From: Phycisphaera mikurensis NBRC 102666
GTDB taxonomy: Bacteria > Planctomycetota > Phycisphaerae > Phycisphaerales > SM1A02
Direction: 5' to 3'
Assembly (NCBI GenBank): GCA_945877905.1
Contig: CAMDUT010000004.1
Location: forward strand, 1-40,674
Length of the DNA stretch: 40,674 nt
Shown here: piece by piece, positions 1 through 40,674 of the stretch
How positions within the stretch are numbered: the stretch's first letter is position 1
How the letters are laid out: every line of letters begins with the position of its first letter
Position numbers and translations under genes: made by a program
Notes under the pieces: generated by a model
What the model saw: the letters and a program-made list of their open reading frames with translations, nothing else
The model's database searches: none
Told to the model about the DNA's origin: nothing

Positions 1-1356
1 GGCCGCATCGCGCTCTGGGTGGACGGCGTCGACGTCGACTCGGCGGTGGGGTCGAAGGATCCGCTCGACGCCCCCGAGACGATCGCGATCGGCTCGATGC
101 GCCCGGACGCGAACGCCTTCTCCGGCACGATCGACGAGGTCCGGTTCTACGACCGCGTGCTCTCGCGCGACGAGGTGCGCTCGATCGCGACGGGACTCGC
201 GCCCCTCGGCGAGGCCGAGCGCGCGATGGCCGCGCGCCCGGCCGAAGAGCGCGCGCGCTGGCGCGCGATGCGCGAGCAGCTGGACGCCCTGCGACCGCCG
301 GACACGGGCGGCGAGTCGGTGCTCGCGGTGCGCGAGTTCGACCGGCCGCGGGACACGCACGTGCTCGCGCGCGGCAGCCCGCACGCGCCCGGCGAGCGCG
401 TGGATCCCGGCGTGCCGCTGGTCGCGTCGCGCTTCGAGCCCGAGCCGCCCGGCGCGCGGCCGCACGACGAGTCGAGCGGGCGCCGGCTCGCGCTCGCGCG
501 GTGGATCGCCGACCCCCGCAACGCACTCACGCTCCGCACCGCCGCGAACAGGCTGTGGCAGCGCCACTTCGGCGTCGGGCTGTGCCCGACGACCAACGAC
601 CTCGGCAAGCTTGGCGAGTCGCCCACGCATCCCGAGCTCCTGGACTGGCTGGCGTGCGAGGTGGCCGCTCGCGGGTGGAGCATGAAGGAGATGCACCGCC
701 TGCTCCTGACGAGCGCCGCCTACCGCATGTCGAGCGCGCCGGGCGCCGACGCGCTCGCGAAGGACGCGCCCAACGAGCTGCTCTCGCGATTCCGCGCCCG
801 ACGGCTCTCGGCGGAGGAGCTGCGCGACTCGATGCTCGCCGCGGCGGGCACCCTGAGCGCCGAACGCGGCGGGCCCGGCGTGCGGCCGCCGATGCCGGCG
901 GAGGCACTGGCCACCAGCAGCAAGCCCGACGAGGTGTGGCCGCTCACGCCCCCGGAGACATGGACCCGCCGGACGCTCTACGTGCAGTTGAAGCGTTCGC
1001 TGCAGCACCCGCTGCTCTCGGTGTTCGACATGGCGGACGTCGATGGCCCATGCCCCGTCAGGTTCGCCACCGTGCAGCCGACGCAGGCGCTCACCATGTT
1101 CAACGGGGCGCTCACCAACGCGCTTGCGCGCGACCTCGCCGTGCGCGTGATGCGCGAGCGGCCCGGGGACGCGCGCGCGCAGCTCGTGCGGGCCCGCGAG
1201 CTCACGTCGGGCGGGCCGCCGCCGGCCGAGGACCTTGCGGAGGCCGAGGCCTTCGTGCGCGAGCTGCGCGAACGCGACGGGCTCGACGACGCCGGCGCCA
1301 TGCAGGCGTACTGCCTGGTGCTCATGAACCTCAACGACTTCCTCACCGTCGACTGA
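1..1356 (+). CDS. DUF1553 (PSD1-type) protein, C-terminal part, cut by window edge
   Basis: The reading frame is open from base 1, so the N-terminus, and probably a cytochrome-like and DUF1549 part, lies outside the window. Residues 1-68 of the visible 451 are the end of a LamG/concanavalin-like domain (SGTIDEVRFYDRVLSRDEV). After a charged linker comes the DUF1553 domain, with the family hallmarks HVLARGSPHAPGERV, ALARWIADPRNALTLR, NRLWQRHFGVGL, LLDWLACEVAARGWSMKEMH and LSRFRARRLSAEELRDS. LamG inserted before DUF1553 is a known planctomycete arrangement. The DUF1501 gene starts 25 bases downstream, the normal partner order. These pairs are thought to act in breakdown of complex, often sulfated, polysaccharides, but no reaction is proven. 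Family assignment is firm; function is inference. Confidence 0.93.
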   Translation, partial: GRIALWVDGVDVDSAVGSKDPLDAPETIAIGSMRPDANAFSGTIDEVRFYDRVLSRDEVRSIATGLAPLGEAERAMAARPAEERARWRAMREQLDALRPPDTGGESVLAVREFDRPRDTHVLARGSPHAPGERVDPGVPLVASRFEPEPPGARPHDESSGRRLALARWIADPRNALTLRTAANRLWQRHFGVGLCPTTNDLGKLGESPTHPELLDWLACEVAARGWSMKEMHRLLLTSAAYRMSSAPGADALAKDAPNELLSRFRARRLSAEELRDSMLAAAGTLSAERGGPGVRPPMPAEALATSSKPDEVWPLTPPETWTRRTLYVQLKRSLQHPLLSVFDMADVDGPCPVRFATVQPTQALTMFNGALTNALARDLAVRVMRERPGDARAQLVRARELTSGGPPPAEDLAEAEAFVRELRERDGLDDAGAMQAYCLVLMNLNDFLTVD

Positions 1357-1381
1357 CGCACGCACCCCACGCGAGCCGCCC

Positions 1382-2872
1382 ATGAACCACGACCACGCGC
1401 CGCGCAACACCTTCTGCGGGAACACCCGGCGCGAGTTCATGTGGGAGGCGGGCGGCGCGTTCACCAGCGTCGCCCTCGCCGGCATGCTCGCGCAGGACGG
1501 GTTCCTCGCGCGCCAGGCGACGGCGTTCGACGGCACGACGCCGCTGCCGGGCGCGCCCGGCGGCAACCCGCTCGCCCCGAGGCCGCCGCTCGTCGGGGGC
1601 CGCGCCAAGAGCGTCATCTTCCTCTTCATGTACGGCGGCCCGAGCCACGTCGACACGTTCGACCACAAGCCGGAGCTCGCGAAGTTCGACGGCAAGACCA
1701 TCCAGGTGCGGACGAAGGGCCGCGGCGGCGACCGCAGCGAGGGCCGCGTGGTGGGCCCGAAGTGGGCGTTCCGGCAGCACGGCCAGTGCGGCGCGTGGGT
1801 CAGCGACCTCTTCCCCAACCTGGCGACCTGCGTCGACGACATGGCGTTCGTCAAGAGCATGTACGCCGAGAGCCCGATCCACGGCAGCGCGATGCTGATG
1901 ATGAACAGCGGCAAGCTGCTCGGCGGCGCGCCCGCGCTCGGGAGCTGGGTGAACTATGGCCTCGGCACCGTGAACCAGAACCTTCCCGGGTTCGTGGTGA
2001 TGCTCGACTCGACCGGCGGCCCGATCAGCGGCGCGAAGAACTGGAGCGCGGGGTACATGCCCGCGATCTACCAGGGCACCGTGCTCCGCGGCGACGGCCC
2101 GCCGATCCTGGACCTCGCGAACCCGCCGACGCGTTCGGACGACCTGCAGCGGAGGATGCTGGACCGACTGAGGGCGTGGAACACGCGCCACGCGATGGCG
2201 CGCACGGGCAACGCCGAGCTCGAGAGCCGCATCGAGAGCTACGAGCTCGCGTACCGGATGCAGTCGACCGCGCCGGAGGCGGTGGAGCTCGACGGCGAGT
2301 CGGCGGAGACCAAGGAGCTCTACGGGATCGACCGGCCCGAGACCGAGGAGTTCGGCCGCAAGTGCCTGCTCGCGCGGCGGCTGGTGGAGCGCGGCGTGCG
2401 CTTCGTGCAGGTGTATTCGGGCGGCTCGCACAACGACGCGAACTGGGACGCGCACGGGGACCTCAGGAAGAACCACGACTACCACGCGGGGCGGACCGAC
2501 CGACCGATCGCCGGCCTGCTCAAGGACCTGAAGCGGCGCGGGCTGCTCGACGAGACGATCGTCGTGTGGGGCGGCGAGTTCGGGCGGCAACCCACGGCCG
2601 AGTACGCCGAGGGCACGGGCCGCGACCACAACTCGTTCGGCTTCACGATGTGGATGGCGGGCGGCGGCGTGAAGGGCGGCGTGAGCGTGGGCCAGACCGA
2701 CGAACTCGGTTCCACCGGCGTCGGCGACCGCTACCACGTGAAGAACCTGCACGCGACGGTGCTGTCGCTCCTGGGGCTCGACCCGAACGCGCTGACCTAC
2801 TTCTATGCGGGGCTCGACCAGAAGCTGGTCGGCGTCGAGGGCGCCGAGCCGATCCGGGGCGTCATGGCGTGA
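1382..2872 (+). CDS. DUF1501 family secreted protein
   Basis: This 496-residue protein belongs to the DUF1501 family, which has an alkaline phosphatase/sulfatase-like fold. The N-terminus has a twin-arginine-like export signal (NTRREF near residue 19, followed by GGAFTSVALAGMLA), so export by Tat is likely. Family motifs are GGPSHVDTFDHKP near residue 86, WGGEFGRQP near 396, GRDHNSFGFTMWMAGGGVKGG near 413 and HATVLSLLGLDP near the end. It lies 25 bases after the DUF1553 gene on the same strand and is almost certainly co-transcribed with it. The start at 1382 is the first ATG and keeps the whole signal. The substrate is unknown. Confidence 0.95.
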   Translation: MNHDHAPRNTFCGNTRREFMWEAGGAFTSVALAGMLAQDGFLARQATAFDGTTPLPGAPGGNPLAPRPPLVGGRAKSVIFLFMYGGPSHVDTFDHKPELAKFDGKTIQVRTKGRGGDRSEGRVVGPKWAFRQHGQCGAWVSDLFPNLATCVDDMAFVKSMYAESPIHGSAMLMMNSGKLLGGAPALGSWVNYGLGTVNQNLPGFVVMLDSTGGPISGAKNWSAGYMPAIYQGTVLRGDGPPILDLANPPTRSDDLQRRMLDRLRAWNTRHAMARTGNAELESRIESYELAYRMQSTAPEAVELDGESAETKELYGIDRPETEEFGRKCLLARRLVERGVRFVQVYSGGSHNDANWDAHGDLRKNHDYHAGRTDRPIAGLLKDLKRRGLLDETIVVWGGEFGRQPTAEYAEGTGRDHNSFGFTMWMAGGGVKGGVSVGQTDELGSTGVGDRYHVKNLHATVLSLLGLDPNALTYFYAGLDQKLVGVEGAEPIRGVMA

Positions 2873-2875
2873 ACG

Positions 2876-2891
2876 GGCGCCGCGGGGCGCC
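2876..2891. terminator. possible weak hairpin between convergent genes
   Basis: A 6-bp GGCGCC/GGCGCC stem with a 4-base loop lies in the 45-base gap between the convergent DUF1501 and PstS-like genes. There is no T-tract. It could be a chance palindrome in GC-rich DNA. Confidence 0.2.
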
Positions 2892-2917
2892 GCAGGCCCG
2901 GACCCGCACGCCCGCCG

Positions 2918-4144
2918 TCACTTCCACAGGTCGCCCGTGGGCGAGCCGATGACGTCAACCGGCATCAGGTCGAGGGTCGGCGGGACGATGTTCACCGTGG
3001 CCGCCACGTCCTGCCCGTCCTCGGACCATAGGAAGCGGATGAACTGCACCAGCACCGGGTCGATCGACGCGGCGTCCTGCGCGACGAATGCGAGGTTGAG
3101 CGTGCGCGACAGCGGATACGACCGATCGCGGATCGTCACGGCCGACGGCGCCACGGGCGCACGTCCGTCGCCCGCGTCGAGCGCCACGGCACGCGCGCGA
3201 GGCTGGCGCGTGCCGTAACCCGCCACGCCGATCGCCGCGCGGTAGGTGCAGCAGGCGTTGACCACGGAACCGGGGCCGGGTTCGTCGAAGCGCAGGATGG
3301 TCGTGACCTCCTCGCCCGGCATGCACCAGTCGATGAATGCGCGGAGCGTGGCGCTCGACGAGTCGGTGAGGTAGAGCGGCGGGAACTCCTCGCCGAGCGG
3401 GGAGGAGGGATCGATCTCGTTCCACCGGAGGATCGGTTCGGGCACCAACGCGTGCGTGATGGCGAAGAGGCCGTTGCACTGCGCCTTCGTCAGCGAGGCA
3501 AGCGGGTTGTCGGCGTTGACGAAGACGCACACGGCGTCCATCGCCACCGGCACGAGGTACAGCCGCTTGCCCGTGGCCGACTCGATCGCAGTGCGCTGCG
3601 CGTCGGTCACGGCGCCCGCGACCGCGGCGACCTCGCACTCGCCCTTGAGCAACGAGGCCAGCCCGCGCTCGGTACCGCCGGTGTGCAGCGTGATCCGGAC
3701 CTGCGGGTAGATCGACTCGAACCGCGTCAGCGCGTTCGCGAGGAAGGGCCCCATCGTGTCGGACCCGCGGATCATGAAGGAGCGGCCCGGAATCCCGGGA
3801 CGCGATCCGTACGCGGGGAACCCCGCAACGATGTCCGAGATCGCCTTCGTGTACTCCGACACCGGCGAGTAGAGGGCGGCGCCGGCCGCGCGGACCGCGC
3901 CTTCGGCGGCAGGCACCGGTGCCACCGGCGACGTGACCGTCCGCGGGGGTTCGGGGACCGCGACCGACGCGGGGCGGTCCTTGACCGGAGGGACGTCGAC
4001 GAGCGTGCCGTCCGGGCGCAGGTCCTGCACGTGCGGGGCGTCGGCCTCCGGCGGCTTCTGTTCCTTGCAGGCCGTCACGGCGAGGACGGCGGCCAGCGCG
4101 AGGGCGACCGAGGACGGGAGCGACCGGATCATCGATGGCCTCAT
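2918..4144 (-). CDS. PstS-like phosphate-binding-type lipoprotein
   Basis: This 408-residue protein has a lipoprotein signal ending in VTAC (Cys26), then a proline-rich linker, then a PBP-like domain from about residue 115. The domain opens with IRGSDTMGPFLANAL and contains YPQVRITLHTGGTERGL, LKGECEVAAVAG and LTDSSSATLRAFIDW, matching the PstS family pattern in which a Ser/Thr-rich loop binds an oxyanion. No Pst ABC permease, ATPase or PhoU gene is nearby. The start overlaps the stop of the upstream gene by 4 bases (ATGA), so the two are translationally coupled. Phosphate binding is a family-based guess; the protein may be a sensor or surface scavenger rather than part of a transporter. Confidence 0.85.
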   Translation of the reverse strand: MRPSMIRSLPSSVALALAAVLAVTACKEQKPPEADAPHVQDLRPDGTLVDVPPVKDRPASVAVPEPPRTVTSPVAPVPAAEGAVRAAGAALYSPVSEYTKAISDIVAGFPAYGSRPGIPGRSFMIRGSDTMGPFLANALTRFESIYPQVRITLHTGGTERGLASLLKGECEVAAVAGAVTDAQRTAIESATGKRLYLVPVAMDAVCVFVNADNPLASLTKAQCNGLFAITHALVPEPILRWNEIDPSSPLGEEFPPLYLTDSSSATLRAFIDWCMPGEEVTTILRFDEPGPGSVVNACCTYRAAIGVAGYGTRQPRARAVALDAGDGRAPVAPSAVTIRDRSYPLSRTLNLAFVAQDAASIDPVLVQFIRFLWSEDGQDVAATVNIVPPTLDLMPVDVIGSPTGDLWK

Positions 4145-5142
4145 GACGCCTTCCTCCGGCGCAGCAGGATGACGCCGTAGATGCCGACAAACACCGCGAT
4201 CACCAGGATCAGCACGTTCCGGAACACGCGATCGACGAGCACCGTCGCGGTCTGCTCGACGCTGCCGACGCGCTCGCTGACCAGGTTCACGCGGTCGGGC
4301 ATGGTGGCCGCGGTGTGCGAGATGATCTCGACGCTATTGATCACCCGCTGCAGGTCGGGCACCGCGAGCACGTCGTACATCAGGGCCATCACGAGCCAGT
4401 TCGCGAAGAGGGGGACGCGCTTGGTCCAGAAGAAGGACCGCTCGAGCGCGAACCGGGCCTCCTCGGCCTGCTCGGTGGCACGGTCGATCGGCTCGAGCAG
4501 CCCGTCGCCGGAGCGGACCTTCTCGATGAGCGCCTCGCCCTTCGTGCTCGCGATCTCGCTGAAGCGCACGTACGCGACGAAGTCCGTGCCGCCGTTGCGG
4601 CTCCACCACGTGGCCACCAAGAGGTCGAGATCCTCGAGCTGGTCGTCGGTGAAGACCTTCGACGCAAGGGTCCACACGTCCTCGCGGGCGCGGCGGAGCG
4701 CCTCGACTATCGGCTGGGCACGCTCGCCCCAGATCTTCTGGGAGCGCCCCGAGTCGACCCAGAAGTAGTTCTGCAGCGTCACCACCACCAGCTGGTCGAC
4801 GAGCTGCGTGAGCGTGTCCGGCGCCGTCGCGATGTCGTACATGCTCGACACTCCGAGCACGCGCAGCCCGTTCATGATGCGGCACTGCTGCACGTCCGGG
4901 TTGTCGCGCATGACGCGCTCGCTCGCCCCGAGCATCAGCGTGAAGTAGCGGTCCGCAAACGCGTTCGACATCTCCTCGAGCTGCGCGCGCGTGATGCGCT
5001 GGTCCCGGAGGATCCGGGTGCGCTCCGTGGCGCGCGTCTTGGCCGCCGAGGCGCAGCCGGTGCCCGGCAGCACGGAGGCGAGGACCGCCGCCGACGCGAG
5101 GCACGCCGCGAGGAAGCGCGTGAGTTGGGTTCGCACGGGCAT
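4141..5142 (-). CDS. Membrane-tethered periplasmic protein of unknown family
   Basis: I do not recognise the family of this 333-residue protein. An N-terminal signal sequence ends near a Cys (LPGTGC, residue 30) that could be a lipoprotein site, although Gly at -3 is unusual. The body (about residues 40-280) is mainly helical and rich in Glu, Arg and Leu. One transmembrane helix near residues 307-326 (VLILVIAVFVGIYGVILL) is followed by RRRKAS, which places the C-terminus in the cytoplasm. The frame is open further upstream, but the ATG at 5142 is preferred because it gives the signal peptide and has a promoter-like box 7 bases ahead. It is coupled by ATGA to the PstS-like gene, so the two probably work together at the inner membrane. 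Confidence 0.75.
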   Translation of the reverse strand: MPVRTQLTRFLAACLASAAVLASVLPGTGCASAAKTRATERTRILRDQRITRAQLEEMSNAFADRYFTLMLGASERVMRDNPDVQQCRIMNGLRVLGVSSMYDIATAPDTLTQLVDQLVVVTLQNYFWVDSGRSQKIWGERAQPIVEALRRAREDVWTLASKVFTDDQLEDLDLLVATWWSRNGGTDFVAYVRFSEIASTKGEALIEKVRSGDGLLEPIDRATEQAEEARFALERSFFWTKRVPLFANWLVMALMYDVLAVPDLQRVINSVEIISHTAATMPDRVNLVSERVGSVEQTATVLVDRVFRNVLILVIAVFVGIYGVILLRRRKAS

Positions 5143-5149
5143 CGGAGGC

Positions 5150-5155
5150 AAGGTA
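5150..5155 (-). promoter_or_regulatory. -10-like box TACCTT, 7 bases before the start codon
   Basis: On the minus strand TACCTT is followed by 7 bases and then the ATG at 5142. A TTGCGC hexamer lies 18 bases further upstream as a possible -35. If used, transcription would begin at or next to the A of the ATG and give a leaderless mRNA. Confidence 0.45.
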
Positions 5156-5276
5156 CGCGAGGAACGCACGAGGGCGCAATTTCGCGCAGGCATCCCACTT
5201 CCCCGCACCGACCCGTTACCCTGCGCGCGTGGCGCGGAGGCGCCGCATGATCCCGACCCGGCACGAGGCCCCGAAG

Positions 5277-6416
5277 ATGAAGACCACGATCGCAGCCTGC
5301 GCGCTGCTCTCCGCCGCCGCAACGACGCACGCCGCCCCACAGGAAGCCCCGACCGCCGCTCCCACGGCACCCGCGGCGACCCTCGCCCAGGCCGCCCCCG
5401 CGCCGGCCCCCGTCGTCGGGGGCGACGTCACGGTGACGCTCGTCAACGGCGACGTCATCCGGGCGAAGCTCGTGGCCGAGACGCCCGAGGCGGTCACGGT
5501 CAAGCACCCGCTGATGGGCGACCTGGTGCTGAAGCGCACGACGATCTCGACGATGGCCGCGGGCCTCGCGCCCGCCGCGAAGGCGGGGCCGCAGGACCCT
5601 GAGGCGGCGGCGAAGCCGGAGACCGCCGAGGCCGTCCGCAAGGAGGAGCTCGGCCCGGCCGCGAACGACGTGAGCGACGCGCCGCGAGCCGTCGACGGCG
5701 TGAACCCCGCCGACAACGCCGCGAAGGTGGATGCCGCCCCCGCGCCGCCGCCCCCGCCGTCGCCCTGGAAGTTCGTGCTCGATGCGAACGTCAACTACGT
5801 CAACGCCGCGAACAAGCAGCTCGACTTCCGCGTGGCCGCGGGCGCGATCTACGAGATCAAGGACGTCGAGAAGTGGGCCAACAGCGCCGAGTACTTCTTC
5901 AAGACCGTCGACGGGAGCACCACCGACAACAACCTGCTCGTCTCGAGCATCTACGACAAGCACTTCGATTCGGACCCCCGCGTCCTGTGGTTCGTCAAGG
6001 GCCAGGCGCAGTGGGCCCCGCTGCAGGGATTCGAGCAGCGCCTCTCGGCCTGGGGCGGCGTCGGCTACCAGATCCTCAAGAAGCCGAAGGCCGACGTCAC
6101 CGGCAAGATCGGCGCCGGCTACTCGTACGAGTTCGGCAACATCAACGAGGGCTACCCGCAGCTGTACGCCTCGATCGAGTGGGACTGGGACATCACCGAG
6201 AACCAGGCCATCGTCGGCAGCTACTGGATCACGCCTGACTTCGCCGACTTCACGGACTTCCTGATGCTGGCGCGCCTGGAATGGACCATGAAGCTGCCGG
6301 ACGTCCCCGGCCTCAAGCTCCTGGGCGGCGCGCGCTGGCAGTACCAGTCGCAGGTGCCCGCGGGCGACGTCCAGAACGACATCCGCGTGTACGCGGGACT
6401 GCGGCTGGAGATCTGA
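5277..6416 (+). CDS. DUF481 (YdiY-like) outer-membrane protein
   Basis: This 379-residue protein starts with a signal peptide (MKTTIAACALLSAAATTHA) at the ATG at 5277, which has a GAGG 8 bases upstream; an in-frame GTG at 5229 would spoil the signal. Residues about 40-85 form a small beta domain (VTLVNGDVIRAKLVAETPEAV) common ahead of DUF481 in planctomycetes. After an Ala/Pro-rich spacer, residues about 160-379 are the DUF481 beta-barrel with alternating amphipathic strands (KFVLDANVNYVNAANKQLDF, GAGYSYEFGNINEG) and a strand ending in LRLEI at the C-terminus. The family is known as salt-induced outer-membrane proteins of unclear function. It begins a tightly packed five-gene run ending at 10428. 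Confidence 0.88.
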   Translation: MKTTIAACALLSAAATTHAAPQEAPTAAPTAPAATLAQAAPAPAPVVGGDVTVTLVNGDVIRAKLVAETPEAVTVKHPLMGDLVLKRTTISTMAAGLAPAAKAGPQDPEAAAKPETAEAVRKEELGPAANDVSDAPRAVDGVNPADNAAKVDAAPAPPPPPSPWKFVLDANVNYVNAANKQLDFRVAAGAIYEIKDVEKWANSAEYFFKTVDGSTTDNNLLVSSIYDKHFDSDPRVLWFVKGQAQWAPLQGFEQRLSAWGGVGYQILKKPKADVTGKIGAGYSYEFGNINEGYPQLYASIEWDWDITENQAIVGSYWITPDFADFTDFLMLARLEWTMKLPDVPGLKLLGGARWQYQSQVPAGDVQNDIRVYAGLRLEI

Positions 6417-6420
6417 CCGC

Positions 6421-7215
6421 GTGGCGAAGGGCGTCCCCGCGCTCGAACGCGTCGCCGCGCGGTTGCGCGACGAGTGCGGGACGCTGCGCTTCGGCGCGCC
6501 GGTCGCGTTCACGTACCACCCGCTCGACTACGCGTGGGAGGCGCACCGCGCCTTCCTCCGCATGGCGCGCGCGAGGCCGCGCGTCCTCTTCGTCGGCATG
6601 AACCCCGGGCCCTTCGGCATGGCGCAGACGGGCGTGCCGTTCGGCGAGGTGGCGTCCGTGCGCGGCTTCCTCGGGATCGACGGGCGCGTGGCCCGCATCG
6701 GCGCGCCCGCGCGCATGCACCCGAAGCGCCCGGTCGAGGGCTTCGCCTGCGCGCGCAGCGAGGTGAGCGGCGCGCGCGTGTGGAACTGGGCGCGCGAACG
6801 GTTCGGCACGCGCGAGGCGTTCTTCCGCGAGGCGTTCGTCTGGAACTGGTGCCCGCTCGCGTTCGTCTCAGCGAGCGGCGCGAACCTCACCCCGGACAAG
6901 CTGCCGCGCACGGGGGCGGGTTCGCGCGCGGTGCGCGCACTGGGCGAGGCGTGCGATCGCGCGCTCGTGGGTGCGATCGCGGCGCTCGAACCGCGCCACG
7001 TCGTCGGCTTCGGCGCGTTCGCGGCGGCGCGCGCGGAGGCCGTGCTCGGTTCGATGCGCGAGGGTTCCTCGGGTGCGGCGCACGCGGGCACGCTGCCCGA
7101 CGTGCGCCAGGTGCTGCACCCGAGCCCGGCAAGCCCCGCCGCCAACCGCGGGTGGGCTCCGCAGGTCGACCGCGCGCTTGCACCTATCCTGCCCGCGTGC
7201 GCGTCGCGGTCCTGA
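6421..7215 (+). CDS. smug1: SMUG-type uracil-DNA glycosylase
   Basis: The enzyme removes uracil and oxidised pyrimidines from DNA at the start of base-excision repair. Motif 1 is an almost exact SMUG1 signature, GMNPGPFGMAQTGVPFGEV near residue 60, with the Asn of the NPGPFG loop that activates water. Motif 2 is HPSPASPAANRGW near residue 237, holding the catalytic His and the DNA-wedge segment. The length of 264 residues fits the family. The GTG start at 6421 is 4 bases after the DUF481 stop, and the 3' end overlaps the EboF-like gene by 19 bases, so it sits in an operon. SMUG1 was first known from animals and is patchy in bacteria. Confidence 0.94.
   Translation: MAKGVPALERVAARLRDECGTLRFGAPVAFTYHPLDYAWEAHRAFLRMARARPRVLFVGMNPGPFGMAQTGVPFGEVASVRGFLGIDGRVARIGAPARMHPKRPVEGFACARSEVSGARVWNWARERFGTREAFFREAFVWNWCPLAFVSASGANLTPDKLPRTGAGSRAVRALGEACDRALVGAIAALEPRHVVGFGAFAAARAEAVLGSMREGSSGAAHAGTLPDVRQVLHPSPASPAANRGWAPQVDRALAPILPACASRS
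7185..7190 (+). promoter_or_regulatory. -10-like box TATCCT, 6 bases before the GTG start
   Basis: TATCCT lies inside the 3' end of the glycosylase gene, exactly 6 bases before the GTG start of the eboF-like gene. No convincing -35 is seen. It could give eboF its own leaderless transcript inside the operon. Confidence 0.4.
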
Positions 7216-8588
7216 ACGTCGTCGGGCTGTCGCCCTCGGTCTTCGCGCGTCGGATGTCCCCGGCGCTGCAGGCGTTCGCGCAGCGGTGCGGGGGCATCCG
7301 CACGCTCGAGCCGGACTTCCCGGCCGTCACGTGCACCGTCCAGTCGTCGATGCTCACCGGCCGGCGCCCGGAGCACCACGGCATCGTGGGAAACGGGTGG
7401 TTCGACCGGTCGCTCAACGAAGTGCATTTCTGGAAGCAGTCGAACGCGCTGGTGACGGGGCCCATGGTGTGGGACACGCTGCGCGCGCGCGCACGCGCCG
7501 CCGGGCGCCCGATGCCGACGGTCGCGAACTCGTTCTGGTGGTTCAACATGCACTCGGGGGTCGACGTCGCGGTGACGCCGCGCCCGCAGTACCGCGCCGA
7601 CGGCCGCAAGGTGCCCGACTGCTGGACACGGCCGGCCGGGCTGCGCGACGAGCTGCAGCGCGAGCTGGGCCCCTTCCCGCTGTTCCGGTTCTGGGGACCG
7701 GCCGCCGACATCCGAAGCACCGAGTGGATCGCGCAGGCGGCGATGCGCGTCGAGGACCGCGTGCAGCCCGCGCTGCAGCTGGTCTACCTGCCGCACCTGG
7801 ACTACTGCCTCCAGAAGTTCGGTCCCGGCGACCCGCGCTGCGACGCGGAGATCCGGGAGCTCGACCGCGTGTTCGCGGGGCTCGAGCGGTTCCTCTCCGA
7901 GCGCGGCGTGCGCATGATGGTGGTCAGCGAGTACGGCATCGCCCCGGTCTCGAAGGCCGTGCTCCCGAACGTGATGCTTCGCGAGGCCGGTTTCCTCGCC
8001 ACGCGGACGGAGGATGGACGCGACCTGCTCGACGCCGGCGAGAGCGCGGCGTTCGCCGTCTGCGACCATCAGGCGGCGCACGTGTACGTGAAGCGCCCCG
8101 AGGACCTGGCCGCGGTTCGCGCGCTGCTGGAGGCGATGCCCGGGGTCGAGCGCGTGCTTGACCGCGACGCGCAGCGCGCGGCGGGCATCGCGCACGCGCG
8201 CGCGGGCGAGCTCACCTGCGTGGCCGGGCCGGATGCGTGGTTCGGATACCGCTGGTGGGAGGACCACGCGCGTGCGCCGGACTACGCACGCACCGTCGAC
8301 ATCCACCGAAAGCCCGGCTACGACCCGCTCGAGCTCTTCATGGACCCGGCGATCCGGTCGCCCTCGCTCTACGTCGGGGCGCAGCTGGCGAAGCGACGGC
8401 TCGGCCTGCGGGCACTCCTGGAGACGGTGCCGCTCGACGAGTCGCTCGTGCGCGGAAGCCACGGGCGCGTCGAGCGCGACTCGCCCCACTCGCCGGTGCT
8501 CGTCGCCGACGGGCTTGACCACCTGCCCGCGGGGCCGGTGCACGTGACGGCCGTGCACGACGCCATCGTGGGACTCTGCGAGCGCTGA
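7197..8588 (+). CDS. eboF: EboF-like alkaline phosphatase superfamily protein
   Basis: This 463-residue protein is a type I phosphodiesterase/nucleotide pyrophosphatase relative of the kind found in ebo clusters. Visible parts are NVVGLSPSVF at the N-terminus, the nucleophile region PAVTCTVQSSMLTGRRP (Thr45 or Thr47), GIVGNGWFD, LPHLDYCLQKFGP (Asp202), VSEYGI, DHQAAHVYVK (Asp290, His291) and DIHRKPGYDPLELF. The NVVGLSPS, VTPRPQYRADGRK and DIHRKPGYDP blocks are what I remember of EboF proteins rather than of general phosphatases. It has no signal peptide, so it is probably cytoplasmic. The GTG start at 7197 overlaps the glycosylase gene by 19 bases. In cyanobacteria ebo genes help deliver biosynthetic precursors to the periplasm; the substrate here is unknown. 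Confidence 0.85.
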   Translation: MRVAVLNVVGLSPSVFARRMSPALQAFAQRCGGIRTLEPDFPAVTCTVQSSMLTGRRPEHHGIVGNGWFDRSLNEVHFWKQSNALVTGPMVWDTLRARARAAGRPMPTVANSFWWFNMHSGVDVAVTPRPQYRADGRKVPDCWTRPAGLRDELQRELGPFPLFRFWGPAADIRSTEWIAQAAMRVEDRVQPALQLVYLPHLDYCLQKFGPGDPRCDAEIRELDRVFAGLERFLSERGVRMMVVSEYGIAPVSKAVLPNVMLREAGFLATRTEDGRDLLDAGESAAFAVCDHQAAHVYVKRPEDLAAVRALLEAMPGVERVLDRDAQRAAGIAHARAGELTCVAGPDAWFGYRWWEDHARAPDYARTVDIHRKPGYDPLELFMDPAIRSPSLYVGAQLAKRRLGLRALLETVPLDESLVRGSHGRVERDSPHSPVLVADGLDHLPAGPVHVTAVHDAIVGLCER

Positions 8589-8590
8589 CC

Positions 8591-9376
8591 ATGCGCACGG
8601 TCTGGCTCATCGCCGCGCTCGTGGTCGGGGCGGCGATCGCGCTGCTCGCGTGGCCGCCGGCGCGCACGGCACCCCCCCGCGGGGCTCCGCCGACCGTGCC
8701 TGCGATCCCCGCACCGGCTCCGGCAGCGATGCCGGCCACGCGCGTTGTGCCGGCGCCCGCACCGCCACCTGCACCGACGCCGGCACCGGCACCCGCACCG
8801 ACCCCGTCCTCGGCGCTCGACGACCTGCTCGGGGGCAGCCTCGTCACGGCGTCCACGCCGGCCGCGGGCGGGCCGCCGGCCATGCCCTCGGTCACGGTCG
8901 GCGCTCCCGCGCGCATCGAGCGCATCGACGAACGGACGATCCGTGTCGACGGCGAGTTCACGATCCGCGGAAGCGGTACCGAGCGCGACCCGTACATCGT
9001 CACGTGGGAGCTCCTTGCAAGCGCCTCGCGTGAGCTCGACGCCGCGGCCGGCCGATTCACCCTCCCGGGCAGGATCGCCGACCTCCGCGGTGCGTGGGTT
9101 CGCATCAGCGGCTACTGGGCGCCGCCGCTCCAGGTGTTCGAGGCGCGCGAGCTGATGGTGATGCTCAACAAGTGGGACGGCTGCTGCGTCGGGCTTCCGC
9201 CGACGCCGTTCGATTCGATCGAGGCGACGCTCTCGCGCTCGGTGCAGGTGCAGGGCAAGCACCTGTTCCGCTTCGGCACCATCACCGGACGGCTCGAGGT
9301 GGAACCGTTCGTCGCGGGGACCTTCCTGCTCGGCCTCTACCGGCTCCAGGACGCGGTGCTGGAGTCGTCGTCGTGA
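8591..9376 (+). CDS. Membrane-anchored DUF3299-like protein
   Basis: This 261-residue protein has one N-terminal transmembrane segment (VWLIAALVVGAAIALLAW) without a clear cleavage site. A low-complexity Ala/Pro linker follows to about residue 75. The C-terminal domain (about 100-261) has WVRISGYWAPPLQ and MLNKWDGCCVGLPPTP, resembling the DUF3299 pattern of a GY..P segment followed by a Cys-containing PPxP loop. The paired Cys-Cys near residue 198 suggests metal or disulfide chemistry, but no activity is known. It starts 2 bases after eboF and overlaps the dihydrouridine synthase start by 3 bases (GTGA), so it is co-translated with both. The family call is moderate. Confidence 0.65.
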   Translation: MRTVWLIAALVVGAAIALLAWPPARTAPPRGAPPTVPAIPAPAPAAMPATRVVPAPAPPPAPTPAPAPAPTPSSALDDLLGGSLVTASTPAAGGPPAMPSVTVGAPARIERIDERTIRVDGEFTIRGSGTERDPYIVTWELLASASRELDAAAGRFTLPGRIADLRGAWVRISGYWAPPLQVFEARELMVMLNKWDGCCVGLPPTPFDSIEATLSRSVQVQGKHLFRFGTITGRLEVEPFVAGTFLLGLYRLQDAVLESSS

Positions 9377-10428
9377 GCGCTTCCGCGACGCACCTCGACA
9401 TCGGCCCGCTGCGCCTCGATTCGCCGCTGCTGCTCGCGCCCATCGCGGGGCACTGCGACCTCGCGTTCCGCATCCTGTGCCGCGAGCAGGGCGGCGTGGG
9501 TCTCGCGTCGACCGACCTGCTGAACTCGCGCGCGGTGCTGCGGGGATCGCCCCGCAGCCTGGAGCTCGCCGCGACCGACCCGGCGGACCAGCCGTGCGGC
9601 ATGCAGCTCTACGGCAACTGGGACGACCCGTTGCCCGAGGCGGCGTGCTGGGCCATCGACCGCGGCGCGCGCCTCATCGACATCAACATGGGGTGCCCGG
9701 TCGACAAGGTCGCGAAGAAGAACGGCGGTTCGCTGCTGCTCTGCGACGCGCTCGGCACGGTGCGACTGGCCGAGCGCATCCTCGAGGCGGTGCGGCGCCA
9801 CTCGGGCGGCCGCGTGCCGGTGACCGCGAAGATGCGGCTCGGGTGGGACCCGGAGCGCTTCGTGGCGCCGACGCTCGCGCGCGACCTCGAGTCGGCGGGA
9901 ATCGCCGCGGTGACGGTGCACGGCCGGTGGACCGTGCAGCTCTTCTCGGGCAAGGCCGACTGGGAGCGCATCGGCGAGGTCACGCGCGCCGTGCGCGGCA
10001 TTCCCGTGATCGGCAACGGCGACGTCACGGAGCCCGAGCACGTGCCCGCGCTGATGCACGCGAGCGGGTGCGCCGGCGTCATGGTGGGGCGTGGTGCGCT
10101 CCGCACGCCCTGGCTGTTCCGCCGCGCGGCGACGCTGCTGAGGGACGGCACCGCCGCGCCCGAGCCATCGGTGCACGAGAAGCTGCGGTGCGTCGCCCGG
10201 CACCTCGAGCTATTGGAACGCCACCACTCCCCTGAGCACGTATTGCATTGCATGCGGTCGCGCATCAGTTGGTACGGCAAGACGATGGGCCACGTGCGCG
10301 ACCTCAAGGAGCGCTTCCGCACGGCGGCGGAGCCGAGTCAGTTGCGGGAGGCACTGGCGGAGTGGCTCGATCGCACGCGTGCCACCGCATCACCCCAATG
10401 GGCGGAGCGTGGTTCTCGGACTTTCTGA
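9373..10428 (+). CDS. dus: tRNA-dihydrouridine synthase (Dus family)
   Basis: This FMN- and NADPH-dependent enzyme reduces uridine to dihydrouridine in tRNA. The 351-residue protein opens with the TIM barrel (LLLAPIAGHCDLAFR). The catalytic Cys is at about residue 108 in NMGCPVDKVAKKNGGS, followed by PVTAKMRLGW, TVHGRW, VIGNGDVTEPE and GVMVGRGAL, which carry FMN-binding residues. A helical C-terminal domain ends the protein. The GTG start at 9373 overlaps the upstream stop (GTGA); the same frame is open further upstream but there it is only a shadow of the previous gene. Which uridine it modifies cannot be read from the sequence. Confidence 0.95.
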   Translation: MSASATHLDIGPLRLDSPLLLAPIAGHCDLAFRILCREQGGVGLASTDLLNSRAVLRGSPRSLELAATDPADQPCGMQLYGNWDDPLPEAACWAIDRGARLIDINMGCPVDKVAKKNGGSLLLCDALGTVRLAERILEAVRRHSGGRVPVTAKMRLGWDPERFVAPTLARDLESAGIAAVTVHGRWTVQLFSGKADWERIGEVTRAVRGIPVIGNGDVTEPEHVPALMHASGCAGVMVGRGALRTPWLFRRAATLLRDGTAAPEPSVHEKLRCVARHLELLERHHSPEHVLHCMRSRISWYGKTMGHVRDLKERFRTAAEPSQLREALAEWLDRTRATASPQWAERGSRTF

Positions 10429-10488
10429 GGTTCGGTGCGATTTGAGCCGCGACCATCACGGTGTCACAGAGAGGGCTGAGTGGCCGTT

Positions 10489-10497
10489 TTATCCACG
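10489..10497 (+). promoter_or_regulatory. single DnaA-box-like sequence in the 229-base gap
   Basis: TTATCCACG differs from the DnaA box TTATCCACA at the last base only. It lies in the relatively AT-rich gap 10429-10657 between dus and the first PEP-CTERM-like gene. Only one such box is visible, so it does not by itself mark an origin. The rest of the gap holds a weak promoter candidate and no gene. Confidence 0.3.
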
Positions 10498-10521
10498 TTG
10501 AGTGACTTTTCTCGCGATTGC

Positions 10522-10549
10522 TTGCCCTTGCGCAAACTTGGGTTACGTT
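10522..10549 (+). promoter_or_regulatory. weak sigma70-like promoter candidate
   Basis: TTGCCC, a 16-base spacer and TACGTT lie about 110 bases upstream of the first PEP-CTERM-like gene, within the most AT-rich part of the gap. Matches to the consensus are poor, so the call rests mainly on position. Confidence 0.25.
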
Positions 10550-10643
10550 CCCCCTGCTTCCCAGGATGTCTTGGGCGGCATCGGTTCAGGGAAACATCGG
10601 AAGATCGGTCGGCCTGAGGGAAAGGGTTGACCGTGTCCCCCGT

Positions 10644-10650
10644 AAGGAGG
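10644..10650 (+). promoter_or_regulatory. strong ribosome binding site AAGGAGG
   Basis: AAGGAGG lies 7 bases before the ATG at 10658. Most genes in this window have no such site, so this gene is probably translated at a high rate from a leadered mRNA. Confidence 0.75.
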
Positions 10651-10657
10651 AGGGCAC

Positions 10658-11197
10658 ATGGTTTCTATGCATTGGGCAGCGGCATCGGTCGCTGCATTGG
10701 GAGTCGGGGCCGCATCGTCGGCGGCGGTCGTCTCGTTCTCGAAGACGTTCGTGAACAACACGTCCTCCACCCAGACCTACACGTACTCGATGATGGTGCC
10801 GGTGCTCGAGGGGTACCCGACCGTCATGATGGGCGGCCAGGTCACCGCGACGCTCATCGACCTCAACGGCAACGGGGCCTCGCTCGGCAACGACGGCACC
10901 ACGGCCATCTACACGGCGCTCATCAACGGCAACGCGGTCCAGACGCTCTGGAACGCCCCGTTCTCGCATTCGACTTCCGCCTACGGGACCAGTGCCATCC
11001 CGGTCGCACGCTTCGAACAGGTCCCGTTCACCGTGGCCGAGAGCATCGAGGTCATGGAGATCCGGATTCGCCTCCGCCTCTCGGCGCGCGACATGGTGAC
11101 CGTGGGCGCGAACTTCGACGTGATTCCCGCGCCCGGTGCGCTCATGGGCGTCGCCTGCGCCACCGGACTGATCGGCACGCGCCGACGCCGACACTGA
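10658..11197 (+). CDS. Secreted protein with PEP-CTERM-like tail
   Basis: This 179-residue protein has an N-terminal signal peptide (WAAASVAALGVGAASSAA). The secreted body is rich in Thr, Ser and Asn with beta-forming stretches and no known catalytic motif. The C-terminus has the three-part layout of exosortase-type sorting signals: IPAPGAL, a short hydrophobic helix (MGVACATGLIG), then TRRRRH. Planctomycete versions often have PGAL instead of PEP. Known family behaviour is export, membrane retention and processing at the cell surface. It has a strong ribosome binding site and its own upstream gap. A second gene of the same type follows after 111 bases, although the bodies differ. Confidence 0.8.
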   Translation: MVSMHWAAASVAALGVGAASSAAVVSFSKTFVNNTSSTQTYTYSMMVPVLEGYPTVMMGGQVTATLIDLNGNGASLGNDGTTAIYTALINGNAVQTLWNAPFSHSTSAYGTSAIPVARFEQVPFTVAESIEVMEIRIRLRLSARDMVTVGANFDVIPAPGALMGVACATGLIGTRRRRH

Positions 11198-11262
11198 CTT
11201 ATCCCGCGATCCAGGGCGTGGGTTGCTTGCGGACCCGTCATTCGGATTGGATCGGTTGAACA

Positions 11263-11290
11263 GCGGGCGTCGTTCCCACGATGCGCCCGC
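11263..11290 (+). terminator. hairpin between the two PEP-CTERM-like genes
   Basis: A GCGGGCG stem plus a TCGT/ACGA extension pairs across a 4-base loop, with a 2-base bulge on the right arm. It ends directly at the ribosome binding site of the second gene. It could terminate the first transcript, or be a 5' leader hairpin affecting stability or translation of the second. There is no T-tract. Confidence 0.4.
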
Positions 11291-11301
11291 GGAAGGAAAG
11301 G
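11291..11301 (+). promoter_or_regulatory. ribosome binding site GGAAGGAAAGG
   Basis: A purine-rich run lies 7 bases before the ATG at 11309 and directly after the hairpin arm, so folding of the hairpin may affect access to it. Confidence 0.65.
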
Positions 11302-11308
11302 TTGAGAG

Positions 11309-12046
11309 ATGAAGTTGCATGTCTCTTCGGCAGTTGCAGTGCTCGCGACAGGAATCGTCGCGGCTTCCGCCCAGGCTGGCATTCCGGTGGTGTCGGTGCG
11401 CGTGCAGCAGGTCGGTGCCGGCTCGGTCGAGCTGGTGCCGGTCGGCACGCCGCAGAACGACGGGGGCTACGGCTACTCGGGCAACGTGTCGGTCTGGGGG
11501 TTCCTGGCGAACTTCGACCTGCGCGCCGCCACGAAGTCGAACGGCAACCAGTCGTTCGGCGGGTCCCTGATGCTGTCCAACGAGACGGCGTCCGTGCAGG
11601 AGTTCATCGTGGACCTCACGGTGAGCACCGTCCCCACCATCAACACGACGCTGTGCGGCGGGTCGGTCGCGGGCCTGCTCGACGGCGGTCCTGACGGCGG
11701 CTTCTTCCGTTCCGTGGGCAACGGCTCGGTGTGGAGCGCGCTCATCAACAACGGCGGAAGCTCGACCACGGTCGCCAACCTGCTGACGGGCAGCCCGTTC
11801 CAGGTCACGGCGTCGCCGGACGAGCAGTTCGCGGTGATCCCGCGCGCGGCGTTCGGCGAACCCATCCCTTCGCAGGCCGGCCCCGCGCTCGGTCAGTCAA
11901 GGACCATCCGCATGCGCTTCGAGCTCAGCGGCGGCGACACGGTGACCCTCGTCACGACCTTTGTCGCGCAGGAAATCCCCGGTCCCGGCGCACTGGCCCT
12001 CATGGGCATGATCGGAGCCCGCGCAGCGCGACGGCGCCGCGCCTGA
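11309..12046 (+). CDS. Second secreted protein with PEP-CTERM-like tail
   Basis: This 245-residue protein starts with a signal peptide (VAVLATGIVAASAQAG). The body (about residues 20-220) is rich in Gly, Ser, Thr, Asn and Val, without cysteine clusters apart from one Cys, and has no recognised domain. The tail is EIPGPGAL, then ALMGMIGARAA, then RRRRA, the same sorting layout as its neighbour. The pair shares strong ribosome binding sites and beta-rich character, but the bodies are not clearly repeats of one another. They are likely surface or extracellular-matrix components. Transcription probably ends at the strong hairpin just downstream. Confidence 0.8.
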   Translation: MKLHVSSAVAVLATGIVAASAQAGIPVVSVRVQQVGAGSVELVPVGTPQNDGGYGYSGNVSVWGFLANFDLRAATKSNGNQSFGGSLMLSNETASVQEFIVDLTVSTVPTINTTLCGGSVAGLLDGGPDGGFFRSVGNGSVWSALINNGGSSTTVANLLTGSPFQVTASPDEQFAVIPRAAFGEPIPSQAGPALGQSRTIRMRFELSGGDTVTLVTTFVAQEIPGPGALALMGMIGARAARRRRA

Positions 12047-12074
12047 CCCGGACCGCGTTCACGTTCGAACCTCC

Positions 12075-12112
12075 GCCGCCCGGCGCGACGCCTCCTTGTC
12101 GCGCCGGGCGGC
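12075..12112. terminator. Perfect 15-bp hairpin terminator between convergent genes
   Basis: GCCGCCCGGCGCGAC and its exact reverse complement flank an 8-base loop. The hairpin sits between the stop of the second PEP-CTERM-like gene (12046) and the stop of scpB (12123), so it can serve both strands. A T-tract is missing on either side, as is common in very GC-rich genomes. Confidence 0.8.
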
Positions 12113-12122
12113 GCGCGTTGGT

Positions 12123-12809
12123 TCAGCGCAGGTCCTTGGCGCTCGGCAGGTCGTCGATGCGGCCGATGCCGAACTGCTTCAGGAACTCGGTGGTCGTGCC
12201 GTACAGCATCGGGCGGCCCACCTCGTCGGCGCGGCCGACGATCTTCACGAACCGCCGCTCCATCAGGCTGCGGAGCACCTCGCCGCACGCGACGCCGCGG
12301 ATCGACTCGAGGTCGGCACGCAGGATCGGCTGCCGGTACGCGATGATCGCGAGCGTCTCGAGCGCGGCCTGCGTCAGCCTGCCCTGCTCGCGCACGCCCT
12401 TGAGGCGCGCGACCACCGGGCCGAACGCGGGCAGCGTCATCACCTGGCGGCCGCCGGCCACGCTCTCGATGCGGAACGTGCGGCCGTCGGCCTCGTAGCG
12501 GGCGTTCAGCGCGGCCACCGCATCGGCCACCTGCGCGGCCGCGCGCTTCTGCTGCGGCGTCTCCTCGGGCTCACTGTCGGAAGGCGCGCCTTCGTCCCCG
12601 CCTTCGGGCTTGCGGCGACGGCGCTTCGCGGGCGCCGCGTCGATGATGCCCATCAACTCGGCGATCCGGGCGTCCGACATCGGGCGGTCGGCCACCATGA
12701 GCGCCGCCTCGACGCGCTGCTCGAGCGGAAGGTCGGCGCACGGCACGGCCTGCTCGGCCGACTCGGCCATGAGCGCGAACGTCGAGGGGGCGGCGCCTTT
12801 CTCGGTCAT
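12123..12809 (-). CDS. scpB: ScpB, segregation and condensation protein
   Basis: ScpB is the winged-helix kite subunit that joins ScpA and SMC in the bacterial condensin loaded at parS. The 228-residue protein has the first winged helix near residues 25-55 (LPLEQRVEAALMVADRPMSD), then an unusual basic/acidic insert of about 40 residues (KRRRRKPEGGDEG). The second winged helix carries GRLTQAALETLAIIAYRQPI, RGVACGEVLRSLMERRFV and LYGTTTEFLKQFGI, all typical of ScpB. The scpA gene is not adjacent. The parB/parS region lies 12.4 kb away, which fits an origin-proximal chromosomal position. Confidence 0.95.
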   Translation of the reverse strand: MTEKGAAPSTFALMAESAEQAVPCADLPLEQRVEAALMVADRPMSDARIAELMGIIDAAPAKRRRRKPEGGDEGAPSDSEPEETPQQKRAAAQVADAVAALNARYEADGRTFRIESVAGGRQVMTLPAFGPVVARLKGVREQGRLTQAALETLAIIAYRQPILRADLESIRGVACGEVLRSLMERRFVKIVGRADEVGRPMLYGTTTEFLKQFGIGRIDDLPSAKDLR

Positions 12810-12875
12810 CCCGGTAGTGTGCCAAAAACGCGCGGGCTGCGCGAACTCGGCCCCGGCTCACGCGCGGATGCCGGG

Positions 12876-13295
12876 TCAGCGGCGGGCCAGCTGGGCCGCC
12901 GCCACCTTCGCGCGCGCCAGGCGCTGCGCGCGCTCCACCGATGCACGCTCGTCGAGCGTCATCGGGCGTTCGCCGCCGGACATGGCCTTCGCGTTGGCCT
13001 CCGAGAGCTCGCGCTCGGCCGCCGCCGCGTCGATGCCGGAGGCCTCCATGGCGCGCTCGGTGAGGAGCGTCAGGCGCGAACCGTCCATCTGCGCGAAGCC
13101 GCCGTCGAGCACGAAGACGCGCTGCGCGCCGCCCTCGGCCTGCACGGTCACGACGCCGGTCCCGAGCTTCGTGAGGAACGCGGACGCGCCCGTCGCGACG
13201 CCCTGCTGGCCGTCCCACGCCTCGAAGCTCGCGTAGGTCGCGGGCGTGTCGAGGACGGCGTCGGACGGCGTGACGATGGCGCAGGTGAAGCTCAT
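12876..13295 (-). CDS. atpC: F1Fo ATP synthase epsilon subunit
   Basis: The epsilon subunit sits in the central stalk and regulates ATP hydrolysis. The 139-residue protein has the N-terminal beta-sandwich (FTCAIVTPSDAVLDTPATYASFEAWDGQQGV) and a C-terminal helical hairpin (AAAERELSEAN, SVERAQRLARAKVAAA), the standard layout and length. The usual atpD-atpC order is absent: the neighbours are scpB downstream and a CYTH protein upstream, so this gene is detached from any ATP synthase operon. A TACCAT box lies 11 bases before the start. Confidence 0.93.
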   Translation of the reverse strand: MSFTCAIVTPSDAVLDTPATYASFEAWDGQQGVATGASAFLTKLGTGVVTVQAEGGAQRVFVLDGGFAQMDGSRLTLLTERAMEASGIDAAAAERELSEANAKAMSGGERPMTLDERASVERAQRLARAKVAAAQLARR

Positions 13296-13408
13296 GGAAG
13301 CAAGAAATGGTAGCGAGGCGGCCCCGGTTCATGTCTCGGTGCGTGAACCCGCGACGGACCTCGCGGACACCGTCGGCGGGCGAGGCCGCTCGGTCGCGAC
13401 GCACACGA

Positions 13409-13903
13409 TTATGGGTGGTTCAGCAGCCCCGCCCGCCGGGCCAGCTCGAAGTTCCGGAACGCGGGTTCCTCGGTGACCTCGCGCTCGATCCAGGGCGCGA
13501 GCCATGCGGGGATCTCGAGCCGCGCATCGGCCGAGGGCAGCTCGCACTCGGCCAGCACCACGGGGAGCCCGTCGAACCGGTCCACCTCCCACGTGCGATC
13601 GCCCTCCCGCACCTTGGTGCGCACCTTCGCCAGGCGCCGGCCCGCGGTGCGCGGCCACTCGTGCGCGAACTCGTCGGCGGTCATCGGCCGCTCGTGTTCC
13701 TCGCGCACCAGGCCCGTGCCGGACTTCACCGTGTGCACGTGCTCGATGCTGCCGTCGACGTGCGTGATGCGGCGGACGCGTCCCTCGAGCGCACCCTCGG
13801 GCGAAGGCGGGAGGTAGCCCTGCTCGATCCGAAGCCGGACGCCCTCCGGCATCGGCGCAGGCATGCCGCGCAGCAGGAAGACGCGCTCGATCTCAGCGGG
13901 CAT
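13409..13903 (-). CDS. CYTH-domain protein with altered ExExK motif
   Basis: This 164-residue protein resembles the CYTH (adenylate cyclase CyaB/thiamine triphosphatase) family, whose tunnel-shaped fold hydrolyses or rearranges triphosphates such as triphosphate or thiamine triphosphate. The start PAEIERVFLLRG matches the diagnostic ExExK region, except that Lys is replaced by Val. Later strands are present: RLRIEQGYL, VHTVKSG, AKVRTKVREGDRTWEVDRFDG and LAECELPS, which hold other Arg, Lys and Glu residues of the tunnel. The loss of the motif lysine may lower or change activity. The start overlaps the end of holB by 11 bases, so it is downstream in the same operon. Confidence 0.8.
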   Translation of the reverse strand: MPAEIERVFLLRGMPAPMPEGVRLRIEQGYLPPSPEGALEGRVRRITHVDGSIEHVHTVKSGTGLVREEHERPMTADEFAHEWPRTAGRRLAKVRTKVREGDRTWEVDRFDGLPVVLAECELPSADARLEIPAWLAPWIEREVTEEPAFRNFELARRAGLLNHP

Positions 13904-15005
13904 CGGCCGTTCCCCGGCCGGCGCGCTCGGCCCATTGCGCCACGAGGTTGGCGAACGCGTGCTTGAGGTTCACGTTCGAGCGCACCTGCGTCTCGAACTC
14001 GCGAAGCGCCTCGGAGGCCCCGATCCAGCGCGCGAGCTCGCGCGCGTCGTCCGTCGCCGCGAGCCGCCCGCGGAGGCGCATCCCGAGGATCTGGGAGATC
14101 AATCGCACCGCCTGGCGGTTCGCGGCCTCCTTCGAGGCGCGGTCGTCCTCCTCGATGATGCCCTTGGCGAACTCCTCGGCGAGCTCCGCCATGCGCTCGG
14201 CCAGGGCGGGCGGATAGCCGCCCGACTCCACCTCGTCGAGCAGCGGCCCGAGCTCCGCGTTCCACGCCGCGAGCCCGTGGCGCGCGGCCAGGGTCGCCAT
14301 GCCCGGGGAACCCTCGGCGAAGGCCTCGATGAACGCGCGGTCGCCCGGAGGCACGTCAAGCCCGCTGCGGCGCCACCACGCGCCCATCGCGTCGCGGTCG
14401 AGCGGGCCGAACGCGACGCGCTGGCACCGGCTGCGGATGGTGGGAAGCAGCCGGTCCTCCTGCTGCGTCACCAGCACGATGAGCGTGCCCGGGGGCGGCT
14501 CCTCGAGCGTCTTGAGCATCGCGTTCTGCGCATCGGCGTCCAGCAGCTCGGCCTCGTCGACGATGAATGCCTTGCCGTGGCCGTGCACCGCGGTGCGGAA
14601 CACCAGGCTCTCGTGGTGCGTTCCGTCGCCCGCCGTGCCGCCCAGCATGCGCTCGCGCAGGAGGTCGAGCGGGATGTTCGTCTGCTTGCGCTCGCGCAGC
14701 TCGCGGCTCTCACTGAGCGCGGCGAGCTCCTTGCGCACCACGTGGAGGTCGGGATGCGTGCCCGCGTCGACGAGCCGCTGCGTCGCGGTGCCCGTGGGGG
14801 GTTCGAGCCGCATGCGGTGGGCGTCGCCCGCGAGCGGGTCGAGGTGGATGCGCGCCAGCGCCTCGGCGACGCGGAACTTGCCGACGCCCGCGGGCCCGTG
14901 CAGGATCCACGCGTGGTGCAGGCGCCCGGACCCGAGCGCCTTCGCGAGCGCCGCCACCGCAAGCCGCTGGCCGAGGATGTGCGGTTCGGCGGGGTCCACG
15001 CTCAC
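13893..15005 (-). CDS. holB: DNA polymerase III delta prime subunit (clamp-loader AAA+)
   Basis: The delta prime subunit is part of the clamp loader that places the sliding clamp on DNA. The 370-residue protein starts ILGQRLAVAALAKAL, then a P-loop GPAGVGKF near residue 38, where the usual Thr/Ser after Lys is Phe, suggesting weak or no ATP binding as in many delta prime proteins. Further motifs are FIVDEAELLDADAQNAMLKTLEEPP (Walker B region), LIVLVTQQEDRLLPTIRSRC (the SRC arginine-finger motif) and a helical C-terminal domain. The four zinc-binding Cys seen in many relatives are not present. The GTG start at 15005 overlaps the upstream stop (GTGA); a longer frame upstream is a shadow of the lipoprotein gene. 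Confidence 0.92.
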   Translation of the reverse strand: MSVDPAEPHILGQRLAVAALAKALGSGRLHHAWILHGPAGVGKFRVAEALARIHLDPLAGDAHRMRLEPPTGTATQRLVDAGTHPDLHVVRKELAALSESRELRERKQTNIPLDLLRERMLGGTAGDGTHHESLVFRTAVHGHGKAFIVDEAELLDADAQNAMLKTLEEPPPGTLIVLVTQQEDRLLPTIRSRCQRVAFGPLDRDAMGAWWRRSGLDVPPGDRAFIEAFAEGSPGMATLAARHGLAAWNAELGPLLDEVESGGYPPALAERMAELAEEFAKGIIEEDDRASKEAANRQAVRLISQILGMRLRGRLAATDDARELARWIGASEALREFETQVRSNVNLKHAFANLVAQWAERAGRGTADAR

Positions 15006-16219
15006 ATCCTCGGGATCTCGACGAGCCGCGGCGCCTGGGGGATCTTCTTGCCTTCGGGGTTCGACGCATCCGCCGGCTGCAGCAGCTCGTCGCCGTTCAC
15101 GAGGTGCTTCGGGAACCGGCGGAACACCGCGTCGACCTCGGGCGAGTAGAGCGTGCTGCGCGGGTCGTACGCGTCGGTGCCGAACACTCCCACCATCACG
15201 GTGCTGGTGCGCGAATAGGAGTCGTGGAAGTAGTACGCCTGCTCGCCCTTCGAGCGGAGGTCGCGGCAGTACGCCTCGGCGGCGCGCTTCATCTCGGAGT
15301 ACGGGACCTCCTTCGCGCCGAAGCTGCTCCACACCGCGACCTGCACCGAGTAGAGCGTGCCCTTGGGCTGGCGCGCGCGGACGGATCGCAGGTCGAAGGG
15401 CCCGGGCGGCCCCTGGTCGGCGTCGGTGGCGGTGCGCGTCAGCATCGCGCGCCCGAAGGACCGCTGCCCGCCCTCCTGGATCTCCTTGACTGCCTTCAGC
15501 CGCGCCTGCGCCGCGGGGTCCTCGGGCCCGGGGAAGCGACCGACGAGCACCATGCTGCCGCGCGAGTTGGTGCCGACGAACGCATCCGCCAGCGACGGAT
15601 AGCGTCGGATGATCGCGTCGCGCGAGGCCTGGGCGGCCTCGCGATGGTCCTCGCCCGTGAAGGACGCGAGGAAGACGCTCCACACCGCGGTGTCGTCGGC
15701 GGCCTGCGACTGCGCGATCGCGGCGGTCCGTGCGTCGGCGGCGGCCTTGCGACGGGCGTCGCTCTCGGCGGCCATGCGCGCCGCGGCGGCGCGCTCGGCG
15801 GCGGAGGGCGAACGGCCGCCGGAAGCGGGGGCTGGAGGCGTGGACGGCGTGGCCGCCCCCTGGGTGGCGGGGGCCGCGGAGGAGGCGATGGACGGCGCCG
15901 CGGCCGAAGGGGCCGGCTTCGCGACCGCGGAACGCGTGCCCGGGCGTGCGCGCGGCGGGTCGATGTCGAGGTCTTGGACGCCCGTGGGATCCGTGGCCGG
16001 TCGACTGGCCTGGATGCGCTTGGGGCCGGCGCGCTCCTTGGGGGCGGGCGCGGCTTGGGCGGAATCCGTGCCCTGCGCCTTGGGCGCGGCCGTGGGATCG
16101 GGGTCGGCCGCCTTGGGCGTGGACTCGCATCCGGCGAGCACGGCGGCCACGGCGGTCAGCACGGGCCACGTCGCACGAATCGGCCGGAAGATGCTGGCGT
16201 GGAACGGCTTATGGGGCAT
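15002..16219 (-). CDS. Lipoprotein with SPOR-like repeats
   Basis: This 405-residue protein has a lipoprotein signal ending in VLAGC when started at the ATG at 16219; an in-frame ATG at 16252 is also possible but pushes the signal inward. A long Ala/Pro-rich linker with many Lys and Asp (to about residue 180) would span the periplasm. Two repeats follow that look like SPOR domains: VWSVFLASFTGEDHREAAQ with SMVLVGRFPG, and LYSVQVAVWSSFG with STVMVGVFGTDAYD. SPOR domains bind denuded peptidoglycan at division sites; that role is inferred. It is translationally coupled to holB by a GTGA overlap and is divergent from flgM. Confidence 0.75.
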   Translation of the reverse strand: MPHKPFHASIFRPIRATWPVLTAVAAVLAGCESTPKAADPDPTAAPKAQGTDSAQAAPAPKERAGPKRIQASRPATDPTGVQDLDIDPPRARPGTRSAVAKPAPSAAAPSIASSAAPATQGAATPSTPPAPASGGRSPSAAERAAAARMAAESDARRKAAADARTAAIAQSQAADDTAVWSVFLASFTGEDHREAAQASRDAIIRRYPSLADAFVGTNSRGSMVLVGRFPGPEDPAAQARLKAVKEIQEGGQRSFGRAMLTRTATDADQGPPGPFDLRSVRARQPKGTLYSVQVAVWSSFGAKEVPYSEMKRAAEAYCRDLRSKGEQAYYFHDSYSRTSTVMVGVFGTDAYDPRSTLYSPEVDAVFRRFPKHLVNGDELLQPADASNPEGKKIPQAPRLVEIPRM

Positions 16220-16249
16220 GATCACGGAGGCCTGCGCTTCGCCACAACT

Positions 16250-16277
16250 CAAGATTTCGACGCGTTCCTGACGATAC
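16250..16277 (+). promoter_or_regulatory. sigma28-like promoter candidate upstream of flgM
   Basis: CAAGATT, a spacer and GACGATAC resemble the flagellar sigma28 pattern (TAAA-N15-GCCGATAA), with about 16 bases between the half-sites and two mismatches in the -10. It lies about 110 bases before the flgM start. Position fits regulation of flgM by its own target, but the match is imperfect. Confidence 0.3.
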
Positions 16278-16287
16278 CACCGCCTGC

Positions 16288-16306
16288 GCCGACGACGTTC
16301 GTCGGC
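16288..16306 (+). other. 8-bp perfect hairpin in the flgM leader
   Basis: GCCGACGA and TCGTCGGC pair around a 3-base loop in the 169-base divergent gap between the SPOR-like lipoprotein gene and flgM. It would lie in the 5' leader of flgM if the upstream promoter is used. Its role is unknown. Confidence 0.4.
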
Positions 16307-16388
16307 CCACAGGCGTTCGAAGGATCGACGTCGTCAGCGATCGGAAGGCGCGCCCAAGGGAATGGGCGGGCACCGGTTGGAGACCTCC

Positions 16389-16706
16389 ATGACCGACATC
16401 GGCCCCATTGGTCCTTCCCACGGACTCGGCGCGACGGGCGCCGCAAGCCGCATCAACGAGGCGGCGGCTGCATATCGCTCCGGCCAGAGCGCCGAGTCCG
16501 CCCCCGCCGCTCCCCGATGGGCCGAGGGGCGCGACCGCGTGGAACTGAGCGAGCACGCGCGGCACCTCGACGCGATCCGCCAGCTTCCCGATGTGCGCAT
16601 GGCGCGCATCGAGGCGGTCAAGCAGGCGATCGCGGCGGGCACCTACGAATCACCCGAGAAGCTGCAGGCGGCGATCGACGGCCTGCTGCGCGACGTCGCC
16701 GGCTGA
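16389..16706 (+). CDS. flgM: FlgM-like anti-sigma28 factor
   Basis: FlgM binds the flagellar sigma factor FliA until the hook-basal body is complete and then is exported through it. The 105-residue protein has a disordered N-terminal half (about residues 1-50), as usual in the family, and the conserved C-terminal half: DRVELSEHARHLDAIRQL, PDVRMARIEAVKQAIAAGTY and LQAAIDGLLRD. The ATG at 16389 is chosen because GGAGA lies 6 bases upstream; an in-frame ATG at 16362 lacks a site. No other flagellar gene is in the window. Its presence implies a flagellated cell stage. Confidence 0.9.
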   Translation: MTDIGPIGPSHGLGATGAASRINEAAAAYRSGQSAESAPAAPRWAEGRDRVELSEHARHLDAIRQLPDVRMARIEAVKQAIAAGTYESPEKLQAAIDGLLRDVAG

Positions 16707-16748
16707 CGCGCCCGCACGGGCCGAGCCGATTGCGTGTGAAATGACCGC

Positions 16749-19700
16749 ATGCGCGCACCTCGCCATGCGGACCCCGCAGACCTGACCCGAACGTGGGCCC
16801 TGGCGGCATTCGTGCCGTCCACGGCCGTTTGCGCGGCGATGGCGCTTGCGCAGGATGCCCCGCCCGAGGGCATGCGACCCTCGGACGTGCGGCGCGACGC
16901 CATCGTCAACGTCACGGTGATCCCCGTCCCGGGCGAGCGCCTCGCCGACGGCGTGGTCCTCATGCGCGACGGGCGGATCGAGCGGGTCGGTGCGCGCGGG
17001 TCGTTCGAGATCCCCGCGGGCACCACGCTGCACGACGGCCGCGGCGGCATCGCGACGGCGGCATTCATCGACGCGTGCGTGCGCATCGACACCGCGGCCA
17101 TGGCGCGCGCGGCCGCGCAGTCGCGCGCGGCGCACTGGAACGCGAAGGTGGTCCCGCAGGTGCGTGCATCCGAAGCCGCGCCGCTCACGGCCGAGGCGCG
17201 CAAGGACCTTCGCGCGCTCGGATTCGCGGCCGCGTGCGTCCAACCGGACACGGGCATCTTCCGGGGGCAGTCGCAGGTCACGTTGCTCGGCGACGACGCA
17301 CGCAGCGCGCGCGCGCTGGTCGACGACGCGGGCACGGTGGTCACGTTCGAGCACGCGGGCGACGACGAGTGGGAGCGCGCGACGTACCCGGGATCGCTGA
17401 TGGGGGCCATGGCGCTCGTGCGGCAGACGTTCCTCGACGCGGCGTGGCACGAGGCGTGCGAACGCGCGTGGGGCGCGGACCCCGGCACCGGGCAGCCGCC
17501 CGTCACGTCGGACGCCCTGCGTGCCCTCCATGGGCCGGCGGCGGGGCGCGCGCGCACGTGGCTCGACGCGACCGACGATCGCAACGCGCTGCGCGCCGCG
17601 GCGCTCGCCTCGGAGCTGCGGCTCGATCCCGTCGTCGTCGGCAGCGGGCGCGAGTACCGGCGCCTCGCCGAGCTGCGCGCGGCGGGCGTCCCGCTGGTCG
17701 TGCCGATGGCCTTCCCGGAGGCGCCCGACCTCTCTTCGCCGCGCGCAGGCGACACGATGCCGCTGCACGAACTCATCCACTGGGCCATCGCGCCGCTCAA
17801 CGTGGCCGAGCTCCAGCGCGCGGGCATTCCCGCCGCGGCGAGCACCGTGCGCATGAAGGACCGTTCGGCGATGCCGGGAGCGATCCGGCGCGCGATCGAC
17901 GCGGGCGCGACCGAGGACGAGATGCTCGCGGCGCTGACGGTGAACCCCGCGTCCATCCTGCGCATCGAGCGCACGGCGGGATCGCTGCGCGCCGGGATGC
18001 TCGCGAACGTCGCGGTCTTCGACGGCGCGCCGTTCGACCGCGAGACGAAGTTGCGCGACCTGTGGGTGGCGGGCGTGCGGCACGAGGTGAATCCGCGGAG
18101 CGCGTTCCCCGCGCGCGGCGTGTTCGCGCTCGGGAAGCCGGCGCATGCCGCGGCGGCCCCGGGCGCGGGCGGTGCCGCGGCTCCCGCGGGCGAACCCGCG
18201 CCACCGCTTCCGACCGCGGTGATGATCGACCCCGACCGGCAGGAAATCGCGTTCGGCGCGCCCGCGGCGGTCGCGACGGAGCCCATGCGGGTGACCGGCG
18301 CCCAGCGGTGCGCGTTCGACCAGGCCCGTGCGACGTTCTCCGTCGCGGGCGAGGCGTTCGGGCGCAACGGTGCGCTGCGCGGGACCGTGGAGTCGGCCCC
18401 GAGCGGGTTCGCGCTCACCGTGGCGACCGGCGAAGGAACCACGGTGGCGCGCTGGGACATCCCCGCGTCAGCGCGCACCGGCGACGTGCCGCCGCGCGGC
18501 ACGGACATGGCCGGGGATGCGTCGGCCGCGACGAAGGAGCGCGAGCGCACCGAGGCCCGCCGCGCGGCGCTGCGCGCGGCGGTCGCTTCCGTTCCGCGCA
18601 CGGCGCCGCTCGGCGAGTTCGGGCTCGAGCCCGCGGACCGGCCCCGCGTCACGGTGATCCGGAACGCCACGGTCTGGACCGCAGGCCCCGCGGGCATCTT
18701 GGAAGGATGCGACATCGTCGTGCGAGAGGGGCGCATCGCGGCGGTGGGCGCGGGCGCGGGCGATGCCGCGGCGCGCGAGACGGGCGCGGCGGTGGTCGAA
18801 GCCGCGGGCCAGCACGTGACGCCCGGCATCATCGACTGCCACAGCCACACGGGCATCGACGGCGGCGTGAACGAGTGGACGCAGAACGTGACGGCCGAGG
18901 TGCGCATCGGCGACGTCGTGGATCCGGACGACGTCAATTGGTACCGGCAGCTCGCCGGCGGCGTGACCGCGGTGAACCAGCTGCACGGAAGCGCGAACCC
19001 GATCGGCGGGCAGAACTCCGTGGTGAAGCTGCGCTGGGGCATGCCGGCCACGGCGTTCCGCCTCGAGGGCGCCCCGGGCGGCATCAAGTTCGCGCTCGGC
19101 GAGAACGTGGTGCGAAACAAGAAGCGCTACCCGAGCTCGCGCATGGGCGTGGAGACGCTGATGCGCGACCGGTTCGCCGCGGCACGCGAGCATCGCGAGG
19201 CGCACCGGCGCTTCGGTGCGCTCGACCCGGCGGCGCGCGCGCGCACGATGCCGCCGCGCCCCGACCTCGAGCTCGACGCGCTCGCGGAGGTGGTCGACGG
19301 ATCGCGGCTCGTGCACTGCCACAGCTACCGCCAGGACGAGATCTCCATGATGCTGCGCATCGCCGAGGCGGCCGGGTTCCGCGTCGCCACGCTGCAGCAC
19401 GTGCTCGAGGGCTACAAGGCCGCCGATGACATCGCGCGCCACGGCGCGGGTGCGTCGAGCTTCAGCGACTGGTGGGCGTACAAGGTGGAGGTGATGGATG
19501 CCATCCCGTGGAACGGCCAGATGCTGTGGAAGGCGGGCGTGGTGACAAGCTTCAACTCCGACAGCGACGAGCTCGCGCGCCGCATGAACACCGAGGCCGC
19601 GAAGGCGGTGCGTTGGGGCGGGGTGCCCCGCGAGGAGGCGATCAAGTTCATCACGATCAACCCGGCGAGGCAGCTGCGGATCGACTCGCGCACGGGATCG

Positions 19701-20141
19701 ATCGAGGTCGGCAAGGACGCGGACCTCGCGCTGTGGAGCGCGGACCCGCTCTCGATCTATGCGCGGTGCCTGGGGACGTGGGTGGACGGGGACCGCCTCT
19801 TCGACCCGGCCGCGGACGCCCGGATGCGCGCGCGCGACGCGGCCACGCGGTCGCGGCTGCTTGCGCTCGCCGTCGCGGAGTCCGGCGACTCGCCGAAGGG
19901 CGAGGGCAAGGACGCGAAGGGCGGGAAGGGCGACGCGACCCCGCCGGCCGGCGCGCCGGCCGCGGGACGCGGGTCGCCCTTGCTCGCGCGCATGCTCGAC
20001 GTGCGCGACCGCGTGCTGCGCGACCGCGTGCGCGCGGGGATCGACCCCGAGGCCGTGCGTCCGGGCGAGTGCGGATGCGAGGCGATGGACACGTGGACGG
20101 CGATCTTCGAGGTCACTGGCGGCGAAGGAGGTGCGCGATGA
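16749..20141 (+). CDS. Double-domain amidohydrolase, large secreted protein
   Basis: This 1130-residue protein is about 2.5 times the usual amidohydrolase length and holds two imidazolonepropionase-like units. The N-terminal unit (about 50-460) has the flanking beta-sandwich (VIPVPGERLADGVVLMRDGRIERVGA) and the late LTVNPASILRIERTAGSLR, but lacks the HxH metal motif: the place reads ATAAFIDACVRID. The C-terminal unit (about 630-1040) is intact: TPGIIDCHSHTG (His698, His700), LVHCHSYRQDE (His856, His858), LQHVLEGY (His884) and NSDSDE (Asp938-940). A hydrophobic N-terminus suggests export. A Lys/Gly/Ala-rich linker precedes the end. The stop overlaps the next gene (ATGA). The substrate is unknown, perhaps a cyclic amide or peptide-like compound. 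Confidence 0.9.
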   Translation: MRAPRHADPADLTRTWALAAFVPSTAVCAAMALAQDAPPEGMRPSDVRRDAIVNVTVIPVPGERLADGVVLMRDGRIERVGARGSFEIPAGTTLHDGRGGIATAAFIDACVRIDTAAMARAAAQSRAAHWNAKVVPQVRASEAAPLTAEARKDLRALGFAAACVQPDTGIFRGQSQVTLLGDDARSARALVDDAGTVVTFEHAGDDEWERATYPGSLMGAMALVRQTFLDAAWHEACERAWGADPGTGQPPVTSDALRALHGPAAGRARTWLDATDDRNALRAAALASELRLDPVVVGSGREYRRLAELRAAGVPLVVPMAFPEAPDLSSPRAGDTMPLHELIHWAIAPLNVAELQRAGIPAAASTVRMKDRSAMPGAIRRAIDAGATEDEMLAALTVNPASILRIERTAGSLRAGMLANVAVFDGAPFDRETKLRDLWVAGVRHEVNPRSAFPARGVFALGKPAHAAAAPGAGGAAAPAGEPAPPLPTAVMIDPDRQEIAFGAPAAVATEPMRVTGAQRCAFDQARATFSVAGEAFGRNGALRGTVESAPSGFALTVATGEGTTVARWDIPASARTGDVPPRGTDMAGDASAATKERERTEARRAALRAAVASVPRTAPLGEFGLEPADRPRVTVIRNATVWTAGPAGILEGCDIVVREGRIAAVGAGAGDAAARETGAAVVEAAGQHVTPGIIDCHSHTGIDGGVNEWTQNVTAEVRIGDVVDPDDVNWYRQLAGGVTAVNQLHGSANPIGGQNSVVKLRWGMPATAFRLEGAPGGIKFALGENVVRNKKRYPSSRMGVETLMRDRFAAAREHREAHRRFGALDPAARARTMPPRPDLELDALAEVVDGSRLVHCHSYRQDEISMMLRIAEAAGFRVATLQHVLEGYKAADDIARHGAGASSFSDWWAYKVEVMDAIPWNGQMLWKAGVVTSFNSDSDELARRMNTEAAKAVRWGGVPREEAIKFITINPARQLRIDSRTGSIEVGKDADLALWSADPLSIYARCLGTWVDGDRLFDPAADARMRARDAATRSRLLALAVAESGDSPKGEGKDAKGGKGDATPPAGAPAAGRGSPLLARMLDVRDRVLRDRVRAGIDPEAVRPGECGCEAMDTWTAIFEVTGGEGGAR
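20125..20131 (+). promoter_or_regulatory. ribosome binding site AAGGAGG
   Basis: AAGGAGG lies 6 bases before the ATG at 20138, inside the end of the preceding amidohydrolase gene. It fixes the start of the second amidohydrolase. Confidence 0.75.
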
Positions 20142-21547
20142 GCGGACTCGGAACCAGGTGGGCGCGCGCGTCGTCATGGCGGGTGGCGCGCGTCGCGATG
20201 ACCGGCGCCGTGACGGCCGCGTGCATCGCGACCCCCGCGCCGGCGCAATCGCCCGAGGTGCCCGCACCACCGCAGCAGGCCGTGGTCGCGGTGCGCCACG
20301 CCACCGTGCACACGTGCGTGCCCGGCGCCGCGCCGATCGCCGACGGCTACGTCGTCTTCGACCGCGGGCGCATCGTCGCGGTGGGCGCGGAGCCCATGCC
20401 CGCCGGGCTCGTGGGCGATTCCGCGCACGTCGTGGATGCGCCCGGCCACGTGCTCACGCCCGGGTTCTGGGCGGGCGCCACCGCCCTCGGCCTCGTCGAG
20501 ACCCTGCAGGTCGAGGCCACCGACGACCGTACGGAGTTCGGCGACTTCCACCCCGAGGTGCGCGCGGCCGTCGCCGTGAACCCGGACAGCGACCTGCCGC
20601 CCGTGGCGCGCAGCGCGGGCATCCTGATGGCGCACGCCTTCCCGGAGGGCGGCACCGTCTCGGGCCATGCGAGCGCCATGCGCCTCGACGGCTGGACCGC
20701 GAAGGATCGCTGCGTGCGCGAGGCCGCGGGGCTCGTCCTCCGCTGGCCCATGATGGAGCCCGTGCGATCGCAGTGGACCAAGGCGACGCCCGAGGAGCAG
20801 CGCAAGGAGCGCGATCGCGCGATCGCCTCGATCGACCGGTTCTTCGACTCCGCGGAGGCCTATGTGCGCGCGCGCGACGCCGATGCGACGATCGCGCAGG
20901 AGACGCGGTTCGAGTCGATGCGCGCGGCGCTTCGGGGCGAGGAGCCGATCCTGGTCGACGCGAACTGGCCCGGGCAGATCGAGTCGGCCGTGCTGTGGGG
21001 GGCGCGCCGCGGCTATCGCATCACGATCGTCGGGGGCCTCGGGGCGCCCGAGGTGGCGCCCATCCTGCTGGCGCACAAGGTGCCGGTGGTGGTGAACGGC
21101 ATCAACCGGCTTCCGCTGCGCGAGGGCGACGCGTTCGACGCCGCCTACACGGTGCCCGCGCGCCTGCACGAAGCGGGCGTCGAGTGCTCGATCGCCTCGG
21201 GCGACGAGCCGGCGCACGAGCGCTCCCTGCCCGGCCAGTGCGGCCGCGCCGTGGCGCATGGGCTCGCGCACGCCGCTGCGCTCGAGTGCGTCACGCGGAA
21301 CGCCGCGCGGATCGCGGGCTGCGGCGAGACCCACGGCACGGTCGAGGCCGGCAAGAGCGCGACCCTGGTCCTCTGGACCGCGGATCCGTTCGAGGTGACC
21401 ACGTCGGTACGCCGTGCGTGGATCGACGGCGGCGAGATCGACCTCGGCGACCGCCAGAAGCGGATGCGCGCCAAGTACCGCGAGAAGGAGATCCAGCGCG
21501 AGCCGGCGCCCGCGGCCCCGGACGAGCCCGTGCCGACCGCCCCGTGA
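20138..21547 (+). CDS. Secreted amidohydrolase-like protein lacking metal ligands
   Basis: This 469-residue protein has a signal sequence (VAMTGAVTAACIATPAPAQ) and an amidohydrolase-like fold: VVAVRHATVHTCVPG, DGYVVFDRGRIVAVGAEP, and at the end AALECVTRNAARIAGCGE followed by GTVEAGKSATLVLWTADPFE. At the position of the metal motif HxH it reads TPGFWAGATALGLVE, and no His cluster replaces it. It may therefore be a pseudo-enzyme or a binding partner for the large double amidohydrolase, to which it is translationally coupled by ATGA. The start has a clear AAGGAGG. The C-terminal 30 residues are charged and proline-rich. Confidence 0.88.
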   Translation: MSGLGTRWARASSWRVARVAMTGAVTAACIATPAPAQSPEVPAPPQQAVVAVRHATVHTCVPGAAPIADGYVVFDRGRIVAVGAEPMPAGLVGDSAHVVDAPGHVLTPGFWAGATALGLVETLQVEATDDRTEFGDFHPEVRAAVAVNPDSDLPPVARSAGILMAHAFPEGGTVSGHASAMRLDGWTAKDRCVREAAGLVLRWPMMEPVRSQWTKATPEEQRKERDRAIASIDRFFDSAEAYVRARDADATIAQETRFESMRAALRGEEPILVDANWPGQIESAVLWGARRGYRITIVGGLGAPEVAPILLAHKVPVVVNGINRLPLREGDAFDAAYTVPARLHEAGVECSIASGDEPAHERSLPGQCGRAVAHGLAHAAALECVTRNAARIAGCGETHGTVEAGKSATLVLWTADPFEVTTSVRRAWIDGGEIDLGDRQKRMRAKYREKEIQREPAPAAPDEPVPTAP

Positions 21548-21556
21548 GCATGCGCG

Positions 21557-21562
21557 TAGAGT
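21557..21562 (+). promoter_or_regulatory. -10-like box TAGAGT, 7 bases before the start codon
   Basis: TAGAGT lies in the 22-base gap after the amidohydrolase stop and 7 bases before the helicase ATG. No ribosome binding site is visible, which fits a leaderless transcript. Confidence 0.4.
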
Positions 21563-21569
21563 GGCCGTG

Positions 21570-23180
<1,611 letters not shown>

Positions 23181-23189
23181 GGCGCTGCG

Positions 23190-23432
23190 TCACTCGGCCG
23201 GCATCATGGGCACGATCACGCGCAGGAAGATCGCCATGAACACGAACAGGCCGACCATGCCGAGCACGACCTGCGTGCCCATCCTCGCCACGGCCTTCCA
23301 GTAGCCGGACATGTCGTCCTGCCGCACGGCCTTCCAGGCCATGCTGATGAGGAACGACATCGGGATCACGAGGAGCCACCACCAACGGGCGACGCCCGGC
23401 GCGGGACCGACGAACGGGATCCACGGCTGCAT
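23190..23432 (-). CDS. Small two-helix membrane protein
   Basis: This 80-residue protein has two transmembrane segments, WWWLLVIPMSFLISMAW (about 17-33) and VVLGMVGLFVFMAIFLRVIV (about 54-74), with a short charged loop (KAVRQDDMSGYWKAVARMG) between them. I do not recognise the family. It follows the larger membrane protein gene by 9 bases, so the two are likely one transcription unit and may form a complex. The ATG at 23432 is the only reasonable start; a TAGGAT box lies 6 bases before it. Confidence 0.7.
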   Translation of the reverse strand: MQPWIPFVGPAPGVARWWWLLVIPMSFLISMAWKAVRQDDMSGYWKAVARMGTQVVLGMVGLFVFMAIFLRVIVPMMPAE

Positions 23433-23438
23433 CGCCGC

Positions 23439-23444
23439 ATCCTA
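23439..23444 (-). promoter_or_regulatory. -10-like box TAGGAT formed with the preceding stop codon
   Basis: The hexamer begins with the TAG stop of the upstream membrane protein gene and lies 6 bases before the ATG at 23432. It matches the leaderless pattern, but the stop codon alone supplies three of the bases. Confidence 0.25.
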
Positions 23445-24401
23445 CGGCGCGCGCAGGGGCGCGACGCCGGCCATCGCGTAGTCATTGGCCGACGGGGAGC
23501 CGGTCGGCGCGTCGACGGAGGATCGCGCCGCGAGGAGCGCCGCGAGCGCGACCGAGGGCGGCGCGAGGACCGTGACGAGCGCGGCGATCCGCACGCGGCC
23601 GCGGCGCGCGGGCCATGCCGCGAGCGCACCCGCCCCGGGCGCGGCCGCAAGCAGCCACCAGCACCATGCGGGAAAGCCCGACTCGTCGTACCCGCGCGCC
23701 ACGAGGCAGAGGACGCCGAGCGCGGCGGCGAACGCGCCGGAGACGGCGGGCGCCGCGTGAACCACGCGCGGGAGGCTCGCGGACATCACGGCCCAGGCCG
23801 CCGCGGAGGCGCTCAACGCACCGCACGTGACGGCCAGCTTCGCGAACCCGGAGAGCAGCACCATGCCGGACGCGACGGCAAGGCATGCCCACCACCCTGC
23901 GAACGTGGCCCAGGCTGGTGCCGCACGGCGCTCGCCCGGTGCGACGCACATCGACCATGCGGCACCCGCACCGCCGATGGCGGCGGCCGCCGCGGCGATG
24001 AACTTCGGCGCCGCGTCCGGCAGGCCCGGCGGCTTCACCATCGCGCACGCGACCAACGACGCCGCCGCGGCGGCGGCCGTCGCCATCGCGCGCCCGGGGA
24101 CCATGGCGAGGGCCGAAGACACGAGCGCCGCGACCACCGCGGCCCATCCAAGCCACTGGTACGACACGGCCGGCGCCGCCACGTCCCGCCACGAAGGCTC
24201 CTGGAACGCAACGGCCCACGCGAGGGGCAGCACCGCCAGGACCGCGAGCATCCACCCTCCGGGCCACGCCGGGGTCGCGTGCGGACCGGCCGGGGATCGC
24301 GGACGCGCCGCCCGGCCCGCCAGCGCGGCGACGAGCCACGCCAACGCGGCCATCACCGCGACCGGTGCGGCCACGGCACGCAGCGCAAGGTCAAGTTCCA
24401 T
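23442..24401 (-). CDS. Polytopic membrane protein of unknown function
   Basis: This 319-residue protein has about eight or nine predicted transmembrane segments, rich in Ala, Val, Leu and Trp (for example MLAVLAVLPLAWAVAF, WAAVVAALVSSALAMV and ALVTVLAPPSVALAALLAA). I find no transporter signature, His/Cys metal motif or known domain. The composition is very Ala-rich, as expected at this GC. It is followed by a small two-helix membrane protein after 9 bases and preceded by a YceI gene after 27 bases, so a shared envelope role is possible. The reading frame is supported by its length and its regular membrane pattern. Confidence 0.65.
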   Translation of the reverse strand: MELDLALRAVAAPVAVMAALAWLVAALAGRAARPRSPAGPHATPAWPGGWMLAVLAVLPLAWAVAFQEPSWRDVAAPAVSYQWLGWAAVVAALVSSALAMVPGRAMATAAAAAASLVACAMVKPPGLPDAAPKFIAAAAAAIGGAGAAWSMCVAPGERRAAPAWATFAGWWACLAVASGMVLLSGFAKLAVTCGALSASAAAWAVMSASLPRVVHAAPAVSGAFAAALGVLCLVARGYDESGFPAWCWWLLAAAPGAGALAAWPARRGRVRIAALVTVLAPPSVALAALLAARSSVDAPTGSPSANDYAMAGVAPLRAP

Positions 24402-24428
24402 GTTCGCTCGTCCGCCGGGCGAGGATCG

Positions 24429-25049
24429 TCACTTGGCGAGGTTGCCCTCGAGGGCCACGGTGACGCGGACCTCGTCGCCGATCGCGCCCTTGTCGACGCC
24501 GTAGGTGATCCCGAAGTCGCTGCGCTTGATCGTGAAGGTGGCCTCGAACCCGGACTTCATGCCGCGGCCCATGTCGGCCATGCCCGTGTACTCGAGCTTC
24601 GCGGTGACCGGCTTCGTGACGCCCTTCATCGTGAGGTCGCCCTTGAGCATGCCCCCTGCCGCGGACGCACCCTCGACGCCCGTGCTGCGGAACGTCATGG
24701 TCGGGAAGTCCTTCGCGGAGAAGAAGTCGGGGCTGCGCAGGTGCTTGTCGAGGTCGCCGTTGCCCGAGTCGACCGACTCGATCGCGATCGTGACGTCGAA
24801 CTTCGCGGTCGCGAGGTCAGACGGGTCGAACGAGTACGTCCCCGAGACGTCGTTGAAGCGGCCCCAGAACTGGCCGGCGCCCATGTGCATGACGCGGAAC
24901 AGCGCCTTCGAGTGGACGCCGTCGACCGTGAACGAGCGCATGCCCGCGGCGGGCGCACCCTTCGCCGCCGGTGCGGAGGGGGTCTGGACGGCGGGCGCGG
25001 CCACGGTGAGCGAGGCGGCGAGGGTGGCGACGGTGGCAATCAGCAGCAT
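24429..25049 (-). CDS. YceI-family periplasmic lipid-binding protein
   Basis: YceI proteins have a lipocalin-like beta-barrel that binds isoprenoid chains such as polyprenyl or ubiquinone-like molecules. The 206-residue protein has a signal peptide (MLLIATVATLAASLTVAA). The family pattern follows: FTVDGVHSKALFRVMHMGAG, SGTYSFDPSDL, IESVDSGNGDLDKHLRSPDFF, FPTMTFRST, KGDLTMKGVTKPVT and RSDFGITYGVDKGAIGDEV. The ATG at 25049 is preferred to the TTG at 25070 because it starts the signal directly and has AGGA about 10 bases ahead. The isoprenoid link is of interest because a UbiA-type enzyme (eboC) lies 3 kb upstream. Confidence 0.93.
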   Translation of the reverse strand: MLLIATVATLAASLTVAAPAVQTPSAPAAKGAPAAGMRSFTVDGVHSKALFRVMHMGAGQFWGRFNDVSGTYSFDPSDLATAKFDVTIAIESVDSGNGDLDKHLRSPDFFSAKDFPTMTFRSTGVEGASAAGGMLKGDLTMKGVTKPVTAKLEYTGMADMGRGMKSGFEATFTIKRSDFGITYGVDKGAIGDEVRVTVALEGNLAK

Positions 25050-25130
25050 GGATCGGGTTTCCTGGATCAAGGGATGCGGTCAGTGGACGTGGCCGACGGC
25101 CAGAGACGGTGAATCGGCGCGGGTGACTCC

Positions 25131-25173
25131 TTTCGAGCCACCCCGCCTTGGTTCTGTTTCGGCATTTCGAGCC
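25131..25173. repeat. two TTTCGAGCC direct repeats upstream of yceI
   Basis: TTTCGAGCC occurs at 25131-25139 and again at 25165-25173, 34 bases apart, in the 154-base gap between parB and the YceI gene. The spacing is near three helical turns, so a dimeric regulator could bind both. No regulator is known. Confidence 0.4.
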
Positions 25174-25203
25174 GATCAGGGGTTGGATTCACTTGTTATC
25201 AGA

Positions 25204-26232
25204 CTATACAATCAGCCGGTTGGTATTGAACCCAATTCGCTGCATGAGCCCATCGAACTCATCGAGCGAGTGAAAGGCGACCCGAATCTCTCCGGCGCCT
25301 TTCCGCCGGCCCACTTTCACGTGAACCCGGGTTCCGAGGTACTCCTCCAGCGCGCGCTGGAGTTGCGCGACGTGTGCACTCGGAACGGTCATGGACCCCG
25401 CCCGGCCAGATGTTCCACGTGGAACCCGCGGCGATGACGCCCGGACAGCATCCTCAAGTTGCCGAACCGACCATGACTCGCTGACTGCCTGCCGCAGCAC
25501 CTCGGACCGACGAGCCAGGTCGGTGACCCCGAGCAAGACCTTGGCGTGCCCCATCGAGATCGCGCCATCACGGACGGCCTGCCCGGTGGCACCGTCGAGA
25601 TCGTTCAGGCGAAGAAGGTTCGTGACGGTGGCCCGGTCGAGTCCCACCCGTTGGCCGACTTCCTGGTGTGACAGGCCGAACTCGTCCGCAAGCCGACGAA
25701 GTGCCTTGGCCCGCTCCATGGGGTTCAAGTCCTCGCGCTGCACGTTCTCGATCAGTGCGAGCTCGGCAGCCGACTGGTCGTTCACTTCATGAACGATGGC
25801 CGGGATGTGGGTCCAACCCAGTGACTTGACGGCGCGCCACCGACGTTCGCCCGCGATGAGTTCATGGCGTCCGCCCGCAATCGACCGGACCACCACCGGC
25901 TGCATCAAGCCCGCGTGCCGAATGCTCTCCGCCAGCGACGCCAGCGCCTGCGGCGCGATGTGCTCGCGAGGCTGGAACTCCCCGGGCGAGATCGCTTCGA
26001 CCGGCAGGGACATCACACGGTCCGCGCCACGCTCCGCCAAGGGAAGTTCCGTTGGCGCCGAGGGACTTCGCTGTGCAACCGTCGCGCCGGACGCGGCTCG
26101 GGCCTGGTGCGCTGCCGCGGGGGTGGTCCCGGGTGCCCCTGCTCGGGCCACCGGAACCGGAATCAATGCTCCCAAGCCTCGCCCGAGCCTTGAAGGGGAT
26201 GGGTCGTGCTTGCCAGTGTTCTGCTTTGCCAT
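25204..26232 (-). CDS. parB: ParB chromosome-partitioning CTPase/DNA-binding protein
   Basis: ParB binds parS, spreads as a CTP-dependent clamp and recruits SMC and ParA. The 342-residue protein begins with RLGRGLGALIP, the ParA-contact motif. The N-terminal CTPase domain has SPGEFQPREHI, GLMQPVVVR and ELIAGERRWRA, with the GERRxRA motif intact. Next come ENVQREDLNPMERAKAL and the helix-turn-helix LSHQEVGQRVGLDRATVTNLLRL. The C-terminal dimerisation domain ends LDEFDGLMQRIGFN. AAAGG lies 7 bases before the ATG. No parA is adjacent: an MBL-fold gene is upstream and yceI downstream. A parS palindrome lies 22 bases before the start and another inside the gene. Confidence 0.96.
   Translation of the reverse strand: MAKQNTGKHDPSPSRLGRGLGALIPVPVARAGAPGTTPAAAHQARAASGATVAQRSPSAPTELPLAERGADRVMSLPVEAISPGEFQPREHIAPQALASLAESIRHAGLMQPVVVRSIAGGRHELIAGERRWRAVKSLGWTHIPAIVHEVNDQSAAELALIENVQREDLNPMERAKALRRLADEFGLSHQEVGQRVGLDRATVTNLLRLNDLDGATGQAVRDGAISMGHAKVLLGVTDLARRSEVLRQAVSESWSVRQLEDAVRASSPRVPRGTSGRAGSMTVPSAHVAQLQRALEEYLGTRVHVKVGRRKGAGEIRVAFHSLDEFDGLMQRIGFNTNRLIV
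25313..25328. promoter_or_regulatory. parS: degenerate parS-like site inside parB
   Basis: A TTCACGTGAA 10-bp palindrome with flanking bases matches the parS consensus at about 12 of 16 positions. It is 85 bases from the strong internal site. It may be a weak ParB site or chance. Confidence 0.35.
25411..25426. promoter_or_regulatory. parS: parS site inside the parB coding sequence
   Basis: TGTTCCACGTGGAACC contains the 14-bp perfect palindrome GTTCCACGTGGAAC, matching the parS consensus closely. It falls at about codons 269-274 of parB, within a less conserved linker of the protein, so the DNA site can be kept without harming the protein. Confidence 0.85.
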
Positions 26233-26253
26233 GGGTGCGCCTTTGTGCGTTCA

Positions 26254-26269
26254 CGTTCCACGTGGAACA
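26254..26269. promoter_or_regulatory. parS: parS site upstream of parB
   Basis: CGTTCCACGTGGAACA contains the same 14-bp palindrome as the site inside parB. It ends 22 bases before the parB start, so ParB binding here could also repress its own gene. Confidence 0.88.
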
Positions 26270-26325
26270 CCCGCAGCGTAGCGATCCCCGCCCGCAGCAT
26301 CAGGATGTGTTATTTGGACATTAAG

Positions 26326-27789
26326 TCACCCGACCGCGATCGGCGTCAGTGGTGCCGGCGTGTCAACGCAGGACACCCCCGCACGCTGCACGCGCGCGCG
26401 CATCCCCTCGCGTGCCACCGGGTCGCCGTGGTTCAGCATCACCATGGACGGTGCGCGGCCCCCGCCGGCGATCCAGTCCACCATCTGCCCAGGGTCCGCG
26501 TGGCCGCTCAACCCATGCAGCCGCCGCACGCGAGCGCGCACGTCGATCTCGGTCCCGTTGATCCGCACGCGCCGCGCACGACCCTCGGCCAGTGCCTCGG
26601 CCAACGAGCCGGGCAGCACGTACCCCGTGAACACGACGAGACCACGGTCGTCGCCGAGCCGCTGCTCGAGGTGGTGCAGCACCGGGCCCGCGTCGCAGAA
26701 CCCGCTGCCCGCAAGCACGATTCCCGCACCGGTGCGGCCGGCCACGCGCATCGAGTGCTTCCGCGACCACAGGCAGTGCAGGCCGTCGAACTCGAACGGC
26801 GACCGCCCGGCGCCGGACATGCCGCGCGCCGCCTCCGAGAGGAGCGAGGGGTGCCGGCGGCACAGCTCGGACGCTCGGATCGCCATCGGGCTGTCGAGGT
26901 AGACCGGAACTCCCTCGAGCACGCCCTCGTGGGCCAGCCGTGCCAGATGGTGCACGATGAGCTGCCCGCGGCCCACGCTGAAGGTGGGCATCACGGCGGT
27001 GCGCGAGCCATGCCGGCAGTCCTCGACCACGCGCCGCAGCTCGGACGCGATGTCGCTGCTCGGGGCATCGTCGGGCCTTGCGCCGGTGGTCGATTCCATG
27101 ATGACCACGTCCGCGTCCGGGCAGCGCCCGCGCTCGGCGAGGTAGCCGTCGCCCGTGGGCCCCACGTCGCCGGAGAACACGATGCGCGTGCGCGACGGGC
27201 CGTGCTTGACCTCGAACTCGACCGAAGCGCTCCCGATCACGTGGCCCGCGTCGTGCAGCCGCATGCGCACGCCGGAGGCGACGTCGCGCCATGCGCCGTA
27301 GGGAATGCCGACCACCATTCGCGCGGTGCGTTCGGCATCGCCCGCGCCGTAGAGCACGGGCGGGTCCTCGAACCGCTCCATCGCCGCGGCGATGGCGGGG
27401 TCGGGCGGGGGATCGACCACCACCGCCTCGGGGCCGGTGCCGTCGCGATGCTCGGTGAGCCGCACCTTCTGCAGGTTCGCGGAGCTCTTGAGCACCATGG
27501 GCAGAAGCTCGGCGGTGGGCTCCGTGCACAGGATCACGCGGTCGAAGCCGAGCCGCGGAAGCATGCCGAGCCGCCCGCAATGGTCGATGTGTGCGTGCGT
27601 GCACACCACCGCGTCGAGCCGGCGGAAGTCGATCGGGGGGGCATCGACGTTGCGGAGTTCCTGCGCGGGAGACCCCTGGAAAAGGCCGAAATCCACGAGG
27701 ATCCTGGCATGCTCCGTCTCGAGGAGCGTGCAGCTCCCCGTGACCTCGCCTGCGGCACCGAAGAACGTGAGCGTGGGCTGGCTGGGCAC
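26326..27789 (-). CDS. MBL-fold protein with beta-CASP and RNA-specificity domains
   Basis: This 487-residue protein is a metallo-beta-lactamase-fold hydrolase of the CPSF-like RNA-processing type. Zinc motif 2 is HAHIDHCGRLG (about residue 66), with GDVGPTGDGYL (Asp ligand) and STTGARPDD further on. The beta-CASP part has YLDSPMAIRASEL and GIVLAGSGFCDAGPVLHHL, and the RNA-specificity motif near the end carries HGLSGHADPGQMVDW and LNHGDP. The family has endo- or 5'-exonuclease activity on RNA; the exact activity is not visible. It starts 10 bases after nuoA and is the last gene of the eboE-eboC operon before a 93-base gap to parB. Confidence 0.93.
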   Translation of the reverse strand: MPSQPTLTFFGAAGEVTGSCTLLETEHARILVDFGLFQGSPAQELRNVDAPPIDFRRLDAVVCTHAHIDHCGRLGMLPRLGFDRVILCTEPTAELLPMVLKSSANLQKVRLTEHRDGTGPEAVVVDPPPDPAIAAAMERFEDPPVLYGAGDAERTARMVVGIPYGAWRDVASGVRMRLHDAGHVIGSASVEFEVKHGPSRTRIVFSGDVGPTGDGYLAERGRCPDADVVIMESTTGARPDDAPSSDIASELRRVVEDCRHGSRTAVMPTFSVGRGQLIVHHLARLAHEGVLEGVPVYLDSPMAIRASELCRRHPSLLSEAARGMSGAGRSPFEFDGLHCLWSRKHSMRVAGRTGAGIVLAGSGFCDAGPVLHHLEQRLGDDRGLVVFTGYVLPGSLAEALAEGRARRVRINGTEIDVRARVRRLHGLSGHADPGQMVDWIAGGGRAPSMVMLNHGDPVAREGMRARVQRAGVSCVDTPAPLTPIAVG

Positions 27790-27799
27790 GAAGCGCCGA

Positions 27800-28195
27800 T
27801 CAATCCCAGCGGAAGACGCCCTTGCGCCACGCGTACATGTACGCGAGCACGCTGGTGGCGATGAAGAACAGGATGCGCGCCAGGAACAGGCCGGCCATCG
27901 GGCTCTGCGGCTCGAGCTGCGCGTAGGCCACGGCCCACGGGTACAGGAAGATCACCTCGACGTCGAAGAGCAGGAAGGTCATCGCCACCACGAAGAAGCG
28001 CACGTTGAAGCGCTTGCGAGCGGTGCCGATCGCGGCCATGCCCGACTCGTAGGTGTCGCCCTTGATCGCGCCCTCGCGGCGCGGGCCGAGCAGGGCGCTC
28101 GCGCCGATGTTCACGATGGCGAACACGACGCTCATCCCGATCGCCATCGCGATGGGGATGTAGGTGGTGAGGTCGGAGGACGCGAGGACCGTCAT
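27800..28195 (-). CDS. nuoA: NADH-quinone oxidoreductase subunit A, isolated
   Basis: NuoA is a three-helix membrane subunit at the quinone-binding end of complex I. The 131-residue protein has the first helix (IPIAMAIGMSVVFAIVNIGA), the loop GDTYESGMAAIGTARKRFNVRFF with YESG in place of the common YECG, and helices AMTFLLFDVEVIFLYPW and RILFFIATSVLAYMYAW. The length is normal for the family. No nuoB-N genes are present: the gene sits between eboC (23 bases upstream) and the MBL-fold gene (10 bases downstream). A TACCAT box lies 10 bases before the ATG at 28195. The open frame upstream of that ATG is a shadow of eboC. Confidence 0.94.
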   Translation of the reverse strand: MTVLASSDLTTYIPIAMAIGMSVVFAIVNIGASALLGPRREGAIKGDTYESGMAAIGTARKRFNVRFFVVAMTFLLFDVEVIFLYPWAVAYAQLEPQSPMAGLFLARILFFIATSVLAYMYAWRKGVFRWD

Positions 28196-28218
28196 CGGGA
28201 GCGGAATGGTAGCAGCGG

Positions 28219-29133
28219 TCAGCTTGCCGCGAAGCGGGGCCGCAGCGCGCCCGAGAGCCCGAACATCGCGACGCACAGGAGGCCGAGCAGGGGCCTCCCG
28301 AGCAGGAAGCACGTCGCGGCGTCGACCAGCGGGATCCCGCCGAGCCACGTCCCGACCGCCGCGGGCACCGCCTCCGCGCGCGCGGAGGCCGCGAGCCGGG
28401 CGCCCGTCACCACGCCGACCACGGCGGCGGCCATCGCCGCGAGCCCCAGCGTCACCAGCACGGCGGACTCAGGCCCCACGCCCTCGGCGAGCCACACCCC
28501 GAGCGGCGCACACGCGGCCAGCGGCAGCGCCCACCGGACCGCGCGGGCCACGGGCGGCAGGCCCTGCACCTCGTTGCGCGCGACGAGCCCCAGCGCGGCC
28601 ACGTACGCGAACGCGCCCCCGGCCACCCACCCGAGCAACGCCCCGTCGGCGCCCGGCGACACGGCGAGCGCCGCGATCACGGGCACGATCGCGCGGCACG
28701 CCGCCATCACGAGGAATGCGCCCGGGAACCACGCATGCACGGCGTTGTAGAGCACCACGCACCCGGCGAGCAGCACGGCCCACCACCGCACGGCCTCTCC
28801 CATGGACGCGAGCATGGCCACACCCACGCCGAGCGTCGCAAGCCCCGCGAATCGCGCGCGTGCGACGCCGATGCGGCCCGACGGGATCGGCCGCGATGGG
28901 CGCTCGCGCGCATCGACCTGCGCGTCGAACGCGTCGTTGAGCACCATGCCCGCCACGTACGTGAGCACGGTGCCGGCGACAAGCACCACGCCGGGCCCGA
29001 ACGGCACCGGCACGTCCGCGAGCCGCGCCTGGAGCCCCACCGCCATGCCGGCGAACACGTTCGACACGACGGTCGGCGCGTTGCCGACCCGCATCAGCTC
29101 GAGCCACGCGCCCACGCCGCCGCGCGCGCTCAC
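28219..29133 (-). CDS. eboC: EboC, UbiA-like prenyltransferase
   Basis: The 304-residue protein has about eight or nine transmembrane helices and the UbiA aspartate motif NDAFDAQVDARERPSRPIP (Asn66, Asp67, Asp70, Asp74), used in other members to bind a prenyl diphosphate through Mg. The second Asp-rich motif is changed to RNEVQGLPP, which fits EboC rather than quinone-pathway UbiA. In ebo clusters EboC is required for metabolite traffic, and its substrate is not known. The GTG start at 29133 overlaps the eboE stop (GTGA), so the two are translationally coupled. A long upstream open frame is a shadow of eboE. Confidence 0.9.
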   Translation of the reverse strand: MSARGGVGAWLELMRVGNAPTVVSNVFAGMAVGLQARLADVPVPFGPGVVLVAGTVLTYVAGMVLNDAFDAQVDARERPSRPIPSGRIGVARARFAGLATLGVGVAMLASMGEAVRWWAVLLAGCVVLYNAVHAWFPGAFLVMAACRAIVPVIAALAVSPGADGALLGWVAGGAFAYVAALGLVARNEVQGLPPVARAVRWALPLAACAPLGVWLAEGVGPESAVLVTLGLAAMAAAVVGVVTGARLAASARAEAVPAAVGTWLGGIPLVDAATCFLLGRPLLGLLCVAMFGLSGALRPRFAAS

Positions 29134-30302
29134 GTGGCGCTCCCCGCACGGGCGAACCCGGTGCGTTGCGCCGCGCCGGCGCACCACTCCACCTCGCGCG
29201 CGATGCCGTCCACCAGCGCCTGCCCCTCGCGTGCGCCGTCGGGCAGCGCGTCCCACGCGTACGTCTCGACCTCGAGCTGCGGGCGCTCGTCCGCCGGCCA
29301 CGAGGCGAGTTCCTCGAGGCACTCGACGATCGCGGCCTGCGTCGTCGCGAGCGCACCGAGCCGTGCGGCGAAGACCGGCACGTGGAAGTGCGTGCGCCAC
29401 GTGCCGTGCGTCCCCGAGGCGAGCGCGAACGGCAGGTCCTCCCAGAACCCGACGGTGCCGTCCTCGCGGCGCACGCACGTCTGGTGCAGCCATCGCGGCT
29501 CCGCGAAGGTCGAGAGCACGACCAGCGAATCGGGCGACCCGTCGGCCTCGATGGCGCTCGAGACCTGCACCTTGTGGACGCCGATGCCGGCGTCGCGATA
29601 CGCCCGCAGCGCATCGCGCTGGCCTTCGAACATCACCGCGGAGTGGCACGTGTCGTGGCACACGCCCACGTAGCGACGCACGTCCGGCCCGCCGGCGCGG
29701 GAGCGCAGCGCATGCTCGAAGAAGCCGACGAGGTCGCGCGCGCGGTCGAGCATGCATCCGGGCTCGGGCTCGAGGTCGACCGTGATGCGCACGCCCGTGC
29801 GATCCTCGAGGCGTGCGAGGTGCGCCGCGAGCTGCTCGAGCATCGCGCCCGCCAGGCCCGCGCTCGCGCCGCAGCCCTCGAGGCTGAAGCGCTCGCGCCA
29901 GCCGAGCGGAAGCGTGCTGATCGAAGCACGCGCGCTCCCCGCGGGAAGGAGGTCCACCAGCAGGTCCGCGAGCTGCGTCGTGTGCATCAACCGGCGCACG
30001 TCGGCCCAGTGCGGCTCGTACACGAGGTGCTTCACGGTCGGGAGGTGGAAGTCGTGGTACGGGAACCCGTTCAGCGTGACGACCGAGAGCCCCGCGTCCG
30101 CGAGGTCGTCGCGCAGCCGCCGCGCGCCGCCCGGCTCGGCCGAAAGCTCCTGCGCCGCACGCGCCGAGAGCCACAGCCCGACCGGAAGCACCGATCCGGG
30201 GGCGACGCGCGACCGCACCGCGCCCATCGTGCCGATGACCGCCGCACGCGTCTCGTCGAGCGTGCGTCCGGCCAGGACGTTCGTGCAGTACGCCGGGAGC
30301 AC
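29130..30302 (-). CDS. eboE: EboE, xylose-isomerase-like TIM-barrel protein
   Basis: This 390-residue protein shows the ebo-type pattern: YCTNVLAG at the start, then LPVGLWLS, LNGFPYHDFH, TVKHLVYEPHWAD, DLEPEPGCML, CHDTCHSAVMF, KVQVSSAIE and HFHVPVFA. The Glu, His and Asp residues in these blocks sit where metal ligands of sugar-isomerase-like TIM barrels are found. In cyanobacteria EboE is part of the set that moves precursors to the periplasm; its own reaction is unknown. The GTG start at 30302 is 7 bases after the TlpA-like gene and is preceded by GAGG. The stop overlaps eboC. Confidence 0.9.
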   Translation of the reverse strand: MLPAYCTNVLAGRTLDETRAAVIGTMGAVRSRVAPGSVLPVGLWLSARAAQELSAEPGGARRLRDDLADAGLSVVTLNGFPYHDFHLPTVKHLVYEPHWADVRRLMHTTQLADLLVDLLPAGSARASISTLPLGWRERFSLEGCGASAGLAGAMLEQLAAHLARLEDRTGVRITVDLEPEPGCMLDRARDLVGFFEHALRSRAGGPDVRRYVGVCHDTCHSAVMFEGQRDALRAYRDAGIGVHKVQVSSAIEADGSPDSLVVLSTFAEPRWLHQTCVRREDGTVGFWEDLPFALASGTHGTWRTHFHVPVFAARLGALATTQAAIVECLEELASWPADERPQLEVETYAWDALPDGAREGQALVDGIAREVEWCAGAAQRTGFARAGSAT

Positions 30303-30309
30303 CCGGACC

Positions 30310-31140
30310 TCAGGGCTTCGGGACGTCGGAGCGCGTCACCGTGCGGCGCTTCGTGGTGGTCTTCGTGCCGTTGCGCACCTCGACGCGCACCGTCTCGGTG
30401 ACCGTCTGCGTCACGGTCACGCCCTTCACGGTGGAGGTCGAGCTGGAGCTGGACGTCGACTCGCTGGTCGACTCGCCCTTCTCGTCGGTGGGCTCCGAGG
30501 TGACCTCCTCGGTGGTGCCCGGCTCAAGGGCCTCCGACGGCTGCTTGGCGGAATCCCCGCGCTTCCAGACCCCGTCGACGGGCTTGGTTCCTGGCGACTT
30601 CGACGCGGGCTCCTTCGCTCCCGGGGCCTTCGCGGCGGGGTCCGCCGCGTCCTTTCCGAGCGCGGCGAGGATGGCCGTGTCGAGCTCGGCGTTGGGCGAC
30701 CCCACGAACGCGACCTTGCCGTCCTTGCCGACCACCATCGACGTCGGGATGGTGCGGCGCTTCGCGGCGTTCATCCAGTCCTGCGCCATCGAGCCGTCGG
30801 TGTCGAGCGCGATGCGGAACCCGACGTCCTTGCCGCGGCCGTCGAGGAACTCGCGCACCTTCTGTTCCATGGCCGCGGCATCGGGCGCGCGCTCGAATCC
30901 CGCCACGCCGATCACGGTGAGCTCGGGGTGGTCCTTCTGCAGCTTCGAGAGGTGCGGCATCGTGCGGATGCACGGCCCGCACCACGTCGCCCAGAACTCG
31001 AGCACGTAGACCTTGCCCGGCTCGAACACGGACACGGCCTCGCCCTGCATGAACTTCTCGACCGAGAGCGCCGGGGCGGCGGAACCCGCGGCAAGCACGT
31101 CACCGAGCGACAGGACCGAGGCAAGCGCAATGGTCAGCAT
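30310..31140 (-). CDS. TlpA-like thioredoxin with long Ser/Thr-rich tail
   Basis: This 276-residue protein has a short N-terminal hydrophobic signal and a TlpA/redoxin domain (about 20-170) with the active site EFWATWCGPCIR, TVIGVAGFERAP and the cis-Pro region RRTIPTSMVV. It likely reduces or exchanges disulfides outside the cytoplasm. The last 100 or so residues are unusual: a Lys/Pro/Ala linker, then an acidic Ser/Thr-rich stretch, then a beta-prone repeat TVTQTVTETVRVEV and a basic end. The gene lies 9 bases after the amidotransferase gene and 7 bases before eboE, so it is part of that operon. Confidence 0.9.
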   Translation of the reverse strand: MLTIALASVLSLGDVLAAGSAAPALSVEKFMQGEAVSVFEPGKVYVLEFWATWCGPCIRTMPHLSKLQKDHPELTVIGVAGFERAPDAAAMEQKVREFLDGRGKDVGFRIALDTDGSMAQDWMNAAKRRTIPTSMVVGKDGKVAFVGSPNAELDTAILAALGKDAADPAAKAPGAKEPASKSPGTKPVDGVWKRGDSAKQPSEALEPGTTEEVTSEPTDEKGESTSESTSSSSSTSTVKGVTVTQTVTETVRVEVRNGTKTTTKRRTVTRSDVPKP

Positions 31141-31146
31141 GCGTGC

Positions 31147-31152
31147 AGGCTA
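31147..31152 (-). promoter_or_regulatory. -10-like box TAGCCT formed with the preceding stop codon
   Basis: The hexamer begins with the TAG stop of the amidotransferase gene and lies 6 bases before the ATG of the TlpA-like gene. It fits the leaderless pattern but depends on the stop codon for three bases. Confidence 0.3.
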
Positions 31153-31824
31153 CCGGGCACGCGCGGCGTCCACGAGCCTGCGGAAGATTCCCACCCCCAG
31201 CGCCTCATCGGCCGTCCGCTCCGGGTGCCACTGCACGCCCACGGAGAAGGGCCGCGACGGGTCGCGGATGGCCTCGATCACGCCGTCGTCGGAATGGCCG
31301 ATCACCTCGAACCCGGGTGCGTCGGCGATCGCCTGGTGATGCCAGCTCGCGACCGGCCCCGCGCCGAGCTCGGTCCGTACCGCATGGACGCGGTCGTCAC
31401 GGTGGCGGTCGGCGTCGGCGATGACGTCCGCGAGGTGCTGGATGAGGCGCGCCCCTCGGTGCACGCCCATGAGCTGCATGCCCAGGCACACGCCGAGCAG
31501 CGGGACCTCCGGGCGACGCTCGAGCGCGTCGAGCAGCGCGAGCTCCGCCGCCTGCCGCGACGGGTCCATCACCCTCGCCTCCGGGTGCAGCGGGATCCCG
31601 AACGGGCGCGTGTCGACGTCGTCGCCCCCGATGATCACGACCGCATCCAGCCGGTCCAGTGCCGGCTCGCGCGAAGCGGCGCACGCCGGAAGCAGCACGG
31701 GAATGCCGCCCGCGGCGAGCACCGCGTCGACGTAGGTCGACCGCACCTGGTGCCGGGGGCGGCCACGGTCGTCGTGCGCCAGGTCCGCGGTGATTCCGAC
31801 CAACGGAGGACGTTCACTCGCCAT
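31150..31824 (-). CDS. Class-I glutamine amidotransferase-like hydrolase (PuuD/peptidase C26 type)
   Basis: This 224-residue protein resembles gamma-glutamyl-gamma-aminobutyrate hydrolases. It opens VGITADLAHDDRGRP, has VVIIGGDDVDTRPFG, the nucleophile elbow LLGVCLGMQLM (Cys near 105), SWHHQAI and the catalytic His-Glu pair QWHPERTADE near residue 198. In the family it removes a gamma-glutamyl group from a small amine. The gene is the first of the run that continues with TlpA, eboE and eboC. The ATG at 31824 is chosen because it matches the family start and has a TATCGT box 6 bases ahead; the longer open frame is a shadow of the esterase gene. Confidence 0.92.
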   Translation of the reverse strand: MASERPPLVGITADLAHDDRGRPRHQVRSTYVDAVLAAGGIPVLLPACAASREPALDRLDAVVIIGGDDVDTRPFGIPLHPEARVMDPSRQAAELALLDALERRPEVPLLGVCLGMQLMGVHRGARLIQHLADVIADADRHRDDRVHAVRTELGAGPVASWHHQAIADAPGFEVIGHSDDGVIEAIRDPSRPFSVGVQWHPERTADEALGVGIFRRLVDAARAR

Positions 31825-31830
31825 GCACGG

Positions 31831-31836
31831 ACGATA
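31831..31836 (-). promoter_or_regulatory. -10-like box TATCGT, 6 bases before the start codon
   Basis: TATCGT lies in the 39-base divergent gap between the amidotransferase and esterase genes, 6 bases before the amidotransferase ATG and independent of any stop codon. It would drive the PuuD-like, TlpA, eboE, eboC, nuoA, MBL operon as a leaderless mRNA. Confidence 0.45.
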
Positions 31837-31863
31837 TTGCATGCGGCGCCTCCCGCGGGCATC

Positions 31864-33954
31864 ATGCGGCGAATGCGCGCCCCCCTCGTGATCGCCGTCG
31901 CCCTGGCCGCGTCCGCTCCCCTCCACGCCGAGATCCGGCTGCCCGCCGCGTTCACCGACCACATGGTGATCCAGCGCGACCGGCCGGTCCGCGTGTTCGG
32001 ATCGGCGCAGACCCACGAGGAGATCACGGTCGAGGTCCGCGACTCCAAGGGAGCCGTCGTTCGCAGCGGTCGCACGACGGCCGACCAGTCGGGGCACTTC
32101 GCGCTGTCGCTCGAGCCGCTCAAGGGAAGCAACGACCCGCTGGTGCTCGAGGTCCGGGGCTCGAACACGATCACGGTCGGCGACATCCTGGTGGGCGACG
32201 TGTGGATCGCCGGCGGGCAGAGCAACATGGAATGGCCGCTGGCCGCGACGGGGCCGCAGCTCGAGGCCGCGAAGGCGGTGCCGCTCGACGGCGCCATCCG
32301 GGTCCTCAAGGCGCCCCACGTGACCGCCAACCGGCCCGCCGAGACGATCGACGCGCGCTGGCAGGTGCTCGACGCGACGACGTTGCCCGAGACGACGGCG
32401 GTCGGCTTCTGGTTCGCGACCGCCATCCACGCGCGCACCGGGCTGCCGGTCGGGATCCTCTCGATCAACTGGGGCGGCACGCGCGCCGAGCCATGGGCCG
32501 ACCTCGCGACGCTCGGTTCGGACGCCGCGTACACCGAGTCCATCGGGCGCCAGCGCATGGCCGTCGACGCATGGCACCGCCTCGGCCAGGCCGAGCGCGA
32601 CCGCGCCTACGAGGCCCGGCGGCGCGTGTTCCAGGCGGCCGGCACGCAGTGGTGGACCTCGGTGAACGCCGATGAACCGGGAATCACCGGCAAATGGGCC
32701 GATCCGGCCACCGCGACCGACGTCGAGGGCTGGCGCGCCGTCTCGCTGCCGTCGGCATGGAGCGCCGATGCCGAACTGCGCGGGTTCGACGGCACCGCGT
32801 GGTTCCGCCGACAGGTGACCATCCCGGAAGCCTGGGCCGGCAAGGAGCTGACGCTCGAGCTCGGCCCGATCGACGATGCCGACGTCGCGTTCTGGAACGG
32901 CCGCGCGATCGCCAACACGATCGCCGACTGGACGTCGCCGCGCAGGTACCGCGTGCCCGCGCCGCTCGTGAAGTCCGGGGAGGCGACGCTCGCCGTCGAG
33001 GTGCTCGACATGCACGGCGAAGGCGGGTTCTGCGGCGACGCCGCCGCGATGAAGCTCTCGTGCAAGGAGTCGACCGACCCGCCGATCGCACTCGCGGGCG
33101 AGTGGCGCATGCGTCTCGGCCGCGAGGCGAAGGGGCTGCCGCAGCCGCCCGAGCGGCCCGCGCGCGACTCCGCGCCCGGCACGGGAGTCACGTCGCCGGG
33201 CGCGCTCTTCAACGGGATGATCGCGCCCTTCACGGGCTTCGGCGTGCGCGGCGCCATCTGGTACCAGGGCGAGAGCAACGCGGGATCCGAGGCCGAGGCA
33301 GGGGCCTACGCGACGCTGCTGCCGCTCGTGATCCGAAGCTGGCGCGCGGCGTTCGAGCAGCCCGACATGCCCTTCGGCGTGGTCAGCCTCGCGTCGTTCA
33401 TGCAGCACCGGCCGGACGCGCCGATCCACGGCACGTGGCCGGTCCTGCGCGAGTCCCAGCTTGCGGCCGAGCGAAACTCCCCGAACGTCGGCGTCATCAC
33501 GACGATCGACGTGGGCGACGCCGACGACATCCACCCGGTCGACAAGCGCTCCGTCGGCGAACGACTCGCGCGATGGGCGGCGTCGGTGAGCTACGGCGCC
33601 CAGGACCTGGCGTGGCGCGGCCCGCGCCCGAAGAGCGCTCGGCGCGAGGGCGACGGGATCGTGGTCTCGTTCGACGCCGAGCGCGGTGCGCTCGCCACGC
33701 GCGACGGCAAGCCGCCCGCGTCGATCGCGGTCGCGGGCGAGGACGGCGTGTTCCGCATCGCGCAGGCCGAGATCCGGCCGCCGAACGCGATCTTCGTGCG
33801 GAGCCCGGACGTCGCCACGCCCATGGAGGTCCGCTACGCGTGGCAGGACAACCCCGCCGACGCGAACCTCGTCGACGACGCGTCCAAGCTGCCCGCGCAC
33901 CCGTTCCGGATCCGCGTCGAGGCCGACCCGGTGCAGGCCACACCCGTCAGGTGA
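31864..33954 (+). CDS. Sialate O-acetylesterase family protein
   Basis: These secreted SGNH-type esterases remove O-acetyl groups from sialic acids or other sugars. The 696-residue protein has a signal peptide (LVIAVALAASAPLHA). The first SGNH block is AGGQSNMEWPL near residue 117 (Ser nucleophile), then GILSINWGGTRAEPW, an inserted beta-sandwich (about 290-420, GTAWFRRQVTIPEAW), IWYQGESNAG near 466, and DADDIHPVDKR near 553, which holds the catalytic Asp-His pair. The ATG at 31864 is taken; an ATG at 31873 is equally possible. The 3' end overlaps the convergent MFS gene by 8 bases. It looks unrelated to the ebo genes around it. Confidence 0.93.
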   Translation: MRRMRAPLVIAVALAASAPLHAEIRLPAAFTDHMVIQRDRPVRVFGSAQTHEEITVEVRDSKGAVVRSGRTTADQSGHFALSLEPLKGSNDPLVLEVRGSNTITVGDILVGDVWIAGGQSNMEWPLAATGPQLEAAKAVPLDGAIRVLKAPHVTANRPAETIDARWQVLDATTLPETTAVGFWFATAIHARTGLPVGILSINWGGTRAEPWADLATLGSDAAYTESIGRQRMAVDAWHRLGQAERDRAYEARRRVFQAAGTQWWTSVNADEPGITGKWADPATATDVEGWRAVSLPSAWSADAELRGFDGTAWFRRQVTIPEAWAGKELTLELGPIDDADVAFWNGRAIANTIADWTSPRRYRVPAPLVKSGEATLAVEVLDMHGEGGFCGDAAAMKLSCKESTDPPIALAGEWRMRLGREAKGLPQPPERPARDSAPGTGVTSPGALFNGMIAPFTGFGVRGAIWYQGESNAGSEAEAGAYATLLPLVIRSWRAAFEQPDMPFGVVSLASFMQHRPDAPIHGTWPVLRESQLAAERNSPNVGVITTIDVGDADDIHPVDKRSVGERLARWAASVSYGAQDLAWRGPRPKSARREGDGIVVSFDAERGALATRDGKPPASIAVAGEDGVFRIAQAEIRPPNAIFVRSPDVATPMEVRYAWQDNPADANLVDDASKLPAHPFRIRVEADPVQATPVR

Positions 33955-35494
33955 CCGGCTTGCCCGGCCTCATCCAGCGGCGCACCGCGAAGAGCGCGCT
34001 CGCCGTGCCCAGCGCGGCGACGCCGTACCCCACGGCGTAGGCACGCGCCGACGCGCGCTGGACGGCCGCGAAGTCCGCGTCCGAGGACGCGTCCGCGCGC
34101 GCGTTCGGGTCGCCGGAACGCAGCATCGCCCGAAGCCTCGCCACGGACGCCGGGTCCTCGAGCCGCTCGGCGCGCGTGAACGCGCCCATGGAGATCGCGA
34201 CCGCGGCCGCCACCGTGGCCACGCCGACGCTGCCGCCGACCTGGCGCATCGTCTGCACGAGGCCCGAGACCTGCCCGCGCTCGGAGTGCGGCACGCGGCC
34301 GAGCGCATCGGTGTTCGTCGGGCTCATCGTGAAGGCGATGCCGAGCCCGAGGACGAACATGCCCGCCGCCATCACGGGGTAGCTCTGCGCCCACGCGCCC
34401 GCGGCCTGCACCAGCATGCCCCCGCTCGCCATCGCGGTTCCCCACGTCGCCGGCGCGCGCACGCCCGCACGGTCGTACCAGCGCCCGGCCACGTGCACCA
34501 CCAGGATCACGGGCGCAAGCATGGGCAGGAGCGACGCGCCGGCCTCGGTGGGCGAATACCCCAGCACGTCCTGCGCGTAGAGCGAACCCGCGACCACCAG
34601 CCCCGTCATCGCGAACTGCATGCACATGATGACCACGGCGTCCGCGGCCAGGGCGTGGTCGGCGAAGAGGCGCAGCCGCAGCAGCGGGCGCGGGTGGTTC
34701 CACTGCCGGCGCACGAACGCGGCGAGCGCGACGGCGCCCCCCGCGAGCGCCGCGAGCGTGAGCGGGTCGTCCCACCGGAGCGAACCGTCCGCGCGCGCGG
34801 CACCCAGTTGCTGGATCCCGAACACCAAGGGCGGCAGCCCCAGCATGAGGAGGATGCCGCCGAGCCAGTCGATGTGCCGGTCCGGGCTGCGCGAGTCGCG
34901 CGGCCGCGCGACGAGCGTGAGGATGACGGCGGCCGCGGCGATCGGCAGGTTCAGGAGGAACACCCACTTCCAGCCCCATCCCTCGACGATGACGCCGCCG
35001 ACCGCCGGCCCGAGCGCCATGAACACCATCGGGATGCCCACGTACGCGGCCATGGCCTTGCCGCGCTCGCCGGGCGCGAACGCGCCGATCACGAGCGCAC
35101 CCGACGCCGGCTGCATGAGGCATGCGGCCACGCCCTGCAGGACGCGGCCCGCGATCATCTGCGTCCCGTCGCGCGCGAACGCGCAGACCGCGCTCGCGGC
35201 GGCGAACGCCACCACTCCGGCGACGAACGCAGGCACCTTCCCGACCAGGTCGCCGATGCGCCCGCCGATCGCCATGAGCGACGCGAGCGCGAGCAGGTAG
35301 CTCGTCACGATCCACGCCTGCCCCATGTCGTCCATCCCGAGCGACGCGCCGATCCGCGGGAGCGCGACGCCGACCACGGTCATGTCGATGAAGATCATCG
35401 ACAGGCTGCCGGTCATCGCCAGGAGCACCAGCCCGCGCCGCGGCTGCGCGCCGTCGCCCACCGCGTGCGGAGCCGGTGCGGCAGGCGAGGTCAT
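33947..35494 (-). CDS. DHA2-family MFS drug/metabolite exporter (EmrB/QacA type)
   Basis: This 515-residue protein has 14 predicted transmembrane helices, the length and layout of proton-driven DHA2 exporters. Visible motifs are [19 protein letters not shown] in helix 1, [21 protein letters not shown] (motif A region), [21 protein letters not shown] and [14 protein letters not shown]. The start overlaps the eboB stop by 4 bases (ATGA), so it is translationally coupled to the eboD-eboB operon. The substrate is not readable from sequence, but the coupling suggests export of an ebo-linked compound. No membrane fusion protein or outer-membrane channel gene is nearby. Confidence 0.94.
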
Positions 35495-36333
35495 CGCGTG
35501 ACGTCCGGCGCCGTCGGGCGCAGGGGCTGCGCGCTGAAGCGGCCCGACTGCGAGAGGAAGCGCTCCGGGTTCTCGAACGTGACGCGCCGCACCAGCGACT
35601 CGAGGTGCCCGCGGCGCCGCATCTCCATCTGGGCCTTCGGCACCGCGACGGGATCGCTGTGCCCCCAGTCGCCGGCCGAGTTCATCCAGATGCGCTCGCT
35701 GCCCCAGCACTCGATGATGTCCACCGCGCGCTGCGGCGTGCACTTCGTGTCCGGGTACAGCGTCATGCCGCACCAGAACCCGCGGTCGAGCACGTTGCCC
35801 ACCGTGTGCTCCTCGACGTGGTCGATGAGGACCCGGCCCGGGTCGAGCGTGGGGAACCGTCGGATCGCGTCCATGATGAGCCGCGTCCCCTTCAGCTTGT
35901 CCTCCAGGTGCGGCGTGTGCACCAGCACGAGCAGCCCGTGGTCGCTCGCCAGCTGCAGGTGCGCCTCGAGGATCTCGAGCTCGTTGCGGCTGTTCTTGTT
36001 GAGCCCGATCTCGCCGATCCCGAGCACGTTCTCGCGCTCGAGGAACCCGGGGATCAGCCCGATCACCTCGCGCGCGAAGACCGGGTCCTCGGCCTCCTTC
36101 GGGTTGATGCAGAGCCAGGCGTGGTGGCGGATGCCGTACTGCGCGGCCCGGCGCGGCTCGGACTCGGTGAGCTGCCGGAAGTAGTCGAAGAACCCCTTCG
36201 GGCTCGAGCGGTCGTACCCGGCCCAGAACGCCGGCTCCGTGATTGCCACGCACCCGGCGCGCGCCATGCGGACGTAGTCGTCCGTCGTGCGGCTCACCAT
36301 GTGCACGTGCGGGTCGATGTACACGTCAGCCAC
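35491..36333 (-). CDS. eboB: EboB, TatD-like metal-dependent hydrolase
   Basis: This 280-residue TIM-barrel protein has a full set of TatD-type metal ligands: YIDPHVHM (HxH), [10 protein letters not shown] (Glu), VLVHTPH (His), LIDHVEEHT (His) and [10 protein letters not shown] (Asp). The blocks [13 protein letters not shown] and the NP.E segment are those of ebo-cluster TatD-like proteins rather than of DNase TatD. The GTG start at 36333 overlaps the stop of the small upstream gene by 8 bases, and the stop overlaps the MFS gene. Substrate unknown. In ebo systems it is required together with the other members for metabolite traffic. Confidence 0.9.
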
Positions 36334-36637
36334 CGCCCTTCGCGGGGTCGTGCGCGCCGGTCGCGCCCTTCATGCCGGCCCTCGCGACCGGCTCGGAGGA
36401 TGGGTCGCTCAGGAGCTCGAGCACGCGGCGCGCGCGGTCGGGGCGCCCGTCGCCGAGGATCGAGACGGCCGCGTGGAACGCGCACATGCGGAAGTCGTCG
36501 TCGCCCGCGCCGGCCCGATCCACCCGGTCGAGGAACGCGGCCACGTCGAGCAGCCGCGCACGGTGCTCCATGAAGTACGCGTCGACGACCTGCGCGCGGG
36601 TCATCGGCGTGCCGCCGCCATTCGCGCCTGCTGCCAT
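36326..36637 (-). CDS. Small ebo-locus protein in the EboA position
   Basis: This 103-residue protein has no signal peptide, membrane helix or known catalytic motif. Its core is helical: [20 protein letters not shown], then [18 protein letters not shown] and [13 protein letters not shown], followed by a flexible Gly/Lys-rich tail. It sits exactly between eboD and eboB, with a 10-base gap on one side and an 8-base overlap on the other, so it belongs to the pathway by position. Known EboA proteins are, as I recall, longer, so it may be a shortened EboA or an unrelated replacement. The ATG at 36637 is chosen because of a TAGACT box 7 bases ahead; the ATG at 36604 is an alternative. Confidence 0.6.
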
Positions 36638-36644
36638 GGGCGCA

Positions 36645-36650
36645 AGTCTA
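36645..36650 (-). promoter_or_regulatory. -10-like box TAGACT formed with the eboD stop codon
   Basis: The hexamer begins with the TAG stop of eboD and lies 7 bases before the ATG of the small ebo-locus gene. TAGACT is a close -10 match, and it would give an internal leaderless transcript for the small gene, eboB and the MFS gene. Confidence 0.35.
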
Positions 36651-37787
36651 GGTGGACGCCGCGTCGAGCACCGCGCGCCGCAGGAGCGACGGGTCGATCG
36701 CGTGGACGTCGGTTCCCTCGCCGATCGCCCGCAGGAGCGTGATCGTGAGCCGGCCGCCGAGGTGCTCGCGGAACTCCTCCAGGCCCGCCTCGACCGCGCC
36801 GAGGTCGGCGAGCAGGGGGTGCGAGGTCGGCAGCCCGAGCGCGCGCAGCACGGCGACGACACGCGCACCCGACGACGCGTCGAGCAGCCCCGCGTGCACC
36901 GAGTACGTCGTGTCGACCGCGACGCCGATCGCCACGGCCTGGCCGTGCGGGAGCTCGCCGTCCGTCATCCCCTCGAGCCGGTGCGCCAGCCAGTGCCCGA
37001 AGTCGAGCGGGCGCGCGCTGCGCACCTCGAACGGGTCGCCGCCGAGCACGATGTGCCGGTAGTGCAGCTCGGCGCTGCGCACGATGACCGGCATCGCCGC
37101 GGCCATGTCGCGCGCGCGGATGGCCGCGGCGTCGCGCTCGATCCGCGCGAACAGCTCGGGGTCGCGCAGGAGCGCGATCTTCACCGCCTCGCTGAAGCCG
37201 CCGATCCAGCTCCACTCCGGCGACGACTCGAGCAATGCCTCGTCGCAGACCACCGCGTGGGGAACGGCGAACGCACCGACGAAGTTCTTCTTCCCGCCGG
37301 CATTGATGCCGTTCTTGACGGCCATGCCCGCGTCGTCCTGCGAAAGCGTCGTGGTCGGCAGCCGCACCAGGCGGCACCCGCGGTGCGCGATCGCGGCGCC
37401 GAACCCGACGGCATCGAGCACCGCCCCGCCGCCCACCGCGATCACGCAGCTCTGGCGGTCGATCCGGTGCGCGTCGACCGCGCGCACCACGCGCTCGGGC
37501 ACCTCCATGGAGCGCTTGCACCGCTCGCCGCCGGGCACCTGCTCGACGCACGCGAGCTCGGGCATGCCCTCGCGCGCGCGCAGGTACGCCGCCAGGCGCG
37601 CGCCGAGCTCCGGGTGCGCGGCCGCGACGCCCTCGTCGACGAAAGCGATGCAGCGCGCCGAACCCGCCAGCGCGTCGGCGAGCGAAGGGTTGCCCGCGTC
37701 GAGCGCGCCGCGCGTGAACGCCACGCGGTGCCGGAAGGGCACCGAGAACGGGACGTCGAGGGTGGCCGGGACGTGGGCGTGCCGCAT
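36648..37787 (-). CDS. eboD: EboD, 3-dehydroquinate synthase-like protein
   Basis: This 379-residue protein has the dehydroquinate synthase fold: IAVGGGAVLDAVGFGAA (NAD-binding), LPTTTLSQDDAGMAVKNGIN and GKKNFVGAF. The metal ligands are in GGFSEAVKIALL (Glu), LDFGHWLAHRLE (His) and LPHGQAVAIG (His). The DDAGMAVKNGIN-GKKNF block is typical of EboD rather than AroB. The ATG at 37787 is chosen over a more distant ATG at 37970, whose extension would run into the HtrA gene and lacks family similarity. It leads the operon with the small protein, eboB and the MFS exporter. As EboD it likely makes or modifies a sugar-like cyclic compound; this is inference. Confidence 0.91.
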   Translation of the reverse strand: MRHAHVPATLDVPFSVPFRHRVAFTRGALDAGNPSLADALAGSARCIAFVDEGVAAAHPELGARLAAYLRAREGMPELACVEQVPGGERCKRSMEVPERVVRAVDAHRIDRQSCVIAVGGGAVLDAVGFGAAIAHRGCRLVRLPTTTLSQDDAGMAVKNGINAGGKKNFVGAFAVPHAVVCDEALLESSPEWSWIGGFSEAVKIALLRDPELFARIERDAAAIRARDMAAAMPVIVRSAELHYRHIVLGGDPFEVRSARPLDFGHWLAHRLEGMTDGELPHGQAVAIGVAVDTTYSVHAGLLDASSGARVVAVLRALGLPTSHPLLADLGAVEAGLEEFREHLGGRLTITLLRAIGEGTDVHAIDPSLLRRAVLDAAST

Positions 37788-37896
37788 CGGGAACGGCGCA
37801 TCGTAGGTCCGCAAGCACACCCGGCCCGGCCGCTTCGCGGCACGGACCGGGGTCGTGGGGGCTTGGATTGCCGGACGCGGGACAGCCGCGCGGCGG

Positions 37897-39072
37897 TCAC
37901 TGCCGCCGAAGGCGGTCGGGAACGATGATGCGAGGCGCCGCGGGGGCAGGTTGCGGGGCCATGGGTGCATCGGCCGCCGCGACCGCGCGCGGCGCGTCGT
38001 CGAGCATGGCCTTCACCTCGACCGACTCGCCGTCGCGCATGACCTCGACGACGCACTCGGTGCCGGGCTTGCACAGGCGGATCTGGCGCATCACGCGCCG
38101 CATGTCGGGAGTCTCGGTCCCGTTCACCTTGACGATCACGTCGCCGGGCTCGATGCCCGCGCGCGCCGCGGGGCCGTCCTCGACCACCGAAGCGACCATC
38201 ACGCCTCCGTCGGCGACCGTGCCGGAGGCGCGGCGCACGGCCACGGGCTGCATCTGCACCCCGAGGAAGCCGCGCGCCGGCGCGCTTCCGGCGATGATCG
38301 AGTCGACGACGTCGCGCGCCAGGGTGGCGGGAATCGCGAAGCCGATGCCGTCCGAGCCTCCGCTGCGGCTCTCGATGGCGGTGTTGATGCCGACCACGCG
38401 CCCGTCCATGTCCACGAGCGGCCCGCCCGAGTTGCCAGGATTGATCGTGGCGTCGGTCTGCAGGTAGCTCTCGAGCGGGCTGAGCCCCACCTCGCGGCCC
38501 TTCGCGCTGATGATGCCGGCGGTCACGGTGTCTCGCAGGCCGAACGGCGCGCCGAGCGCGATCACCCAGTCGCCGACCTCGGCCGCGTCGCTGTCGCCGA
38601 AGGCGATCGGGACGAGGTCGGGCAGGTCCACCTTCAGCACGGCGAGGTCGGTCTCGGCGTCGGACCCGACGAGACGCGCGTCCGACTCGCGGCCGTCATG
38701 CAGCTTCACGCGGATGCGACCGCCCATGCGGACGACGTGGTTGTTCGTCACCACGTGGCCGTCTTCGCTCACGATGAAGCCGGTGCCCATGCCCTGCGGG
38801 ACCTGCATCGGCACCACCTGCACCGGCGCCATGCCGCGCATGCGGACCACGCCGGGCGTGGCCTGCGGGACCACCTCGATGGAGACCACCGAGGGCCCCG
38901 CATGCTTGGCGACGGCTCGGAAGGCGCGCGAGAGGTTCCTGGCGTGGCTCACCGCCTCCTGCACGTCCGGGGGCAGCGTCTGCCCTGAACCGGACGGCAG
39001 GCCGTCCGCCCACACAGCGGACGAGGAGGCGAGGACGCACGCCACGATGGACCGTGAGAGCCAGGGGTGCAT
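37897..39072 (-). CDS. HtrA/Deg-type periplasmic serine protease with one PDZ domain
   Basis: These proteases cut misfolded proteins in the periplasm. The 391-residue protein has a signal peptide (SIVACVLASSSAVWA). The trypsin-like domain has the triad His112 (VTNNHVV), Asp142 (DAETDLAVLKVD) and Ser215 (NPGNSGGPLVD). One PDZ domain follows (about 265-360: GFLGVQMQPV, ASVVEDGPAARAGIEPGDVI) and then a Pro/Ala-rich tail. The ATG at 39072 is used because it begins the signal; AGGAGG lies 13 bases ahead, a somewhat long spacing. It lies 109 bases upstream of eboD on the same strand and may be transcribed separately. Confidence 0.95.
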   Translation of the reverse strand: MHPWLSRSIVACVLASSSAVWADGLPSGSGQTLPPDVQEAVSHARNLSRAFRAVAKHAGPSVVSIEVVPQATPGVVRMRGMAPVQVVPMQVPQGMGTGFIVSEDGHVVTNNHVVRMGGRIRVKLHDGRESDARLVGSDAETDLAVLKVDLPDLVPIAFGDSDAAEVGDWVIALGAPFGLRDTVTAGIISAKGREVGLSPLESYLQTDATINPGNSGGPLVDMDGRVVGINTAIESRSGGSDGIGFAIPATLARDVVDSIIAGSAPARGFLGVQMQPVAVRRASGTVADGGVMVASVVEDGPAARAGIEPGDVIVKVNGTETPDMRRVMRQIRLCKPGTECVVEVMRDGESVEVKAMLDDAPRAVAAADAPMAPQPAPAAPRIIVPDRLRRQ

Positions 39073-39150
39073 GTCGTGCGTACGACCTCCTGCCGCCGCG
39101 GTTCGCGAAAAACCGGTCGGGATCGAAAATCTCGTTATCAGGGCCCGTGC

Positions 39151-39166
39151 CGCCCCTTCCGGGGCG
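39151..39166 (-). terminator. possible hairpin terminator after the methyltransferase gene
   Basis: A 6-bp CGCCCC/GGGGCG stem with a TTCC loop lies 6 bases beyond the stop of the SpoU-type gene, in the gap before the HtrA gene. No T-tract follows directly. Confidence 0.4.
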
Positions 39167-39171
39167 ACCAA

Positions 39172-40026
39172 TCATCCCGCGCGCGGGTGCTCGGCGAGCC
39201 GCGCCAGGAATACGCCCGCCGCCACGCCGACGTTCAGCGAATCCACGCCTTCGGCCATCGGAATCCGCGCGCGATGCGTGCACGCCGCCAAGGCGGCCTC
39301 GCCGAGCCCCGCGAACTCCGCGCCCACCAGCACCGCGATGCGCCGCGGCGCGTGCCCGTCGAGCGACCGAGCCGCCTCGGCCAGCGTGCTCGCCCCGCGA
39401 CCCGTGGCGCCGACCACCGCGAACCCCGCGTCGTCGCGAAGCCACGCGAGCTCCGCGGCCCAGTCCGCGCTGCGCGCGAACGGCACGCGCAGGGCGTGCC
39501 CGCAGCTCACGCGAAGGCTCTTGCGGTAAAGCGGATCGTGGCACGAGGGCGAGAGCAGCACGCCCGCGCACCCGAAGGCCGCGGCGTTGCGGAAGAGCTG
39601 GCCGATGTTGTCGATGTTGTTGACGTCCTCGACGGCGAGCACGAGCGCGTCGCCCGACGCCGGCACCACCTCGCGCACGGAACGCTCCGGCGGGCGGCGG
39701 CCCACCGCGAGGAACCCGCGGTGGATCGCGAACCCGACCACCGAGTCGAGCACGTCGTCGGCCGCGAGAAGGACCTCGGGATCCGCTCGGCCCGTGCGCC
39801 ACGGCGCAGCCGCGCGCACCAGCGCCACCGCGCGCTCGCGCTGGCGCTCGCTCGCGAGCACCGAGAGCGTCTCGACGGGTGCGCGCAGCATCGCTTCGAT
39901 CACCAGCGGGCTCTCGCCGACGAAGAGCCCGGGCCGACCGTCCGCCCCGAGCGCATCACGGTCGCGCACCGAGCGGTACGGCTCCAGCCGAGGGTCGTTC
40001 GGGTCGTGGATCAGGGACGGGTCCAT
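39172..40026 (-). CDS. SpoU/TrmH-type RNA 2'-O-methyltransferase
   Basis: These SPOUT enzymes methylate a ribose 2'-OH in rRNA or tRNA with S-adenosylmethionine. The 284-residue protein has an N-terminal L30e-like substrate-binding domain (about 30-130) with FVGESPLVIEAML. The catalytic domain has motif 1 NNIDNIGQLFRNAAAFG, DPLYRKSLRVSCGHA, motif 2 IAVLVGAEFAGLG and the knot motif 3 IPMAEGVDSLNVGVAAGVFL. The target is not visible. The ATG at 40026 is the only suitable start. A tandem 11-bp repeat lies just upstream in the divergent gap. Confidence 0.94.
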   Translation of the reverse strand: MDPSLIHDPNDPRLEPYRSVRDRDALGADGRPGLFVGESPLVIEAMLRAPVETLSVLASERQRERAVALVRAAAPWRTGRADPEVLLAADDVLDSVVGFAIHRGFLAVGRRPPERSVREVVPASGDALVLAVEDVNNIDNIGQLFRNAAAFGCAGVLLSPSCHDPLYRKSLRVSCGHALRVPFARSADWAAELAWLRDDAGFAVVGATGRGASTLAEAARSLDGHAPRRIAVLVGAEFAGLGEAALAACTHRARIPMAEGVDSLNVGVAAGVFLARLAEHPRAG

Positions 40027-40030
40027 GGTG

Positions 40031-40052
40031 TTCAGAATGCGTTCAGGATGCG
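40031..40052. repeat. two tandem 11-bp repeats in a divergent gap
   Basis: TTCAGAATGCG is followed directly by TTCAGGATGCG, with one mismatch, in the 68-base gap between the divergent methyltransferase and choice-of-anchor I genes. The 11-bp spacing puts both copies on the same face of the helix, as for an operator; no binding protein is known. Confidence 0.55.
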
Positions 40053-40094
40053 TTCGCGGCCCCGCTCCCGCGTGCGCCCGGGGACCATACCGCC

Positions 40095-40674
40095 ATGCTC
40101 GCGCCCCTGGCCATGTTCATGCTCGCGGCGGAACCGCCGCTGCGCCACCTCGGCACCCATGCGACCGGGCTGCATGACCAGAGCGCCAGCGAGATCGCCG
40201 CGTACCACGCCCCGACGCGCTCGCTGTGGGTGGTGAACGGCGCCGCGGGAATCGACGTGCTCGACATCCGCGATCCCGCGAAGCCGGTGCGCATCGCCAC
40301 GCACGCGATGCCGGCGCCGACCTCGGTCGCGGTGAGCGGCGACCTGGTCGCCGTGGCGGTGCCGGACGAGCGGGGCGGGCCCGGCCACGTGCGATTCCTG
40401 CGCCCCGACGGGACGACCATCGCCGCGGTGGAGGTGGGCCATGGGCCCGACATGTGCACGTTCACCCCGGACGGCGCGCGTCTCGTGGTGGCGAACGAGG
40501 GCGAGATGTCGGCCACGGGAGATCCCGAGGGTTCCGTGAGCATCATCGACCTGCGCGAGGGACCCTTGAAGGCCTTGGTGCGGACGGCGCGCTTCGACGC
40601 GTTCGACGATCGCCACGCCGACCTCACGGCGGCCGGCGCGCACCTTCCCGTGCCGGGCGCCTCCGTGCGGCGGC
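40095..40674 (+). CDS. Choice-of-anchor I family beta-propeller protein, N-terminal part
   Basis: The frame runs open from the ATG at 40095 to the window end, giving 193 residues without a stop. A short hydrophobic N-terminus (LAPLAMFMLAA) suggests export. The propeller repeats are visible: EIAAYHAPTRSLWVVN, GIDVLDIRDPAKPVRIA, SVAVSGDLVAVAV, then GHGPDMCTFTPDGARLVVAN-EGE and DPEGSVSIIDL, which are hallmarks of the choice-of-anchor I domain. The rest of the protein, including any C-terminal anchor or phosphatase-like domain, lies outside. It is divergent from the SpoU-type gene. Such proteins are surface or extracellular; function unknown. Confidence 0.88.
   Translation, partial: MLAPLAMFMLAAEPPLRHLGTHATGLHDQSASEIAAYHAPTRSLWVVNGAAGIDVLDIRDPAKPVRIATHAMPAPTSVAVSGDLVAVAVPDERGGPGHVRFLRPDGTTIAAVEVGHGPDMCTFTPDGARLVVANEGEMSATGDPEGSVSIIDLREGPLKALVRTARFDAFDDRHADLTAAGAHLPVPGASVRR

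Follow-up and report, generated by a model that had tools for sequence, protein, structure and literature searches.

The window (the whole 40,674-nt stretch of DNA that was analysed) contains a set of ebo genes together with a gene for an MFS exporter. On the minus strand, the gene order is SpoU, DegP, eboD, a small 103-aa gene, eboB and the exporter, beyond which lie peptidase C26, a TlpA-like gene, eboE and eboC. The features are as follows.

39172-40026, minus strand, SpoU-type methylase, named from its translation
37897-39171, minus strand, DegP-like protease, named from its translation
36648-37847 (start approximate), minus strand, eboD, sugar-phosphate cyclase/DHQ-synthase-like (PRK06203, 450 bits, above cut-off)
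36326-36637, minus strand, small 103-aa gene upstream of eboB, no Pfam or NCBIfam match
35491-36333, minus strand, eboB, TatD-like metal hydrolase, 280 aa (PF01026)
35491-35494, minus strand, ATGA overlap of the eboB stop and the exporter start, read from the sequence
33947-35494, minus strand, DHA2/EmrB-type MFS exporter, 515 aa, 14-helix (TIGR00711 above cut-off; AlphaFold2 model; Foldseek matches to EmrB, EfpA and QacA)
31867-33954 (start approximate), plus strand, sialate O-acetylesterase-like gene (SASA; PF03629)
31150-31830 (start approximate), minus strand, peptidase C26/gamma-glutamyl hydrolase-like gene ("GAT"; PF07722)
30310-31140, minus strand, TlpA/Redoxin-like thioredoxin-fold protein (PF08534)
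29130-30302, minus strand, eboE (NF035939, 378 bits; cut-off 250)
28219-29133, minus strand, eboC, UbiA-type, with a GTGA overlap with eboE (NF035940, 112.7 bits, under the cut-off of 250)
7195-8588 (start approximate), plus strand, eboF, phosphodiesterase-like, detached from the other ebo genes (open reading frame and similarity match)

The eboB, eboD, eboE and eboF genes are clear. The match of eboF (positions 7200-8510, E=7.7e-136) is to an EboF-like protein of genus g220, encoded 3' of eboE-eboC. With 112.7 bits, EboC falls short of its NCBIfam cut-off of 250; judging from this profile score, planctomycete EboC may form a distinct subgroup. In described clusters, eboG is a small gene that takes the place of eboA (PMC5133447, Yurchenko et al. 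2016), and the position of the 103-aa gene suggests that it is probably EboG. A DNA-glycosylase-like gene (6421-7215) adjoins eboF, and in g231 and g212 a look-alike lies close to the exporter copies that are not linked to eboB (loci L206, L207 and L210), hinting at a former common neighbourhood of the ebo genes, the exporter and this gene.

The sequence-only reading had placed the start of the exporter inside the last codons of eboB, which was confirmed. The 3' end of eboB reads ...GAC GTC ACG CGA TGA (stop at 35493-35491, minus strand) and the 5' end of the exporter reads ATG ACC TCG CCT GCC (start at 35494-35492, minus strand), so that the two co-directional genes overlap by 4 nt. Spacing between them ranges from -4 to about +90 nt among relatives, the value of -4 being found in the window and in some relatives; thus the ATGA overlap is not conserved among the relatives whose spacing was compared. 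A similar overlap, GTGA, joins eboE and eboC within the same window. Translational coupling was therefore rejected as a sign of special function.

In the other genomes of the genus, the transporter has as its neighbour a protein 90-98% identical to the window's EboB. The order eboD-small gene-eboB-exporter is kept in 14 of 14 genomes of this genus, and is thus beyond chance. In this genus the exporter is probably the final gene of an eboD-(G)-B-exporter unit. The SASA gene runs towards it from the opposite strand and slightly overlaps its 3' end; no other genus has its ebo operon split by this gene.

Family assignment and fold of the exporter agree with the earlier description of a DHA2-type protein with 14 helices. 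It scores 244 bits against TIGR00711 (efflux_EmrB; NCBIfam), above the curated cut-off of 230.2, and the exporter of a congener (G296) falls just under it with 223; the Pfam MFS_1 match has E=3.8e-49. An AlphaFold2 model built from 39 sequences (mean pLDDT 89.3, pTM 0.88) contains 14 membrane helices, helices 7 and 8 being the linker helices, and a simple hydropathy scan gave 13 clear segments. The top structures found by Foldseek were EmrB (8zal), EfpA (8x6x, 8ufd), QacA (7y58) and a Rv1410 homologue, and EfpA is the closest solved structure by sequence (E=5.6e-41).

Residues D37, R79, D82, G85, R117, G162-P163, G166-G167 and R338/D341 are invariant in the 39 exporter sequences, and the columns of motifs A (G..D..G), C (GP..GG) and D1 (D.TVV.VALP) are invariant or nearly so. 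We take the conserved residues to represent motifs D1, A, B and C, which are typical of drug:proton antiporters. Among the charged residues, Asp37 and Asp396 are conserved and Arg417 is invariant; no conserved acidic residue was found in helix 13 in the aligned relatives. About 60% of the aligned relatives share with the exporter a helical stretch (448-470) between the last two helices. The source genome gave a single match for the transporter, which indicates that general and specific roles are not shared out between two close copies.

A search for EboB covered 201 genomes of the order, and we read 100 neighbourhoods, almost all of them from the order. The basic ebo arrangement is D-G-B-E-C, and the gap between eboB and eboE is usually no more than about 100 nt. 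Within the window's own family (Phycisphaerales-like, 181 genomes), other genes often occupy the slot between eboB and eboE; in 10 of the 100 neighbourhoods the occupant is the exporter, and a search with the exporter profile found no other MFS gene in the remaining ones. Clustering of D-G-B-E-C in the planctomycetes surveyed here differs from the absence of ebo clustering that Yurchenko et al. noted in three planctomycetes (PMC5133447).

Within the family, EboB was detected in 158 of 181 genomes and the exporter, at E<=1e-60, in 110 of 181; adjacency and absence were counted by hand from the coordinates. In 35 genomes of five genera, including all 14 genomes of the window's genus, the exporter is the next gene after eboB and has the same orientation. 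In these genera every exporter-bearing genome shows the adjacency (g1, 14/14; g213, 14/14; g230, 4/4; g226, 2/2; g225, 1/1), and the linked exporters share 44-56% protein identity between genera. The sequence-only reading had staked its proposal on a conserved linkage in related genomes, and the neighbourhood survey did find such linkage, given these five genera and 35 genomes. In g226 (L077, G381), eboB and the exporter occur together, with no eboD, small gene, eboE or eboC nearby.

The transporter is located away from eboB in 75 genomes of 14 genera, and a further 47 genomes of 20 genera have eboB in a genus that lacks the exporter at the same threshold. All 19 exporter-bearing genera also have eboB. 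For g231 and g212, eboB and the unlinked copy are 14-27 kb apart where one contig holds both. Around the unlinked copies, the neighbours that were read are conserved at most between close genera and do not point to a dedicated pathway.

How unusual this adjacency is can be judged from the 26 genera in which the surroundings of eboB were read. Genes linked to eboB were the small gene (25 genera, directly 5' of eboB, as also in most Verrucomicrobia-type loci), eboD (22), eboE (21), SpoU (9), peptidase C26 (8) and the exporter (5). DegP, which like SpoU is unrelated to ebo, shows similar linkage. Since SpoU is linked in more genera than the exporter, the adjacency falls within ordinary synteny for the family. 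Unrelated inserts occupy the same slot in other genera: DUF3500, rhodanese/metallo-beta-lactamase, PA14/cytochrome and SIMPL genes. Eight of the 26 genera retain the peptidase C26 gene between eboB and eboE, more than have the exporter there.

Monophyly of the linked exporter copies was rejected (AU test, p=0.004), and with it a single insertion inherited as one clade. The adjacency therefore goes back to an old ancestor or has originated repeatedly. A tree of EboB, EboD and EboE, made by a quick method with no bootstraps, places the linked genera in three groups that require at least five changes, and fits one old gain with repeated losses or several gains alike. The history may be one of repeated breaks in an old eboB-exporter-C26 block or of a junction formed at least twice. 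In the four genera that have both genes, C26 is the next same-strand gene after the exporter, and this shared gene would favour one old block.

We consider it probable, with some reservation, that a DHA2 exporter has lodged in the eboB-eboE slot of one family as an accessory passenger, serving general or family-specific efflux that the Ebo pathway does not require. Weighing against this reading are the linkage seen in every exporter-bearing genome of the five genera, always on one strand and at short spacing, the failure of the linked copies to group together, the presence of eboB in all 19 transporter-bearing genera, the distance of only 14-27 kb in g231 and g212, and the single copy in the source genome. 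None of 20 ebo loci from planctomycetes beyond the order, which almost all belong to different families, has an MFS gene matching the exporter profile within 10 kb, and about 45 Verrucomicrobia-type loci likewise showed no DHA2 gene next to ebo. Among 80 named EboB loci from GTDB genomes, eight have such an MFS gene, all of them in planctomycete-type MAGs with the same gene order. No TIGR00711 match at E<=1e-30 was detected anywhere in 39 of 44 ebo-bearing planctomycetes of other families, and in the remaining five none lies on the eboE contig. A core ebo gene should be conserved with ebo across phyla; the exporter is adjacent in five of 26 genera, all in one family. Because most ebo-bearing bacteria lack it beside ebo or lack it altogether, the exporter is a local accessory and not the missing ebo transport step.

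A somewhat unlikely alternative, which we nevertheless weigh seriously, is lineage-specific recruitment, in which the exporter was drafted in five genera to move an Ebo-dependent small molecule, such as a prenylated cyclitol or precursor, across the inner membrane. It would account for the co-directional abutment in every exporter-bearing genome of those genera, and the non-monophyly of the linked copies and the presence of eboB in 19 of 19 transporter-bearing genera also point to it. In addition, EfpA and the Rv1410 homologue are among the nearest structures; EfpA and Rv1410 are described as handling lipids (PMC10802681, PMC10576003), a property that would fit a lipid-linked Ebo product and leaves room for a role in moving a prenylated one. 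However, in sister genera with this operon the transporter is found at another place or is missing, the SpoU control is linked in nine of 26 genera against five for the exporter, and the same slot has taken many unrelated inserts. That the ebo pathway of one planctomycete family recruited a DHA2 pump, perhaps more than once, as a dedicated exporter or lipid-type translocator is in our view unlikely.

Quite improbable is regional synteny alone, with the transporter an old chromosomal neighbour of ebo that was inherited with no consequential co-expression. The similar linkage of the ebo-unrelated SpoU and DegP genes and the g231 and g212 copies at 14-27 kb are consistent with it, but the spacing of -4 to about +90 nt and the uniform strand fit an operon better. 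A universal missing Ebo transport step is extremely improbable: in its favour, the ebo genes described so far include no transporter (PMC5133447), but the exporter is not beside ebo outside one family, most ebo clusters, those of sister genera included, have no such gene beside them, and a copy is absent from most of the ebo-bearing planctomycete genomes examined (39 of 44) and from 47 genomes of its own family, so that the distribution within and beyond the family contradicts this role.

What survives of the proposal that the exporter is a candidate for ebo transport is therefore a weaker form, a lineage-specific accessory linked in five genera; as a general step it fails on distribution. A transporter in the operon would be a handle on both the substrate and the mechanism of the widespread ebo cluster. 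As the exporter is not a general part of the ebo mechanism, attention stays on the core Ebo proteins, and the five-genus subset is where a link between exporter and ebo is directly testable.

As an accessory passenger, the exporter would be transcribed with eboD, the eboG-like gene and eboB, and probably translated with eboB at the ATGA junction. It probably works, as other members of its family do, by alternating access and proton antiport through Asp37. Its cargo would most likely be small amphipathic or toxic compounds, extruded from the inner leaflet or the cytoplasm, a substrate class and direction that we infer. QacA has an acidic vestibule (PMC10425836). Since the charge pattern of the exporter is unlike it, a lipophilic neutral or acidic substrate seems more plausible than a dication. 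A QacA-type cation pump was set aside as the residue pattern appears unfit (no conserved acid in helix 13, invariant Arg417), and an EmrAB-type tripartite pump because no adaptor gene lies beside the exporter in the window.

Compared with known systems, the window shares eboB, eboD, eboE and eboF with the ebo clusters of cyanobacteria, Bacteroidetes and Deinococcales, together with a putative eboC and a small gene beside eboB that probably corresponds to the eboG variant. The described clusters, whose named inserts are a glycosyltransferase, tyrA and dsbA (PMC5133447), have no transporter gene, in contrast to that of the window. The earlier statement that the core ebo set includes no classical exporter holds, no transporter being among the described ebo genes (PMC5133447, PMC6282210), and in the literature searched (PMC5133447, PMC6282210, PMC9235831) we found no description of an ebo cluster with one. 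The exporter is thus a conventional member of the DHA2 family in an ebo context that we did not find described.

With EmrB/DHA2 (TIGR00711), the exporter shares sequence family and 14 helices, and its best Foldseek match is 8zal_J (E=1.6e-17). It differs from EmrAB-TolC in having no adjoining EmrA (HlyD) or TolC gene, in its location in an ebo operon and in an identity of about 23%; a Pfam and NCBIfam scan found no EmrA/HlyD adaptor among its neighbours in the window. Mycobacterial EfpA is the best PDB sequence match, with a close fold and about 25% identity, lipid handling being a feature of EfpA. Within the QacA/LfrA/SmvA subset, the stretch at 448-470 of the exporter resembles the EL7 hairpin of QacA (PMC10425836), whereas the exporter, unlike QacA, lacks the conserved acid in helix 13 and carries the invariant Arg417.
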